Source of the DNA: Methanovulcanius yangii | Lineage (GTDB): Archaea > Halobacteriota > Methanomicrobia > Methanomicrobiales > Methanomicrobiaceae | Direction: 5' to 3' | Assembly (NCBI RefSeq): GCF_018687785.1 | Contig: NZ_LTBL01000001.1 | Location: forward strand, 797,780 to 861,779 | DNA length: 64,000 nt | Shown here: in pieces, positions 1 to 64,000 of the stretch | How positions within the stretch are numbered: position 1 is the stretch's first letter | Layout: each line of letters begins with the position of its first letter | Notes under the pieces: generated by a model | What the model was told of the DNA's origin: nothing | What the model saw: only the letters and a program-made list of their open reading frames with translations | The model's database searches: none | Translations under genes and position numbers: made by a program

Positions 1-3000
1 GTGACCACAGGTTCGGTAAGTTTGCTCGGCTCAACCTCCGTTACCCTGAATGGTTATCTTGATTCTCTGGGAGGATACGAAAGTTGCGATGTCTACTTCA
101 TGTATAAACCATCCAGCGATCAGGTTTGGCAAATATCTTCTTTCAATTTAGGGTTGATAACAACAGGGGCATTCTCAAAGACGATTTATGGCTTAATTCC
201 TGGAACCAACTATGAATTCAAGGCGATTGCGACAAATCCCACAGGTTCTGACCATGGCGGAATAAATCAATTCACGACAAAAAATGATGTTCCACCCTCC
301 CCTACACCGACCTTGACATGGACAAAGGGGTATGTCTGGAATGACCTCAATGCCAACGGGGATTGGGATTCAGGAGAACCGGGAATAGAAGGAGTCCCAA
401 TAGAATTGTGGACTGCTGATGACAACTGGAACCTTGTAACTTGTGTTTATCGGGTCAGCACCGACATGGATGGCTATTACGAGTTTGCATTACCAATCGT
501 CCCAGGAACAAAACATCTTCTTGTGGAAAATCTCTTTTTCATGGGGAGCCAGTGCGTTCAGACTTATCCCGGACCTGATAGTGCAATATTTATTAATTCT
601 AACTATGGGTGGGGATGGGAAGTCGATTATTTATCGACACCTTTTGAATCAACTAACAATTTTGGGAATTATCTTCAGGACACCGGAACCATAAGCATAA
701 TTTCCATACCAGAAGGTGCAACCGTATACGTAGACGACATAGTTAAAGGATCAACTCCGCTAGAAATCTCCGACATATCTCCAGGCATCTACACGGTCAA
801 ACTTACCAAATCGGGATATGAGGATTATCTAGAAACGGTGGATGTTATTGCCGGACAGACTGAACAGGTCTCTGCAACTTTAGTCCCTACATTCAAGTCC
901 CAAATCCGTGCGCCTGATATAGTGTTGCAACCGGGAGAAACAATAACAAAAACCATAGATATCAATGGTGTAGACATCTCGGGATTGGAATTGGACCTAG
1001 ATTATGACGCATCTCTTGTGTTAATCTCGGCGGTGGGTAATGAAAGTTTTCCAGCCCCGGTGATGCTGGTATTCAACCCTGATTCAATGAAAATAGCTGC
1101 GATATTCAATGAATATCCTGGAGTAAGCCTCACTTCCTGGACGTCTGTAATTGATCTTACAATTACTTCACTGGGACCGGAGGGCCTGAGCGTGCTTGTA
1201 TTTGAGGGAGCTAATTATATTGACACCACTTTCACAACAAAGGATTTCGCGGAAGTGGCTAATGGAAGCATTCATATCGTTAAAATTCCACAGGACAATG
1301 GTTCAATCATCATTACCTCCACACCAGAAAGTGCAGAAGTATATCTGGATGGAACATTGAAAGGATCTACTCCTCTGGAAATCCCCGACATTCCTCCAGG
1401 TATCTACACGGTCAAACTTACCAAATCGGGCTATGAGGACTATCAAGAAACGGTGAATGTGGTTGGCGGACAGACTGAACAGGTCTCTGCAACTTTGGCA
1501 CCAACATCGAAAATAATTGACCTAACAACCACTGGCGCAACTGTTTCGCATAACGGAGCGATATTAATCCAAGGCGAATTTCCATCAATGGAGGGAATAA
1601 TCCCCTGTGCTCCATTCGTAAGGACGTATAGTAACAATCCAGTTCAGATGAGTTATAACACCGAATACCTTCCGATTCAGGAGGAGTTTGATACCGTCAG
1701 TAATGTTTGGTACACGCACAGCCTCCAACTCAAGGATGTTCCGGTAGAAGAATACCCCGAGGGCAGCGGGCATTATTACTACCAATTCATGGGTAATATC
1801 AATCAAGTGGCCATTGGAGACCGAGCCCTCCTCTCGATTGATGAGCTAAGGATATTCCTTTCAAATCGGGGGGATCTGCATGATTATAATACCGCTATAA
1901 ATAATTTTGATGCATCCGGCGGCGGGCCAGCCGACCTTGTCTGGGACCTCGACGGAGATCAAGATTCATGGGTCAAACTCAATTACATGCTCGAAGCAGC
2001 GGACAATAATGATATAACTCTACTTCTCCCGATTGAATTGTTTGGAGCTAACGAAGAAAAGTATGTGTATTTCGTTACTCAGAGCGGTGCGATGTACCCC
2101 CACAATGGGGACTTTGAGGAATGGGGCGTATTACCAATTGGGACGTGGCCCCTTGAAATCATAAATATCGTCGACTGGAACGGATATCCTATAGATTCTG
2201 ATACATTCTTTGACATCTGTATCACAGGGCCATCCTATCCAGCCGGTCACTGCGAGACCGTGAATTTCACCGGCGGAAGTCTGTTCTTTGACTCTCTTAT
2301 CCCTGGTGAGTATCACATAAGTGCGTCCGCCCCTGATGATTCATGGTCGGTGCAATTGCCTTACTCTGATATAATTGTTGGTGGACCAATTGAAGAAGAA
2401 CAGATTCTAGTCAAATTCATAAAAGACGCCACCCCAATATCAGGCCCAGGTACTATTGAAAATCTCGGGCAAACCGTATTCATCGGCGAAGAAGGACTGA
2501 ATTTTGATCCAGTCCTAACCAATAATTTCCCGGGGGCAACCTCCATGCAGGTCGTATATTTCGGTGAAAATGACCCCTCATTTGATACATGGATTAACTC
2601 GTATGCCATCCATAAGGAATCCCCTAACTACATTGATCCAGAAATATTCGAAAGTTGCTTTGGTCCCTGGTATGTTTCACAGGAACATCCTGATAATCCA
2701 CAAATCGGCGATCCTTTTAAGATTGCCTTCTGGGTTGACCGACCTGCAATCGACGTGAAAGTCTACACCACAGAGACCGGAACTGATGTCACTGATGGAA
2801 CTGTAACGAAAGGGGAACAGCTGACGTTCCGTATCTACTCAAACCTTTGGAAGATATTTACCGAACGAGTGTACCAGCCCAGCGATGATGCCATCACAAT
2901 TCGCCTGACGGATGAGCAGGGAATAAAGTATTCAGCTCTCTTCAATGCCAGCAGTCAACTTACTTCGATACAGGATTTCAAGATTGATTCAGATGTAACG

Positions 3001-6000
3001 TATCGCCTTGGAAGCGTCTCCAATCCGGTTTGGGACACAAATCAATATTCATCCGGTGTTTATATGTTCTCTGCACTTTGCGACGTCAACAATATGGACA
3101 CCAACTATGGAATAACGAGGGCAACGATATCTCCCACCTATTCCCTTGCAATTGAAGAGAATGTTCTGCCTCAGGATCTTCCTGATTTGGTGATCTCCGA
3201 ACTCACATGGGAACCCGTGAATCCGCAGGAAGGTGATCAGGTCGTCTTCTCGTACGTGATTGCAAACATCGGCAGTGAAAATGCAACACCCTTCGAATGC
3301 ACACTTTTCGTTGATAATGCATTCAACGAAGTTCTATGGGAAGATCCGCTCCCTCCCGGTACATCGATAGCGAATAATGTTTCCCTTCCATGGACCGCAA
3401 CAGCAGGGATTTATAATGTAACGATGATCGTCGACAGCAGTTTCATCATTCCTGAATTAGACAAATCCAATAACATGTATATTGGGATTCTCGAAGTCTC
3501 AGAGACACCCACCCCGGAGAACACCGCACCAACGGCATACAATGATACGGCAATAACCGATGAAGATACGCCGATAATTGTGGACGAGCTCGTCAACGAC
3601 ACAGACCCTGATAACGATGTACTGACACCTTTCGTGATTGAATCTCCATCACATGGAAACGTGACGCTGAACGTCAATGGCACCTTCACTTATTCACCGG
3701 AAGGGGACTGGAACGGAAATGACGGTTTCACGTACCTCGTAAACGACGGGTCGGCAGATTCAAATGTCGCTCATGTTATGGTAACTGTCAATCCAGTAAA
3801 CGATGCGCCGGTTGCAGTCGATGATACATTGAGTACTGATGAAGATACTCCAATAACATTCGATGTGCTCGCAAACGATCTGGATGTCGACGAGGATTCA
3901 TTGACGCCTTTCGTGATTGAGAGTCCGGAGTATGGAAATATCAGCCAGACGGTTAACGGATCCTTCACCTATACGCCGCTGGAAAACTGGAACGGAAATG
4001 ACAGTTTCAAATACCAGGTGAATGACGGATCAGAAGACTCCAATGTCGCAATGGTTCTCCTCACGATCAATTCGCTAAACGATGTACCAGTGGCATACAA
4101 TGATAGTGTCAATACAACTGAAGATACTCCTTTGATTATCGATGTTCTCGTGAACGATCAGGATATCGACAATGATTCGCTCTCACCATTTGTGATTGAG
4201 AGTCCATCGAATGGTGTACTGTCACAGACAGTTAACGATTCTTTCCTCTATACACCAACTGACAACTGGAATGGCAATGACCTTTTCACCTATGCGGTCA
4301 GTGATGGTGTCGCAGACTCCAATATCGCAACCGTCTTGATCACGGTCTATCCCATCAACGATGTCCCCCTGGCATACGATGACACAATTCATACAAATGA
4401 AGATACTCCTGTGACATTTGACGTGCTCGTAAATGATGTCGATATTGAAGGAGATCCGCTTGAAGCATTTATTGTCACCAATCCCTCGAACGGTTTGCTG
4501 ACGAAAGGTGCCGACGGCAATTTCACCTATATTCCTGAAGAAAACTGGAATGGTTGTGATGAATTCACCTACAATATCAGTGATGGATTGGGATACTCTG
4601 ATGCCGCAACCGTTCTGATCACGGTTGATCCCATTAACGATGTGCCAATGGCATACAATGACAGCGTTGCTACTGATGAAGATACTTCTGTGATCTTTGA
4701 CGTGCGCTTTAACGACGGCGATATTGATGGTGATTCACTTGAACCAGTTGTTGTTACGTATCCATTGAACGGCTTGCTGTTCAAAGGCGTTGATGGCAAT
4801 TTCACCTATACGCCTGAGGAGAACTGGAACGGGTATGACACATTCACTTATCTGGTAGACGATGGGAATTTAGAATCCAATGTCACTGTGGTTTCGATAA
4901 CAGTCAATCCAATAAACGATGCACCAGAGGCGTACAATGACACCTTTTGTACCGATGAAGATGCGGCAGTAACCCTTGACTTACTTGCAAACGATGTCGA
5001 TGTCGACGAAGATCCACTTGAAGCAGTAATCGCTTCCAATCCGCCGAATGGTTTACTGGCAATAGATAAAGACGGTTACTATACCTATACCCCTGACGAG
5101 AGCTGGAAGGGGGATGACAGCTTCACATACACGGCATTTGACGGGTTGGCAAATTCCAGTATCGCGTACGTTTCGATTGATATCTTCCACCCGGTCTCAA
5201 TCGCTGCATTCCCCGAAACGGTTCTATCGGGTGAGTCCTTTGTAACAGAAATCTCGGGACACTCGAATACGACATATTATCTCTATCTCGTTGATGCATT
5301 GTTGTCAGAAGGGGACACATATCCGAGCATTATTGAGGGGCAGCCCGGCGTTAACATAACCCCAGAGGCCATAGAAATCATTAACGCTGCGTGCCCTGAT
5401 ATGGCACCATCTTCGGTTATACAATCCCTGGGTACTGTGGCAGCGATTGTGACAACAAGCGCTGACGGTAGTGCATCTGTGGTATTCACAACCAACGAAA
5501 CGACACCAAAAGGAAAATACTCAATCAAGATAGTGAATCCTGAGGAATTAAGTGATGAGGACAGTACAAAAATTAATGTTGCGAAAAAGAGAGAGAAAAT
5601 CAAACTGGCATGTCCTGCCCATCTTCACGTATATGATGCATCCGGAAACCATATAGGATTCAATCCGGAAACCGGCGAAATCGAATTGATGATTCCCAAC
5701 GCTGTATTCACTGGCAATACAAGCGCTGGAATCCCGGAGGAAATCACCCTATATGACGTAGATACGTTTGAGAGTGTAGTCGATTCGTATGGCGAAGGTA
5801 CCTTCGATCTAGTCCTCACAGCCTCAACTTTCAGAGAAGTTACACAGATCTCATACGAGGAGATCACAATTAATCCGGAATCAAGCGCATCAGTGAAAAT
5901 TAGCCCGCAAGATAACGGCAACATCCTTATAGTAGACGTAGATGGCGACGGATCAAATGACGACTTGATAGAACCGGATTCCATCCTCATCAAGCAGGAC

Positions 6001-6750
6001 GATGTTAGCAATTACTTGCCCATCATACGTACGATTGAAGGTCCGATTGATCCCATTCCAGTGAATACCGAATTATCGGTTTCAATAAACTTCACTGATC
6101 TAGAGGATAGTCATACCGTAAGCATAGAATGGGGAGATAATTCGAGCAGCACTTGCGCTATAGTAAAAACCGTTGACTCCGGTACCGCTGTCGGGACCCA
6201 TGTCTTCACATCACCGGGAATTTATACTATCAGATGCACCGTTGAAGACTCAATGGGAGCAACTGATACAGAAGAATACCAGTACATCGTCATCTACGAC
6301 CCCGACGGCGGCTTCGTCACCGGCGGCGGCTGGATCGACTCGCCCGAAGGTGCCTATTACCCCGATCCCGCCCTGACCGGCAAAGCCACCTTCGGCTTCG
6401 TCTCCAAGTACAAGAAGGGGGCAACCGTCCCCGAAGGGCAGACCCAGTTCCAGTTCAAGGCGGGCGATCTCAACTTCCACTCTGACAGCTATGACTTCCT
6501 CGTCATCGCCGGAAAGAAGGCGATGTGCAAGGGAACCGGGACCATCAACGGCGAAGGGAATTACGGCTTCATGATCTCGGCCATTGATGAGGCACTGACG
6601 CCCAGTAAGGATGTCGACCTCTTCAGGATCAAGATCTGGGACAAGGACGATGGCGACGCCATCATCTATGATAACCAACTTGGCGCAGAGGAGGATGCCG
6701 ATCCGACTACCGCCATCGGCGGCGGATCGATTGTGATCCATACAAAATAA
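1..6750 (+). CDS. Giant mosaic extracellular surface protein (probably 5'-truncated by window)
   Basis: The frame is open from base 1 (GTG) for 2249 codons. There is no signal peptide at the visible N-terminus and it begins inside a fibronectin-like fold, so the true start is probably upstream. Modules in order: Fn3-like (about 1-95); SdrD-B-like (about 105-225, with DLNANGDWDSGEPG); PEGA (about 228-297); cohesin-like (about 300-427); a second, near-identical PEGA (about 433-502); DUF3821-like (about 815-1050); CARDB (about 1060-1170); six cadherin-like repeats of roughly 93 residues (about 1175-1730, each with an xAYNDxxxTDEDTP start and WNGxDxFTY core); a PKD-like domain (about 2005-2100); and a C-terminal post-COAP-like domain beginning at FVTGGGWIDSP. 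All of these are typical of secreted adhesins or S-layer-associated proteins. No C-terminal sorting signal or membrane anchor is present. The last 450 bases are visibly more GC-rich than the rest. Substrate unknown. Confidence 0.85.
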   Translation: MTTGSVSLLGSTSVTLNGYLDSLGGYESCDVYFMYKPSSDQVWQISSFNLGLITTGAFSKTIYGLIPGTNYEFKAIATNPTGSDHGGINQFTTKNDVPPSPTPTLTWTKGYVWNDLNANGDWDSGEPGIEGVPIELWTADDNWNLVTCVYRVSTDMDGYYEFALPIVPGTKHLLVENLFFMGSQCVQTYPGPDSAIFINSNYGWGWEVDYLSTPFESTNNFGNYLQDTGTISIISIPEGATVYVDDIVKGSTPLEISDISPGIYTVKLTKSGYEDYLETVDVIAGQTEQVSATLVPTFKSQIRAPDIVLQPGETITKTIDINGVDISGLELDLDYDASLVLISAVGNESFPAPVMLVFNPDSMKIAAIFNEYPGVSLTSWTSVIDLTITSLGPEGLSVLVFEGANYIDTTFTTKDFAEVANGSIHIVKIPQDNGSIIITSTPESAEVYLDGTLKGSTPLEIPDIPPGIYTVKLTKSGYEDYQETVNVVGGQTEQVSATLAPTSKIIDLTTTGATVSHNGAILIQGEFPSMEGIIPCAPFVRTYSNNPVQMSYNTEYLPIQEEFDTVSNVWYTHSLQLKDVPVEEYPEGSGHYYYQFMGNINQVAIGDRALLSIDELRIFLSNRGDLHDYNTAINNFDASGGGPADLVWDLDGDQDSWVKLNYMLEAADNNDITLLLPIELFGANEEKYVYFVTQSGAMYPHNGDFEEWGVLPIGTWPLEIINIVDWNGYPIDSDTFFDICITGPSYPAGHCETVNFTGGSLFFDSLIPGEYHISASAPDDSWSVQLPYSDIIVGGPIEEEQILVKFIKDATPISGPGTIENLGQTVFIGEEGLNFDPVLTNNFPGATSMQVVYFGENDPSFDTWINSYAIHKESPNYIDPEIFESCFGPWYVSQEHPDNPQIGDPFKIAFWVDRPAIDVKVYTTETGTDVTDGTVTKGEQLTFRIYSNLWKIFTERVYQPSDDAITIRLTDEQGIKYSALFNASSQLTSIQDFKIDSDVTYRLGSVSNPVWDTNQYSSGVYMFSALCDVNNMDTNYGITRATISPTYSLAIEENVLPQDLPDLVISELTWEPVNPQEGDQVVFSYVIANIGSENATPFECTLFVDNAFNEVLWEDPLPPGTSIANNVSLPWTATAGIYNVTMIVDSSFIIPELDKSNNMYIGILEVSETPTPENTAPTAYNDTAITDEDTPIIVDELVNDTDPDNDVLTPFVIESPSHGNVTLNVNGTFTYSPEGDWNGNDGFTYLVNDGSADSNVAHVMVTVNPVNDAPVAVDDTLSTDEDTPITFDVLANDLDVDEDSLTPFVIESPEYGNISQTVNGSFTYTPLENWNGNDSFKYQVNDGSEDSNVAMVLLTINSLNDVPVAYNDSVNTTEDTPLIIDVLVNDQDIDNDSLSPFVIESPSNGVLSQTVNDSFLYTPTDNWNGNDLFTYAVSDGVADSNIATVLITVYPINDVPLAYDDTIHTNEDTPVTFDVLVNDVDIEGDPLEAFIVTNPSNGLLTKGADGNFTYIPEENWNGCDEFTYNISDGLGYSDAATVLITVDPINDVPMAYNDSVATDEDTSVIFDVRFNDGDIDGDSLEPVVVTYPLNGLLFKGVDGNFTYTPEENWNGYDTFTYLVDDGNLESNVTVVSITVNPINDAPEAYNDTFCTDEDAAVTLDLLANDVDVDEDPLEAVIASNPPNGLLAIDKDGYYTYTPDESWKGDDSFTYTAFDGLANSSIAYVSIDIFHPVSIAAFPETVLSGESFVTEISGHSNTTYYLYLVDALLSEGDTYPSIIEGQPGVNITPEAIEIINAACPDMAPSSVIQSLGTVAAIVTTSADGSASVVFTTNETTPKGKYSIKIVNPEELSDEDSTKINVAKKREKIKLACPAHLHVYDASGNHIGFNPETGEIELMIPNAVFTGNTSAGIPEEITLYDVDTFESVVDSYGEGTFDLVLTASTFREVTQISYEEITINPESSASVKISPQDNGNILIVDVDGDGSNDDLIEPDSILIKQDDVSNYLPIIRTIEGPIDPIPVNTELSVSINFTDLEDSHTVSIEWGDNSSSTCAIVKTVDSGTAVGTHVFTSPGIYTIRCTVEDSMGATDTEEYQYIVIYDPDGGFVTGGGWIDSPEGAYYPDPALTGKATFGFVSKYKKGATVPEGQTQFQFKAGDLNFHSDSYDFLVIAGKKAMCKGTGTINGEGNYGFMISAIDEALTPSKDVDLFRIKIWDKDDGDAIIYDNQLGAEEDADPTTAIGGGSIVIHTK

Positions 6751-6812
6751 CCCACCCATTTTTCCAATTCCATTTTGTTCCGGGAAAGCGATCCCCCTCT
6801 TCACCCCCATAG

Positions 6813-6827
6813 ACATATATATGAATA
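6813..6827 (+). promoter_or_regulatory. TATA-like promoter element of first DUF2769 gene
   Basis: The AT-rich box ACATATATATGAATA lies 58 nt before the start codon, in a GC-rich surround. A closely matching box sits at the same distance before the second paralog, which supports its function. It predicts a short 5' leader of about 25-30 nt. Confidence 0.55.
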
Positions 6828-6870
6828 GGCTGTATTCCCGCTCACCAACGAACATGGAGTGAGAAAAACC

Positions 6871-7158
6871 ATGGAAAAATTCCTGGAAATGCAAAAAAAA
6901 ATGGAGGAGATGTCCCCGGAAGAGAAGAGCGAGATGATAGCAAAGCTCCGGGGAATGTGTATCTGCCCACAGTGTGCATCGTACACCGAATGCATGAAGG
7001 AGAAGGATGAACTGATCTACTGCGCAACCGGACAGAGCGAGTGCCTGGTGCGGATGAAAGAGTGTATCTGCGACGAGTGCCCGGTGAAACCCATGATGGG
7101 GCTCATCAACACCTCATACTGCATGCAGGGCTCCGAGAAGGAACTGCGGGGACTCTGA
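6871..7158 (+). CDS. Cys-rich DUF2769 family protein, copy 1
   Basis: This 95-residue cytosolic-looking protein has no signal peptide or membrane segment. An N-terminal charged helix (about 1-28, MEEMSPEEKSEM) is followed by a Cys-rich region with ten cysteines (CICPQC, EC, YC, EC, ECICDEC, YC), a pattern suggesting Fe-S or zinc binding. I recognise the family as DUF2769, small methanogen proteins of unknown function. ATG 6871 is preferred over GTG 6859 because GGAGTGAG lies 7-8 nt before it and the start then matches copy 2, also 95 residues. The C-terminal nine residues (GSEKELRGL) are identical in both copies. A T-run follows the stop. Confidence 0.85.
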   Translation: MEKFLEMQKKMEEMSPEEKSEMIAKLRGMCICPQCASYTECMKEKDELIYCATGQSECLVRMKECICDECPVKPMMGLINTSYCMQGSEKELRGL

Positions 7159-7164
7159 TCCCTC

Positions 7165-7171
7165 TTTTTTT
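7165..7171 (+). terminator. T-run terminator after DUF2769 copy 1
   Basis: Seven consecutive T residues lie 6 nt after the stop codon. This is the usual archaeal intrinsic termination signal; no strong hairpin is seen. Confidence 0.5.
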
Positions 7172-7266
7172 GCCATTCAAAGGACGATGCACGACTGCGG
7201 TGACTGCCGGAGGGAACCTCCGGTAAAACCCCGCCATTATCATCCAGGCCCCCCGACCCCCCATAT

Positions 7267-7281
7267 ACATAAATGTGAATA
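7267..7281 (+). promoter_or_regulatory. TATA-like promoter element of second DUF2769 gene
   Basis: ACATAAATGTGAATA lies 55 nt before the start. It matches the box upstream of copy 1 in sequence, in position, and in the following GG(C/T)T(G/T)TATTCC-like sequence. Confidence 0.55.
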
Positions 7282-7321
7282 CGGTTTATTCCGGGATGCC
7301 ACAAGGCTGGAGTGAACAGGC

Positions 7322-7609
7322 ATGGAAGATTACCTGGAACTAGCGAAACGAATGGAGGAGATGTCCCCGGAGGAGCAGGAGGAGATGATGGCGATGATCC
7401 GGGAGATGTGCATATGTGCAGGGTGTGCGTCCTATACCTCGTGCATGAAGGAGAAAGGTGAATTGATGTTCTGCGCAACCGGAAAGAGTGAATGTTTTGT
7501 TGAGATGAAACAATGCCTCTGCCCGGAGTGTCCGGCGACATCGAAAATGGGGCTCATCAACACCTCCTACTGCATGCAGGGCTCCGAAAAGGAACTGCGG
7601 GGACTGTAA
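7322..7609 (+). CDS. Cys-rich DUF2769 family protein, copy 2
   Basis: A 95-residue tandem paralog of the preceding gene, with the same length, the same ten-cysteine layout (CICAGC, SC, FC, EC, QCLCPEC, YC) and the same C-terminal sequence. The N-terminal helix differs slightly (MEDYLELAKRMEEMSPEEQ). The ATG is preceded by GGAGTGA at the same spacing as copy 1. The duplication covers promoter, leader, coding region and terminator, so the two genes appear to be independently transcribed. Function is unknown; the cysteines suggest a metal centre or redox role, which is inference. Confidence 0.85.
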   Translation: MEDYLELAKRMEEMSPEEQEEMMAMIREMCICAGCASYTSCMKEKGELMFCATGKSECFVEMKQCLCPECPATSKMGLINTSYCMQGSEKELRGL

Positions 7610-7616
7610 TCATCTC

Positions 7617-7625
7617 TTTTTTTTT
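7617..7625 (+). terminator. T-run terminator after DUF2769 copy 2
   Basis: Nine consecutive T residues start 7 nt after the stop codon, equivalent to the terminator after copy 1. Confidence 0.5.
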
Positions 7626-7683
7626 GGTTCCCGGCCGAAAGAAGCATATACCACGGCCCGGTATCTTCGTGCAGTGAAAGGGT

Positions 7684-8328
7684 ATGGGGAAACACGAATC
7701 GTATCTCATCCGTCTTACAAAAGACCAGATCGAACCGGCGAGCGGGATGCTCGTGCGGTCGTTCTTCAATGATCCGAAACTTGCACACATCCTCCCGGAC
7801 GAGGAGGAGCGCCGGAAAAAGGGACGCCACCTCTTCGCCTTCGAACTCCGCTACGGACTGAGGTATGGCCGGGTCTATGCCACCTCGCCCAACCTCGAAG
7901 GCGTTGCAACGTGGATTCGCTCGGAAAAGGCGGCGATCACCTTCTGGCGTGCAATGCTCTGCGGGGGAATGGCGCTGCAGAAAGGGCTTGGGAAAGAAGC
8001 GATGGACCGGCTGGAGGCATTCTCCGAACAGGCCGATTTCTACCACGAAAAGCACCTCCCCACTCCTCACTGCTACCTCTTCTTCATCGGCGTCGACCCC
8101 CGCTTCCAGGGGCAGGGATATGGGGGGATGCTGATGCGCCCGATGCTCGAATGGCTGGACGAGACGGGGACGGCCTGCTACCTGAATACCCAGAACGAGG
8201 CAAACATCGGCCTCTACGAGCACTTCGGGTTTCGGGTGGCGGGGCAGGTCACCCTGCCGGAGTCCGATATCGTGCATACCGGGATGGTACGCAAGCCCGC
8301 GGGTGAGAGAGGATCGTCCCCGGATTAG
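7684..8328 (+). CDS. GNAT family N-acetyltransferase
   Basis: This 214-residue protein would transfer an acetyl group from acetyl-CoA to an amine; the acceptor is not deducible. The GNAT core lies in the C-terminal half. Motif A is GVDPRFQGQGYGGMLM (about residues 138-153), with the QxxGxG pyrophosphate-binding loop, followed by the motif B region NEANIGLYEHFGF (about 173-185), typical of the family. The N-terminal half (about 1-110) carries a hydrophobic segment usual in this GNAT subgroup. The ATG follows GAAAGGG closely. It stands alone between the DUF2769 pair and the cupin gene. Confidence 0.85.
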   Translation: MGKHESYLIRLTKDQIEPASGMLVRSFFNDPKLAHILPDEEERRKKGRHLFAFELRYGLRYGRVYATSPNLEGVATWIRSEKAAITFWRAMLCGGMALQKGLGKEAMDRLEAFSEQADFYHEKHLPTPHCYLFFIGVDPRFQGQGYGGMLMRPMLEWLDETGTACYLNTQNEANIGLYEHFGFRVAGQVTLPESDIVHTGMVRKPAGERGSSPD

Positions 8329-8461
8329 CCGGATACGGACCTTGCGGCATCTCCCGGAAGAACGGTGACTACCCGCACCATTCCGGCCATCCCGGTCCGC
8401 CCCACTTTCTCCTCCCCCCTTTACCGCAACCGCTATCTCTCCCCACCCCCACCATACCCCC

Positions 8462-8830
8462 ATGCTCATCCGCGATATCCACACCGCCTCCTACTTCACG
8501 TCCCGTGACGGCTGCACGCTCTGCGAGCTCCTGCACCCGAAGAACGAACCCGACCTCGCCATGGACATGAGCCTCTGCCACGCAGTCCTCTCACGGGGGG
8601 AGAGGACCGTCCCGCACCGACTCAAGGGGCAGACCGAGGTGTATTACATCCTTGCAGGGGAGGGTCGGATGCATGTCGGCGAAGGAAATGCCGTGCTCCG
8701 GCCGGGCCAGACCGCCCTCGTCCCGCCGGGGGCGGTGCAGTGGATCGAGAACATCGGGCAGGAGGACCTCATCTTCCTCGCCATCTGCCAGCCGCAGTGG
8801 ACGGAAAGGGATGAAGTGATCCTGAAATAA
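8462..8830 (+). CDS. Single-domain cupin protein
   Basis: A 122-residue single cupin domain. The first motif (about residues 41-62, PHRLKGQTEVYYILAGEG) retains the first His and the Glu but lacks the second His of the usual HxH. The second motif (about 83-96, VPPGAVQWIEN) has Gln where the metal-binding His normally sits. Metal binding may therefore be weak or absent, and the role (isomerase, sugar-related or sensor) cannot be assigned. No signal peptide. It is separated from the GNAT gene by 133 nt and probably has its own promoter. Confidence 0.8.
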   Translation: MLIRDIHTASYFTSRDGCTLCELLHPKNEPDLAMDMSLCHAVLSRGERTVPHRLKGQTEVYYILAGEGRMHVGEGNAVLRPGQTALVPPGAVQWIENIGQEDLIFLAICQPQWTERDEVILK

Positions 8831-9308
8831 CCCACGGGTGCCTGCGAGGGGGCCACCAATCCGACGGGCATGCCCCTTCCCGTCTTCCCGGATTGCCTTG
8901 CGCCGGACCCGTCCATCCATTCCATCGATGTCCATTCCCTCGGGGGGGCAGGCAGGGCATGGGTTCCTTGCCACGGTAAAAACGGCAGAAACTCCACTGC
9001 CACCCGCCCAACCACCCCCCTTCACTCCATCGATGATGGTGCCTCCCCCACATTAGCTTCGTCCCCGTCGGGTGAACTCATGCACGAACCGAAGCGAAGC
9101 ATGCGGCGGCTTTCGTCCGGGGAAAAAATATTCCCAAAAATATGCACTCAAACATAGATCGAGCGCATTCAAATTTGAATAAATCTTTAATTACCAAATC
9201 CCAGGTTCATTAAACTCATTATTAATATTTGTGAATTGAACGAGAAACATTTTAAGCTCCGACTCCAGATTACACTATTACGTGGAGTTTTGTATAAATG
9301 GAGTGGCT
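8831..9308. other. Intergenic region, no gene recognised
   Basis: The first 300 bases are GC-rich and short frames exist in several phases, but none has a recognisable protein or a ribosome binding site. The last 180 bases (about 9125-9308) turn abruptly AT-rich and contain TATA-like stretches (around 9178-9195 and 9218-9235) that probably hold the promoter of the receiver/kinase pair. Confidence 0.5.
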
Positions 9309-9743
9309 ATGAAAGGAAAATACAATATTCTCTATGTTGATGACGAAGAGATTCTCCTGGACGTCACCAAGGTATACCTGGAGAAGTCCGGTTGCTATTC
9401 GGTGGATACGGCACGCTCAGCGGGTGAAGGGCTGAATAAAATTGCCCGGCAGAATTACGATGCCATAATATCCGATTATGAAATGCCGGAGATGAACGGC
9501 ATCGAATTTTTAACAAAAATCCGGTCTTCGGGAAATGACATCCCCTTCATCATTTTTTCCGGCCGGGGACGTGAGGATGTCGCTCTCGGGGCACCGAATA
9601 CCAGGGTTGATTATTATCTCCAGAAAGGTGGTCAGCCCAAGACCATGTTTGCCGAACTGGGGCGCAACATCACCCAGGCAATCAGCCGAAAAGGAGCTGA
9701 AATAGGCCTTGAAAACAAAAAATCAATTAAATACTCTATTTAA
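9309..9743 (+). CDS. Response regulator receiver (CheY-like) protein
   Basis: A 144-residue receiver domain. The acidic pocket is VDDEE near the N-terminus, the phosphoacceptor Asp is in IISDYEMPEM (about residue 57), a Ser follows in IIFSGRG, and the conserved Lys is in YYLQKGG (about residue 107). ATG 9309 has GGAGTGG 3 nt upstream, and an in-frame GTG at 9282 is less likely. There is no output domain. The C-terminal tail (AISRKGAEIGLEN) is what normally links a receiver to a PAS domain in fused methanogen kinases. Its end overlaps the kinase gene by 35 nt in the +1 frame around an A6 run (9717-9722), so this may be the N-terminus of a disrupted fused protein. Confidence 0.85.
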   Translation: MKGKYNILYVDDEEILLDVTKVYLEKSGCYSVDTARSAGEGLNKIARQNYDAIISDYEMPEMNGIEFLTKIRSSGNDIPFIIFSGRGREDVALGAPNTRVDYYLQKGGQPKTMFAELGRNITQAISRKGAEIGLENKKSIKYSI

Positions 9744-12700
9744 CGCAGCAAGCGAGGCAGGCATGCTCATATCCCCCGACGGGGCCATCCTTGCAATGAA
9801 CAGCCGGATGGCTGAACGATTCGGCAGGACACCCGATGCACTCATCGATGGAAATGCTTTTGAAATACACCCTCCGGAGCTTGCAAACCTCGAAAATATC
9901 ATCCTTCAGGGAAATCACCTCGCAAATACCCTCTTCTTCTACCATGAATCGGCCGACGGACGGCATTATAAAAATACGATAAATCCGGTCGTCAATCCGG
10001 AAAGTGAGGAGGTTTCGTATGCCGTCTTCTCGGAGGACATGACCGAAAAACTCACGAAAGGGAATTTTCCCGTGAGGGAAAAGACGACGAGACTTGCCTC
10101 GATCGTCGAATCGGCAGAGGACGCAATTATCGCAACCGATACGGAGGGCAGGATTACCATCTGGAATCATGCGGCCGAGGCTACATTCGGATACACGGAG
10201 GATGAGGCCCTCGGAAAGGATATCGATCTCATCAGTCCGCCGGATTATGGACCGGGGCCGAAACTTTTGACCGAGCGAGTCAAAAACGGCGAGAAGGTCA
10301 GGCATTTCACGACCAAACGAATGCGAAAGGACGGAACGGTCATCGATGTCTCCCTTACGGTATCCCCGATCACCGGTGACGCCGATGAGATCGTCGGCAT
10401 TTCCTACATTACCCGCGATATCAGCGATGTTGCCGGCGCACGGCGCAAGCAGAAAGAGAGGGATGAATGGAATGCCGCTGTCCTCAGAAGCATCGGAGAC
10501 ACTGTCATAACAACCGATACGGACGGCAAAGTGACCTTCATGAATCCCGCGGCAGAGGAGCTTACGGGATGGACCTTTGAGGAGGCACGGAACAAGCCGT
10601 TAGCAGACATCTATCGGATTGCGCACGATGGAGGAGAGCTCATCCATCGCCCCGATGATTCCCTCCAGAAGGAGAGGGAGGTTCCAACTCCAGGCACAAA
10701 TATCATTCTGACCGCAAAAGACGGCACCACTCGGCCAATCGATGACGTGAGTACCTCCCTTTCTGACGGCGACGGTGGAATGAACGGAGCGGTTCTCGTA
10801 TCCAGGGATATTTCCGGGAGACGGGCCGTCGAACGGCGTCTCGAGGATTCCGTCTCGAAATTCCGTGCCTTGTTTGCCTCGAACGGGGTGCCAATGGTGG
10901 AGATTGACGGCGAAGGCACCATTTTGCTCGCAAATCCGGGATTCGAAACACTCTCCGGTGTCCGCAGCACCGAGGTCGACGGACGCCTGAAGCTCGCGGA
11001 CTTCCTGGACACCAGTTGCCTCTCCCCGGTGCAGGAGACGACCGAGGGTGAAGACCCCGGCCCCTTCCCGGCTCACGGAACGCATGAATTTGTATTCACC
11101 GACCGCCTCGGCACCTCCCACGACATCCTTATGGTAACAGGACCGGTTGACGGGAGCGACCACGCCATATGCACTCTTATCGATATATCGGACCAGAAAA
11201 CCGCAGAGCAGGATCTCCGCAGGAAGGTAACGGACCTCTCGGCGATTCTCAACAGCGTGCCGTATGCCATCGTTCACAGGGATCGCGATCTGAACATTCT
11301 GTGGGAAAATACCGCCGCAAAAGCAATGGATGCGGCCATCCCCGCCACCGCCAGCCGAAAGGCATCTGCCGATGGAGAGAATACGGGCGGTGCATGCACC
11401 GCAGCAGAGGCACTCGCAACCGGCAATGTTCTGAAAACATCGTATTCCCTCGAGACCGGTGCCGGGGAGGGGGGGTGCCGGGAGACGACGTTCGTTCCCA
11501 TAATGGATTCGGAGGGGACGTCCTCCTCTCTCATGGAACTGACCCGCGATGTAACCCCGGAGAGGGAATCGCGGGAGAAATATGCACTCCAGCATACGCT
11601 CGCGGAACGCCTGAGCGCCATCTCATCCGTACCAGCGGCGGAGGAGATCATCTTCGAATCCCTGCTGGACATCGGCGGGGTCGATGCGGGTCTGCTGTAT
11701 CATGCCGACACCGAGGGCGGCGGCCTTGCCCTCGTCCGGTCGGAGGGAGTGACGGACGAATTTACCAAGTCGGTCCGTCACCTCGGCCCCGAAAGATATT
11801 CCGTGAAACGCCTTGGAGCAAAAAAGCCCATCTATGGAATGGTTGACGACATCAGCCCGAATTTGATCGACATCTCACAGTATGAAGGGGTGGCGTCATT
11901 TGCATGTCTTCCCATCGTTGCAGATGACCATATCCTCGGCGCCTGTTACCTGCTGTCCCATACGAATACGGAAATCCCCGAATCCTCGCGGGCGATACTG
12001 GAATCGACCTGGTACCTGATGGCAACCTCCCTTACCCGGATGCATGCCGAAGAGCAGCTGAAGGAATCGAGGGAGCGGCTGGATATGGCGATTCAAAGCG
12101 CCGACCTGTATATCATGGAATACACGCCTGCGAACGGGACGATCAAATGGACCAACAGCCCGCTCCATAACCTGGGGTATTCGTCCGCCGGCATCGTCGA
12201 TTTCGACTGGTGGACATCCCTCATCCATCCCGAAGACCGTGATGAGAGGATGGCGCATATCACCCGGAGCATCAACGGTGATGATGACGTCTACTCAGCC
12301 GAATACCGCATCCGTGCGGCCAATGGGGAGTGGCGATGGCTGAGCGTACTGGGGAAGGCACCGGACCGCGATGGTGACGGAAAGGCGCCCCATCTTATCG
12401 GCGTCATCCAGGACATCACCCCGATAAAGGAGAACGAGCAGTCCCTCAAGGTCGCCAACAAAAAAATGAACCTCCTCTCGAGCATCACGCGCCACGACAT
12501 CATCAACCAGGTGACGCCCGTCCTGATGTACCTCGAATTGTCCCGGGAACTCTGCACGGACAATGCCACACTGGAGGGCTATCTCGAGAAGATGGAACAA
12601 TGCGTCAATGGCATCAACAGTCACATCTCCTTCACCAAGGATTACCAGGACCTGGGGCTTGAACTGCCGGTATGGCAGTCCGTCATACAGACCGTGGGGA

Positions 12701-13104
12701 ACGTGAAGAAGGACATCGACCTGACGTCCCTAACAGTCGATACCTCCGCATTCGGGGAGGATGTGGAAATTTTTGCCGACCCGATGTTCAGGAAGACATT
12801 TTTCAGTCTGTTCGACAACTCGGTGCGACATGGCGGCGACATCTCCGAAATATCGATTGCCAGCAAAAAAGACGGCGGCACGCTCAACATCATCTACCAG
12901 GACGACGGCGAGGGCGTCCCGTCGGATATGAAGGAGCGGATCTTTTCCAAAGGGGTTGGGAAGAACACGGGGCTCGGGCTCTTCCTGACAAAGGAAATCC
13001 TCGACATCACCGGCATCGGTATCAGGGAGACCGGGGTTCCGGGGGAATCGGCACGGTTTGAGATATCCGTGCCCCCCGGTAAATGGCGGTATGCGGGAAA
13101 TTGA
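9709..13104 (+). CDS. Multi-PAS/GAF sensor histidine kinase
   Basis: About 1131 residues from a TTG start; no ATG gives the full first PAS domain. Domains: PAS (about 1-115), PAS (122-245), PAS (246-375), PAS (375-500), PAS (505-625), GAF (626-785), PAS (785-910), a HisKA-like helix with His929 in TRHDIINQ, and a HATPase (about 1000-1131) with N-box DNSVRHG, G1 DDGEGVP and G2 GKNTGLGLFL. The conserved residues for autophosphorylation are present. No membrane segment is seen, so it should sense a cytosolic ligand or redox signal. The likely partner is the overlapping receiver gene. The weak TTG start inside the previous gene and the A6 run suggest an ancestral fusion or coupled translation. 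Confidence 0.88.
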   Translation: MKTKNQLNTLFNAASEAGMLISPDGAILAMNSRMAERFGRTPDALIDGNAFEIHPPELANLENIILQGNHLANTLFFYHESADGRHYKNTINPVVNPESEEVSYAVFSEDMTEKLTKGNFPVREKTTRLASIVESAEDAIIATDTEGRITIWNHAAEATFGYTEDEALGKDIDLISPPDYGPGPKLLTERVKNGEKVRHFTTKRMRKDGTVIDVSLTVSPITGDADEIVGISYITRDISDVAGARRKQKERDEWNAAVLRSIGDTVITTDTDGKVTFMNPAAEELTGWTFEEARNKPLADIYRIAHDGGELIHRPDDSLQKEREVPTPGTNIILTAKDGTTRPIDDVSTSLSDGDGGMNGAVLVSRDISGRRAVERRLEDSVSKFRALFASNGVPMVEIDGEGTILLANPGFETLSGVRSTEVDGRLKLADFLDTSCLSPVQETTEGEDPGPFPAHGTHEFVFTDRLGTSHDILMVTGPVDGSDHAICTLIDISDQKTAEQDLRRKVTDLSAILNSVPYAIVHRDRDLNILWENTAAKAMDAAIPATASRKASADGENTGGACTAAEALATGNVLKTSYSLETGAGEGGCRETTFVPIMDSEGTSSSLMELTRDVTPERESREKYALQHTLAERLSAISSVPAAEEIIFESLLDIGGVDAGLLYHADTEGGGLALVRSEGVTDEFTKSVRHLGPERYSVKRLGAKKPIYGMVDDISPNLIDISQYEGVASFACLPIVADDHILGACYLLSHTNTEIPESSRAILESTWYLMATSLTRMHAEEQLKESRERLDMAIQSADLYIMEYTPANGTIKWTNSPLHNLGYSSAGIVDFDWWTSLIHPEDRDERMAHITRSINGDDDVYSAEYRIRAANGEWRWLSVLGKAPDRDGDGKAPHLIGVIQDITPIKENEQSLKVANKKMNLLSSITRHDIINQVTPVLMYLELSRELCTDNATLEGYLEKMEQCVNGINSHISFTKDYQDLGLELPVWQSVIQTVGNVKKDIDLTSLTVDTSAFGEDVEIFADPMFRKTFFSLFDNSVRHGGDISEISIASKKDGGTLNIIYQDDGEGVPSDMKERIFSKGVGKNTGLGLFLTKEILDITGIGIRETGVPGESARFEISVPPGKWRYAGN

Positions 13105-13143
13105 AGCCCGTGCCATCGCCACCCTGAACGGGTGATACGACCC

Positions 13144-13737
13144 TCACACCTTTCTCAGCACCGCCGCACGGTTCAGGAAATACCACGTCCGCTCCTCGAG
13201 GAGGAACCCGGCCTCTTCCGCCAGCGCAAGGGTATCGGAAAACTCCCTCTCCGGGACGAGGACCGGCGGTTCGGAGTAGAAGAATATGCCATCCTCCACC
13301 AGCAGCGTTGCTATCTCCCGGAACAATCGTGCAGGGTCAGGCACTTCATGGACAACGAAGAGGGCAAAGGCCGCGTCGATCGTCCCGGCAAAGTCCGGGG
13401 AAAGTCCGATCGTATCGGGCTGGCAGCGGTGCGTTCTGATACGCGGCATGAGGCCCTCCGGCTCCAGTTTGCTTCGCAGCAGCCCGAGCATCTCCTCCTG
13501 CAGGTCGGCGGCTATCACCTCTCCGCCGTCGCCGACCGCTTTTGCAAACTCGCGGGTAAAGAATCCCGGGCCGCAACCGAAATCGAATACGCGATCCCCC
13601 GGTTTGATGTACCGCCCGGCGAGCCGGTCGGGACGGTAGACCACCCGGCGGAGTCGGTTGTCGAGCTCTCCCGACCGGGAGGGCGGGTGGACGCCATGCG
13701 GTGTGCGGGGTTTCCCATGCGTTTGATCGGGAACCAT
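13144..13737 (-). CDS. Class I SAM-dependent methyltransferase
   Basis: A 197-residue protein with a Rossmann methyltransferase fold. Motif I is VFDFGCGPGFF (about residues 48-58), an acidic residue follows strand 2 (IAADLQEEM), and a motif-IV-like stretch is AFALFVVHEVPDP. It resembles the UbiE/Methyltransf_11 group, with the substrate unknown. ATG 13737 is used. It is convergent with the kinase gene (40 nt between stops) and divergent from the flavodoxin/ferredoxin gene. Confidence 0.85.
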   Translation of the reverse strand: MVPDQTHGKPRTPHGVHPPSRSGELDNRLRRVVYRPDRLAGRYIKPGDRVFDFGCGPGFFTREFAKAVGDGGEVIAADLQEEMLGLLRSKLEPEGLMPRIRTHRCQPDTIGLSPDFAGTIDAAFALFVVHEVPDPARLFREIATLLVEDGIFFYSEPPVLVPEREFSDTLALAEEAGFLLEERTWYFLNRAAVLRKV

Positions 13738-13806
13738 CGGGATGTATAGGAGAACGCTGTTGATAACGGTATCCCAGTCGCCATCCCCGCGCCCGTCACA
13801 GCAAAC

Positions 13807-13832
13807 GCTATCCCCCGTGAGGGTGAGATAGC
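13807..13832. repeat. Inverted repeat between divergent genes
   Basis: GCTATC and GATAGC arms flank a C-rich/G-rich centre (CCCCCGTGAGGG) in the intergenic space between the methyltransferase and EFR1 genes. It ends just upstream of a TATA-like stretch (CATTTACC). It could be an operator or simply a chance hairpin. Confidence 0.3.
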
Positions 13833-13854
13833 ATTTACCAACCCCCTACCGGAG

Positions 13855-14694
13855 ATGAGACCCACGAAGACCATCATCTATTACTTCACCGGCACCGGCA
13901 ACTCACTTGCCGCGGCCCGGCAGATCGCAACCCTCCTCGGGAACTGCGAGCTCGTACCCATCGCGCCGCTGATGAACACGCCGGGAACAATCATCCCCGG
14001 CGCCGACCGGGTCGGGATCGTCTGCCCGGTCTATGACTGCGGGGTGCCGGTCATCGTCGCAGAATTTGCCGGGCGCCTCGACGTCTCGGCGGCACGATAC
14101 CTCTTTGCGGTGGTGACGATGGGGGGCACCGGCATCTCCGCACTGCACCAGCTCGACGGCATATTCAGGGACCGGCAGGGCAGAGGGCTCGACGCAGCGT
14201 TTGCGGTCGCCATGCCGGGGAACTTTACGCCCCTCCACCGGATTGCGCCGGACGCGAAGAACGATGAGATTTTGAAAAAGGCGGATATCCGGGTCGGCGA
14301 GGTAGCGGGAGCGATCGCCCGCGGCGACACCGTCCGACCCGGATTTTCCCCCCTCTCTGCGGTGATGAAGGCGCTCACCTACGGGCCGTTTGTCCGCAAC
14401 GTCCACGGGCAGGATGCGGCGTTTACCGTCTCGGACGCCTGCACCGCATGCGGCACCTGCGCAAAGGTCTGCCCCGTGGAAAATATCACCCTCGAAAACG
14501 ACCGCCCGGTCTGGCACCACCGCTGCGAGTTCTGCTGCGCCTGCCTGCACTTCTGCCCCACTGAAGCGATACAGTTCGGCGTGCTCTTCGGGACGAAGGA
14601 CCGGGGGCGCTACCGGCACCCGGCTCTGACGATTGCCGCGATGGAGGCGCAACAGGGAAAGGGAAGCGACGACACCCCCGGCGGCGTTGTGTAA
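13855..14694 (+). CDS. EFR1 family flavodoxin/ferredoxin fusion protein
   Basis: A 279-residue cytosolic electron-transfer protein. The N-terminal flavodoxin-like domain (about 1-160) has the FMN phosphate loop FTGTGNSLAA. The C-terminal part carries two 4Fe-4S motifs, CTACGTCAKVCPV (about 196-208) and CEFCCACLHFCP (about 223-234). This order is typical of EFR1-type ferrodoxins in anaerobes, which shuttle electrons between flavins and Fe-S proteins; the physiological partner is unknown. The GGAG directly abuts the ATG, too close for normal ribosome binding, and a TATA-like box about 22-25 nt upstream suggests a leaderless transcript. Confidence 0.87.
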   Translation: MRPTKTIIYYFTGTGNSLAAARQIATLLGNCELVPIAPLMNTPGTIIPGADRVGIVCPVYDCGVPVIVAEFAGRLDVSAARYLFAVVTMGGTGISALHQLDGIFRDRQGRGLDAAFAVAMPGNFTPLHRIAPDAKNDEILKKADIRVGEVAGAIARGDTVRPGFSPLSAVMKALTYGPFVRNVHGQDAAFTVSDACTACGTCAKVCPVENITLENDRPVWHHRCEFCCACLHFCPTEAIQFGVLFGTKDRGRYRHPALTIAAMEAQQGKGSDDTPGGVV

Positions 14695-14816
14695 AAAAAT
14701 AAATGGAAAGGGAGGCCTCAGCCCCGGTCTGTCGATGAGAAGGGATGGACAGGACGCACAAGAAAAAAATGAATATTCAGGTCTGAATCGGGTGCGGTCC
14801 CGCCATCCGATGGTCG

Positions 14817-17231
14817 TTATCTATCCTTTCTCATCCTGATGATTGCCCCTGCACCGATGGGTCCCACTGCGAGAGCGGCCAGAACCGGCATGGACGACGG
14901 CGACTGGGTCGCCGTGGGTCCGGCGGGTTCCGCTGCATCCGGCGACACGGTCGCAACAGGTGTCGTCATCGCATTTGCAGTGGGAGTACTTGCGGGGGAC
15001 GAAGGTGGAACTGCCGCCTCTTCAACAGTGGTGACCGCATCGGTATCGGCAACATCACCAGCCACATCCGCCGCACCCTGCGTCACCCCGATGGCAAACC
15101 ACGAGAAGGACGGCGTTTCCGCACGATAGAGGTAATAATTGCCGTCCTCACCTGTGTATTCGGTCGGAAGTTCGTCCCACGTGCCGGTCTCTTCATTGTA
15201 GTGCATCAGGACGATGTCCCCGCTGTCGTAGCCGTTCGAGGCGAGCCATGCCTGCGGGACCCGGAAGAAGATCGTCCGTGCCGAGAGGTCGGCTTCACCC
15301 GCGTAGTAGAGCGTGACCTGCTCGAATTCGTAGACATCGGTGCCGGTTCCATTGACAGAGGACGGCAGGGAGGACGCCTTCCTGACCGTCACCATCACCT
15401 TGTCGATGGTCGTCCCCGCGGCACATTCGACCCGGTAGACCGCTCCCTTGTCCATCGCAAAGGAGGCGGTGTCATTTCTCTTCAGGTCCGTTGCAAGGCC
15501 GATGCCGACATCGGTGTTGGCCCCGCCCCCGGTGCCGCTCCGTACAGGAGTCGGTGTCGGCGGGGCCGAGACCGTGATATACCCGGCACGCGAGAGCGTA
15601 TCATTATTATTAATTCCTCCCACGACGGTCAGGTTCACCGTGTAGGTGCCGGGGTCGGTGTAGGTGTGGGTGGGGTTTGCCGCTCCGGCATCGGTCGTGT
15701 TGAACCACACCCCGTCGCCGAACGACCAGTTCCAGCAGTCCGGCGTACCGCCTGATGCGTCGGTGAAGGCGACGGTGAGGGGGGCGGTGCCGGTGATCGG
15801 GGCGGCGGTGAAGGCCGCGGTGACCGGACCCTCGATCGAAAGCGCCACCGTGTCCGCGAGGTTCGTTGCGGGCAGCGCCGTCGAGGTGTTCGTCCTCGTC
15901 CCGTCGAGGCTTTCGGCATCGTGGGCGGTGATGGAACCGACGGTAAGGAGCGGGGTCTCCTCGCCGGGGCCGACCGTATACGTACCCGACAGGGTGGATG
16001 AGCGTGTGCTGATGATCTCGAGTGCATCGGACATGTAACATGGGACATAGGCAAACCCTCCGTCGACAAAGACCGAGAACGCCCCGTCCATTCCTTGGTT
16101 GCTGATGGAGGCGACCTGCACGGGGGATGCAGGAGTGGAGACGTCGATGATGGTCAGGGCGTCGCTGAGATACCCTGCCACGTAGGCGTAGTTGCCGTCA
16201 ACGAAGACGGACCGGGCGCCGTCCATGTCGGGGGAGGTGATCGACGCGACATGGACGGGTGCCGCCGGGGTTGATATGTCGATGATTGCCAGCGAATCGC
16301 TGCCGGTGCTTGCCACGTACGCATAGGTGCCGGAAACGAAGACACCCTCAGGATTCTCCAGGAGCGCCCCTCCTTCGCCATTCGTGATGCTCCCCGCCCG
16401 GATTGGGTGCGCAGGGTCGGTGACGTCGATGATCTTCAGGGCATGATAATCCTTACTTGCCACGTAGGCATAGTCACCGGCAACAAAGACGTCCACAGGC
16501 GAAGGGAGCCAGACCGGGTCTTCGAATATCCCCGTAGTCGTGGGATTTATCGGGTTGGTGATATTCACGATCCACAACTTTCCATCCATTCCCCCCACAC
16601 TTATTCCCACGTACGCATTGTTTCCTGCAACAAAGACGTCCCAGGGATTGGAGGGGAAGCCAAAGAAGCTTACAAGCATGGGTACAGCCGGGTTGGTGAT
16701 ATCGACGATCTGTAATGAATACTGGTTGTAATTTGCCACGTATGCATAATTCCCGGAAACGTACACGGATTTTGGACCAAAGCCCAACGAGAGGTTTCCT
16801 TTGTGAACCGGGCGTGCCGGATCGGAGATGTCAACGATCTCCAGTGCACCGTTGACGTAACTTGCCACATACGCGTAGTCCCCGGCGACGAAGACGCCCT
16901 GGGCATTGTCGAGGAGCGCCCCCCCCTCCCCGTTCACGATGCTCCCCTTGTGCCGGGGGCCGACCTGTGATGCGAGGCGGTCCAGCGTAAGGGGTACGCT
17001 GTTGTTGAGGAGGATGTCGATTGTGCTGCCGGGGGCAAGCGCTTCGTCGTAGGTAGCATTTATTTCGAGGACGTCACCGGGTGCGTAGGTGCCGGAGCTG
17101 TTCGGGGAATCGAAGGAGAGGAGGAGCGGGCCTGCCGGAGGGGTCGTTCCCGCTGCCGCCGGGAGGACGAGGAGAACTGCCGCCAGCAGAAGAATGGCGG
17201 CGGCAACGCGGAGCCCGTATCGTTTCGTCAT
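14817..17231 (-). CDS. Exported LVIVD-repeat/PKD/PGF-pre-PGF surface protein
   Basis: About 804 residues from ATG 17231, chosen because GGGGAGG lies 9 nt before it and abuts the alternative ATG 17240. A signal peptide (about 1-28) is followed by a run of LVIVD beta-propeller repeats (about 100-415; xxVFVAGDYAYVA and IVDISxPxxP units), a PKD domain (about 465-557, with FGDGVWF), a PGF-pre-PGF domain (about 570-718) and a Thr/Pro/Ala-rich stalk. The C-terminal segment is hydrophobic with an RMRKDR tail (about 783-804), likely a membrane or sorting anchor, although the canonical PGF or PEF motif is absent. It is predicted to be a cell-surface protein of unknown binding specificity. It stands alone, divergent from the IPT/TIG gene across a 0.7-kb spacer. 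Confidence 0.85.
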   Translation of the reverse strand: MTKRYGLRVAAAILLLAAVLLVLPAAAGTTPPAGPLLLSFDSPNSSGTYAPGDVLEINATYDEALAPGSTIDILLNNSVPLTLDRLASQVGPRHKGSIVNGEGGALLDNAQGVFVAGDYAYVASYVNGALEIVDISDPARPVHKGNLSLGFGPKSVYVSGNYAYVANYNQYSLQIVDITNPAVPMLVSFFGFPSNPWDVFVAGNNAYVGISVGGMDGKLWIVNITNPINPTTTGIFEDPVWLPSPVDVFVAGDYAYVASKDYHALKIIDVTDPAHPIRAGSITNGEGGALLENPEGVFVSGTYAYVASTGSDSLAIIDISTPAAPVHVASITSPDMDGARSVFVDGNYAYVAGYLSDALTIIDVSTPASPVQVASISNQGMDGAFSVFVDGGFAYVPCYMSDALEIISTRSSTLSGTYTVGPGEETPLLTVGSITAHDAESLDGTRTNTSTALPATNLADTVALSIEGPVTAAFTAAPITGTAPLTVAFTDASGGTPDCWNWSFGDGVWFNTTDAGAANPTHTYTDPGTYTVNLTVVGGINNNDTLSRAGYITVSAPPTPTPVRSGTGGGANTDVGIGLATDLKRNDTASFAMDKGAVYRVECAAGTTIDKVMVTVRKASSLPSSVNGTGTDVYEFEQVTLYYAGEADLSARTIFFRVPQAWLASNGYDSGDIVLMHYNEETGTWDELPTEYTGEDGNYYLYRAETPSFSWFAIGVTQGAADVAGDVADTDAVTTVEEAAVPPSSPASTPTANAMTTPVATVSPDAAEPAGPTATQSPSSMPVLAALAVGPIGAGAIIRMRKDR

Positions 17232-17963
17232 CGGCTGCATCCTCCCCGACTGTTCCGGTCATATCCATCATGCTGTTTCGGGTCTGCCGGCGTCTCCCCA
17301 CGGAACTGCCGGCACGAAGAGGGAGAGGGGGCGGCGCCCATCCGGCCCGCTCCGGTTCCACTGTTGAATAATGACATCATTATGCACCTGTATATTCACT
17401 GGTCCGGCTGAAAGGTTGCCCGCTCTTACGCACAGTCCGTGAATAAATATCCATACTTGGCGATTCGTCCGTTAAATGTTGCTATTTTATTTTTTCGATG
17501 TAAAACGGAACTCATTTCCACGAACACTTATAATTCGGGGATATCACAAAAATCGGGGTATCACCCGCATTTCCTGTTCCTCAAGGGGGTTTTGCACCAG
17601 TTCATTTGAACCAATATAACCCTGTTTCCCTGATTGATTTGATCTTCACGAATTTCATTGCGGGCAAACATTAAAAACGCCAATAAATAGGTTAATTTCA
17701 GAAATACCCCCAAACGACCTCTGATACCCCAACACCCGGAGAAATGTTTATCTCCAACTATGGCTATCGATGGTTACCTCTGTCCTGCGACTCATGCCAA
17801 TGTTCATCGTCAGAGATCCTTCGTATTTCATCGCAGATCCAGGGGAAATGCAGCTGAGCCGGAGCGATATTGCTCGCGGCATCCGTGCATTCCGGGCGAT
17901 GACCATGGCCGCCGGCCCGGCTCTGAACGAGGAAATGCGGCATAGGAGATGAGAGATGAAGCA
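17232..17963. other. Divergent intergenic region
   Basis: A 0.73-kb spacer between two divergently transcribed exported-protein genes. The middle (about 17360-17740) is AT-rich with several TATA-like boxes, such as CTTATAATT near 17526 and GTTTATCTCC near 17747, likely to hold both promoters. No protein with coding character or RNA gene was recognised. Confidence 0.5.
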
Positions 17964-19607
17964 ATGACAAGGAAATTGTTGATTTTGGCTCTTGCCATCA
18001 CCCTGTTCACCCTGACAGGGGTCATGGGAGTGGCGGCAGCCGGTATAACGGGCGTGAGTCCCGCGGAGGGGACGCTGGGCACGGAGGTGACGATCACCGG
18101 CTCCGGATTCGGCGGGAAGACGGGAGAGGTCCTCCTCGGCGATGAGAAATGCAAAGTGCTGGACTGGAGTGACACGGAGATCACCTGTGAGGTATTCAGA
18201 CCCGTGCCCGCCGGGGAATACACCATCACGGTGCTGATGCAGGGGGACAAGAAAAACCCCGAACCGATGACCTGGTTCCCCTTCATCATGCAAAAGCCGC
18301 AGATCACGGAAGGATCACTGACACTGGACGGTGATGTGGTCACCATCGAAGGAGCGTTCTTCGGCGACAAGAAGGGGGATACGCGCCTTGCGTATGTCGA
18401 TGTCGGGGAAGGGATGGAGATCGAGATCGAGAAGGGGAAGATCGTTGACTGGAGCATGGACGCTATCAGCTTCAGGATTCCTGATGACCTGACCGGACGG
18501 TTCATTCTCAAGGTCGGAAACATCATCGGAGAGGACTATGCACTTATGGATCTGGCCGGCAGTCCGCCGCTGGTGGGCATGGACTGGCCCGAGGGGTGGG
18601 GAGAATACGAATCCTGCGCCAATGCACGAGGATTCTATTACAACGATCAACTCTACGTCTTCTCCCTCTGGTACTCGACCACGAAAATCTTCTCTGATGA
18701 ATTCTATCGCATCCAGGTTTGGAGGTTCAAGGACGGCGTGCTCCACAGCCCCTACCAGTTGTGGGAGGGCACCTCCTATGCCGAACCCGCACCGCTGCTC
18801 GTTCAGTATCCCAACGGCGGACCGGAGAAGATGTTCGTGTTCGTTACGGGACAGAACAAAAATCTCTACTTCACGAGGCTGAACGGCACGGACTGGGAAG
18901 ACGGGGACTGGCTGAAGATCCAGGACCATGCGACCGGGAACTACTTTACCACGAAAATGAACCACTGGGAAGTCGCCCCCGTATACAACCCGCTCAACCA
19001 CTACATTTACCTCTACTACGCCAAGGACTACGATGGACCGCTCTATTGCGTGTACAGCTATGATTTCGGAGAGACCTGGTATGATTTAGGACAGGTGGTC
19101 GGTTCGCCGAACGTGAAGTCGCCGCCCGGCGCCGTGTTCTATGCCCCGGACGGCAATGTCCGTGCCCTTGTAGCGGTGAGCGACGAGTCTCAGAGAATCT
19201 GGCTGGGGAAAGTTTCAGCGGCGTACGTCTACGAATCGGAGATCCTGGATACCGGGAATGTGGAAAATATGGGACGGCCGTTCCTGACGGACCTCGGCGA
19301 CGGCACCATCGCGCTGGTGTACGGAGAGAACCACTCACCGAATGCTGCCTTAAATCCTGACTGGTACATTCCCTACATCAAAAAGATGAACAAAACGACC
19401 GGCGTTTGGGGCGAAAGTTACCAGCTCTACGAATTGCCGGACCTCGGAACCGCTCAGGGGACATTTTCATTCCACTGGCAGCCCAACGGTGCGATGTATA
19501 ACGATGACTTCTACCTCTTCTACGGGTTCGAACTGACGGCCTGGTATAGTGATGACACGAATGACGGTCCGTGGTGGAAGTTTAAGGTGGCCGACCTTGG
19601 TCCCTGA
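17964..19607 (+). CDS. Exported IPT/TIG-domain protein with propeller-like region
   Basis: About 547 residues. ATG 17964 is preferred over ATG 17949 because GGAG abuts the latter and the shorter form starts directly with a signal peptide (MTRKLLILALAITLF, cleavage near AAAG). Two IPT/TIG domains follow (about 25-105, with ITGVSPAEGTLGTEVTITG, and about 110-185), then about 350 residues rich in Trp, Tyr and Asp with repeated beta-strand patterns (xxYVFSLWYS, PEKMFVFVTG, TRLNGTDWEDGDW) resembling a sialidase-like or BNR beta-propeller. No anchor is visible at the C-terminus. It is probably a secreted carbohydrate-binding or surface protein; enzymatic activity cannot be assigned. Confidence 0.8.
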   Translation: MTRKLLILALAITLFTLTGVMGVAAAGITGVSPAEGTLGTEVTITGSGFGGKTGEVLLGDEKCKVLDWSDTEITCEVFRPVPAGEYTITVLMQGDKKNPEPMTWFPFIMQKPQITEGSLTLDGDVVTIEGAFFGDKKGDTRLAYVDVGEGMEIEIEKGKIVDWSMDAISFRIPDDLTGRFILKVGNIIGEDYALMDLAGSPPLVGMDWPEGWGEYESCANARGFYYNDQLYVFSLWYSTTKIFSDEFYRIQVWRFKDGVLHSPYQLWEGTSYAEPAPLLVQYPNGGPEKMFVFVTGQNKNLYFTRLNGTDWEDGDWLKIQDHATGNYFTTKMNHWEVAPVYNPLNHYIYLYYAKDYDGPLYCVYSYDFGETWYDLGQVVGSPNVKSPPGAVFYAPDGNVRALVAVSDESQRIWLGKVSAAYVYESEILDTGNVENMGRPFLTDLGDGTIALVYGENHSPNAALNPDWYIPYIKKMNKTTGVWGESYQLYELPDLGTAQGTFSFHWQPNGAMYNDDFYLFYGFELTAWYSDDTNDGPWWKFKVADLGP

Positions 19608-19751
19608 GGGGAACAGGGGATTGTGAGATAGGAGGAAACCCCTTTTTTTGGGTGGAATGACCGGCGGGGCGGGCACGACCCGCACCCTCGGGACCCTTAA
19701 TGGGACCCACCCTGTTTGAGATGAGCCGGACGGATTTGATCAATTGTGGAA

Positions 19752-20183
19752 TTACATCTCTGATGTCTGTTTCCTAAGGGATGCAAGGGCAGCTATTCGC
19801 ACATTATTGTCAGGGTCGCCCCCAAGCACTTCGAGCAACTGCACTACTACACCATCGTCAGGGAATTCCCCGAGCGCCAAAGCAGAGTAGAATCTTGCAA
19901 AGGGGGACAAATCTGTGTTTACGGAAGCAATGAGTGGTCCGATCGCCCGCGAATCGCCAATTTGTCCCAGTGCCTGAGCGGCTAATCCACGCACCAGATC
20001 CTTGGGGTCATCGGTCAGAATGCCAATCAGTGGTTCGACAGCGTGTGGATCACCGATTTTTCCCAAAGCTTTGGCGGCATCACCCCTAACAGGGAACATA
20101 GGATCCGTAAGTGCCAGTATTAATCCATCAATATTTTTTTCCTCCTCAAGCAGAGAAACATTCGTTAAACCATGAGGGGTCAT
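19752..20183 (-). CDS. HEAT-repeat (PBS lyase-like) protein
   Basis: About 143 residues from ATG 20183. The frame is open further upstream only with a TTG start and non-family sequence. At least three HEAT-like repeats are visible: VRGDAAKALGKIGDPHAVEPLI, VRGLAAQALGQIGDSRAIGPLI and a third ending in ALGEFPDDGVVVQLLEVL. Such alpha-solenoids mediate protein-protein interactions or phycobilin-lyase-like functions; in methanogens their partners are mostly unknown. No signal peptide. The gene is isolated. Confidence 0.8.
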   Translation of the reverse strand: MTPHGLTNVSLLEEEKNIDGLILALTDPMFPVRGDAAKALGKIGDPHAVEPLIGILTDDPKDLVRGLAAQALGQIGDSRAIGPLIASVNTDLSPFARFYSALALGEFPDDGVVVQLLEVLGGDPDNNVRIAALASLRKQTSEM

Positions 20184-20381
20184 GACGACAAATGTTAATT
20201 CATTGCATAAATAGATTGCTGCAATTTTAATAATCTCCACGACCTCGACGCATTCACTGGATGAACAAGTGGTCTGCTCTTGCTGTGAACCATACAAACC
20301 ACTCCATACCTGACACGTTGGAGAAATTTCCGGGTGTCTCCTTTCATCGAGATGGAAAGCAGTATCTCTTCAGTCAGGTGT

Positions 20382-20840
20382 TCAGTCACCTTCATCCTCA
20401 GGAAAAATGGCCATCCCTTTCTCCGTGTACGCGAGAACGCCGATGGCCCGCAGGAAATCCACTTCGCTGTCGACCTCCCACCCCTCGGCGAGCCGTCCGT
20501 CCGCGATGCGCCAGATGAAGACCATCGACATGATCACCTTCCTGCCGGTCGGGGGAAGGGGAACACCGAAGAGGTTCCACTCGCCGGTATGGGTTCCGGT
20601 CGCCGTCACCCACACCCAGACCCGGTCCCCCTCGGCAATCATATCCTCGATCGCCTCATGCCAGTCGGGGAAGGCATCAAAGGCGAGGGTGAAGAGCTGT
20701 CTGAAGGGTTCCCGGCCCTGCTGATGATGCGTGTGGTCGATATAGTCGGGGGCCACGAGGTCGTCGAAGACGTCGAGGTCGCGGGCGTTGTAGGCGTCGA
20801 TGAAGCGGTGGACGAGGGTTTTGTTTTGTTCGGGGGTCAT
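20382..20840 (-). CDS. SnoaL-like (NTF2-fold) ester cyclase family protein
   Basis: About 152 residues from ATG 20840 (MTPEQNKTLV, the usual family beginning); ATG 20849 would add three residues. NTF2-like features are FIDAYNARDLDVFDDLVAPDYIDH, FPDWHEAIEDMIAEGDRVWVWVTATGTHTGEW and GRKVIMSMVFIWRIADGRLAEGWEV. The family comprises polyketide cyclases and many small-molecule-binding proteins of unknown function, so no substrate is proposed. The gene stands 41-50 nt downstream of the ATPase gene on the same strand. Confidence 0.85.
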   Translation of the reverse strand: MTPEQNKTLVHRFIDAYNARDLDVFDDLVAPDYIDHTHHQQGREPFRQLFTLAFDAFPDWHEAIEDMIAEGDRVWVWVTATGTHTGEWNLFGVPLPPTGRKVIMSMVFIWRIADGRLAEGWEVDSEVDFLRAIGVLAYTEKGMAIFPEDEGD

Positions 20841-20889
20841 GGGGATCATGCATCACTGGATTGCGATACTATTTGGTATTATCCAGTGC

Positions 20890-22251
20890 TCATGCAATGA
20901 TCTCCCGGATGTCATCGATATCAACGATCTCATAGCCCTTGTTCCTCAATGCCTCCTTTCCGCCGACCCTGCCGGCAAACAGGGCATATTTTTTCGTGTA
21001 CCCCTCTTCAACCGGGACATGTTCCGATTTTGCCTCGAGTCCCTTCAGGATGCGTTCGGCATCACGAGCCGATTTTGCCCCGTATTTGCATTCGCCGAAC
21101 ACGATGGCCGTCCCCCGACGGTCGATGGCAACGAGGTCGATCTCTTCGCCCTTGTGCCACCATCTGCCGCTCTCGTATCCCGGATAGATCAGTGGCACGA
21201 CTTCCTCCCTGATGAACGCCTCGAAGCGTTCTCCGAAATACTGCGACATGTCGCACTCTTCGTAACGGAACGTATCCGTTTCGATCCTCCCCTTTTCCGG
21301 GTAGACAAACCTGTACCAGAACCCGAGGAGATTGTCTCGGATTTTGTACACCGAGTTTCTGCTGCTGCCGGGAAACGGCGATTCCTTTTCGATAAATCCG
21401 AGCCGGATCATTCCTTCGAGGTACGGGTACAGGCCACGGGTCTCAATGCCGCAGTGCCCGGCGATGGCGGAGGGTTTTGTGTTTCCCTGGGCAATCGCCC
21501 GGAGTATCCCCTGATAGACCTTCAACTCCCTGAATTCCTGTGACAGCAGAAAATACGGTTCGCGGTAAAAGTAGCCGTACTTGCCGAAGAGCTCTTTTTT
21601 CGCGAATGCATCGAAGGTGGTGTACTCCGATGCCTTCTGGAGGTATTCGGGAACGCCCCCTATTGCGAAGTAGGTCCTCAGGGCATCCTCGAAATTCTGG
21701 CGGAGGAACGCCTGTGCGTACCGGAAGGGGAGACGGGTCAGGAACATGTCGCGGGTCCGTCTGCCATATATCGGAGAGGTGTACGAGAGGGCAAGGTCGC
21801 TCATCATACCGAGGACCGAGCCGGAGAGGACGATGCACCACGGGGAGGCGGACAGGCCGTTGTCCCATGCCTTCTGGAGGGCCGAAAGGACACTTTTGTC
21901 GCTTTTTATCAGGTACGTAAATTCGTCGATGATCAGGTACGACCGATGGTGCGGCGGGTGCTGCACGAGATAGGTGAAGAGCTGCGACCACGACTCTATC
22001 GGCAGGTCACCGAGGAGGCCATCGTGCAGGTGCCGGGCGCACAGCTCCTGAAGTCCTTTGATCTGGAGATGGGCCGGGGTCTCCTCGGCAAAATACAAGA
22101 TCCCTTCCTTCCCCTCTGCAAATTCTGAGAGCAGCCGTGTCTTTCCGATCCTCCTTCTCCCGTAGAGGACGATGAGCCGCCCGCCGTCCGCTCCCCATTC
22201 GTCCTCGAGGATGGAACGCTCCTCCTCCCGGTCGATGAAAGGACTAATCAT
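20890..22251 (-). CDS. Archaeal ATPase with winged-helix and nuclease-like C-terminus (DUF234 type)
   Basis: A 453-residue protein. The N-terminal AAA-like ATPase has Walker A GRRRIGKTRLL (about residues 31-41) and Walker B YLIIDEFTYL (about 104-113). The middle carries a winged-helix region (about 255-290, IAGHCGIETRGLYPYLEGMIRLGFIE). The C-terminus holds a PD-(D/E)xK-like core (EEIDLVAIDRRG...VFGECKYG, about 365-390). This is the common archaeal ATPase/DUF234 family, abundant in methanogens and thermophiles, with no well-established role. The start codon lies inside a perfect palindrome that probably controls the gene. Confidence 0.88.
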   Translation of the reverse strand: MISPFIDREEERSILEDEWGADGGRLIVLYGRRRIGKTRLLSEFAEGKEGILYFAEETPAHLQIKGLQELCARHLHDGLLGDLPIESWSQLFTYLVQHPPHHRSYLIIDEFTYLIKSDKSVLSALQKAWDNGLSASPWCIVLSGSVLGMMSDLALSYTSPIYGRRTRDMFLTRLPFRYAQAFLRQNFEDALRTYFAIGGVPEYLQKASEYTTFDAFAKKELFGKYGYFYREPYFLLSQEFRELKVYQGILRAIAQGNTKPSAIAGHCGIETRGLYPYLEGMIRLGFIEKESPFPGSSRNSVYKIRDNLLGFWYRFVYPEKGRIETDTFRYEECDMSQYFGERFEAFIREEVVPLIYPGYESGRWWHKGEEIDLVAIDRRGTAIVFGECKYGAKSARDAERILKGLEAKSEHVPVEEGYTKKYALFAGRVGGKEALRNKGYEIVDIDDIREIIA

Positions 22252-22271
22252 GATTAGTACTAATCACGATT
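22243..22271 (-). promoter_or_regulatory. Palindromic repeat over the ATPase start codon (putative operator)
   Basis: CTAATCATGATTAG (22244-22257) is a perfect 14-bp palindrome containing the ATPase start codon. The related 13-mers ACTAATCATGATT (22243-22255) and ACTAATCACGATT (22259-22271) repeat with a 16-bp period. This arrangement suggests a dimeric regulator binding site, perhaps for autoregulation by the winged helix of the ATPase itself (inference). Confidence 0.45.
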
Positions 22272-22380
22272 TGTATTATTTGTGTCGGTGGCGGTGAGAG
22301 GATGAGAGGGCGTTGTACTCCCGGGAAGTGGGTTTTCGGAACTGTTATCCTCATTGTTATGATATCATTCCATAATCACC

Positions 22381-23790
22381 ATGAAACCCCGCAGAGCCAC
22401 CATCATCACCATCACCCTTCTTATCGCCATTATTGTTGCCATCTCGGCAGGCTGCACCGGCCCTGTTCAGGAGTCGCCGGCTCCACCTGCCGTCACTGCG
22501 ACCGGGGCGGCCGCCGACTCCTCTGCCACGGACGCCCCTGCCGCCGACCCCCCTTCGCTCATATTTGCCGATCAGGAATTTGCCTTCGAACTCCAGCGGA
22601 CACTCGGCGCCACGTATGCGGGAGAGGCAGACATCGGAGAGTGTCTCGCCACGGCGTCCCGGATAAAAGAAGGAGACTTCGAGAGCTGGTACAGCGAATG
22701 GAAGAAGACCGCGGACACCTTCAGGACGGCCGGTGACGAGAGCCTCGCAGCCGGACACGGGGTGAGCGCAATGGAGGCATACTACCGGGCCGCGACCTAT
22801 TACCGCACGGCCGAGTTCTTCCTGCACGGCGAACCCGACGACCCCTGCATAGTGGAGACGTGGGGATTGAGCAGGGAAACGTTCCGCGATGCAATCGCGC
22901 TCGACGTCGTCCCGTACGAGATTGTCGACATCCCGTACGAGAACACGACGCTGCCGGGGTACTTCTACACGGTCGACGACTCCGGCACACCGCGGCCGCT
23001 CCTCATCGTCCAGACGGGCTTTGACGGCTGCCAGGAGGAACTCCACCCCTATGCGATGGAAGGAATCAAACGCGGATACAACGTCCTGACCTTCGAGGGG
23101 CCGGGGCAGGGCGAAGTGATCCGGGTCCAGCATATCCCGTTCCGGCCCGATTGGGAGAACGTGATCACACCGGTCGTGGACTATGCGGTGAGCCGGCCCG
23201 ACGTCGACGACGACCGGATTGCCCTCTGGGGAATTTCCCTCGGCGGCTACCTCGCCCCCCGCGGTGCCGCATATGAGCACCGGATTGCGGCGCTGATCGC
23301 GGACGCCGGCACCTACGACGTCGGAGAGACGCTCCTGCAGAACCTCCAAACCGGCGGGGGAGCGCCTGCGGACCTGACAGAAGATGACCTGCAGGAATGG
23401 CTGGAGACGGACCCGGTGGAGTGCAACGATGCCCTCTACGAGGCCATGGCCCACGACACCGGCACCCGCTGGCTGAACGAGAACGGGATGTTCGTCTTTG
23501 GTGCCGGCTCGCCGGCACAGTTCTGGGCGAATTGGATGGATTTTTCCCTTGTGGGCATTGCCGAAAATATTCGGTGCCCCACGCTGGTCACTGCCGGTGC
23601 GGCCGATCACTTCGACCCGGACGGGACGCAGGCACAGGCACTCTACGACCACCTCACCTGCGAGAAGGAACTTATGGTATTTTCCGACGAGTACGGTGCC
23701 GGGGCGCACTGCCAGCTCGGGGTGTTCGCGCAGTCGTTCGGCGCCAAGTTCGGCTGGCTCGACGAGACGATGGGAATGAGCACAAAATAA
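22381..23790 (+). CDS. Lipoprotein alpha/beta hydrolase
   Basis: A 469-residue protein beginning with a lipoprotein signal peptide; the lipobox ISAGC places the lipidated Cys near residue 25, followed by a Pro/Ala/Thr linker. The alpha/beta hydrolase domain occupies about residues 180-465. The nucleophile elbow is GISLGGY (about 285), the acid is probably in GAADHFDPDG (about 412), and the His is in GAGAHCQLG (about 440). It resembles the FrsA/dienelactone-like group of esterases and C-C hydrolases. The N-terminal helical cap (about 60-170) is also typical of that group. It should face the outside of the membrane. Substrate unknown. No clear Shine-Dalgarno sequence is seen. Confidence 0.85.
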   Translation: MKPRRATIITITLLIAIIVAISAGCTGPVQESPAPPAVTATGAAADSSATDAPAADPPSLIFADQEFAFELQRTLGATYAGEADIGECLATASRIKEGDFESWYSEWKKTADTFRTAGDESLAAGHGVSAMEAYYRAATYYRTAEFFLHGEPDDPCIVETWGLSRETFRDAIALDVVPYEIVDIPYENTTLPGYFYTVDDSGTPRPLLIVQTGFDGCQEELHPYAMEGIKRGYNVLTFEGPGQGEVIRVQHIPFRPDWENVITPVVDYAVSRPDVDDDRIALWGISLGGYLAPRGAAYEHRIAALIADAGTYDVGETLLQNLQTGGGAPADLTEDDLQEWLETDPVECNDALYEAMAHDTGTRWLNENGMFVFGAGSPAQFWANWMDFSLVGIAENIRCPTLVTAGAADHFDPDGTQAQALYDHLTCEKELMVFSDEYGAGAHCQLGVFAQSFGAKFGWLDETMGMSTK

Positions 23791-23907
23791 TTTGAAATAG
23801 GCCTGAAATAGGGGAATATCCCCTTAATCTATTTTAAACAAGAAATTCAGCGTGGAATTCGCTATCCTCCGGAAGCATTAATTAGAGGAGAAGAATAAGG
23901 ACGGCAT

Positions 23908-23997
23908 ATGAAGAGTCCCGTCACTGTCGGCATCATTCTCCTCCTGATTCCGGGAGTGGTTCCGGGCAGGAGCGTTAATGAGTATGACCCAGTATGA
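23908..23997 (+). CDS. Small signal-peptide-like ORF upstream of BASS transporter
   Basis: A 29-codon frame (ATG 23908 to TGA 23997) encodes MKSPVTVGIILLLIPG followed by VVPGRSVNEYDPV, a signal or transmembrane-like peptide. An AGGAG lies about 18 nt and an AAGGAC 6 nt before the ATG. Its last five residues (EYDPV) match residues 5-8 of the transporter (QYDPV) because a 10-bp tandem duplication ends this frame. It may be the original N-terminus of the transporter, split off by the duplication, or a short leader peptide. Confidence 0.35.
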   Translation: MKSPVTVGIILLLIPGVVPGRSVNEYDPV

Positions 23998-24868
23998 TCC
24001 GGTCTTTATCGCCATCGGCACGCTGGGCGTGTTGATATTCGTCATTACCAGCATGCTTGGCATGGGGTTTGGCCTGACGATTGCTCAAATCATGGCCCCG
24101 TTGAAGAACAGAAAGCTGATCATCGCGTCTCTGGTGGCAAACTTCGTCCTCGTGCCCATCCTCGCGGTATTGATCGTGTGGGCAATCCCGCTCTCCGAGG
24201 GACTGCAGATCGGCCTCGTTCTGGTGGGTTTTGCCGCCGGGGCGCCGTTTTTGCCCAAGCTGGTGCAGCTGGCCAAAGGCGATATGGCGTTTACCGCCGG
24301 GCTGATGGTCCTTCTGATGGTGGTAACCGTCGCCTACCTGCCCATCGTTCTGCCATTTGTATTGACCGGAGTGCAGGTGAATCCCTGGGAGATTGCGAGG
24401 AGCCTTGTCGTGTTGATGCTCATTCCGCTCGCTGTTGCCCTCTTTATCCGGGCCAGGTATGAAGAAGTGGCCAAGGGCCTCATCCCGGTGATGGGGATGG
24501 CTGCCAACCTGTCTCTGGCAGCGCTCTTCATCGGATATTTTGTGGGGTATTCCGATGTCACCTATGGAGTTCTTGGAACCGGCGGAATTTTGACATCCGT
24601 CCTCCTCGTTGTCGGCGCTGTTGTCATAGGATACCTGCTGGGCGGGACGGACAAAAATAATAGAACGGTTCTTGCCCTCGGAACGGGGCAACGAAATTTG
24701 GCGGCCGGATTTGCCGTCGCCTCCGGCAATTTTGCCACCAATCCCGAAGTCCTGATAGAGATTATGGACGTGGCCGTCATAGGATTTATTCTCCTGATGG
24801 TCATTGCCGGGGAACTGGGGAGGCGGAGTGCACGAGGAAAGGAGAAGGGAGTCCAGGCAACACCCTGA
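23978..24868 (+). CDS. Bile acid:sodium symporter (BASS) family transporter
   Basis: A 296-residue integral membrane protein with about nine to ten hydrophobic segments spread along its length. SBF/BASS features are GMGFGLTIAQI (near residue 28), GFAAGAPFLPKL (about 87-98) and the C-terminal LGTGQRNLAAGFAVA (about 234-248), which aligns with the conserved discontinuous-helix region. Members cotransport sodium with bile acids, organic acids or pantoate; the archaeal substrate is unknown. ATG 23978 has AGGAG 5 nt upstream. The frame may have been separated from an upstream hydrophobic N-terminus by a 10-bp duplication at 23981-24000. Confidence 0.85.
   Translation: MSMTQYDPVFIAIGTLGVLIFVITSMLGMGFGLTIAQIMAPLKNRKLIIASLVANFVLVPILAVLIVWAIPLSEGLQIGLVLVGFAAGAPFLPKLVQLAKGDMAFTAGLMVLLMVVTVAYLPIVLPFVLTGVQVNPWEIARSLVVLMLIPLAVALFIRARYEEVAKGLIPVMGMAANLSLAALFIGYFVGYSDVTYGVLGTGGILTSVLLVVGAVVIGYLLGGTDKNNRTVLALGTGQRNLAAGFAVASGNFATNPEVLIEIMDVAVIGFILLMVIAGELGRRSARGKEKGVQATP
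23981..24000 (+). repeat. 10-bp tandem duplication in transporter 5' end
   Basis: AGTATGACCC is followed directly by AGTATGATCC (9 of 10 identical). Because 10 is not a multiple of three, the duplication shifts the frame between the upstream hydrophobic ORF and the transporter. Confidence 0.75.
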
Positions 24869-24968
24869 AAGAAAAATCCCCAAAATGGCTTTACAATTAA
24901 TTAATTGCCAATAACAGTTCCAAAGAGTGCCTCAGCCCGTTCAGGGCCAGCCACGAGAACCGCGAAAT

Positions 24969-25358
24969 CTAATCCCACAGTCCCTCCCAGAAGGCCTCCA
25001 TCGTCATCTGTTCGCATTTTGGGCAGAATAGCCCGATAGACGGCATTTGAAACCCACCACAGGATATATCCCATCTTTTTTCCTTCGTGGGAGATGGTTC
25101 TGAGAGGTGCGGATCATTGTAAAACCGAACCGGGTGATGGCAATGAGGACAGATGCCCGCTTGAATATCATCCGCATCCTTCTGGGTTGGAGACGTATGG
25201 AGGGGATCACGATATTTTGCCAGCACCACCTCTTTACATCGCGGGCAATATGCAGGCACGGAACTCATACCCGTTCTGTAGGACAGAAAGCCATACCCGA
25301 ACGGAAGACTTTCGGCAGCATACCCGCAGGGACACCGGAATGAGTAGATTGTTCCCAT
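24969..25358 (-). CDS. Multi-zinc-ribbon protein
   Basis: A 129-residue protein with four paired-cysteine knuckles: FRCPCGY near the N-terminus, YCPRCKE, ICPHCHH and FCPKCEQ near the C-terminus. These suggest two zinc ribbons formed by adjacent pairs. There is no signal peptide and no other recognisable domain. Such proteins may bind nucleic acid or act as adaptors; the role here is unknown. It lies alone between the BASS transporter (convergent) and the MFS exporter (same strand, about 190 nt). Confidence 0.75.
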   Translation of the reverse strand: MGTIYSFRCPCGYAAESLPFGYGFLSYRTGMSSVPAYCPRCKEVVLAKYRDPLHTSPTQKDADDIQAGICPHCHHPVRFYNDPHLSEPSPTKEKRWDISCGGFQMPSIGLFCPKCEQMTMEAFWEGLWD

Positions 25359-25551
25359 GGAGGAGGATGAGAGAACGGATCATATAGTTACTTTGTTATT
25401 CTTCTCACTCCCTGTCCGGCCATATCCGGAGAATTCAACGGCAGATTCAGATGATGAAATATAAAAAAAGGTAATTCCTGACCACAGGTCCGGAAACATT
25501 TTCAGACCACCAGTTCAAGATGGCCCAGGATCACTTCCGCCTCGGAATACT

Positions 25552-27003
25552 TCACACGATCTTCCCCGTCTTCCGGATGAACAAACCCGCAATGAACATG
25601 CCGACGACCACGACAATCATCGCAAGAAACGCCCATTCCATCCCCTGACTGACCGCTGCCTCACTGATCCCGAGTGACAACAGGGGATGGCCGGAAGGCA
25701 GAGGCGATGGTGGAGCGGAAGAATGCCCATGGATGAAACCAAGAGCGAGGACGATCCCGATGATTGCCGTTCCCAGGGAACTTCCCACCTGACGGGTGGT
25801 GTTATAGATACCCGATGCATCGGTCTGTCGCTCGCTCCGGACAGCGGAGAGGGTGAGGTTGGTCACCTGCGAGAGCACGATGCCGACCCCGGTCCCAAAA
25901 AGGATACTTCCGGCGAGGATGTCATGAATGCCGGTGGTGAGGGAGAAGACATCCCTGAGGGCTATAAGCCCCGCCCCGGTGAGGGCGATTCCCCCGAGGA
26001 GGACGTATTTTGGTTCGAACCATGATGCGAACCGGGCACCGAGGATGGAGAACACGACAATCGCAAGAGACATGGGCAGAAGGGCGATGCCGGTTTCATA
26101 CGCGCTTGCACCCATGACCACCTCGTAGAACAGGGGGAAGATGAAGATGAACCCGGCGGTAACAAATTTCTGGCCGATGGAGACGACATTCCCTGCAAGA
26201 AAGGAACGTTCGGGAAGGATGGTCACATCCACCAGAATATCCTTGTTCTTTTTGATCTGCTGCCGTTCCCAAAAGTACAACCCGACGAGAAGGATGATTC
26301 CCACGGCGATAAGAACGGGAACCACCACCAGCTCTGCCGGTTTTTTGATCAGAAGAATCCCGAACACGAGGGTGAAGAGGCCCAGAACCGCGAGGAGCGA
26401 ACCCCCGACATCGAAGTTCTTCCATGATGCTGTCGGGCGGGTCTCCGACAGCATCCGATGGAGGGCAAAGATGATGAAAATGATGACAAGCTCGAGAGCA
26501 AACACCCACCGCCATGTATAAAATGTGGTCAGGTACCCGCCGAACATAAGGCCGAAAATGCTCGCCATCGCAGCGATACCGCCCCAGACACCAAAGGCAA
26601 ATGCCCGGTCTTTCCCTTCGTAGGTGCCGGTAATGAACGTGACCGTTGCCGGGAGGATCAGCACCGTTCCCATCCCTTCAAGTATTGACCAGCCGAGGAG
26701 GAACATGACTGCATTCTGGCTGACGGCAGCAATGGTTGTCCCGACACCATATATCGCAGCACCCGTGAGAAACGTACGCTTCCTCCCGATGATATTCTGC
26801 AGCTTCGCTCCTATCAGCATGAAGGCGGCCTTCATCAAGGTATAGATGGTGATGATGGACTGGATGGTTGAGAGGTCGGTGTTCAGGTCGTTTGCCAGAG
26901 CACTCATGGATACTTCCATGGTGGTGGTGTCGATGACCAGGACGACTACCGCGAGGCTGACGACGAGGAGGACGCCCCATCGGAGGGAACGGTGCGGTTC
27001 CAT
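25552..27003 (-). CDS. MFS transporter, DHA2 (14-TMS) drug exporter type
   Basis: A 483-residue protein with about fourteen hydrophobic segments. The MFS motif A region between TM2 and TM3 reads GAKLQNIIGRKRTFLTG (about residues 59-75), and the TM5 motif C-like region contains GVWGGIAAMASIFGLMFGG. Length and topology fit the EmrB/QacA-type proton-coupled exporters. The first residues (MEPHRSLRWGVLLVVSLAVVVLVIDTTTMEVSMSAL) match the usual DHA2 start. The substrate is not predictable. It is transcribed alone; the start lacks a clear Shine-Dalgarno sequence. Confidence 0.88.
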   Translation of the reverse strand: MEPHRSLRWGVLLVVSLAVVVLVIDTTTMEVSMSALANDLNTDLSTIQSIITIYTLMKAAFMLIGAKLQNIIGRKRTFLTGAAIYGVGTTIAAVSQNAVMFLLGWSILEGMGTVLILPATVTFITGTYEGKDRAFAFGVWGGIAAMASIFGLMFGGYLTTFYTWRWVFALELVIIFIIFALHRMLSETRPTASWKNFDVGGSLLAVLGLFTLVFGILLIKKPAELVVVPVLIAVGIILLVGLYFWERQQIKKNKDILVDVTILPERSFLAGNVVSIGQKFVTAGFIFIFPLFYEVVMGASAYETGIALLPMSLAIVVFSILGARFASWFEPKYVLLGGIALTGAGLIALRDVFSLTTGIHDILAGSILFGTGVGIVLSQVTNLTLSAVRSERQTDASGIYNTTRQVGSSLGTAIIGIVLALGFIHGHSSAPPSPLPSGHPLLSLGISEAAVSQGMEWAFLAMIVVVVGMFIAGLFIRKTGKIV

Positions 27004-27141
27004 TGATAGGAGTGAATATCTCCCCGCCTGCTATTTATAGCAAAATGGTCTTCGCTACCGGGTCCGGGGGTGTATTCGCGCTGAAATAATCGGTATGACT
27101 GCACTATTATCAGAACATTGGAAATTGAACAAAAACAAGAA

Positions 27142-27214
27142 AGCCTCAGGCGAGATTTGAACTCGCGACCTCGTCCTTACCAAGGACGCGCTCTGCCGGC
27201 TGAGCCACTGAGGC
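27142..27214 (-). tRNA. tRNA-Thr (anticodon GGT)
   Basis: On the minus strand the 7-bp acceptor stem is GCCTCAG/CTGAGGC, with a D-arm around GCTCAGCCGGCAGAGC. The anticodon stem CGTCC/GGACG closes the loop TTGGTAA, giving anticodon GGT, and the T-arm is GCGAG-TTCAAAT-CTCGC. The discriminator is T (U), as usual for archaeal tRNA-Thr. No CCA is encoded and no intron is present. Confidence 0.95.
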
Positions 27215-27248
27215 ACTGCAAAAGTGCACTATAATGTCGCATTGCCTC

Positions 27249-27258
27249 GTATAAAAGC
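27249..27258 (-). promoter_or_regulatory. TATA-like box of tRNA-Thr
   Basis: On the minus strand the sequence CTTTTATACG lies about 40 nt upstream of the mature tRNA 5' end, a position and sequence typical of an archaeal promoter. Confidence 0.5.
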
Positions 27259-27338
27259 GTATTGAAATTCGTATCAGACCTTCGCCCATCCGGGCCGGGA
27301 TAATAGCCATTTTTGCCAAAATACCATCATTGCACGCG

Positions 27339-28055
27339 TCAATCGATGTGGCCCCGGACGGCAGAGAGGCTTGCGAGCGCACCTTCGAAGTCACGGACCT
27401 CGATGATGCAGCGGGCACGGGACTTCCGGAGCCGCTCGTAGACCGGCGTAAAATCAATCTCTCCCTCGCCGACCGCGAGGTGCTCGTCAAGGTGACCGTG
27501 GTTGTCGTGGAGGTGCAGGTGCCCAAACGGCACCGCCAGAAACTCCTCCAGGCAGTCGTTCATGTGCGCGTGGCCTACGTCGAGGCAGAGGCCGTACCCG
27601 TCGATGAGCGGGAGATCCTCGGGCGTCGTCAGGAAGAAATACGGCCACCGGGGCATATTCTCCACGGTGAAGGTCACGCCCATCTCCTCCGCCAGCTCGC
27701 CGAGTTCCGCAAGCGAGGTCCGCATCCATGCCGCCGCACCGTCCTTGCCCCCCTCCCACGAGGCGTAGCCGGGGTGAATGACGACCGGGGCATCGACCTC
27801 GGCCGCGATGGCAAAGGAGGCCGCGATCACCTCCACGCTCGCCCGGCGAATAGGGGGGAGCTGGCTTGCGATATTGACGCCCTTTGCGGGGGCGTGCAGG
27901 GAGTAGTCGAACGAATACTGCTCGAGGAGGTCGACCGATTCCAGATAGTGGAGCCCGTCGTCCATCACCTCCACCACGTCGGTGACCGGCACCAGAGCTT
28001 CGAGTGCCTCCTCCAGCGGGACCTGATGAAGGCAGTTCGTCGAGATACCCAGCAT
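27339..28055 (-). CDS. Sugar phosphate isomerase/epimerase-like TIM-barrel protein
   Basis: About 238 residues from ATG 28055 (MLGISTNCLH); a TTG 27 nt upstream would add nine non-family residues. AP-endonuclease-2/xylose-isomerase-like barrel features are visible: a run of histidines and acids at strand ends, YSLHAPAKG (about 80), VIHPGYASW (about 120), FTVENMPRW (about 157), LCLDVGHAHMND (about 185) and HLHDNHGHLDEH (about 205). These would form a divalent metal site. Members isomerise sugars or nick abasic DNA; at this length an isomerase-like role is likelier. It lies 110-140 nt from the MscS gene on the same strand. Confidence 0.82.
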   Translation of the reverse strand: MLGISTNCLHQVPLEEALEALVPVTDVVEVMDDGLHYLESVDLLEQYSFDYSLHAPAKGVNIASQLPPIRRASVEVIAASFAIAAEVDAPVVIHPGYASWEGGKDGAAAWMRTSLAELGELAEEMGVTFTVENMPRWPYFFLTTPEDLPLIDGYGLCLDVGHAHMNDCLEEFLAVPFGHLHLHDNHGHLDEHLAVGEGEIDFTPVYERLRKSRARCIIEVRDFEGALASLSAVRGHID

Positions 28056-28167
28056 ATACCAGAATGTCGGTGAAGGATGCAAAAAGGTTTTCGAGGTACC
28101 AAACCCCGGCGGTGGTTCGGGGAACGGGTTCCCCCCAAAAAAATCTGAGAAAAAGATATTGGGGCAG

Positions 28168-29193
28168 TTACTCCCGCAGGTGCACGTCCATCTGCGGGAA
28201 GGGAATCTCGATGCCCTCCTCGGCGAAGCGGCGGTCGATCTCGGTATTGATCCAGTCCTTGATCTCCCATGACATGTTGAACTTCTTCGCCCAAAGTACG
28301 ATCATGAAGTCAAGGCTCGAGGGCCCGAACTCGAGGAAGTAGACGTTCGGGCGGGGGTCGTCGAGGATGTAGGTCGAGTGCGCCACCGCGTGATCGCAGA
28401 TCTCGAAGAGGATCTTTTTGACCTGCGCGACGTCCGAGCCGTAGGCGACGGAGACCGGGAGCTTGATCTTCAGCTTGATGTCCGGCATCGCGTAGTTGGT
28501 GACGATGCTATTTGCGATCGTGGAGTTCGGGATGGTGAGGAGCTGATAGTCGAGCGTCATGATCCGTGAGCTTCGGGGGCCGATCGAGACGACGTCGCCG
28601 AGGTTCCCCTCGATCATCACGCGGTCGCCGACGGAGAAGGGCTTGTCTACGACGATGAGTGCACCTCCGAAGAAGTTTGAGATGAGGTCCTGGGCGGCAA
28701 GGGCGATCGCGATGCCGAAGATACCTCCAGCGGCAAGGAGCGGGGTGATGTCGATCTCCAAATACGAGAGGACGATGAGAATCGCGATGAACCAGATGAT
28801 GTAGCGCGATGTGACCTCGAGGATGTGGACGATCTTGTCGTCGAAGTCGCTCTCGGTCTTCTCAGCCATCCAGCGCCCGTAGAGGGCGACGAAGTTCTGG
28901 ACGAAGATGGAGACGACCCATGCGCCGAGGAAGATGTAGAGCGCATGCAGGTATTTGCTTTCGAGAATCCATGCATAGTTTTCCGGGATATCGATGTATC
29001 CCAGCGCGAGGAAGAACGAGAAGAGGAGGATGCCGACGACGATCGGCTTTCCGAACGAGAGGACGAGGATATCGTCAAATTCGGACTCCGTCAGGTCCGC
29101 CTTGTTTCCCAGCCAGCGGAAGAGCCGGGCCACTCCCCATGCGGCGATGATGCCGATGGCGATGATCGCCGCGGCCATCCAGATATTCGACAT
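28168..29193 (-). CDS. Small-conductance mechanosensitive channel (MscS family)
   Basis: About 341 residues from ATG 29193 (348 from ATG 29214; neither has a clear ribosome site). There are four to five N-terminal hydrophobic segments. The pore-lining helix and start of the MscS beta domain are AAGGIFGIAIALAAQDLISNFFGGALIVVDKPFSVGD (about 160-195), followed by VEGNLGDVVSIGPRSSRIMTLDYQLLTIPNS-type beta-domain sequence and the C-terminal alpha/beta domain (about 265-340). It would open under membrane tension to release solutes. It is divergent from hypD with a spacer of only 20-45 nt, so the promoters overlap. Confidence 0.9.
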   Translation of the reverse strand: MSNIWMAAAIIAIGIIAAWGVARLFRWLGNKADLTESEFDDILVLSFGKPIVVGILLFSFFLALGYIDIPENYAWILESKYLHALYIFLGAWVVSIFVQNFVALYGRWMAEKTESDFDDKIVHILEVTSRYIIWFIAILIVLSYLEIDITPLLAAGGIFGIAIALAAQDLISNFFGGALIVVDKPFSVGDRVMIEGNLGDVVSIGPRSSRIMTLDYQLLTIPNSTIANSIVTNYAMPDIKLKIKLPVSVAYGSDVAQVKKILFEICDHAVAHSTYILDDPRPNVYFLEFGPSSLDFMIVLWAKKFNMSWEIKDWINTEIDRRFAEEGIEIPFPQMDVHLRE

Positions 29194-29236
29194 GAAGAAT
29201 AGTCTTTTTTGCATAGGGATTAAAAATTATCCTTGA

Positions 29237-30262
29237 ATGACTGGCGGAAAGGAGATCGCGTCGGCCCTGAAAAAAGAGGTCGACCGGGACTATACCTTCA
29301 TGCACATCTGCGGGACCCATGAGGCGTCCATTGCAAAGTCGGGCCTGCGCAGCGTCCTCCCCGAGCAGCTGAAGATCGTGATGGGGCCGGGGTGCCCGGT
29401 CTGCATCACCCCGCAGGGGGAGATCGATGCGGCACTCGAGCTTGCGGAGAAGGACTGCATCATCGCGACCTATGGCGACCTGATACGAGTGCCGGGCACG
29501 AAGGGCGCCCTCGAATCGGTGGGCAAGGACGTCAAGGTTGTGCAGGGTGTCCACAAGGCGGTCGAGATTGCAGAAAAGACCGACCGCGAGGTGGTCTTCA
29601 TCTCGGTCGGGTTCGAGACGACGGCGCCGACCGTCGCGGCGACGCTTCTCACCAACCCGCCGGAGAACTTCTCCATCCTCTCCTGCCACCGCTTCGTCCC
29701 CCCGGCGATGGAGTACCTTCTCAGTCAGGGCGAGGCGAAGCTCGACGGTTTCATGCTCCCCGGCCACGTCTGCGTCGTCGCGGGCTACAAGGAGTACGAG
29801 CGCTTCCCCGTCCCGCAGGTCGTGGCAGGCTTCGAGCCGGACGACATCCTCCTTGGCCTTCTCATGCTCATCCGCCAGGTGAAAGAGGGTCGGGCCGAGG
29901 TGGAGAACGCCTACCCGCGGGCGGTCTGCCGCGACGGCAACCCGAAGGCGATGGAGATGATGTACCGGGTCTTCGAGCCGCACGACGTCGAGTGGCGCGG
30001 GTTCCCCGTCATCCCCGGCTCGGGGCTGAAACTGCGAAAAGAGTTCGAGCAGTACGACGCCCAGAAGAAGTTCGATATCGAGATCCGCCATGTGGAAAAG
30101 CACACCGCCTGCATCTGCGACCGCGTCCTGCGCGGCATCGCGGATCCCACGGACTGCAAGCTCTTCGGCACGGCCTGCACGCCGCGAAAGCCGGTCGGCC
30201 CGTGCATGGTCTCCCACGAGGGCGCCTGCAAGATCTGGGCGCTGTATAACCAGAAGAAATAG
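29237..30262 (+). CDS. hypD: [NiFe] hydrogenase maturation protein HypD
   Basis: A 341-residue HypD with the family's conserved motifs: FMHICGTHE (about 20-28), MGPGCPVC (about 49-56), FMLPGHVC (about 170-178) and the C-terminal LFGTACTPRKPVGPCMVSHEGAC cluster region holding 4Fe-4S ligand cysteines. HypD, with HypC, assembles the Fe(CN)2CO group of [NiFe] hydrogenases, which methanogens need for H2 oxidation (F420-reducing, Mvh and Ech/Eha types). No other hyp gene is in this window. The start has no obvious Shine-Dalgarno sequence; an AT-rich stretch (ATTAAAAATTATCC) lies directly upstream. Confidence 0.96.
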   Translation: MTGGKEIASALKKEVDRDYTFMHICGTHEASIAKSGLRSVLPEQLKIVMGPGCPVCITPQGEIDAALELAEKDCIIATYGDLIRVPGTKGALESVGKDVKVVQGVHKAVEIAEKTDREVVFISVGFETTAPTVAATLLTNPPENFSILSCHRFVPPAMEYLLSQGEAKLDGFMLPGHVCVVAGYKEYERFPVPQVVAGFEPDDILLGLLMLIRQVKEGRAEVENAYPRAVCRDGNPKAMEMMYRVFEPHDVEWRGFPVIPGSGLKLRKEFEQYDAQKKFDIEIRHVEKHTACICDRVLRGIADPTDCKLFGTACTPRKPVGPCMVSHEGACKIWALYNQKK

Positions 30263-30386
30263 AATCCAACCCGATTTGAACCGGATTCACCCTTTTTCGC
30301 TGCAACCCACCCAGCCGTTGATGATGAATTGTCAGAGCCCCTTCAGGCGATCCGGACACCCCTGCACTGCGGCCGTGGGGCACGCC

Positions 30387-30394
30387 TTTTTATG
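30387..30394 (+). promoter_or_regulatory. TATA-like box of tRNA-Arg
   Basis: TTTTTATG lies about 30 nt before the mature tRNA-Arg 5' end within otherwise GC-rich sequence. Confidence 0.5.
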
Positions 30395-30422
30395 CCTGTG
30401 TATCCAATAGAATAAAGCAAAC

Positions 30423-30494
30423 GCCCCGGTAGGGTAGTGGATATCCTGGAAGCCTCCGGAGCTTTCGACCCGGGTTCAAGTCCCGGCCGGGGCA
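30423..30494 (+). tRNA. tRNA-Arg (anticodon CCG)
   Basis: The acceptor stem is GCCCCGG/CCGGGGC. The D-arm is GGGT-AGTGGAT-ATCC. The anticodon stem GAAGC/GCTTT closes the loop CTCCGGA with T33 and anticodon CCG, and the T-arm is CCGGG-TTCAAGT-CCCGG. The discriminator is A and no CCA is encoded. A register shift giving a TCC (Gly) anticodon would place C at position 33 and break the stem, so Arg is preferred. Confidence 0.88.
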
Positions 30495-31927
30495 TACCCC
30501 AATTTTAACAATGTTTTAACGATTTTAATTTGTAATTCCTAGTTAGTGTTTGCCGTGAGGTAGGTTCTTATTTAATTTCCGGTTTAATTTTATCTTTTCT
30601 GATTTTATCCATAAATCCAATCCATTTATACTTACTTTCCTGATATTGTATTGCCTCTTTAACCATTACAGAAAGTCCAGCCATAGAAGCCGCAGGTACC
30701 GATACCGCTGGCAATCCTGTCATTGTTCCAATTAAAGCAGCAGGCGTCGAAGCTACTAATACTACATTAGCCCACCGCTTCATTTTCGGAAAAGTCTTTT
30801 TTAAATCTCTATTAATTTTAACTTTTTCAGATTGAAATTTTTTAATCAATTCTTCATTAGAATAGTCGGAATCCAAATCTCTCAATTCACGGATAATTTC
30901 ACCAACACAATTCTTCATTTGCTCGATTTCATCATGCTCACGTAATTCTAAATATTCGTGAACGTTGGTTTCAACCATTTCTAAATAAGTATTCCCACAT
31001 TTTTCGTAATGCTTACAGACATTACATTTATGGCTGTCTCCTTCTGGTAAAGCGTAATAAGGAATTAAAGACTTTTCAGGAAGAATAAAGCTAAATATGC
31101 TATCAAATGCGGATATTCGAGACTTCCGATCATGAATTAACGAGAGACCAAATTTATACTTACAATACGTGTAAAAATGGTCTGAAATTAAAGGTTCTGC
31201 ATTCCATTCTTTTGCCAATCTCAAACTTGTATACATACTGAATAACATCGGAAAACAATATTCCTCACCTTCTATTGAAATAAAATGAATACCAGAATCG
31301 TCACCGGCATCACTATCCTTAATAGGTTTAATGGAATCGGGAAATAATTTCATTAACAACTCAACATCAAATTTTATCTCATCGCAAATATTATTTGAAA
31401 TATTGTTATTAATTACCTGATTCGGCGATTTTATATCAATTACATTAAAATCTTCAGCAATTTCAAATATTTTATTAAATACAGGTCCAAATTTCCCTTC
31501 AGTTGAAATTGTACCCTCTTTAAATTGTTCATAAACCTTAGGAGTAACGATTATTTTATCTGCCCAAACAAATGTTGAAGGACGATTAATCAACCATCCA
31601 TACTCGACATTACATGCCCCGCAATTATCATTAACCTCTGCACCAAGTGCTAGCCCAGACACGAGAACATTTATCCGATCCATATTTAAAGAATAAAAAT
31701 TGTAAGTTATAACCTTTTTTATATCTAATATTATTTTGAAATTTTCATTTTTCGCGTCGATTCTTCCCAAATTATTCGATTATCTTCGTACCTCTAATTA
31801 TTGTGGTGTATCACCGCGAAAATCCAAAACGTAGCTGTTATCCCTTACAATTATATTGAGAACTAATTCTGTGGTGGTTAGTTTGGAAAAGTAACGTAAT
31901 AAAAAAGAAAAGATCAAGAAAACCCCT
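30495..31927. other. AT-rich islet adjoining tRNA-Arg
   Basis: From just after the tRNA to about 31900 the base composition drops sharply (long A/T runs, codons ending in A/T), in contrast to the GC-rich genes on both sides. It contains a single gene on the minus strand plus about 240 bases of AT-rich leader. The position at a tRNA 3' end suggests an integrated element remnant, but no integrase or second copy of the tRNA end was found. Confidence 0.55.
30568..31683 (-). CDS. Unrecognised Cys-containing protein with C-terminal hydrophobic hairpin
   Basis: 371 residues from ATG 31683; a TTG 87 nt upstream would add an unlikely Lys/Ile-rich stretch. I do not recognise the family. The N-terminus has NDNCGACN (C21, C24). 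The middle holds CNVCKHYEKCGNTYLE (about 230-245), a CxxC-x5-C group suitable for zinc or an Fe-S cluster. A charged helical stretch (about 255-320) follows, then a hydrophobic region (about 322-355, VVLVASTPAALIGTMTG then AVSVPAASMAGLSVMV) that could form a membrane hairpin. Composition is strongly AT-rich (Ile, Asn, Lys, Glu rich), unlike the neighbours, implying recent acquisition. A role in defence or mobile-element biology is only a guess. Confidence 0.65.
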   Translation of the reverse strand: MDRINVLVSGLALGAEVNDNCGACNVEYGWLINRPSTFVWADKIIVTPKVYEQFKEGTISTEGKFGPVFNKIFEIAEDFNVIDIKSPNQVINNNISNNICDEIKFDVELLMKLFPDSIKPIKDSDAGDDSGIHFISIEGEEYCFPMLFSMYTSLRLAKEWNAEPLISDHFYTYCKYKFGLSLIHDRKSRISAFDSIFSFILPEKSLIPYYALPEGDSHKCNVCKHYEKCGNTYLEMVETNVHEYLELREHDEIEQMKNCVGEIIRELRDLDSDYSNEELIKKFQSEKVKINRDLKKTFPKMKRWANVVLVASTPAALIGTMTGLPAVSVPAASMAGLSVMVKEAIQYQESKYKWIGFMDKIRKDKIKPEIK

Positions 31928-32467
31928 CTACGTCAATTCAATCCTCCGCCCCTTCTCCTCCGGCCTCGGTTCCTTCTTCGGCACATTCAGTTCAAGCACG
32001 CCGTTCTTCATCGTTCCCTTCGCCTGTGCGGGGTCGACCTCCTCGGGGAATGATACGGACCGCTCGAAGGCGGAGAACGCCCGTTCGTGGTACAGGTAGT
32101 GCTTTTCTTCCTCTACTGTCTCGGTTTCCGACTCCTTCCTTGCCCGGATGTTGAGCCGGTCGTCTTTGATCTCGACCTCGACATCCTCCTTGGTGAAACC
32201 GGGGAGTTCGGCGTGGATGATATACCGGTCTCCCTCGTCGATGAAATCGAGCGGTGCGTAGCGGACGGGCGGCACCCCGAATTCATGCACCCGTTCCACC
32301 ATCGGGAAATGCGAGCGCATCATCAGGTCGAATGATCTCCTGAACTCGTCGAAGATCGAGTCGAAATCACGTTCCAGAAGGCTTGGCATCCTCCGGGCCG
32401 TCAGCGAGGACTCCGGAGTGACCGGCTGGATTTCGGTTGTTTCTTTCTCAGGTTTTTTCCGTGCCAT
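31928..32467 (-). CDS. Small heat shock protein Hsp20 (alpha-crystallin family)
   Basis: About 179 residues from ATG 32467, which has AGAGGAG 6-7 nt upstream; the ATG at 32473 abuts it. The alpha-crystallin domain spans about residues 70-165, with YIIHAELPGFTKEDVEVEIKDDRLNIRARKE and the C-terminal GTMKNGVLELNVPKKE block carrying the GVL signature. It acts as an ATP-independent holdase forming oligomers. The N-terminal arm is Glu/Lys/Pro-rich and ends with the aromatic segment DFDSIFDEFRRSFDLMM. Confidence 0.93.
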   Translation of the reverse strand: MARKKPEKETTEIQPVTPESSLTARRMPSLLERDFDSIFDEFRRSFDLMMRSHFPMVERVHEFGVPPVRYAPLDFIDEGDRYIIHAELPGFTKEDVEVEIKDDRLNIRARKESETETVEEEKHYLYHERAFSAFERSVSFPEEVDPAQAKGTMKNGVLELNVPKKEPRPEEKGRRIELT

Positions 32468-32567
32468 CGGCATCTCCTCTGTTCACGTCCCGATAGCCCG
32501 ATACCCATAAATAAGTTATGTAGCGGCCTCCTCCATCCTCCGGGTGGAGCAATCAGCATACAACAGT

Positions 32568-33113
32568 TCAACCTTCCGTTTCCCCTCCCTTCTCCCTCAA
32601 CTCCACCAAACGACGATACTGCCACTCCCGTTCCCTCGCGACGGCGGCATCCACCTCCCCCGCCTCCAGACCTTCAGCAACGGCGGCCCGGAACACCGCC
32701 TGCTGGGCATAGCGTGACGCCGCAATCGAATGCGTCCTGACGTGCGTCGTTGAGACTGCCTGCCCTGCGGCACGGGCGGCGGACCGGGCGGGATTGTCCT
32801 CTCCCACCTCGCGGGCGGCCGCGTGGGAATCCAGAGCCGCCTTGCGGATGTCTGCCATCCTGAAGACGCCCGTCTCAATCCATCGGTGAAGGGCCTCAAG
32901 AGCATGCCGGGGACGGGGGTCGTCCGGAAATTTCTCCTCAAAGTATGGCATTACACGTCCGGCACAATCCGCAGCCCAGACGGCCAGTGTTTGTTTGTCC
33001 GTCGTTGCGACGAGTCCGGTCATTGCCTCGTCCTTGTGGGCAAGGGAAAATTTCGGTTTTCCGTTCACATTCCGGTCCTCTTTCACGGTGATTGGTTCCT
33101 CTTCTACCATCAT
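32568..33113 (-). CDS. Putative immunity protein (Imm5-like)
   Basis: A 181-residue all-helical protein. The pattern WAADCAGRVMPYFEEKFPDDPRPRHALEALHRWIETG (about 47-83) followed by A-rich segments DSHAAAREVGEDNPARSAARAAGQAVSTTHVRTHSIAASRYAQQAV is what I know from the Imm5-type putative immunity family, found as antidotes to polymorphic toxins but also widely as orphans. No toxin gene is visible next to it. The ATG is preceded by GGAAGAG with almost no spacing; ATG 33110 is the alternative. It is on the same strand as Hsp20, about 95 nt upstream. Confidence 0.7.
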   Translation of the reverse strand: MMVEEEPITVKEDRNVNGKPKFSLAHKDEAMTGLVATTDKQTLAVWAADCAGRVMPYFEEKFPDDPRPRHALEALHRWIETGVFRMADIRKAALDSHAAAREVGEDNPARSAARAAGQAVSTTHVRTHSIAASRYAQQAVFRAAVAEGLEAGEVDAAVAREREWQYRRLVELREKGGETEG

Positions 33114-33429
33114 CTCTTCCGTTCATAACGGTTCGTACCTGCTTCTGCACCCGGCGCCATAGGCCGGATGAGCGGGAGGATGCAGTTCTGTATCCATAGT
33201 GCCCGAATTTCGTTTGTTTTTACCGTATTCGTGCAATGAAGGCGGTGCATATTCATTGGCAGTAGAGGTCCCCTCCAGATCATGAGAAATTCCACAATCA
33301 GCCTTCCGTTTTCCAATTTCCGACCGAATTCGCATCGAATTATATGCTGACCATGAATGCCCGACAAATCTTTATGTGACTCCGGGAGGTGCTACCTACA
33401 TCCAAAGGGAACGATTCGGAGGTGAGGAA
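33114..33429. other. Intergenic region with promoter of acidic PEF-CTERM gene
   Basis: A 316-base divergent spacer. AT-rich boxes near 33334-33345 (GAATTATATGC) and 33370-33377 (TTTATGTG) are candidate TATA elements for the rightward gene, whose GGAGGTGA ribosome site is at 33418-33425. Nothing else was recognised. Confidence 0.45.
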
Positions 33430-34575
33430 ATGAGAAGGACATCGAGAGATATTCGAAGATTACAGGCCGGATTTGTCGTATTTCTGGTCCTGATGAGTAT
33501 TCTCTGCGTCATCCCGGTTCTGGGAGACGATGGTGAATCCATGACAGGCGGAGCGGATGATGGCGCCCCGTCCGGAGATGATTCGCAGGAAAGCGTATCT
33601 GCTGACGCCGATTCCGGTGACGAAAGCGGACAGTCATCCTCAGACGATACAACGGGGGACGATGACATATCAGACCCCGCCGATGCAGCAGGCGGAGAGG
33701 ACGAAGCGGCTGATAACGGAGCATCAGACCCCGCCGATGCAGCAGACGGAGAGGACAAAGCAGCCGATAATGAAGCGTCAGACCCCGACGACGGAGCAGG
33801 AGAGGATGACGGAGCAGGCGCCGATGATGCTGCGGGTGATGATGCGGCAACCGGTGAAGATACCGTAGTGGATGAAGCTGAGGTTGCAGACAGCGACGAT
33901 GAATCAGGTGAGGACGAGGAAGCCGACGACGATGAATCGGTCGGGGAGGACGACGCGGCCGGGCCTGAAGAATCCGAAGAGGACGAGGAAACGGTCACCG
34001 GAGAGGACGCGGCTGAAGAAGAAGAGGGAGAGGATGAAAATGAGTCTGATGGTGTGCCAAAAGGAAAGGGCCACGATAAGGTGAAGAAAGAAAAAGTCCA
34101 TGAGCCCGCACTATCGGACGATGAATCGGATGAGGAAGAGGAATCCACGCAGGGAGAACAGACCGGTGAAGAGGACGTGACCACGGACGAGGAGGAAACT
34201 GCCGAAGGAGACCAGCCGGCAGCCATTACCGGAATCACCCACCGGGCAGGGTCGGATGATGGCGATGATCCCTTCCCCGACAATGGGCCATCGGAGAGCG
34301 AAACAGGCCTGACAGAGACGGCAGCTGACGGACAGACCGTCACCGACGACGAGATGTCCGGCATTCTGGCAACGGACTGGTTCTATCAGCGGGACGAAAT
34401 ACCCCCGGGATACTCGTATGGGGGCCTAAATCCCGACAATGTGCACAACATGTCACCCCTGGGAACGGAATACGCCGAGGCGGCGGCAGTCCCTGAATTC
34501 CCCACCGCAGGTATACCGCTCCTCCTGATACTCGGCATCGCCGGCGCCGTGCTGGTTGTCCGGCGAAAGACCTGA
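33430..34575 (+). CDS. Highly acidic low-complexity PEF-CTERM surface protein
   Basis: 381 residues. ATG 33430 follows GGAGGTGA by 4 nt. A signal peptide (about 1-35, QAGFVVFLVLMSILCVIPVLG) is followed by nearly 240 residues made almost only of Asp, Glu, Ser, Gly and Ala with imperfect repeats (ASDPADAADGEDKAADN-type units around 75-120), then a short Lys patch (KGKGHDKVKKEKVH, about 215-230), more acidic sequence, and a C-terminal sorting signal VPEFPTAGIPLLLILGIAGAVLVVRRKT. The mature chain should be extremely negative and probably disordered, tethered at the cell surface after archaeosortase processing. It could bind cations or act as a spacer; that is inference. A T-run follows. Confidence 0.85.
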   Translation: MRRTSRDIRRLQAGFVVFLVLMSILCVIPVLGDDGESMTGGADDGAPSGDDSQESVSADADSGDESGQSSSDDTTGDDDISDPADAAGGEDEAADNGASDPADAADGEDKAADNEASDPDDGAGEDDGAGADDAAGDDAATGEDTVVDEAEVADSDDESGEDEEADDDESVGEDDAAGPEESEEDEETVTGEDAAEEEEGEDENESDGVPKGKGHDKVKKEKVHEPALSDDESDEEEESTQGEQTGEEDVTTDEEETAEGDQPAAITGITHRAGSDDGDDPFPDNGPSESETGLTETAADGQTVTDDEMSGILATDWFYQRDEIPPGYSYGGLNPDNVHNMSPLGTEYAEAAAVPEFPTAGIPLLLILGIAGAVLVVRRKT

Positions 34576-34578
34576 CCC

Positions 34579-34585
34579 TTTTTTT
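34579..34585 (+). terminator. T-run terminator after acidic PEF-CTERM gene
   Basis: Seven T residues (CCC followed by the T-run) start 3 nt after the stop codon. Confidence 0.45.
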
Positions 34586-34769
34586 CCAGGGATGCATCGA
34601 TGCTCCCCCAGCCACAGAGTGCAGACGAGGAATACTGCTATCGCACAAAAAGGAGACAGGCTCCCGCATCTCACATCCGGCACACGAATGATACCGAAAA
34701 ATTGCAGCCGCCGATAGTTCCCATCCACCGGGAGAACCGGCCTGGTAGCTGTTAAAGGCATCTGCCCGA

Positions 34770-35663
34770 TTATTCTATTGCTTTTTCCCCGTGTGTCCGC
34801 TTCTTCCCCTGCATCCCGACAATGCCCGACGGTTTCCCCGTTCTTTCGGCATAATCATAAATGAAAGTCCGGATATTCTCCGCCTCTTTATTGCCGATGT
34901 TGATCTGACGGATAATCCGGTCAATTTCATGCGCCTGCTCCTGAATCTGCTCCAGCACCCCGACATCTTCGAGGTCGGAAATGCCGACGATGACCTGGAG
35001 CGGGTTTCTGATCTGGTCGTTCAGTTCGGAGATCTCTTCCACCCGGACCATCAGTTCATTGATCTTTTCCAGAAGATCGCGGAATTTTTCTTCGCTTTCC
35101 TGCAGGGCCTGTAGTGATTTATGGTACTCCGTAGTGTCTTCAAGGATGATGGTGATCCCTGGTGACCCGTCCTGAAAGACCGTCGGAACAACCTTCATCC
35201 TGAAGAAATACTCTTCCGAATCCTTCACTATCCGTATCTCCTCAACTACCTCTTCACCCCCGAGGGCCTGATCGATGATCTGCCGCAGGTCGGCCCCGGT
35301 ATCGAGGCGGTGGAGAATATCACGAATGTTTTTATTGAGAATATCCTCTTTCTTCCGGTGAAGGAGGGCAATCACATTCCTGTTGACATACACTATCTTC
35401 AGGGAGTTGTCCAACACGAGGACGTAATCCGAGGAATGGTTCATCAGGGCGGATATCGGCACCCGGTGGGAGAGGAAGTAGACCTTTGACTGACCAAAGG
35501 TTTCCATGTCAACCTCACCGGAGGTCCGCAGGATCTCCAAATAGTGACCGACGGTGATACGGTTCATGCCGACGGTGTCAGAAATCTGCGTTACCGACAT
35601 GCCCCGTGGATTCTCCTTCAAAAGATCCAGAATCCTTGTCAGTCCCGCATGATTCTCTTTCAT
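34770..35663 (-). CDS. HTH-PAS regulator with degenerate histidine-kinase dimerisation region
   Basis: A 297-residue protein. The N-terminal helix-turn-helix (about 1-60; MSVTQISDTVGMNRITVGHYLEILRTSGEV) is followed by a short wing-like link (SKVYFLSHRVPISAL), a PAS domain (about 75-190), a coiled segment, and a region resembling a kinase dimerisation helix (NDQIRNPLQVIVGISDL) in which the phosphorylatable His is missing and no ATPase domain follows. It should be a cytosolic DNA-binding sensor, not a kinase. It shares its N-terminal HTH-link-PAS layout with the 1183-residue protein nearby (SRRLPISKMLQFSPDLILLL against SHRVPISALMNHSSDYVLVL). The targets may be the neighbouring PEF-CTERM genes (inference). 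Confidence 0.82.
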   Translation of the reverse strand: MKENHAGLTRILDLLKENPRGMSVTQISDTVGMNRITVGHYLEILRTSGEVDMETFGQSKVYFLSHRVPISALMNHSSDYVLVLDNSLKIVYVNRNVIALLHRKKEDILNKNIRDILHRLDTGADLRQIIDQALGGEEVVEEIRIVKDSEEYFFRMKVVPTVFQDGSPGITIILEDTTEYHKSLQALQESEEKFRDLLEKINELMVRVEEISELNDQIRNPLQVIVGISDLEDVGVLEQIQEQAHEIDRIIRQINIGNKEAENIRTFIYDYAERTGKPSGIVGMQGKKRTHGEKAIE

Positions 35664-35934
35664 GGTCAGGGGGATATACGATGTTCCTCGTATTTAATGA
35701 TTAATACCACTAGCTATCAGACGTGATTGTCATACCCGGATGACTGTAACGAATGGCAATACACCATGCATAATTGCCCCGATTCCCGTCGGATGCAGGC
35801 GGATGCGGGATTGGGAACAGATTCGTCAACGTATCCGGCATGCGGCCAGCCCCCTCCGTCAGTCCCCCATCGCGGTCGGGGGGAGGAAGGCCATGCCTCG
35901 CATCAAAAACCCGGAAATTATGGCACTCCCTCCT

Positions 35935-38900
35935 CTATGGCTGATATCCGCTGCCTATCCACAGGATATTGGACACATCTCCCGTGGGATCGTACATCCG
36001 TTCCAGCTGCCACCTGACGTTCACCGGATCACCGGGGCCCGACAGCAGCGGTACCGAGATCTCCACGGATCCCGCATCAGCAGTCTCCACCATTTGTTTC
36101 TGGACTTCCTTAACCTCCGGGTGCGAGGACCGGGGGAGAAACGCCGCAATATCTTTTCCGATTATGCTGGTGCCGTCTCCCAAAAGATCGGTGAGCGTTG
36201 AATTTGCACGGGTGATGATGCCCTTCCTGTCGACGGAAAAGACCGGCCGGCCGGGGTATTTGTCGCAGATGGATGAAAAGACGCCATTCTGCCTGCTGAC
36301 ATAGAGGATATGATCGTTTTTGATACCCTCAAGAACCCGCCGGAGTCTGTGATGGGATTGTTCGGCCTCTGACCCATCCCCTTCCCCCATCTCTCCGACC
36401 CCTGCCTTTTTGGCCAGTTCTTCTTCATACCGGCACCTCTGGAGCGTGACGGATGCCTGATTCACGAAAATTTCGATGATCGATATCGTGGCATCATCAA
36501 TACGATGAGGGACGGCAAAGGAGATGCTCCCGAATAATCTGTTGTCCCGTGAGATCCCAATCATATAACACTCGTAGAGGTCCAGAACGTCATTGATTAT
36601 CGAGCAGACATCCTCGGAGAAGTTCTTCAGGAAGAGATCATACAGCCCCCCGGAGAGGTGGATAAGCCTGTTGGAGTTCAGGTAGGTGCGATACTCTTCC
36701 GGTATTTTGAACCGGGTATCCAGAACCCTCCGGTTGAGCATGCTGCTCAGCATATTTTCGTACCCCTCAATCTCCCCCTTAATGGATTTGATCTGCAATG
36801 TTCCGGGATTATCATCGAAAGCGGTGACGACCGCAACGCCGCCGGGGAGAAGTGTTGTGAGTTCGGATGCAATGTAATCATAAATCGTCTCACTCCTTGG
36901 GAGACTGGCAAAACTCATGGCAGACCGCGAGATGAACTCCAGATTTTTTACATACTCCCTCTCTTTGATCTCGCTCTCCTTGCGGTCGGTGATGTCAGTG
37001 CCCACGGCCGAGATGCCGGTGAGGCGTCCTTCCGCGTCGATGACGGGACTATTCGTCCATGAGATCCATTTTTTGTCCCCGCCCCGTCCGGCATATTCAT
37101 GTTCCGTGATCCTGTATAGGGCAGGGTCGTCGAGAATCTTTTCAATGATATTCCTGAACATTCGTGCATTCTCCGGTGTCCCTGAAAAAATGGTATCAAC
37201 GGCACTTGCACCTATCAGTTCCCCCTTCCGGAATCCGAGGAGATCTTCCCCGAATTCATTGACGAACAGAATTGTACCGTCAGCATCCGTTTTTAGGACA
37301 ATTGCGCATGTTTTTTCAACCAAATCACGATACTTTTCCTCGCTCTGCTGAATTTCGTTTTCCATCCTCTTTCGCTGCGTCATATCCTGAATCGATTCGA
37401 TGGCTCCGATGACGGCCCCCCCCTCGTCATAGAGTCCGGTTGCCTTCGCCCAGAGGAACGCCCCGTTCCCGTCATTCAGGTGCGATGACCAGACCTCCAT
37501 ACTGAGGGCGTTCTTCTCTTTCCGGATCGTGGGGGGCGGGTTAAAGTGCGTAATGTCATGGGACAGTACATAATCGATCAGCATCGGCCGTCTGGTACCG
37601 TAAAACGGGACTGAATAGGACTGATCTCCCCGTCCGAGAATCTCTTCTTTCGGTATGCCGGTCAGTTGCTCCATCGCCCGGTTCCACGCCATCACTTCTG
37701 AATCGCTGTTGATCACAAAGGTTGCTTCCGGCAGGAAATCGATAATATCCGTCAACCGGGAGATGGTGCTGGTCAGACCGGATTCATATTCCTTTCTCTC
37801 GGTCACATCCCTTTTGACAACGGCAATCTTTTCGACCTCACCACCGGAATTGATGATGGGGGAGAGTGAGAAGTCAAATATCCTGCCGTCAATCTCGTCC
37901 ACAAACGAATCGGAGAGTTTTGAAGAGACAATCTCAGAGGAAATGTCCCTGATGCTTTCGCCAATATCCTCCGGGATGAATTCGTAGATGCTTCTGCCAA
38001 GAATTGACTGGATGGTGAGGGAATCGTCACCACAATACTTCCTGATATACTCACAGGAGGATTTGTTCAGTGAGAGGAGCCTGCCTTCCAGGTCGATAAG
38101 AAGTGAACCGTCATTTATCGAGTTGAGTAAAAACCGCGTGTTCTTTTCATTGCGTTTCAGGGCTTCCTTTACCAGTTTGGCATCGGTGACATCCCTTCCG
38201 ACAAACTGAAACTCGAAGATCGAACCATTCGTATCGAGGATGGGAGAGATGCTTCCCTCTACCCAACGCGGTTTTCCCCCTGTCTGCAGGGTGCGAAATT
38301 CCACCGTCTGAGATCTCTTCTCTGCATCTGCCAGATTCACTGAGGCCCGGATGAGCCCTGTATCATCCGGATAAATATCCAGGGAATCCAGCTCTTTGGC
38401 GATTGGCATCTCTTTCGGGACATTGAAATGAGAAGAGAAGGCTTCGTTCACATAATTGAGGGAATGGTCCAGGGACATCCGGCATATCAGTTCCTGCTGC
38501 CCCTCGACGATATTGCGGTACCGGTTCTCACTTATGGTAATGCACTTCTCCGCCTTTTTCCTCTCAGAGATATCCCGGTGGACGGAGAGGACGACAAGCC
38601 TGTCCTTCAGCGTAAATACATGGGAGCTTGCTTCCACCGGGAAGGAAATCCCGTCTTTTCGTACCAGTATCCCTTCATAAATCGAATGATAATTCTCTGC
38701 AAGGTCCGGTTCGATGGCGTCGTCGGATACGTTCGATGGAGCACGAAATATTTCGGGGAATTTTTTCCCGAAGAGTTCATCACGGGAGTAATGAAGTTTC
38801 CTGCAGGCCGTATCATTCACTTCGATTAATGCACCAATCCGCCGGGTATCGGTGATCTCATACAGGAATATCGCGTCGTTGGCATTATTGAAGAGATTTT

Positions 38901-39486
38901 TAAATTTTTCCTCATTCTCGGTGAGGCAGTCCCTCATCCTCTTCTCTTCGGTAAAGTCCTTTATGATGACAATCAGGCCATGGTCACCGCCTTCGAGGAC
39001 GGACGGGACAAACATGAGAAAAAAATTGTACGTGGTTTCGTCGTACGTGTAGGTGATCTCCTTGCAGGTTTTTTCCCCGTTCTCAATACAGGCCTCGATG
39101 AGGGGGACAAGTTCGGTATCACTGATGATGGGAATCGTCAGTTCGTCGATAAATTTGTTCAGGATGTCCTGTTCCTTCAGATTGAAGTATTGCAGGTACT
39201 TGTCATTCACCTGAATGATTTTTCCTCCCTGATTGAGGAGAAGGATTAAATCAGGGGAAAACTGCAGCATTTTGCTGATGGGCAACCGCCGTGAAATGGT
39301 GTAGACCTTTGCATTTCCTATGAGGTGTTCGTCAACCTTGCCCGACGCCAGTAATACCTGGAGATATTTTGCGATGGAATTGCGGTGAATGTTCGTACTA
39401 TGGGATATCTCTGTTATCGTCATCCCTTTCGCCTTGAACTTCAGGATGTTCAATATTTTATCGAGCAATTCCTGTTCGCCGGGCAT
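35935..39486 (-). CDS. Large HTH-multi-PAS-GAF regulator without kinase domain
   Basis: A 1183-residue protein. The HTH (about 1-65, MTITEISHSTNIHRNSIAKYLQVLLASGKV) and the YTISRRLPISKML link are followed by six PAS domains (about 75-190, 190-315, 315-440, 440-560, 565-690, 690-815), a GAF-like domain (about 820-1010, AMSFASLPRSETIYDYIASEL) and a final PAS (about 1080-1183). No HisKA or HATPase domain is present and the protein ends in the PAS core. There are no membrane segments. It would integrate several small-molecule, redox or light inputs and act through its N-terminal DNA-binding domain. ATG 39486 is preceded by a weak GTGACCT. It lies between surface-protein genes and is divergent from the thioester PEF-CTERM gene. 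Confidence 0.85.
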   Translation of the reverse strand: MPGEQELLDKILNILKFKAKGMTITEISHSTNIHRNSIAKYLQVLLASGKVDEHLIGNAKVYTISRRLPISKMLQFSPDLILLLNQGGKIIQVNDKYLQYFNLKEQDILNKFIDELTIPIISDTELVPLIEACIENGEKTCKEITYTYDETTYNFFLMFVPSVLEGGDHGLIVIIKDFTEEKRMRDCLTENEEKFKNLFNNANDAIFLYEITDTRRIGALIEVNDTACRKLHYSRDELFGKKFPEIFRAPSNVSDDAIEPDLAENYHSIYEGILVRKDGISFPVEASSHVFTLKDRLVVLSVHRDISERKKAEKCITISENRYRNIVEGQQELICRMSLDHSLNYVNEAFSSHFNVPKEMPIAKELDSLDIYPDDTGLIRASVNLADAEKRSQTVEFRTLQTGGKPRWVEGSISPILDTNGSIFEFQFVGRDVTDAKLVKEALKRNEKNTRFLLNSINDGSLLIDLEGRLLSLNKSSCEYIRKYCGDDSLTIQSILGRSIYEFIPEDIGESIRDISSEIVSSKLSDSFVDEIDGRIFDFSLSPIINSGGEVEKIAVVKRDVTERKEYESGLTSTISRLTDIIDFLPEATFVINSDSEVMAWNRAMEQLTGIPKEEILGRGDQSYSVPFYGTRRPMLIDYVLSHDITHFNPPPTIRKEKNALSMEVWSSHLNDGNGAFLWAKATGLYDEGGAVIGAIESIQDMTQRKRMENEIQQSEEKYRDLVEKTCAIVLKTDADGTILFVNEFGEDLLGFRKGELIGASAVDTIFSGTPENARMFRNIIEKILDDPALYRITEHEYAGRGGDKKWISWTNSPVIDAEGRLTGISAVGTDITDRKESEIKEREYVKNLEFISRSAMSFASLPRSETIYDYIASELTTLLPGGVAVVTAFDDNPGTLQIKSIKGEIEGYENMLSSMLNRRVLDTRFKIPEEYRTYLNSNRLIHLSGGLYDLFLKNFSEDVCSIINDVLDLYECYMIGISRDNRLFGSISFAVPHRIDDATISIIEIFVNQASVTLQRCRYEEELAKKAGVGEMGEGDGSEAEQSHHRLRRVLEGIKNDHILYVSRQNGVFSSICDKYPGRPVFSVDRKGIITRANSTLTDLLGDGTSIIGKDIAAFLPRSSHPEVKEVQKQMVETADAGSVEISVPLLSGPGDPVNVRWQLERMYDPTGDVSNILWIGSGYQP

Positions 39487-39980
39487 AGGTCACGAATGCA
39501 CAATAAAATATTTAATACTATGTCGGGCATCCATTATGACCGTTGAATAAAAAAACTGATTTAGGGATTTATACGGGCATTGCAGGCACAATATTCGTCA
39601 TATTCAGATTCGTATTCATTCTGACATATGATGGAGGATTCGGTTCACTGAACGGTGAATCTGAAAATTCAGAATAGATACCGCCCCACCATTGTCTGAT
39701 TAGAACAGTCCCGGGACAATCCGGTTCTGGTGCGAACATCGCTTCTGTTGGGGAAAAGGCCCTCTTCACGGATATCATGCAAGTCGTTGCAAACAGCAAT
39801 ATATCAGTGAAATACCCATATATTCCCATTTCCGGGCGCACCCGCAGGGTTGTGCATTAATATCTGGCGCATTAGTATATATCCGGATTCGTATAGGGGG
39901 GAGCATATGTAAGACTTTGAACGGCAGCTTCCGCCAAGGATGCCGGCAGTTTTGCATGAAATTGAATGGAGGTATGAAAA
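39487..39980. other. Divergent intergenic region upstream of thioester PEF-CTERM gene
   Basis: Nearly 0.5 kb with no convincing protein; a 90-codon minus-strand frame at 39569-39841 has no recognisable sequence or ribosome site. A TATA-like box lies at 39874-39882, and the ribosome site GGAGGTATGA is at 39968-39977. The leader would be about 80 nt long. Confidence 0.45.
39874..39882 (+). promoter_or_regulatory. TATA-like box of thioester PEF-CTERM gene
   Basis: AGTATATATCC sits about 100 nt before the start codon, the strongest AT box in the spacer. Confidence 0.45.
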
Positions 39981-40637
39981 ATGAACAAACTATTTGCCGC
40001 ATTGCTTGTGGCCGCTCTCTGTATGGTGGCACCGGCAATTGCAATGGAATGGGATGATCTCCCGGCCGAGGCGATGGTGTACATCGACAGTAACTATCCG
40101 CCAGGAGATGTGATGGGCACCTACTTTGACGTGTATTTCTGTGACAAAGTTTGTGGTGCCAGATGTGTGGATTGCTGTGACTGGGAACCGGTAGGCGACC
40201 CCTATGCCGGATGGTGCGTCGACACCTCGGCAAGTTCCATCAAAGATGTGTGCTACTGCGGTGAGATGTATTCCACCATCGGGGTGAGCCCTGAGTTAAA
40301 CCAGGTAAACTGGATCCTCAACAACAAGCATGATCTATCCTATGGAGAAATTCAGGCAGCCATCTGGATGGTTATGAACCAGCCGAACACCAAGTACCCG
40401 GACTGGGACACTGCGCTTGCAGAGAGATTAGCCAACGCAGCAGATCCAGAGTTTGAGCCGGGATGCGGCGATATTGTCGCGATCTGGATCCTTCCGTGTG
40501 ATGACGATGGACAGGGGATCATCATTGAAATGGAGATTCCTCCCTGCCCGCCGGTTCCTGAATTCCCGGTCATGACGATTCCGCTCTTCTTCGTCGGCGG
40601 AGTACTTGTTGCGGCCAGTGTTCTGAGGAAGGAGTAA
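39981..40637 (+). CDS. PEF-CTERM surface protein with candidate Cys-Gln thioester domain
   Basis: 218 residues; the ATG follows GGAGGTATGAAAA. The signal peptide is about 1-21 (cleavage after AIA). The domain at about 33-140 contains GWCVDTS with Cys79, a CxC-rich insert (FCDKVCGARCVDCC, residues 54-66), LNQVNWILNNK and EIQAAIWMVMNQ with Gln125. This matches the Cys ... (T/I)QxAIW layout of thioester surface-adhesin domains (TQXA family), in which the Cys and Gln side chains form an internal thioester that can bond covalently to host or surface amines. The C-terminus is the sorting signal VPEFPVMTIPLFFVGGVLVAASVLRKE. The protein would be displayed on the cell surface after archaeosortase processing. 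The thioester itself is inferred from the motif. Confidence 0.8.
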   Translation: MNKLFAALLVAALCMVAPAIAMEWDDLPAEAMVYIDSNYPPGDVMGTYFDVYFCDKVCGARCVDCCDWEPVGDPYAGWCVDTSASSIKDVCYCGEMYSTIGVSPELNQVNWILNNKHDLSYGEIQAAIWMVMNQPNTKYPDWDTALAERLANAADPEFEPGCGDIVAIWILPCDDDGQGIIIEMEIPPCPPVPEFPVMTIPLFFVGGVLVAASVLRKE

Positions 40638-40661
40638 GGGCGATAACGCCAATCTCATTTC

Positions 40662-40670
40662 TTTTTTTTT
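40662..40670 (+). terminator. T-run terminator after thioester PEF-CTERM gene
   Basis: A run of nine to ten T residues lies about 25 nt after the stop codon. Confidence 0.5.
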
Positions 40671-41429
40671 CCTTCTCAGTTGTTCAGAGATATCTTATCA
40701 GGCATCGTTCCCACAGCCTCTCCCGTACGCTTGATTTTGCAGACGCGGGTGCATATGGAGGAACGAACCGTCTGTAATCTCCGGTCCGCCAGAGCAGCCC
40801 ATTATGCGGTCCGGCACATCGCGTTTTGCATGGAGGTGCCCCTGCCCGTCGGCACACTCAGGAGACGCCCGCGTGCCGTACCTTCCACAACCCCCGGCGA
40901 GGGGACATCCTCTCTCATATTATCACCCCGCTCTGCCACAGGCCCTTCACAGCGGTTCACCAAAATCGAGCCAGGCTTCCCGTGAGTTCCGCAATTGTGC
41001 CGGTCCGTCTTCCGACCATATGCCCCGGGATTGTACGGGTACCACCAATTCGGGGATGTCTGTGGCGGTCGCCACGTATAGGAGGTCCGGCCATACCGCT
41101 GCTGCCGCCCGGCAATTGAGAATGCTACGAGGTGCGGAGATACCAACCGGCCTGTGTCAATGTTCGGTAATAATCCGCCAGGGTCGCGTGGCGAGTTATG
41201 TCTCAGATGGATGAATAAGGGACCTGCCGAAAGGCCGGGATTTGCCATGAACGCGCTGAACACAAATGCCCGGCTTTTCCTTATATATCTAAAATGATAC
41301 TGTAGGGTCAGGGCAGGGTCAGGCGGGTGAATCAGACGGATCCCGCGATGATCCCGGATGCTGACCAGCTCTCCTTAAGAGCGCATCCGACGAGCCCTGA
41401 ATCTGAACACAAAGGGGTGAAGAGTGGTT
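40671..41429. other. 0.76-kb region without a convincing gene
   Basis: Between two PEF-CTERM genes. Several overlapping frames of about 100-150 codons exist on both strands (such as 40802-41263 minus and 40804-41214 plus), but none has a recognisable domain, signal peptide or ribosome site, and they are mutually exclusive. It could be a decayed gene or a long leader region. A strong TATA-like box at 41281-41290 serves the next gene, leaving a GC-rich leader of about 120 nt containing a GGGTCAGG direct repeat near 41305-41322. Confidence 0.4.
41281..41290 (+). promoter_or_regulatory. TATA-like box upstream of short PEF-CTERM gene
   Basis: TTATATATCT preceded by CC, about 140 nt upstream of ATG 41430; a near-consensus archaeal TATA element. 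Confidence 0.5.
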
Positions 41430-41696
41430 ATGAATAAGAAACCGTGGATTATCCTCCTCCTATTGGCTATCATGGGGATAATGGCTGTGTTCATCGGTGT
41501 AGGCCAGGGATATCCTGTTCCCGATAGCAGTGCCGCTGAAAGCCCGGGGTTTGACGATTCACCCCCCCCCGCCACTGTTCCCACCCCTGAATTTCCGACC
41601 ATTGCCGTGCCTGCAGGCTTTCTGGTCGGGATGGTATACATCATTTTCCTGCTGAAGGACAAGGGACGAAAAATCCTTGTTTTCAGCAAAAAATGA
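41430..41696 (+). CDS. Short PEF-CTERM protein
   Basis: About 88 residues from ATG 41430 (a GTG at 41424 is the alternative). A signal peptide (about 1-25) is followed by only about 28 residues of Pro/Ser/Asp-rich mature sequence, then the sorting signal TPEFPTIAVPAGFLVGMVYIIFLL with a basic tail. It has no folded domain and looks like a minimal archaeosortase substrate or the remnant of a larger surface protein whose middle was deleted. The basic tail (KDKGRKILVFSKK) is longer than usual. Confidence 0.75.
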   Translation: MNKKPWIILLLLAIMGIMAVFIGVGQGYPVPDSSAAESPGFDDSPPPATVPTPEFPTIAVPAGFLVGMVYIIFLLKDKGRKILVFSKK

Positions 41697-42174
41697 TGTT
41701 GTGATCATCCGAAGAATCTGCCCCATGACCGTTGGGTATTCCTGATCCCCTATCCTCTATTCTCCCGGGCATACCAGTTCTCCGGCGAGGGATAGACCTC
41801 ATATCCTGAGCGGGGGCGGTTTTCAAATAAATATACCGCCAGGAGAGGCGTGGCATCCATCTGCGAACGGATGCCGTCCCCCTCCGGGAAACAGAAAGGG
41901 CACACACGTGTCGTGATGACCCAAAGCTACAATGCCTGCGTGACCTGATGCTCATGGAGGTGGACGAAAGAGGAGGAGGAGAGGGCCAGGCTAACATTTT
42001 CTCATCAAAGAGATCCTTCGGCCATGCAGTGAGGTCCTAAAAGAGGTGACTATGGATGAGGAGTCCCGTGCGTTGGTTCTCAGTGCCACAATTCCATGCA
42101 GCCACGAAATATCGGGACAGGGCATAGACATGAGAATGGATGTTCAATCGGTTGTCAATAAAAAAAAGGAAATT
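41697..42174. other. Intergenic region, no gene recognised
   Basis: A 0.48-kb convergent spacer between two PEF-CTERM genes. Short frames are present but no protein, RNA or repeat was recognised. Confidence 0.4.
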
Positions 42175-42717
42175 TCACCGGTACTTGCCCAATGATACCA
42201 CTACCGCACCCATCACGAGGGCAAAGAGCGCCATCATGGCAGGCATGTAGAAGGGAAACTCGGGGACCGGTGTGGGCGTGGTCGGTGGAGGTGTCGGTGT
42301 TGGTGGACAGCATGCATAGCAGAAGTCAATGTGACTGATGTCCGGGTACTTGCCACTCGATGGGTTCAGGGGAGGACCGAGTATCGTGTCCGATGTTATC
42401 GGGCCATCATAGTCATAATAATTGTAGACATTCGCATCCCTTCCCTTCACTATGACGGCATAGACGCAGATCCCGTCGGTTTCGAAGTTGAAGTGAGTCG
42501 CATTCACCATCGTGATCGTAATCGAACCTCCGTCAATGTAGTGGGTACCTGCATAGGGACCGTCTTCGATTTTATACGCCTCATAGCATGAGTCGAGATC
42601 ACAGCATTTGGGGTTGCCGTCAACGTAGTCGGGGTCCACAATACTCGCAGCCCCCGGGAAAACGATGAGCGCTGATGCGATTATCAGCACTAATGCAAAT
42701 AGCATTTTTTTCATCAT
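42175..42717 (-). CDS. PEF-CTERM surface protein with SHIxFCY-type domain
   Basis: 180 residues. A signal peptide (about 1-24) is followed by a mature domain with CCDLDSCYEAYKI, GGSITITMVNATHFNFETDGICVYAVIVKGRDANVYNYYDYDG and ISHIDFCYACCP. The VIVKGxxxANxYxY ... D ... PxNxxSGK ... ISHIxFCY pattern is one I know from many bacterial and archaeal extracellular proteins, where it forms a small beta-sandwich of unknown function. A Pro/Thr linker precedes the sorting signal VPEFPFYMPAMMALFALVMGAVVVSLGKYR. ATG 42717 has a TATA-like box (ATTTATAAGA on the minus strand, 42761-42770) about 45 nt upstream. Confidence 0.82.
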   Translation of the reverse strand: MMKKMLFALVLIIASALIVFPGAASIVDPDYVDGNPKCCDLDSCYEAYKIEDGPYAGTHYIDGGSITITMVNATHFNFETDGICVYAVIVKGRDANVYNYYDYDGPITSDTILGPPLNPSSGKYPDISHIDFCYACCPPTPTPPPTTPTPVPEFPFYMPAMMALFALVMGAVVVSLGKYR

Positions 42718-42760
42718 GAGATTACATCACATCCTTTTTACGCCCCCCACTCCGCGTCCC

Positions 42761-42770
42761 TCTTATAAAT
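42761..42770 (-). promoter_or_regulatory. TATA-like box of SHIxFCY PEF-CTERM gene
   Basis: ATTTATAAGA on the minus strand, 44-53 nt upstream of the start codon. Confidence 0.5.
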
Positions 42771-43103
42771 TGATGTGTCAGGCGCAAATGCTGTGCTTTC
42801 GGCGATGCAGCCTTATCGAGCAGCAATTTTTCCGTCTATTGTGCAAAGACCCACAGCCCGGACCGCATACCGGGGGGTACAGTGCGGGGTGCCGGGGAGA
42901 GACGGGTGTGTCCGTCCCCGCCCGGCATGGGCGGCAACGGCCATCTATTCCTCCGCCATTTCACAGGGGATATGCGAACAAAAGGACACCTGCTGAAGGA
43001 CGGTTGCACATTCGAAAAAGAGAAGATTATTTTTTCATGGAGAGGAGATCACACGTCAATGACGTGATACCGGCAAAAACTGGAAATGAAGGATGAACCT
43101 CGT
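42771..43103. other. Intergenic region, no gene recognised
   Basis: About 0.33 kb between the PEF-CTERM gene and the end of the Gfo/Idh gene. Frames on the plus strand lack recognisable sequence or a ribosome site. Confidence 0.4.
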
Positions 43104-44072
43104 CTACAGGGACCCTTCCGTCTGGATGCACTGACGTTCATCCTGATGCACTTCCGATCGTTTCAGGCATTTTTGTTTGATCTCCTCGCAAATCTGCACA
43201 TTACGGATTGCCTGCACCGGGGTGATGGGGAATGCCCGGCCCTCTTTTGCACACCGGATAAATGTGGACAGTTCCATCTTCAGGGGTTCGACCTTGCCCA
43301 CCATGACCTTCTCCACCACATTCTCCTGTACATACCGGTCACTCTCTTGGCTGTATTGCTCCGGTTTCCGGTGGATATAGACTTCCTGGGTCATGAAATC
43401 CCCCTCGATGGTGAAGTCATTCTCTTCGATGTACACCATCCGGATCTTCTTCGAAGCCTTTCTGCTTGCGGAAAGATACACGGGGAAATCTTCAAAATCA
43501 AACAACGCACCGCAGATATCATCGTTCCCGGAACATGAGAGGCTGTATGGTTTCCTGAAGCAGCAGTTGTTGAACAGGATATCAATATCATGAATCATCA
43601 GATCTTCGACCACCGAACTGCCGGAGATCCGCATCGACGCGGGATTGTGGCGTTTAATCTCTACATACACCGGATCCTTGACAATCCGGCGGATCTCCTT
43701 TACTATCGGGTTAAACCGTTCGATATGGCCGACCCCGACCACAAGATCCTCAGGCAGCTTCCTGCAAAGTGCGATTGCCTCCGCCGAACGCAGGCAGACA
43801 GGCTTTTCAATCAGCATATCAACGCCGGCATGGGCCGCTTTTAACGCTGTTTCATAGTGATACTGCGTCGGAACGCAGATACTGACTGCGTCCACCTGCC
43901 TGAACAGCTCCTCGACAGAGCCGGCGACGTTCGCCCCCGTATGTTGTGCAACCTCTGCAGCCGCATCGGTGTTTATATCGTAGACAATCACATCACCGAC
44001 GTTTTTTAGTTCAGAATACACGCGGACATGATTCTTCCCCATAACTCCTGTTCCAATGACTCCAACATCCAT
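43104..44072 (-). CDS. Gfo/Idh/MocA family NAD(P)-dependent sugar dehydrogenase
   Basis: About 322 residues from ATG 44072 (MDVGVIGTG), favoured because GGTG lies 8 nt upstream; upstream ATG 44078 and GTG 44081 are in frame. The Rossmann motif is GVIGTGVMGKNH (about 4-15), with SICVPTQYHYETALKA and IEKPVCL (the catalytic-loop EKP motif, about 95), then the C-terminal GFO/IDH/MocA alpha/beta domain including VGVGHIERFNPIVKE (about 118). Close relatives in methanogens oxidise UDP-GlcNAc at C3 for 3-amino sugar synthesis, but no aminotransferase is adjacent, so the exact sugar is uncertain. It marks the left edge of the surface-glycan locus. Confidence 0.85.
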   Translation of the reverse strand: MDVGVIGTGVMGKNHVRVYSELKNVGDVIVYDINTDAAAEVAQHTGANVAGSVEELFRQVDAVSICVPTQYHYETALKAAHAGVDMLIEKPVCLRSAEAIALCRKLPEDLVVGVGHIERFNPIVKEIRRIVKDPVYVEIKRHNPASMRISGSSVVEDLMIHDIDILFNNCCFRKPYSLSCSGNDDICGALFDFEDFPVYLSASRKASKKIRMVYIEENDFTIEGDFMTQEVYIHRKPEQYSQESDRYVQENVVEKVMVGKVEPLKMELSTFIRCAKEGRAFPITPVQAIRNVQICEEIKQKCLKRSEVHQDERQCIQTEGSL

Positions 44073-44081
44073 TTGCATCAC

Positions 44082-44502
44082 ACCGCAAATACTCAGACGG
44101 GATTCGGACAGTATTCCGGTATTTCTCCGGTGCCCCCCTCCGGGTGATCCCCCCGCCTGAACGTGCTTTTACGAGATGGTCACAGCGACCGAGAGCAATT
44201 GACGGGAACATACCCGGATCAGCCGGAGAGTAGCGCCCATCATATCCCTGCTGCGCACACGCCCTGAATGTTCAAAATCACTATATATTGGTATGCCCGG
44301 CAAAAACCGGGTTGTTCGCACATTCCTACGAGATCTGATTTTATTTCTCCACACATATAATGCAGGGACCCCATCCGGCCCCTCCTGCACCAGTAATCGG
44401 AAACGGGAGGTACAACGAGGATTTCGATGGAGGGCAAGGGGGCATGGTGTGTGCTGCCGCATTCCTTCAAGTTGCAGGAGAGAAGCCGCCCCGGCTGCAT
44501 AT
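44082..44502. other. Intergenic region upstream of Gfo/Idh gene
   Basis: A 0.42-kb spacer between two minus-strand genes. The symmetric AT box CACTATATATTGG near 44279-44291 is a candidate TATA element for the Gfo/Idh gene, which would then have a leader of nearly 200 nt. No protein or RNA was recognised. Confidence 0.4.
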
Positions 44503-45276
44503 CTACAGAATCAAAACGAATGAGACGGTTATCACACCGAGAATGACACAGAATATCCAGAATGGCGTCCGTTTTGCCACCATTAGGAGGACGTTCATGG
44601 ATATGTACCCAAAAAAGAGGGATGATGCCGTTAATATGATCGCTGTCTGAAGGGGTATGAGCCGGATGGCCTCGAAATCGATGAGAAAGATGCCGAGCGC
44701 CGCAGGGACGCTCATCAGAAAGGAGATGACGAGGGCCGTCTCCTGGTTCATCTTCTGGGCAAGGAGCGTAGCCACCGTTATTCCCGACCTGGATATTCCC
44801 GGAATTACAGCACAGCCCTGTGCGAGCCCGGTCAGTACCATCTCCCTGTCGCTCATCTGGTCCATTCCCTTCTCCCCCGGCGTCCCCGTGACCTTCATTA
44901 TTACACCGGTGAGAATCAGCATCGCTCCGATAAATACCGTAAAGATGGTGGCATCCTGTTCCGTTGATACCGATTTAAGCAGTGCATAGAGGGGCAGGGC
45001 AGTCGCCCCGGTTGCCAGAGAGGCGATCAGGAGGATCCGGGTCAGGGGATAATCGAGGCGAAGATTCTGTGCGATCCCCATGAACTCCTCACGGAACCGG
45101 ATGATCACCGCGATCATCGTGCCGAAATGAAGATAAAATGCATAGGAGAGAGCCGTCTGCGGGTCCATATCGAGATAATTGAGCATATAGAGCATGGCCT
45201 GTGCTTCACTGCTGATCGGGAGCCATTCAATGGTTCCCTGGATTGCCCCGGCAATGATGGCTTCCAGACCGTTCAT
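44503..45276 (-). CDS. uppP: BacA/UppP-type undecaprenyl (polyprenyl) diphosphatase
   Basis: 257 residues with about eight hydrophobic segments. The two BacA signatures are present: QGTIEWLPISSEA (about 14-26) and PGISRSGITVATLLA (about 159-173), including the catalytic Glu and the Ser/Arg region. In archaea this family is expected to recycle polyprenyl (dolichyl) pyrophosphate left after glycan transfer. The first motif ends in SSEAQAM, where bacterial BacA usually has SSSGH, a variant I associate with archaeal members. It lies about 80 nt downstream of the heparinase-like gene, same strand. Confidence 0.88.
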   Translation of the reverse strand: MNGLEAIIAGAIQGTIEWLPISSEAQAMLYMLNYLDMDPQTALSYAFYLHFGTMIAVIIRFREEFMGIAQNLRLDYPLTRILLIASLATGATALPLYALLKSVSTEQDATIFTVFIGAMLILTGVIMKVTGTPGEKGMDQMSDREMVLTGLAQGCAVIPGISRSGITVATLLAQKMNQETALVISFLMSVPAALGIFLIDFEAIRLIPLQTAIILTASSLFFGYISMNVLLMVAKRTPFWIFCVILGVITVSFVLIL

Positions 45277-45353
45277 ACGTCAGATGGAGTAGGTGTGCTA
45301 TGATTAAAAGGTTGTCCGGAATCGCCGCAGGAGGCGGGATGACGAAAACCGCC

Positions 45354-48020
45354 TCACCTCACCCTGCCGCACCACGCGAGGACGGCGAGGGCAAGAATCC
45401 CCGATACAAGGCTGGGACCGTACCATCCGGTCTGCTGCCCGGCCGGCACCTGCTCCGGGATTTTACCGGCAGTCGCAACCGCCGTCGGTGAATCGGAGGG
45501 TTGCTGTTCGTCCAGAAGTATGATCCGTGCAGTCCGTCCCTGTGCACGGATCTCATATGCCGAACTGTCGCCCTCAGGGGTCGGCAGGACTACATTGCCG
45601 CCTTCTGATACCCCATACCCGGAGTACGGCGCCCCGTCGCGAGTTATCTGCAGGACCGCATCCACGGGGACGGCGACCGTTGCCGCCCTGCCCGCCCCCG
45701 TATCCGCAATCGTAATCAGGTCCTCGCCGTCCATCCTGAGATAGCTCCCTCCTGCCACCAGACAGGAATAATCCGCAGAATTCCGGGTCTGCCGGTACCA
45801 CAGCATCGTGGCATCGGTTTCAAATCCATCAAAAGCAGCGTCCCCTCTCCCGGCATAGATGGTGTCCGTATGCATCCCTGACCTGACCCGGACTGCAGTT
45901 CCGGTTCCGGCAACCGCGATCTCTTCGCATGTCTCCTGCTCTTCATTCACGTATCCGGAGAGGAGAACCGTTATCCGGAAGAGTTCGTTCTTCGGGGGGG
46001 TTCTCAGGGCGATGACGGGGGTAAAGACCTCCGATGCGGCATCATATCCTCCAATGCGGCCGACATGCTTCGTGATGAGTATCTCTGACGACGGGACCGA
46101 GAAGATGTTCAGGAGAACCTGCCTGCCATAAGGATTCGTTGTTCTCCAACTCAACGAGTTCGTGATAACGCCGGTATCCGTTTCACCCTTGTAGGGCAGT
46201 GACAACCAGTTGTAGGCGGTCCCGTCGATTGCGAGATCTCCCTTCACATGCCCGATCTCGGTTTGCGTGTACTTTGCGTCCCCGTTTTTATCCGTCGTCG
46301 GGATAATTCCAAGGCTGGAAGGCCGCAGGATGTTGCGGTATATCCAGTCCTTTTCCCCCGCCAGTGTGTCAAATACCACAAAGTAATCCTTCTCCGGATA
46401 CAGGATGGTCCGGGTATGCTCCACTTCCGATGACAGGGCGACGGATGTCGACCAGTCATCATCGATGACGGAGGTGATCGTCTCCGAGGCGACGATGGCC
46501 TCCATCCACGGGGTCTCTATGACCGTCTCCACCGCGGCCGGAGTACTCATGCCACCGGCATTTCCCTTATAGGCACCCCGTGCCCGGCTGTCCGCCCAAG
46601 AGGAGATGGCAAACGGAGTCTGCGGGTCTTCGATTGCAATCCCGTTGTGGTGGACCTCGTACTGTCCGTAGTAGGTGTCGAGGACATGCTTCGTCTCCCC
46701 GGCGTCTGCGAGGAGGAGATCGCCGTTGCCGTAGTACTCGATACTCAGCTGGTCGTGGTGGGCGCTGTCACGGTTGCTGTTGGTCTGCACATCGAAGGTG
46801 ACGAGCGAGAGCCAGTCCGCATCCTCGTCCCAGTTCTCCCTGAACACCTGGTAGATGGCGTCCTCGTCGAGACGGCTCGTCGAGTCGGGGGTGTCCGGGC
46901 TGATGCTGTTGTAGTTGCCATAGACGCAGAAGAGCAGCTTCGTCGGTGCGAGGTCGTTCTCCCGCGAGTACGGCAGGAGGGTGTTTCCTTTGGTCTGGTC
47001 GAGATACCTGATCATCTCCGCCTTCTCCCCCGTGTCCAGGAGACTCATGATGCCACGCTGGTAGGTCTCCAGCGTGTTTCCGCCGGTCACGTAGTTGTTC
47101 ATGTAGCCGTTGGGCATCGTCTCCCAGAGTTCGGAGGTGACGATCTTCTGTGCAACGGGGTAGTCGTCGAGGATGTTTTTGTCGTAGTGATTGCTGTAGA
47201 CCTGGAACCACCAGAGGAGATCGTCGATCACATAGTTCTTGTAGGCACCGAGCAGGTGCTTGCCGGATGCCTCATCGAATCCGAAGGAGATGAGGGGCCG
47301 GTTATACGTATGCAGTTCGTCGTTTTCAAAGAGATAATCGGTTCCTGCACGAGTCCAGTCATCGGGACCGGATTTCAGCGCAAGGTTGTTCGGGTTGGTA
47401 TAGTCCTCGAGCGCGAGTCCTGCGATCGCAACGCTCGGGTATGCCTGTCCGTGGTAATCGGCAAAGGAGACATAGGTCGTCTTTGCGCCGTCGCCGTTCA
47501 GGTCGCGATAGGTACGGTCCGCAAGGACGGCAAGCTTGTCGCGTATGATGTTGTCGTCTGCCGCCGACAGGCCGGGCTGGACCCAGTCATAGGCGAGGGC
47601 GTACCCCCGCAGGGCGACGGCCCGGTCCATCTCATATGGCACGTCCCCGACATCGAGGTTGAGAAGGGCCTGCCGGGCCTTCGTCAGGTACTTCCGGTCC
47701 CCCGTCATCTGGTAGGCGAGGGCGAGATCTCCGGTAAATCCGCCCCGGTAGGATATTCGGTTGTACGTCTTCCAGTTGGGATCGGAGAAATCACGGGAGA
47801 GCGATGCATCGGCTGATTTGATGATGACCGCCTTCCAGGTGCTCCATGGTGCAGATGAACCGTACTGGTAGCCGGGAACCTCGCGGATGTCGTCGAACAC
47901 GAGGTTCGGGTGTGGGGCTGCGGATGATAATGAACAACATATGACGATGGATACGAGAATTCCAATGAACAACCTCTTTTTTGCTATGATAACCGACGGT
48001 GCAGGGGGGATCGTCTTCAT
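45354..48020 (-). CDS. Exported heparinase II/III-like polysaccharide lyase-type protein, copy A
   Basis: 888 residues; the ATG has GAGGAAC just upstream. A signal peptide (about 12-35) is followed by an alpha/alpha-toroid region (about 36-380; TKARQALLNLDVGDVPYE, GYALAYDWVQPGLS) and a heparinase II/III beta-sandwich starting with SAHHDQLSIEYYGNGDLLLADAGE (about 415-440), the conserved His/Asp segment of this lyase family. More beta structure follows to about 840, and a C-terminal hydrophobic helix with a GRVR tail anchors it to the membrane. It would act outside the cell on uronic-acid polysaccharide or on the cell's own glycan. Residues about 112-478 are almost identical to the 1474-residue paralog while both ends diverge. 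Confidence 0.82.
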   Translation of the reverse strand: MKTIPPAPSVIIAKKRLFIGILVSIVICCSLSSAAPHPNLVFDDIREVPGYQYGSSAPWSTWKAVIIKSADASLSRDFSDPNWKTYNRISYRGGFTGDLALAYQMTGDRKYLTKARQALLNLDVGDVPYEMDRAVALRGYALAYDWVQPGLSAADDNIIRDKLAVLADRTYRDLNGDGAKTTYVSFADYHGQAYPSVAIAGLALEDYTNPNNLALKSGPDDWTRAGTDYLFENDELHTYNRPLISFGFDEASGKHLLGAYKNYVIDDLLWWFQVYSNHYDKNILDDYPVAQKIVTSELWETMPNGYMNNYVTGGNTLETYQRGIMSLLDTGEKAEMIRYLDQTKGNTLLPYSRENDLAPTKLLFCVYGNYNSISPDTPDSTSRLDEDAIYQVFRENWDEDADWLSLVTFDVQTNSNRDSAHHDQLSIEYYGNGDLLLADAGETKHVLDTYYGQYEVHHNGIAIEDPQTPFAISSWADSRARGAYKGNAGGMSTPAAVETVIETPWMEAIVASETITSVIDDDWSTSVALSSEVEHTRTILYPEKDYFVVFDTLAGEKDWIYRNILRPSSLGIIPTTDKNGDAKYTQTEIGHVKGDLAIDGTAYNWLSLPYKGETDTGVITNSLSWRTTNPYGRQVLLNIFSVPSSEILITKHVGRIGGYDAASEVFTPVIALRTPPKNELFRITVLLSGYVNEEQETCEEIAVAGTGTAVRVRSGMHTDTIYAGRGDAAFDGFETDATMLWYRQTRNSADYSCLVAGGSYLRMDGEDLITIADTGAGRAATVAVPVDAVLQITRDGAPYSGYGVSEGGNVVLPTPEGDSSAYEIRAQGRTARIILLDEQQPSDSPTAVATAGKIPEQVPAGQQTGWYGPSLVSGILALAVLAWCGRVR
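46590..47684 (-). repeat. Near-identical 1.1-kb core shared with heparinase copy B (copy A side)
   Basis: Nucleotide identity to 55709-56804 is visibly very high over this block and drops abruptly at both ends. Confidence 0.85.
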
Positions 48021-48232
48021 GTTCCTCGTCCTCCATTCCTGACGCGTATGGTATTAAATGATACGGGTCGGCTGCAATCCGTGGATCACATTAATATGGT
48101 ACAATACTACATGGGGTATCTACCGCAACAAGGGGGAGACGGGGGGCAGGAAGGGGACGGTTGAACCTGTTGTGAGAGATGGAGATGGTGCTGCATCCAT
48201 GAGATGCGGGGTACCGGTGTAGAACGGGGCTT

Positions 48233-51200
48233 ATGGAACAGAAGGATTCAGATACGATGAAGGGGGCGCTGAATGTCGGGCGAATTCGTGCAGCGTATGA
48301 CAGGGACAAATCGTTTTATATCCTGCTGTTTTTCCTCATTGCCGTCCTTGTAATCGGATATCTCATTCCTGCACTCTATTTCGGCCGTCCCTTCGGGACG
48401 GATACCTATACCCATATCTTTCATGCACAGGAGATGTACGGGACGGATTCCCTCTTCGATTTTTATGATGAACTGGGGAAAAAGGTGCTTAATCCCGACC
48501 TCGACGACAATCTCTTCAACTACCCCTTCGGGTCATGGCTATTTATTGCCGTTCTGGCAAAGGTCACCAGCCTTGCACCGGATACGACGGCATACCTGTT
48601 CAGTACACTGTTCCTGGTGATTTCCGCATTGTCCTATTACATCTATGCCGGGCTCTTTCTCGAAACGAAATCCCAGAAGGTCTTTGCCCTTCTGTTTTTA
48701 TTTTCCATGCCGAACGTGGTGCTGACAGTGAACAATTATCGTCCCTCGACATTCGTCCTTCCGTTCCTGTTATTTGCAATCTATGTTGCGTATTCTGAAG
48801 AAATAACGATACAAAATCTGTTCATCATCGCACTCACCGTATTTGCAATAGCACTCACCCACACGGGAACACTCATATATCTCATGATATTTGCCACCTG
48901 TTTTTTCTGGCTGTACTGCTTCTTTGGACGAAAATTCTCCCGCCCCCTCTACATATTGGCGTCGTGCACGTTCCTGTTCTTCTGGATTGCGGTAAAACTG
49001 TTTCCACATCTCTATCAGCAATATGCCACAAAAGCCACCCTCTTTCTGACGCCGGGAAATTTCCTTGCAGGCAGGTTCCACATCTTCTTTGCCGATGATC
49101 TGAGTGTCGTGCTCTATGAAAACCTCTTCATTAACCACCAGTTTGTCTATGTCATCATCTGGTCGGCATTTGTCTTTGCAGTGGGAAGTGTGCTCGTTTC
49201 CATAGGAGACCGTCTGTTCCGTCAGTATTCCCATCTTGTTGATAAGGGAAAATATGCCGTCATTCCCGTATCGGACATGTCCCATTCCTTTTTGTCAACC
49301 CCATTCTGGGTCGGGCCGATTCATGCGATTCTGGGCATCATCGGCTTTTTCCGATTTGATACAAAGGGGAAATGTTTTGCGGTCACGGTGATCCTGACGA
49401 CGGTCGTACCGGCAATGATGCAGGCTTCCGAAGGATTCATCGGGGCTACCGGGGCGCTGAGGGAAATCTCCTATCTCTACCTGATAATTCCCATTGCAGC
49501 GGTTCTTGGCCTCTGGTATATCATCCCTGCCATACATGCGAGAATTAAAAGGCACCGGGGTGTGATTCCCCTCCTCTACATCGTGCTCTTTTCCGTGATC
49601 ATCATCACGCCGGTAATAGGAAATGGCTATTATCTGCCCTCCATCTCGGGTGAAGATTACATCATTGAGGGAATGCACTGGCTCTCGGAAACCGGGACCG
49701 CGAATGATAAAGTCGTCGGATACGGGTACCGCACGGTTCCCGTCTACACCGGAAAGCTGGATGCCTCCTACGGCCTTGCGTACGGTACACAGACCCGTAC
49801 GTTCCTTGGCCTTTTGAAGAGTATCTATTTCGGCAAGACCGGGGACCAGGTCATGGATTTCTATTCCCTGTTCGGTGCCAGATACGTACTGATTTCCGAC
49901 AAACTTGTCGACAACATCAACACCGACGAGGAAGAGAAGGAGGTAATCATCGATTCCCAGCAGGACCTCGACAAAATATTCTCCAGCAGGGATTTCGGGA
50001 TATACGCGGTCCGGGATCCGTCCCTCGGCTCTTCCGGCGATTATTCCATGAGCGAACGGGTTTCCATTGAAAACGTCGGGTCCAATATCGAGATCATATC
50101 ACGGACCTACAAAGTGGTAATGGACCAGGATACACCGACTATCAGGTACTTTGGCACAATTTCACAGAACTGCCTTGAGGAAGGTGCGATGTATGACATG
50201 GCGAGAATTAGCTGGCTGGGAAACAGCGAAGATCTGGGGGCATATACCTTTTACGACGAGGAGTTTACCCGTGAGATAATTGATAATCAGCTGATATACC
50301 GAACCGTTCTGAAGGGTGACCGCGGCGTGGACAACTGGTCATCGGTGAACGTGGTATACACCTTCCTGCCGGAATTGATCAGACGGGAATTCTCTATCTC
50401 AAACGATCAGCTTGCGTCCACCGATACACCCACCATGCGAGCCTATTTCTCCACGAATCTCTTTATGCCTGCATCATCCCTCGTTCTGAAGCGATCCTAT
50501 CAGAGGATCGAGAAGGACGTATACCCCTCGGATGACCCGATAGACATCAATGATGTCTATGAAGAATTCTATTTCCCCAGCGGCGATTCAGGAATTTATA
50601 TTACATACGGCACCACCGCCCCGTATCCCCAGTATATATCATACAAGGGTTCGACGGCGTACGATTACAGTTCCTTCAGTGTCGGGAACTTTGAAGCGGT
50701 CCAGCCGGGTGCATCGCTTCACATTACCCAGTATATCTCCGTCGGGAATGAGAATCTGGCTAAACAGCACATCCAGAATGCAAACCGCATCTCACTCTCC
50801 CCGTATCCGAATGGCATCATTCCCATAGTCCTCTGCGGGTATGACAACGCGGGGTACACCCTCGGATACGGGAAGACGGACACATTTTCCATTGGGGGGA
50901 CAAACGTCGAATATACGGACGTAGCAGGTGTTGTACGGCTGAGAAACAACGTAAGTGAGGTAATAAAGGACGGGGAGAGGGGTATCCCCTATGTAATATC
51001 CATCGGTGTGTCCCCTCCCTACGATGACATTCTGTTTTGTGAAGGACTCCGTCATCCCCAGATGGCCCTGTACAATGGAGAGCCGACCGGCACGGTAATC
51101 CTGCCGGAATCCGAACCGCGAACGGAGATGCTGGGCAGCAGAAAGACGCGTGAGGAATTCTTTACCGACTGGAAAAACGTGATCAGGACCGTATCGGAAA

Positions 51201-51913
51201 CCGGTGACATGGCGCTCTTCATGATGCGTTCCGCGGATGTGGAAAACCCGGTCTATGCCAATGACTTCCTGAACGTTCTTGACTATGCAAAATCTTACGG
51301 ACTGACCCCCGCAACGCCCGCCGACATTGCCGAACATTTCACCAACCTGCAGCAGATTTCCTACAATTCCTCCTTTGAGATGGATGAGGCAGTCATCGTT
51401 GTCAGGAATGACAATGATTCCCCGGTCCGGGGGGTGACCTTTGTTGTACGGATGCCGGTATTGGATGGGGACGCCTACGCTGTTGACAACGGCGAAATAC
51501 GAAGAATGGTCCGGGTTGTCACCGATCAGGTTCTCTCCATCTCCGTCGATCTCGGTCCGCACGAGTCAAAGACGATCTACGTCCGCCCCTCCCTTGAAAA
51601 GAAGCATCTTTCGGTGGATATTCCTGCATCCCCGAAAGAAGGAGCAATAACCATCATCGTCCGGGATGAGGAGGGGCAGCCCGTCAACAGAGCGCTTATC
51701 ACGATCGATGACCTGCCCTACAATACGAATGAGTATGGCAATGTATCAGTCGACCTGAGGCGTGGAACGCATGAAATAACGGTGGAAAAAGCAGGGTACC
51801 TGAAACAGACAAAAACGATTACCGTCAGCAGCTACGTATCATTCCTCGAAGAGATGCTTACCTCCTTTTTTAATGGAGATGACGCAGCAGGAAATGCGCC
51901 TGCCGGCAGCTGA
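48233..51913 (+). CDS. Giant GT-C-like membrane protein with large extracellular region
   Basis: A 1226-residue protein. Residues about 25-460 contain roughly eleven hydrophobic segments with an early acidic loop motif, FGRPFGTDTYTHIFHAQEMY (about 50-69), placed like the catalytic Asp loop of GT-C polyprenyl-linked glycosyltransferases. The region after about 480 is extracellular and beta-rich. A stretch at about 920-1040 (CEGLRHPQMALYNGEPTGTV then DMALFMMRSADVENPVYANDFLNVLDYAKSYGLTPATPADIAEHF) resembles the end of a NodB-type deacetylase but without its metal residues. The C-terminus (about 1140-1205) is a carboxypeptidase-regulatory or PEGA-like Ig domain (EGQPVNRALITIDDLPYNTNEYGNVSVDL). 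It is likely a glycosyltransferase or glycan-handling protein at the outer membrane face; activity unproven. It is divergent from the heparinase copy A gene. Confidence 0.72.
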   Translation: MEQKDSDTMKGALNVGRIRAAYDRDKSFYILLFFLIAVLVIGYLIPALYFGRPFGTDTYTHIFHAQEMYGTDSLFDFYDELGKKVLNPDLDDNLFNYPFGSWLFIAVLAKVTSLAPDTTAYLFSTLFLVISALSYYIYAGLFLETKSQKVFALLFLFSMPNVVLTVNNYRPSTFVLPFLLFAIYVAYSEEITIQNLFIIALTVFAIALTHTGTLIYLMIFATCFFWLYCFFGRKFSRPLYILASCTFLFFWIAVKLFPHLYQQYATKATLFLTPGNFLAGRFHIFFADDLSVVLYENLFINHQFVYVIIWSAFVFAVGSVLVSIGDRLFRQYSHLVDKGKYAVIPVSDMSHSFLSTPFWVGPIHAILGIIGFFRFDTKGKCFAVTVILTTVVPAMMQASEGFIGATGALREISYLYLIIPIAAVLGLWYIIPAIHARIKRHRGVIPLLYIVLFSVIIITPVIGNGYYLPSISGEDYIIEGMHWLSETGTANDKVVGYGYRTVPVYTGKLDASYGLAYGTQTRTFLGLLKSIYFGKTGDQVMDFYSLFGARYVLISDKLVDNINTDEEEKEVIIDSQQDLDKIFSSRDFGIYAVRDPSLGSSGDYSMSERVSIENVGSNIEIISRTYKVVMDQDTPTIRYFGTISQNCLEEGAMYDMARISWLGNSEDLGAYTFYDEEFTREIIDNQLIYRTVLKGDRGVDNWSSVNVVYTFLPELIRREFSISNDQLASTDTPTMRAYFSTNLFMPASSLVLKRSYQRIEKDVYPSDDPIDINDVYEEFYFPSGDSGIYITYGTTAPYPQYISYKGSTAYDYSSFSVGNFEAVQPGASLHITQYISVGNENLAKQHIQNANRISLSPYPNGIIPIVLCGYDNAGYTLGYGKTDTFSIGGTNVEYTDVAGVVRLRNNVSEVIKDGERGIPYVISIGVSPPYDDILFCEGLRHPQMALYNGEPTGTVILPESEPRTEMLGSRKTREEFFTDWKNVIRTVSETGDMALFMMRSADVENPVYANDFLNVLDYAKSYGLTPATPADIAEHFTNLQQISYNSSFEMDEAVIVVRNDNDSPVRGVTFVVRMPVLDGDAYAVDNGEIRRMVRVVTDQVLSISVDLGPHESKTIYVRPSLEKKHLSVDIPASPKEGAITIIVRDEEGQPVNRALITIDDLPYNTNEYGNVSVDLRRGTHEITVEKAGYLKQTKTITVSSYVSFLEEMLTSFFNGDDAAGNAPAGS

Positions 51914-51983
51914 AAAGATTCTGAAACACTGCTCCTGCAGCCTCCACCATACACCGGAACCGGATCACGCCGGAAAATAGATG

Positions 51984-52436
51984 TTATCCTATTCTGCCCT
52001 GCACGGCAGAGGTTTCGGAGTCTCCTCCCACCCAGATATGGACCTGTTCCGTCTCCATCGTGTTCAGGTTGGTCAGAATCACCTCTACCTTCCCGGGACC
52101 CGACACCGGCCCTGTCACCGGCAGCTCTTCATTCTTTTCGTAGCGCTCATTGTGGTCCAGACGAACGTATTCCGTTGCCACGAGATTGCCGTACAGGTAA
52201 ATCCGGACCTCGTAATCCGTGACTTTCTCTTCGGAACAGACAATCCCGTAGGTAAAGGAGACCCTGTCATTCAGGGGTGTGGTCTGATAGGATTCGGGGA
52301 CGACATACAGGGAGGAATGCTCCTTCTCGGTGAAGATCACCATGTACCCGGTGACCACCAGTGCAAGGATTATGGCAATGGCTGCTGCAAAGGCAATCAT
52401 TGTACTGAACTCTGAACTCTCGGGCCCCCCATCCAT
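51984..52436 (-). CDS. Membrane-anchored DUF1616 C-terminal-domain-like protein
   Basis: 150 residues. An N-terminal membrane helix (about 12-34, IAFAAAIAIILALVVTGYMVI) precedes an extracellular beta-sandwich of about 110 residues (FTEKEHSSLYVVPESYQ, RVSFTYGIVCSEEKVTDYEVRIYLYGNLV). This layout resembles the C-terminal half of DUF1616 proteins, where FTEFYxLG starts the domain. The N-terminal half of a DUF1616 protein is encoded separately at 58751-59164. Function unknown. It is convergent with the GT-C-like gene. Confidence 0.65.
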   Translation of the reverse strand: MDGGPESSEFSTMIAFAAAIAIILALVVTGYMVIFTEKEHSSLYVVPESYQTTPLNDRVSFTYGIVCSEEKVTDYEVRIYLYGNLVATEYVRLDHNERYEKNEELPVTGPVSGPGKVEVILTNLNTMETEQVHIWVGGDSETSAVQGRIG

Positions 52437-52720
52437 GTCATTCAGATATGATGGTACAATATTCCTTAATGATTTGGGAAGGCATCCCGCATGGAACCAC
52501 TCCTGACAAATCGGTATCCCCAGTGCAGGTATAAGTGGGGGTCGCTCCCGTTATACCGCGTCAATTTCCGATCAAACAGTCATGTCATCCGGACCATGAC
52601 TATCGCAATCATCGTCAAATGAGTGCTGAAGAGAGTGCCTTCACGGCGGGCGATGGGTATCCACCGGAGAGATGGGGGCGGATTCTGCAAAAAAAAGAAT
52701 GAAATTTGAGGATATGGAAT

Positions 52721-55700
52721 CTATAAAACACTGATATATCCTTTTTTGGTTTCAAAGTCAAGGCCCTGCCCATTAATCACCCTCAGGGTTACCGTATACT
52801 TCCCTTTCTGGGTGTAGGTGTGGGTCGGGTTGCGGTCGTAGGAAGTCTTCCCGTCGCCGAAGTACCACGTCCAGGACGTGGGACTGCCAAGGCTTTCATC
52901 GGAGAATGTGACCTCCATCGGCGCAGTCCCGCTGACGATGTCAGCGGTGAAGGCTGCGACAGGGACGGTGGGATCGGAGGGCACCGGTGTGGTCGTGACG
53001 GTGATGTAGCCACTCTTTGTCTCCGTATCCGTACCATCGGCATTCGTCACTTTCAGGCTCACGGTGTAGGTGCCGGCCTTGCTGTAGACATGGACGGGGT
53101 TTTCTTCGGATGCGGTTGTCCCGTCACCGAAGGTCCAAGCCCATGAAACGGGCGAGTTCGTGCTCTTGTCAGTGAACGACACTTCCAGCGGCGCAGTGCC
53201 GGATACGACATCCGCACTGAACGCTGCCACCGGCGGGTTCGTGACCACGACCGGGACGTCCTCGTCCGTCACCGTGATGTACCCTGCCTTCTGTTCGAAG
53301 TCAACGCCCAGGGCATTGATCACCCGCAGGGTAACGGTGTAGGTGCCGGTTCCGGTGTAGGTATGGGCCGGGTTGCGGTCATAGGAGGTCTTCCCGTCGC
53401 CGAAGTACCAGGTCCAGGACGTGGGGTTGCCCAGACTTTCATCGGTGAATGTCACCTCCATCGGAGCCCCTCCACGGACAGTGTCGGCGGTGAAGGCTGC
53501 GACAGGGACCGTGGGGTCGGAGGGGACCGGGACGGTGGGTTCGGTCGGCACCGGAGTGGTCGTGACGGTGATGTAGCCACTCTTTGTCTCCGTATCCGTA
53601 CCATCGGCATTCGTCACCTTCAGGCTCACGGTGTAGGTGCCGGCGGCCATGTAGCTGTGAGTCGGATTTTGTGCCGTTGACGATGCCCCGTCACCGAAGG
53701 TCCAGACCCATGAAACGGGGGAATTCGTGCTCTTGTCGGTGAACGATACTTCCAGCGGCGCAGTGCCGGATACGACATCCGCACTGAACGCTGCCACCGG
53801 CGGATTCGTGACCACGACCGGGACGTCCTCGTCCGTCACCGTGATGTACCCTGCCTTCTGTTCGAAGTCAACGCCCAGGGCATTTATCGCCCGCAGGGTA
53901 ACGGTGTAGGTGCCGGTTCCGGTGTAGGTATGGGTCGGGTTGCGGTCATAGGAGGTCTTCCCGTCGCCGAAGTACCAGGTCCAGGACGCGGGGTTGCCCA
54001 GGCTCTGATCGGAGAATGTTACCTCCAACGGAGCCCCTCCACGGACAGTGTCGGCGGTGAAGGCCGCGACCGGAACCGTGGTTTCGGACGGCACCGATGT
54101 GCCGGTCACGGTGATGTAGCCCGTCTTTGTCTCCGTATCCGTTCCTGCGGCATTCGTTGCCTTCAGGGTCACGGTATAGGTGCCGGGGTCCGTGTAGCTG
54201 TGGCTCGGGTTTTGTGCCGTTGACGATGCCCCGTCACCGAAGGTCCATGCCCATGATGTGGGACTGTTCGTACTGGCATCCGTGAACTGCACGGCAAGGG
54301 GTGCCGTGCCGGTGGTGACATCAGCCGTGAAGGCTGCAACCGGTGCCGATGACACAGGGGTTGTCCCGGAGGTCACGGTGATGTAGCCGGTTTTTGTTTC
54401 GGTGTCCGTCCCGCTCACACCGGTTACGGCAAGAGTCACGGTATAGGTTCCCGCCGTCGTGTAGGTGTGGGTCGGATTCGTTGCGGTGGATTGTGTTCCG
54501 TCGCCAAAGTTCCATGACGAGGAGACGGCACCAACACTGCTGTCGGTGAACTGAACCGACAGGGGTGCGCCGCCGGTTGTCGGACTTGCACTGAATCCTG
54601 CTTCCGGAGCAACTGGTGCCGGCACCACTTCTCCGGATGTGAGGAAGGTGTATTCGTGGCTTCCGGCTGCTGTCGTGATGATGATTGCCGACTTGTCTGC
54701 GGAGAGTTTCCAGCCGGTATAGGTCACGCCGTCCTTCAGCACCTTGGTTACGTCACTGCCCAGCTGATAGAGGGAGACCTGGCCCGACGAAGCTGCGTCA
54801 ACCATCAGGGCAACGGCATTTCCGTCCTTGTTCATGGACACACTCTCCGTTCCGGTGCTCGTGATGAGGGGTGCTCCGTTCTTGTTCAGGTAGGTCCCTT
54901 TGATGAGCGTGTAACTGTAGTCCTGTGAGGATCCCGTGGTCCTGATGAATCCCGACTCGGCATTCGTCGAGTAATCGCCGAATGAGCTTGCGCCGGCTCC
55001 CGAGTAGATGGTGTCGGTATAGGCTGCGGTGCTCACCCGGATGGCATTCCCGTTTCCGCTCACCGGAATTTCCTGCGTATTCTTCTGTTCTTCGCCCGCG
55101 TAGTTCGAGGTGAGAACCGTGATGCGGTACAGGTCTTCTTCCGGTCCGTCCTTCAGATATACAACCGGTGTATAGACTTCGGATGCAGTGTCATATCCCG
55201 CAACTCTCCCCGCATGTTTCGTGACGAGAACGTCCGAGGCCGGGGCGGAATAGATATTCATGCTGACCTTGTCCCCGTACGGATTCGTTGTGGACCATGT
55301 CAGGGAATTCGTCGTGATGCCGGTGTCGATCTCATCCTTGTAGGCCGGTGACAACCAGTTGTATGTTGTCCCGCCGATCTTGAGATCACCATTCACATGT
55401 CCGATTGCAGACCCGGTCGGCGTGATGCTCAGGCTGGTCGGGCGCAGCACATTGCGGTACGTCCATTCCTCGCTTCCGTCAAACCGGTCGAAGACGATGA
55501 AATAGTCATCCTCCGGATACAGAATCGTCCGGCTGTAGTCGATCGGTGATGAGAGACTTTCGGAGGCGGACCAGGTACTGCCGATCACCTTGGTGATCGT
55601 CTCCGAGGCGACAAGGCCCTCCATCCAGGAGCTCTCGATCACGGTCTCCACGGTCGTGGGAGTGGTGATGCCGGCTGCATACCCCTTATAGACACCCCGT

Positions 55701-57145
55701 GCCTGGCTGTCTGCCCAGGAGGAAGTGGCAAACGGAGTCTGCGGGTCTTCGATTGCAATCCCGTTGTGGTGGACCTCGTACTGTCCGTAGTAGTTATCGA
55801 GGACATGCTTCGTCTCCCCGGCATCTGCGAGGAGGAGATCGCCATCGCCGTAGTACTCGATACTCAGCTGGTCGTGGTGGGCGCTGTCACGGTTGCTGTT
55901 GGTCTGCACATCGAAGGTGACGAGCGAGAGCCAGTCCGCATCCTCGTCCCAGTTTTCCCGGAACACCTGGTAGATGGCGTCCTCGTCGAGACGGCTCGTC
56001 GAGTCGGGGGTGTCCGGGCTGACGCTGTTGTAGTTGCCATAGACACAGAAGAGCAGCTTCGTCGGTGCGAGGTCGTTCTCCCGCGAGTACGGCAGGAGGG
56101 TGCTGCCCTGCGTCATGTCGAGATACCTGATCATCTCCGCCTTCTCGCCCGTGTCCAGGAGACTCATGATGCCACGCTGGTAGGTCTCCAGCGTGTTTCC
56201 GCCGGTCACATAGTTGTTCATGTAGCCGTTTGGCATCGTCTCCCAGAGTTCGGATGTTACGATCTTCTTTGCAACGGGGTAGTCGTCGAGGATGTTTTTG
56301 TCGTAGTGGTTGCTGTAGACCTGGAACCACCAGAGGAGATCGTCGATCACGTAGTTCTTGTAGGCACCGAGCAGGTGCTTGCCGGATGCCTCATCAAATC
56401 CGAAGGAGATGAGGGGCCGGTTGTATGTATGCAGTTCGTCGTTTTCAAAGAGATAATCGGTTCCTGCACGAGTCCAGTCATCGGGACCGGATTTCAGCGC
56501 AAGGTTGTTCGGGTTGGTATAGTCCTCGAGCGCAAGTCCTGCAATCGCAACGCTCGGGTATGCCTGTCCGTGGTAATCGGCAAACGAGACATAGGTCGTC
56601 TTTGCGCCGTCGCCGTTCAGGTCGCGATAGGTACGGTCCGCAAGGACGGCAAGCTTGTCGCGTATGATGTTGTCGTCTGCCGCCGACAGGCCGGGCTGGA
56701 CCCAGTCATAGGCGAGGGCGTATCCCCGCAGGGCGACGGCCCGGTCCATCTCATATGGCACGTCCCCAACATCGAGGTTGAGAAGGGCCTGCCGGGCTTT
56801 TTCGAGGTATTTGTTGTCCTTTGTTATCTGGTATGCAAGGCCTAGATCGCTTGCAAATCCACTCCGGTAGGATATCCGGTTATAGGTTGCCCAATTGGGA
56901 TCGGAGAAATCGCGAGAGAGCGATGCATCGGCGGAGTTGATGATAACCGCCTTCCAGGTGCTCCATGGTGCAGATGAACTGTACTGGTAGCCGGGAACCT
57001 CGTTGATGTCGTTAAACAGGAGGTTCGGATGTGCTGCTGCTGACGCAATTGCCGGTATTGCCAGGGAAATTATCAGTAGTCCAATAATTACCCTGAGCGA
57101 TGGAATTTTTAGGTTCAATCGTGGGTTAATATGTCGGGCACTCAT
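52721..57145 (-). CDS. Exported heparinase II/III-like protein with seven PKD domains, copy B
   Basis: 1474 residues; the ATG follows GGCAGGAAA. A signal peptide (about 15-38) is followed by an alpha/alpha-toroid domain and the heparinase beta-sandwich with SAHHDQLSIEYYGDGDLLLADAGE (about 418-442), more beta structure to about 840, then seven PKD domains (about 850-1474), each with a WxFGDG core and an xHTYTxxGTYTVTL strand. There is no C-terminal anchor; the chain ends with the last PKD domain. The core (about 115-480) is almost identical to the 888-residue paralog. PKD domains 3+4 and 5+6 form a 567-bp tandem duplication. It is predicted to be a secreted glycan-degrading or glycan-binding protein. 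Confidence 0.85.
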   Translation of the reverse strand: MSARHINPRLNLKIPSLRVIIGLLIISLAIPAIASAAAHPNLLFNDINEVPGYQYSSSAPWSTWKAVIINSADASLSRDFSDPNWATYNRISYRSGFASDLGLAYQITKDNKYLEKARQALLNLDVGDVPYEMDRAVALRGYALAYDWVQPGLSAADDNIIRDKLAVLADRTYRDLNGDGAKTTYVSFADYHGQAYPSVAIAGLALEDYTNPNNLALKSGPDDWTRAGTDYLFENDELHTYNRPLISFGFDEASGKHLLGAYKNYVIDDLLWWFQVYSNHYDKNILDDYPVAKKIVTSELWETMPNGYMNNYVTGGNTLETYQRGIMSLLDTGEKAEMIRYLDMTQGSTLLPYSRENDLAPTKLLFCVYGNYNSVSPDTPDSTSRLDEDAIYQVFRENWDEDADWLSLVTFDVQTNSNRDSAHHDQLSIEYYGDGDLLLADAGETKHVLDNYYGQYEVHHNGIAIEDPQTPFATSSWADSQARGVYKGYAAGITTPTTVETVIESSWMEGLVASETITKVIGSTWSASESLSSPIDYSRTILYPEDDYFIVFDRFDGSEEWTYRNVLRPTSLSITPTGSAIGHVNGDLKIGGTTYNWLSPAYKDEIDTGITTNSLTWSTTNPYGDKVSMNIYSAPASDVLVTKHAGRVAGYDTASEVYTPVVYLKDGPEEDLYRITVLTSNYAGEEQKNTQEIPVSGNGNAIRVSTAAYTDTIYSGAGASSFGDYSTNAESGFIRTTGSSQDYSYTLIKGTYLNKNGAPLITSTGTESVSMNKDGNAVALMVDAASSGQVSLYQLGSDVTKVLKDGVTYTGWKLSADKSAIIITTAAGSHEYTFLTSGEVVPAPVAPEAGFSASPTTGGAPLSVQFTDSSVGAVSSSWNFGDGTQSTATNPTHTYTTAGTYTVTLAVTGVSGTDTETKTGYITVTSGTTPVSSAPVAAFTADVTTGTAPLAVQFTDASTNSPTSWAWTFGDGASSTAQNPSHSYTDPGTYTVTLKATNAAGTDTETKTGYITVTGTSVPSETTVPVAAFTADTVRGGAPLEVTFSDQSLGNPASWTWYFGDGKTSYDRNPTHTYTGTGTYTVTLRAINALGVDFEQKAGYITVTDEDVPVVVTNPPVAAFSADVVSGTAPLEVSFTDKSTNSPVSWVWTFGDGASSTAQNPTHSYMAAGTYTVSLKVTNADGTDTETKSGYITVTTTPVPTEPTVPVPSDPTVPVAAFTADTVRGGAPMEVTFTDESLGNPTSWTWYFGDGKTSYDRNPAHTYTGTGTYTVTLRVINALGVDFEQKAGYITVTDEDVPVVVTNPPVAAFSADVVSGTAPLEVSFTDKSTNSPVSWAWTFGDGTTASEENPVHVYSKAGTYTVSLKVTNADGTDTETKSGYITVTTTPVPSDPTVPVAAFTADIVSGTAPMEVTFSDESLGSPTSWTWYFGDGKTSYDRNPTHTYTQKGKYTVTLRVINGQGLDFETKKGYISVL
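52990..54067 (-). repeat. 567-bp tandem repeat of two-PKD units
   Basis: The block at about 52990-53500 recurs at about 53557-54067 with a period of exactly 567 bp, for example the GCTGCCACCGGCGG stretch at 53221-53236 and at 53788-53803. This is 189 codons, two PKD domains. Identity is very high except in one linker segment. Confidence 0.85.
55709..56804 (-). repeat. Near-identical 1.1-kb core shared with heparinase copy A (copy B side)
   Basis: This block matches 46590-47684 almost base for base. Sequence outside it in the same genes is clearly diverged, pointing to recent gene conversion or partial duplication. Confidence 0.85.
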
Positions 57146-57684
57146 TTTCCTGCCTCATTTGAAAAGTCATAAATCGATTCGGGTGTAACATTGAGTTGTT
57201 CCCGAGTGAACTGCTGTCCACTCTGTTCCCCCCTTCAGTAACACGGCGGAAAATCTCCCGCAGGTGTTGCTTCATTTGCCACCGGGGGCACTGGCACTCC
57301 CTGTGGTCAGGCTCTCATTCTCCCCAATGAGTATTTAAATCTTTATACTTGTGATTGACAATAGCATATATCAAATCGTATCATCAGAACGAGCTATCAT
57401 TGATTTACGGAAGATATGAAGTTTTTTCCTGTGATGTAGATTTTTCCCCGGGATGTGGAAAATTTGGAACCCGGATTATCATGAGTCGGCTAATTTTCTT
57501 TTCAACTTACTTCACCCCATATCTACCTGATTTTTTTTTCAAAATGGCATGCGTGGTAAAATCGGGGAAATCTATACTATCTTGGAAGAAATTAGGATTC
57601 TTTGAGATAGCAATTTTTTCAGGGATTTCAGGTGCCGCAGGTGACCGATAGTATATTCATCTCGTATGGTAAGAGGGGCATAAA
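57146..57684. other. Divergent AT-rich intergenic region
   Basis: 0.54 kb between heparinase copy B and the AglH-like gene. It is AT-rich from about 57325; a box near 57331-57346 (GTATTTAAATCTTTATAC) and one near 57647-57655 (TAGTATATTC) are candidate promoters. A 98-codon plus-strand frame at 57355 is Phe/Lys-rich and not credible as a protein. Confidence 0.45.
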
Positions 57685-58668
57685 ATGGCAATTCCGGAAC
57701 TGGCGAGTCCCCTCAACCTGATGCTTTTTGTGCTGTTTTCAGTACCGTTCGTTGCAACGTTGCTGGTGATGCCCGGCCTAATCCGGAGGCTCAAGGAACA
57801 TTCCATCGTTGCAAAGGATATGTACAAGGGCGATCATCCTGAAATTGCAACAAACGGAGGGCTCATAATCCTGCTGGCATCCCTCCTGTCCCTCTCGATC
57901 ATCTCCCTTTTTTACTCCACCTACATTCTCCCGGTCAATTATGTGATCATAATGGTGGTGACGCTCTTTGCCCTTTTTGGAATTCTCGATGACATCATCG
58001 ACATCGGACGGCCGGCGAAACTCATTCTTCTGTATTATTGTTCATATTCCCTGATATCGTATGTAACGGTGACACTGGTGTATATTCCGTTCATCGGAAC
58101 CATGGATCTGGGCATAATTTATCTCCAGCTCATTCTTCCCCTCTATGTCCCGGTCGTCGCCAATCTCGTGAACATGCATTCCGGACTGAACGGTCTGGCG
58201 CCCGGCCTCTCCCTGATTGTGCTCATCACATTGATTGCAAAGGCAGTGACGGATGGAGAAATCTGGAATATACTCTTTATTGTATGCCTCACCGGATCTC
58301 TTGCAGCCTACTGGTTCTTTGAGAAATATCCCGCTCGTATCTTCTGGGGGAATATCGGAGCATTATCCGTTGGTGCAGCCATTGGTGCCACGATGGTGAT
58401 TAACGGGTACATCTTCAGCGGATTTGTGATGCTCATTCCGCACGTGGCAAACTTCCTGATGTACGTATACTGGCGCCTTCGCCCCCGGCGCTATCCTATC
58501 GCAAAATTCGGAAAAATACGGGATGACGGGACGATTGAAGTGCCGAATCCCCTGACGCTGAAGTGGGTGTTGCCGTACTATATCCCTATGACAGAGCGCA
58601 ATGCGGTGACGGTGATGTACGGACTGACAGGGATATTCTGCATCATCGGATTTCTCATTCCCGGATAG
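57685..58668 (+). CDS. MraY/AglH-type polyprenyl-phosphate GlcNAc-1-phosphate transferase
   Basis: A 327-residue integral membrane protein with about ten hydrophobic segments, family GT4/PNPT. The metal-binding pair is in GILDDIIDI (Asp102, Asp103), and the NMHSGLNGLAPG motif (about 163-174) corresponds to the conserved NxxNxxDGLDGLA-type loop. An early KDMYKGDHPEIATNGG region (about 45-60) also fits. It should transfer a sugar-1-phosphate, probably GlcNAc-1-P from UDP-GlcNAc, to dolichyl phosphate as the first step of lipid-linked glycan assembly. GAGGGG precedes the ATG. It heads the operon-like run of DUF1616, BshC-like and PIG-L genes. Confidence 0.88.
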   Translation: MAIPELASPLNLMLFVLFSVPFVATLLVMPGLIRRLKEHSIVAKDMYKGDHPEIATNGGLIILLASLLSLSIISLFYSTYILPVNYVIIMVVTLFALFGILDDIIDIGRPAKLILLYYCSYSLISYVTVTLVYIPFIGTMDLGIIYLQLILPLYVPVVANLVNMHSGLNGLAPGLSLIVLITLIAKAVTDGEIWNILFIVCLTGSLAAYWFFEKYPARIFWGNIGALSVGAAIGATMVINGYIFSGFVMLIPHVANFLMYVYWRLRPRRYPIAKFGKIRDDGTIEVPNPLTLKWVLPYYIPMTERNAVTVMYGLTGIFCIIGFLIPG

Positions 58669-58750
58669 GGGGGGAAAAATATAAATGAAAAAAGCCTCTC
58701 TCATGTTATGCTGTGGGGTGGGTTGAATTATTGAACCTATTTCAATACCT

Positions 58751-59164
58751 TTGGCCGTAATTCAGGCGATTCTGGGATTTTTTCTCATCCTGTTTATTCC
58801 GGGATATGCCATCACACTGGTTCTCTATCCCGGGCCGGATGAGCTGCCAACCTTTCGAAGGATGGCCTTTTCAGTCGTTTTCAGCATGGGGGCGGTGATC
58901 CTGATCGTTCTGTTTATCGATGAAGTCCTTGCCGTCAACACAACCCCCCTGAACATTGCCGGTGCAATCCTCATCTTCTCCCTCTTCGCCGCGGTCGTCT
59001 GGAGGGCAGAATTGATCCTGAAAAAGATGATCTCAAAACATACGACGGGAGACGGAGACAGACCCGGAGATTCCCGGTTCGTTCGTTCCCGCCACCGGTC
59101 CCCGTCTGATTCCGGTGACAGGGAAGACTGGGAAACCAGAATCTGGAAAGGAATAAAAAAATGA
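58751..59164 (+). CDS. Membrane protein resembling N-terminal half of DUF1616
   Basis: 137 residues from TTG 58751. Three hydrophobic segments (VIQAILGFFLILFIPGYAITLVL, a second near 40-60, a third near 72-92) are followed by a charged Asp/Arg/Ser-rich cytosolic tail. LGFFLILFIPGYAIT followed by LPTFRRMAFSVVFSMGAV is the DUF1616 N-terminal signature. The frame stays open upstream to about 58727, with no ATG, so an ATT start (58727 or 58730, after GGTGGG) is possible. The stop codon overlaps the next start as ATGA, indicating coupled translation. The extracellular half of the family is missing here. Confidence 0.68.
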   Translation: MAVIQAILGFFLILFIPGYAITLVLYPGPDELPTFRRMAFSVVFSMGAVILIVLFIDEVLAVNTTPLNIAGAILIFSLFAAVVWRAELILKKMISKHTTGDGDRPGDSRFVRSRHRSPSDSGDREDWETRIWKGIKK

Positions 59165-60702
59165 AGATATCTGATCTGAGAGCGCTGGTCCCCGCGGACC
59201 ACACACTGCGTGACCACCAGCAGCGAAATCTCTCCGCCCTCCTGGATATCTCACGATCATTTGCACGAAGTGCGGGACTTAAGGAGAGCACTACGAATTC
59301 TGTTCAGGACGATACCGTCGTCCTCGAGTCAGGTCATCAGCCGAATTATTTCCCATATACCGGCGTCTGGAAAAAAGTGTACCTGCTGGAGACATTTCGC
59401 GAAATGCTGGATGCGGATGGTATGTCCGTCGTCGCATATTTTGGATTTGCGGACCAGAACACGACGACCGCCCCGTTTCTCTATAAAAACCAGGTTCCGG
59501 CGCTGAACAAATACGGACGCCAGAAAATCGGTTTTTCAGTGAAAGGCCCGGATAAATGGAGGCGTTTTGAGAACATTCCAAAACCTCCTTTGGAGGTCTG
59601 GGAAGAGGAAATGCGGAGGCTTGAAAACCTGTATCCCCGGATGAAAACGAATCACCCGGAGATCATGGAGATTATGTGGGACGGCTACGAACGTGCTGAT
59701 TCCTTTTCAGATCTGAATGCCTACATCTTCTCACGGATTTCCCAAGACATTCTTGAATGTGATGTCATCTTTTTCCGGTACTCCGCAATCTCGCGGGCAC
59801 AACTGTTTTCAGACGAATGCACCCGCATTCTCCGGAACCTCGACACATATACGGAGGTATACAACGCCGCAATCAAAAAGTTGCGGCTCCCGTCCCGCCC
59901 CGTCCTTTCCGGCGAGGTTCCCTTCTGGTATCATTGTGACTGCGGCGGCAACATCCCTCTCATGACCAACGCACCCGGGATGTGCCGGGGCATATGCCCC
60001 ATATGCACCCGTGAATTTGAACTGGACTTCGCTCCCGATTTTAGCAGGTTTGAGTCCTATGCCTACAGGATGAGTCTCTCTGCCGTGAGCCGAAACCTGA
60101 TCTTTCCCGAGGCGTTCGGAACCCACATCTTCATTCCGGGCAGGGGTGGCGGAGTCAGATACGGCAAAATTTCAGATGAGATTGCTCATGCGTTGGGATT
60201 TCATCAGCCATCGACCTGCTCCTGGTCATCAAAGGATTACTACCTCGGAAGCGTGCATACGAAATCCCTCCGGGAGCTGCAAAAGGCGTTTTCCCTCTCA
60301 AATAACGACCTTCTGGACGCACACCTGAAGGAGCGGATCGATGCAGTGCAGGAGGAGAGGCGACGGGCGCTGAAAGAGACGGAGGACGCGGGTGCCGATA
60401 TGGCAACCCTGCGGCTACTCCGGGGAAGGCTCATCGGTTCTGCCGTCACCGCCGACATGGCCGCAGGCGTCTTTGCCACCGTCCCTTCCATGTTCGACCT
60501 GTTCATGAATCGTTCGGGAACCGAGATCGCACAGAGATGGAGTATAGAACTCCAGGTTTCTGTTCCGGAACGAAGTACTGGCCGGTCCTGTGTCATCGAC
60601 GGAGATGTGGTCTTCGACGGGGAGGAGGAGGCGGGGTTTTCCCGCGAGGATATCCCCATTCTCTATCGCAATCTGACGGCAATCGGAGGGATCGGCACAT
60701 GA
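59161..60702 (+). CDS. BshC-like protein with inserted zinc ribbon
   Basis: 513 residues. The segment LESGHQPNYFPYTGVWKKVYLLE (about 55-77, with Gly58-His59-Gln60) matches the GHQxxxFxG...YK start of bacillithiol-synthesis BshC, followed by VVAYFGFADQN (BshC has VFWxAxxDH). The later THIFIPGRGGGVRYGKISDEIAHALGF region fits the BshC block around VGGPGEIAYWAQL. BshC adds cysteine to glucosaminyl-malate. An unusual feature is a Cys cluster (Cys259, 261, 275, 279, 282) resembling a zinc ribbon. The C-terminal third is helical with a coiled segment (about 385-425). It overlaps the upstream gene and the downstream PIG-L deacetylase by 4 nt each. I propose ligation of an amino acid to a deacetylated amino sugar; the fold assignment is by eye and unproven. 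Confidence 0.55.
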   Translation: MKISDLRALVPADHTLRDHQQRNLSALLDISRSFARSAGLKESTTNSVQDDTVVLESGHQPNYFPYTGVWKKVYLLETFREMLDADGMSVVAYFGFADQNTTTAPFLYKNQVPALNKYGRQKIGFSVKGPDKWRRFENIPKPPLEVWEEEMRRLENLYPRMKTNHPEIMEIMWDGYERADSFSDLNAYIFSRISQDILECDVIFFRYSAISRAQLFSDECTRILRNLDTYTEVYNAAIKKLRLPSRPVLSGEVPFWYHCDCGGNIPLMTNAPGMCRGICPICTREFELDFAPDFSRFESYAYRMSLSAVSRNLIFPEAFGTHIFIPGRGGGVRYGKISDEIAHALGFHQPSTCSWSSKDYYLGSVHTKSLRELQKAFSLSNNDLLDAHLKERIDAVQEERRRALKETEDAGADMATLRLLRGRLIGSAVTADMAAGVFATVPSMFDLFMNRSGTEIAQRWSIELQVSVPERSTGRSCVIDGDVVFDGEEEAGFSREDIPILYRNLTAIGGIGT

Positions 60703-61322
60703 CAAAACGAATGCTTGTCATCAGCCCGCACACGGATGACGGAGAACTCGGGTGCGGGGGGACCATCGCCCGGTTCATTCGTGAAGGATACGAGGTACGG
60801 TATGTGGCGCTCTCCTGTTGTGAAGAATCCGTCCCGGAGGAGTACCCGAAGGATATTCTCCGTACCGAGGTGAAGGCGGCCACAAAGATTCTCGGAATGG
60901 ATGATCCCATCCTTCTTGAATTCGAGGTCCGGAAATTTCCCCAGTATCGCCAACAGATCCTTGATGCACTGATCCGGATACGAAATGAAATACAGCCCGT
61001 CACGGTATTCACTCCGTCTTCTTTTGATACCCACCAGGATCACAAGGTGACCTTCGAAGAGACGCTGCGTGCCTTCAAACAGTGCACCATCCTCGGCTAT
61101 GAGCAGCCGTGGAACAATATCACCTTCAATACCCTTGCCTTCGTCGCGTTCAGCGAGGAGTGCCTCCGGATAAAAATTGATGCATTGCGGTGCTATGAGA
61201 CGCAGAAAGGGAGGCCATACTTCGATGCGGGCTTTATCCGCGGCCTTGCACTCACGAGGGGGACACAGGTTGAGGAACGGTACGCAGAGGCCTTCGAGGT
61301 GATACGATGGGTATTGCGGTAG
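60699..61322 (+). CDS. PIG-L/LmbE family N-acetylglucosaminyl deacetylase
   Basis: 207 residues from ATG 60699, with GGAGGG upstream and an ATGA overlap with the BshC-like gene. The zinc-binding N-terminal motif is ISPHTDDGELGCGGTI (His11, Asp13, Asp14), a variant of the usual PHPDDExxG, and the distal His is in THQDHKVT (about 119-126). The fold and length fit BshB, MshB and PIG-L enzymes, which remove the acetyl group from GlcNAc-containing small molecules or lipids. Its strict coupling to a BshC-like gene parallels the deacetylase-ligase order of bacillithiol synthesis, but the AglH context suggests a glycolipid or nucleotide-sugar substrate instead. Confidence 0.88.
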   Translation: MTKRMLVISPHTDDGELGCGGTIARFIREGYEVRYVALSCCEESVPEEYPKDILRTEVKAATKILGMDDPILLEFEVRKFPQYRQQILDALIRIRNEIQPVTVFTPSSFDTHQDHKVTFEETLRAFKQCTILGYEQPWNNITFNTLAFVAFSEECLRIKIDALRCYETQKGRPYFDAGFIRGLALTRGTQVEERYAEAFEVIRWVLR

Positions 61323-61459
61323 ATAGCTCTCATACGGGCCGGGCGGAAGCACGGGGCAGACATTCCGGAGGGCGGACGGTGTACGGATGCGTGCCCGACG
61401 GCGCCGGCATATGTCTTAGCAGGAGTATGAAACAGGGTATGCAATGAGAGGGAAGATTC

Positions 61460-62542
61460 ATGAGGATTTTGATCGACATTGGTCACCCGGCACATGTTCA
61501 CTTCTTCAGGAGAACGATCCGTGACCTCTCGGATAAGGGCCATACCATTCTGATTGTCACCAGAAACAAGGAAATGACCCTCGATCTCCTGAAGGCATCC
61601 GGGTTTGATTATATCTCCATTGGCAACCACAAACCGGGCCTGGCCGGCAAGGCATTCGCCCTCCTGCGGTTTGACTACAGGATATACCGGATTGCACGAC
61701 AGTTCAGGCCGGATATCCTCGTGGCCCTTGGATCCCCCTATCTCGCCCACGTATCGAAGGTGATACGCCGGCCATATATCTCCTTCTGGGATACCGAGGA
61801 TGCAAACCTGATTATCCGGCTCACATCACCGTTCACGGACACCATCTGCACCCCGTCCTGCTTCCTCAGGGATTTCGGGGACCGGCAGGTGCGCTTTGAC
61901 GGGTACAAGGAACTCGCATACCTCCATCCGGACGTGTTTTCGCCGGACCCTTCCGTGCTGGAAGAACTGGGGATGACGGAGGAGGACCGGTTCAGTATCG
62001 TCCGGTTCATCTCGTGGGGGGCATCCCACGATGTCGGACTGAAAGGGATGAAAAACCCTGCGGAAGTCATCACCACCCTCCAAAAATACGGGACGGTCTT
62101 CATCAGTTCGGAACGTCCCCTTAAACCCGAATTCGAGAAGTATATTCTTCATATTCCACCAGAAAAATTCCATTCCCTCCTCGCCTATGCATCGCTCTAC
62201 ATCGGGGAGGGGGGGACGATAACGACCGAAGCCGCACTTTTGGGGACGCCGGCGATTCATATCGAGGCAAATGCCAGAGGTGAGGCCACGGGGAACTCCA
62301 GCGGGAACTTCCGGGAAATACGGGACAGGTACGGGCTCATGTACTTCTTCCCCGATCAGGATGCGGCCCTCGAAGAAGCAGTCAGGATTCTTGATAATCA
62401 CGATTCCAAAAATACATGGCGGGATAAACGAGAACGCCTTCTTGCCGACAAAATCAATGTGTCGGCATGGATGACGAGGTTCATCGAAAATTATCCTGAA
62501 AGTTACCGTGAGTACCTGAGATGGAGGGATGTCCGAAAATGA
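61460..62542 (+). CDS. DUF354 family glycosyltransferase-like protein
   Basis: A 360-residue protein with a two-Rossmann GT-B-like layout. The N-terminus MRILIDIGHPAHVHFFRRTI is the DUF354 signature, followed by GFDYISIGNHKPGLAGKA and LVALGSPYLAHVSKVIRRPYISFWDTEDA. The C-terminal half contains YIGEGGTITTEAALLGTPAIHIEA (about 250-273), a nucleotide-sugar-binding-like loop found in UDP-GlcNAc 2-epimerase/GT-B enzymes. No membrane segment. The exact reaction is unknown. Its stop overlaps the next start as ATGA, so it is coupled to the NodB-like gene, 138 nt after the PIG-L gene. Confidence 0.82.
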   Translation: MRILIDIGHPAHVHFFRRTIRDLSDKGHTILIVTRNKEMTLDLLKASGFDYISIGNHKPGLAGKAFALLRFDYRIYRIARQFRPDILVALGSPYLAHVSKVIRRPYISFWDTEDANLIIRLTSPFTDTICTPSCFLRDFGDRQVRFDGYKELAYLHPDVFSPDPSVLEELGMTEEDRFSIVRFISWGASHDVGLKGMKNPAEVITTLQKYGTVFISSERPLKPEFEKYILHIPPEKFHSLLAYASLYIGEGGTITTEAALLGTPAIHIEANARGEATGNSSGNFREIRDRYGLMYFFPDQDAALEEAVRILDNHDSKNTWRDKRERLLADKINVSAWMTRFIENYPESYREYLRWRDVRK

Positions 62543-64000
62543 TCGCTCTCGCCTGTGATACCGACGATCCCGTCTCCCGTTATGGCATTGATCACTTCAT
62601 TCGTACCAGCGGGATTCCGGTCCTCCCGGCCGGTGAACCGGACGAAGGTGTCTGCATCGGCTATCAGGCCGAAGGCAAGGGCCGGTTCTCCATCCGTATT
62701 GCCCGGAATGCAGCCTTTGAACCGGACGCCGGAATGATAACCATGGACGAACGGGAATGGCCTCTCTTCCAGACACCGGCGGATACCCATGACGCCGGGA
62801 GCCGGTGTATGGCAGTCTTCAGGTCGCAGGAACGGACCTATCCCTGCATTTCCGGTTCACCATCGGGCATATTCATCGGATTTGATATTTTCCGGCTGAC
62901 CGGGTCTCTCCTGACGGGTTCACTGGAGACACCGGAGTATGGGGTTTCAGGGTCCGAAGACAGATCATCTCCCTTCGTATTGCCGCCCCTCGCTGATCTC
63001 TATGAAGATATTCTCTTCAGGACAATCCTGATGGGGTGCGGCGAAATCAGCCAGCCCCTCGTTCGGAAATCCTGCTGGCCTGCAGGGAAGAGGTTCGCCG
63101 TCTGCCTAACGCATGATGTCGATGAACTCGCCAAGACCTACCAGTGGATAACCCGCCCCCTCAGATGTATGAGAAGGGGGAACATTCATGGGGTAGTCAA
63201 CCAGATGAAGTCCCTTTCCCGCAAGATCGACGGAGATGAACCCTATTGGACATTTGAGGCCATCATGCGAAAGGAGAAAGACCTCGGTGTGTGCTCGACA
63301 TACTTTTTTCTGAAGGAATCCGGTGAAAAGAGCCTGCTTCGACCGCATACCTGGCATTTATACGGGCGGTGCCACTCCCTGCGCACACCGGCGATCATCG
63401 GACTTATGCAAACGCTCTCCGAAGGGGGCCATGAAGTCGGGGTGCATGGTTCTACATATTCCTCTACCAACCCGTCACTTCTCGAAAGCGAAAAGGCGGA
63501 ATTGGAAGAACTTCTCGGCGCACCGGTGGCGGGAATACGCCAGCATCGCCTGAACCTGACAATACCGGACACATGGGTCTCCCAGTCAGGAGCCGGTTTT
63601 TCCTATGACACTTCGCTGGGCTTCACGGCAGCGAAGGGTACGGGATTTCGGGGGGGGACCTGTTTTCCCTTCCATCCCCAAGGGCCCGGGGGGTGTCTTC
63701 CGATTCTGGAGATCCCACTTTCACTCATGGATATCACCCTCCCTGACGGAAAAGAGGGATGGGATATCTGCAAAACGATGATAGACCATGTCAGGACGGT
63801 GGGCGGTGTCCTGACCGTACTATGGCACCCGGCGGTGTTTAACAGCCTGGAATACCCGGGAACCGCAGAATTGTACTGGAAGATTATTGAAACATGCATG
63901 GAGGAGGGTGCATGGGTGGCAACCGGGCGCGACATTGCATCCTGGTGGAAGGCTCGAGAGGAGACAGCCGTCAAATGCCGGTATGCGGATGATGAGGTTT
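62539..64000 (+). CDS. NodB-fold polysaccharide deacetylase-like protein (3'-truncated by window)
   Basis: The frame opens at ATG 62539, overlapping the DUF354 stop, and is still open at base 64000 after 487 codons. The N-terminal part (about 1-180) is a variable domain typical of archaeal surface-glycan deacetylases. The NodB core begins at FAVCLTHDVDELAKTY (about 187-203), with the His-Asp metal motif, continues with CSTYFFLKE (about 253), GGHEVGVHGSTYSS (about 300, the zinc-binding HxxxS/T-like segment) and GIRQHRLN, and ends around TVLWHPAVFN (about 432, catalytic His region). It would de-N-acetylate a sugar in the same pathway as the DUF354 enzyme. Confidence 0.85.
   Translation, partial: MIALACDTDDPVSRYGIDHFIRTSGIPVLPAGEPDEGVCIGYQAEGKGRFSIRIARNAAFEPDAGMITMDEREWPLFQTPADTHDAGSRCMAVFRSQERTYPCISGSPSGIFIGFDIFRLTGSLLTGSLETPEYGVSGSEDRSSPFVLPPLADLYEDILFRTILMGCGEISQPLVRKSCWPAGKRFAVCLTHDVDELAKTYQWITRPLRCMRRGNIHGVVNQMKSLSRKIDGDEPYWTFEAIMRKEKDLGVCSTYFFLKESGEKSLLRPHTWHLYGRCHSLRTPAIIGLMQTLSEGGHEVGVHGSTYSSTNPSLLESEKAELEELLGAPVAGIRQHRLNLTIPDTWVSQSGAGFSYDTSLGFTAAKGTGFRGGTCFPFHPQGPGGCLPILEIPLSLMDITLPDGKEGWDICKTMIDHVRTVGGVLTVLWHPAVFNSLEYPGTAELYWKIIETCMEEGAWVATGRDIASWWKAREETAVKCRYADDEV

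Follow-up and report, generated by a model that had tools for sequence, protein, structure and literature searches.

Does a small secreted protein of the methanogen Methanovulcanius yangii carry a thioester domain (TED) of the type described for Gram-positive bacteria alone (PMC4450167)? If it does, which glutamine closes the bond? The protein, here called P0001, is encoded in a window of 64,000 nucleotides, the whole stretch of DNA analyzed (contig NZ_LTBL01000001.1, positions 797,780 to 861,779). Our reading, to which we give a probability of roughly 0.78, is that P0001 is a secreted, anchored small TED protein in which a Cys79-Gln178 thioester would serve covalent attachment. Behind it stand four kinds of computed evidence: fold prediction, conservation, synteny and an archaeosortase-family gene.

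The gene is an intact open reading frame on the forward strand (39981..40637; 218 amino acids; ATG start). It is preceded by a ribosome-binding site, GGAGGT (39968..39973, +), where GAGGTAT is common to all six aligned loci, and by a TATA-like box (39876..39882, +), with TATATA present in 6/6 aligned upstream regions. The product begins with a probable signal peptide (residues 1-21; 39981..40043, +) made up of MNK, a hydrophobic core and an APAIA end, which is kept in close homologues. The thioester-type domain follows (approximately residues 26-184; 40056..40532, +), and a linker of about ten residues, with no stalk domains, leads to a PEF-type C-terminal sorting tail (residues 192-218; 40554..40634, +; VPEFPVMTIPLFFVGGVLVAASVLRKE). 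P0001 has ten cysteines beyond the signal peptide. Five of them (C54, C58, C62, C65, C66) lie in a Cys-rich insert (C54-C66; 40140..40178, +), the loop preceding the strand that holds Cys79. A same-genus homologue (L004) is likewise Cys-rich at this place, and the Methanogenium homologues have no insert. The original prediction had the reading frame and its boundaries right, as well as the extra Cys-rich insert, the PEF-type C-terminus and the positions of Cys79 (in GWCVDTS) and Gln125 (in EIQAAIWMVMNQ, EIQAAIW).

What fold does the domain adopt? An AlphaFold2 model built without templates (pLDDT 87.8, pTM 0.85) shows the order strand-strand-strand(Cys)-strand-helix-helix(Gln125/Trp129)-helix-strand-strand(Gln178). 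A Foldseek comparison of this model with the PDB puts TED chains in all of the 16 leading places (5A0G, 4C0Z, 5A0D, 2XID, 2XI9), with E-values from 2.0e-5 (5A0G, probability 1.00) to 0.017; the next hit has a probability of 0.11. The TM-scores against TEDs are moderate, about 0.5. For the Haloferax marinum relative (L063), modeled from its own sequence on a nearly identical alignment (pLDDT 91.9), the top 15 hits are again all TED chains and nothing else is credible; the two models have most alignment rows in common and are not fully independent. The main domain of P0001 is thus predicted to have the TED fold, a beta-barrel with a three-helix bundle, and the proposal of a thioester-adhesin domain is supported by both fold comparisons and by transitivity through the family.

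Sequence searches give a divided answer. The single sequence of P0001 has no match in Pfam or among PDB sequences, and what it matches in NCBIfam and PHROGs is at chance level. The Pfam TED profile (PF08341) finds nothing in the whole P0001 genome, and control genomes are equally silent. Among the relatives of P0001, 22 of 37 match this profile at E<0.1 (best 1.8e-6), with most individual scores below the cut-off, and one archaeal protein (L038) reaches 26.5 bits against a gathering cut-off of 22 bits. The TED profile expected for this protein is therefore missing from P0001 taken alone and present in its family. Profiles A2 and A3 gave only chance matches to PDB sequences, PDB searches with L038 and with the pLS20 protein retrieved no TED, and a profile comparison with a class II TED family (pLS20 group) was not significant (probability 2%).

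How conserved are the residues of interest? A whole-genome search finds homologues in 12 of the 232 genomes of the order, the M. yangii genome included, and in 13 aligned order-level homologues Cys79 (codon 40215..40217, +), Gln125 (40353..40355, +), Trp129 (40365..40367, +) and Gln178 (40512..40514, +) are invariant. A domain profile adds more relatives in the phylum and 38 loci in public genomes; the latter include archaea (Methanogenium, Methanocella, Thermoplasmata, Bathyarchaeota, Hodarchaeum, Haloferax) and bacteria, among them planctomycetes, cyanobacteria, Bdellovibrionota and alphaproteobacteria. We aligned 37 domains, archaeal ones together with others from bacteria that are not Gram-positive, a set that excludes a decayed copy (L046) and a near-duplicate (L060). 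At a mean column identity of 23%, six columns are invariant: Cys79, Asn110, Asn114, Gln125, Trp129 and Gln178. The public-genome search was seeded with a pattern over the Asn110-Asn114 region, which biases those two columns; the other four all lie outside the seed. The conservation anticipated for Cys79 and Gln125 is thus complete at both levels (13/13 and 37/37), as is that of Gln178, which had been overlooked. Such invariance, shared by Trp129, shows that the motifs did not arise by chance. No second cysteine is invariant, which speaks against a place for Cys79 in a conserved disulfide.

The sequence around these positions can be set beside the motifs of known TEDs. The cysteine motif [YFL]C-Phi-zeta appears in P0001 as WCVD, in which the cysteine, hydrophobic and polar positions fit and Trp replaces Y/F/L; W, F or Y precedes the cysteine among the relatives. 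TQxxPhiW is present in helix 2 as IQAAIW, with the Thr replaced and the Gln and Trp invariant (37/37). Gln178 stands in the context GQGIII, which fits the flanking motif of known TEDs loosely. Many bacterial members have a second glutamine five residues after the first, and only the first is found in all. Archaea and bacteria are intermixed in the domain tree, whose deep support is weak, and we claim no direction of transfer. In many relatives (L010, L011, L050, L052, L053, L057, L061, L062, L063) the domain is followed by a common ETAW...W.xY module, with which the protein ends. Methanogenium cariaci has additional TED gene copies with frameshifts (L045:6039-6666 and L046:4914-5602), and the one in L046 has also lost the QxAIW motif.

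The TED of P0001 might keep its fold and yet be unreactive, either because Cys79 and Gln178 have a conserved packing role or because the thioester forms and hydrolyzes without a covalent target; the protein would then act non-covalently, as an adhesin or a component of the envelope of the ordinary kind. The missing stalk is in keeping with this alternative, as is the fact that we found no experimental reports on any archaeal member in the open-access literature. However, it is precisely the two bonding residues and the motif of helix 2 that are strictly conserved across archaea and many bacterial phyla, and the degraded M. cariaci copy is both frameshifted and without QxAIW. We consider the unreactive domain unlikely, and a reactive Cys79 the better reading.

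With which glutamine would Cys79 react? The original prediction named Gln125, and in its favor both residues are invariant (37/37) and adjoin in known TEDs. However, the crystallized TEDs bond elsewhere: their cysteine is joined to a glutamine of the last strand, after three helices (Cys109-Gln261 in SfbI, Cys138-Gln267 in CpTIE; PMC4450167, PMC6194298). The Gln and Trp of TQxxPhiW are helix residues that hydrogen-bond the cysteine backbone and are dispensable for the thioester (PMC4450167, PMC6194298); mutating the helix-motif Gln of Cpa leaves its thioester intact (PMC4450167). In the P0001 model, strand 3 ends at Cys79, Gln125 and Trp129 lie in helix 2, and Gln178 immediately precedes the last strand. 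Gln125 is therefore the helix-motif glutamine, and the bonding position is held by a separate residue, Gln178, equally invariant in 37/37 domains. By homology to the solved TEDs the reactive bond is most likely Cys79-Gln178, and a Cys79-Gln125 thioester is very improbable. Very improbable, too, is a Cys79 that acts as a disulfide partner or metal ligand tied to the Cys-rich insert, with a coincidental likeness to TEDs: the ten cysteines, the C54-C66 cluster among them, would suit it, but Cys79 is the sole invariant cysteine, the insert is missing from close relatives and the credible fold matches are exclusively TEDs.

The C-terminus of P0001 is of the PEF type (VPEFP, a hydrophobic stretch, then RKE). 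The PEF-CTERM model TIGR03024 does not match P0001, and matches 5 of 13 homologues weakly (best E 0.098). One exosortase/archaeosortase-family gene scores above the cut-off in the genome (G000:C1:867854-868555); it is intact, has the DCTG, Arg and His motifs, and sits about 6 kb past the right end of the window. The archaeosortase C model (TIGR03762) has no match in this genome, and the controls are equally silent. For the suggested PEF-CTERM signal and archaeosortase, then, the motif, the hydrophobic helix, the basic end and the enzyme gene all speak in favor, and the TIGR03024 profile does not. We infer that the enzyme at 867854-868555 sorts P0001.

Next to the TED gene lies a divergent regulator with an HTH and multiple PAS domains (35935..39486, -; Pfam PAS matches, weak HTH_IclR). 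The same divergent pair is adjacent in five other loci (L003, L004, L044, L047, L048), and in two Methanogenium loci (L043, L045) the TED paralogues are situated elsewhere, the second L045 copy being decayed. Downstream is a small PEF-type protein of 90 amino acids (41424..41696, +), with similar genes 3' of the TED gene in L003, L004, L044 and L047, followed by a further PEF-type surface protein of 180 amino acids (42175..42717, -), with a similar gene in L047. The L047 contig is titled Deltaproteobacteria, but it has the methanogen TED neighborhood with regulators of 72-74% identity. It is probably an archaeal contig that was misbinned, and for this reason we do not count it as transfer.

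The count of PEF-type proteins covered the window and two further stretches of the genome. Besides P0001, three proteins with such C-termini, the two just named among them, are encoded no more than about 9 kb from the TED gene (33376-34575, 41424-41696, 42175-42717), the first being highly acidic and Asp/Glu/Ser-rich. Elsewhere in the genome (L002:1-1611; G000:C1:119128 region) there is a gene for a protein of 536 amino acids that combines a DUF11-like region with a C-terminus of the PEF type. Two large secreted proteins (45354-48020 and 52721-57145, -), the second with PKD-like repeats, have near-identical N-terminal regions, which suggests a recent duplication.

How might P0001 work? The protein would be almost wholly one small TED, near class I in topology, followed by the PEF-type archaeosortase signal. 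Bond formation, reactivity, target and anchoring are the inferred steps. After export, the internal Cys79-Gln178 thioester would form with loss of ammonia, and the Gln125-Trp129 helix motif would pack on Cys79 and help to position it. The buried thioester may persist until a suitable nucleophile docks, for instance the amine of a lysine or perhaps the hydroxyl of a sugar. It would then acylate this nucleophile and so link P0001 to its target by a covalent bond. The C-terminal helix would be cut off by the archaeosortase, which would probably join P0001 to a membrane lipid. With a linker of no more than some ten residues, the likeliest target would be within reach of the membrane, for example the S-layer or the extracellular matrix. 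The original prediction suggested bonding to partner cells or to a sheath; for P0001, a target in the envelope is no less probable than a second cell, and other cells would be more accessible to the long-stalked relatives (TED with DUF11/DUF7507 and SdrD_B).

We found no account of the TED fold in archaea in the open-access literature; some archaeal members are probably already listed in databases, given that L038 passes the Pfam cut-off. In a survey of 2025, isopeptide stalks turned up in archaea, seldom with a companion domain that could be recognized (PMC12617251). The family described here supplies such a companion: methanogens, haloarchaea and other archaea have in it a domain that probably serves covalent attachment, sometimes on stalks of this kind. 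A broader proposal, which we hold with somewhat less than even confidence, is that the reactive TEDs of archaea and of bacteria other than Gram-positives form a distinct branch of the WC type, whose archaeal members are sorted by archaeosortases. On this view the stalkless version in Methanomicrobiaceae, encoded beside a conserved and divergent HTH-PAS sensor, would cross-link the envelope or matrix of the cell that makes it and not a host. Covalent adhesion in archaea becomes directly testable, the Haloferax member being suited to genetics, and the glutamine to mutate is now Gln178 instead of Gln125.

How does P0001 compare with known systems? The complement/alpha-2-macroglobulin thioester domain, which has been reported in archaea (PMC8416519), likewise brings thioester chemistry to archaeal surface proteins, but it is alpha-helical and has adjacent Cys and Gln in a CxEQ motif. 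P0001 has no CxEQ, and on this ground we reject a domain of the complement type. Class II TEDs (BaTIE and the pLS20 TIE adhesin, in which Cys68 is required for efficient conjugation; PMC8092201) also pair a Cys with a late Gln, but contain a beta-sandwich insert absent from P0001, and the pLS20-group profile comparison was, as noted, not significant. The closest likeness is to class I TEDs (CpTIE 5A0G, Cpa 4C0Z, SfbI 5A0L; PF08341). The predicted fold and strand-helix order are alike, with the Cys in the third strand, the Gln/Trp pair in helix 2 and a Gln at the last strand, and both are secreted surface proteins with a C-terminal sorting signal. P0001 differs in being archaeal, in its shorter Cys-Gln spacing (99 residues, compared with 129 in CpTIE and 152 in SfbI), in having WC instead of [YFL]C, in the non-conserved Thr of TQ, and in an archaeosortase-type signal in place of LPXTG. 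Unlike most TED adhesins, including the TIE adhesins, where isopeptide or ester stalk domains follow the TED, it has no such stalk. Its long archaeal relatives (L031-L034) have the same domain and conserved residues, but with stalk modules after it: in L031 and L032 the TED is followed by DUF11/DUF7507 and SdrD_B modules, L031 has a VPXXXP-CTERM signal, and L033, L034 and L042 share the layout judging by their sequences. These five stalked proteins come from another archaeal family of the phylum. The layout of L031 and L032 resembles that of the Gram-positive TIE adhesins, of which it is an archaeal counterpart.
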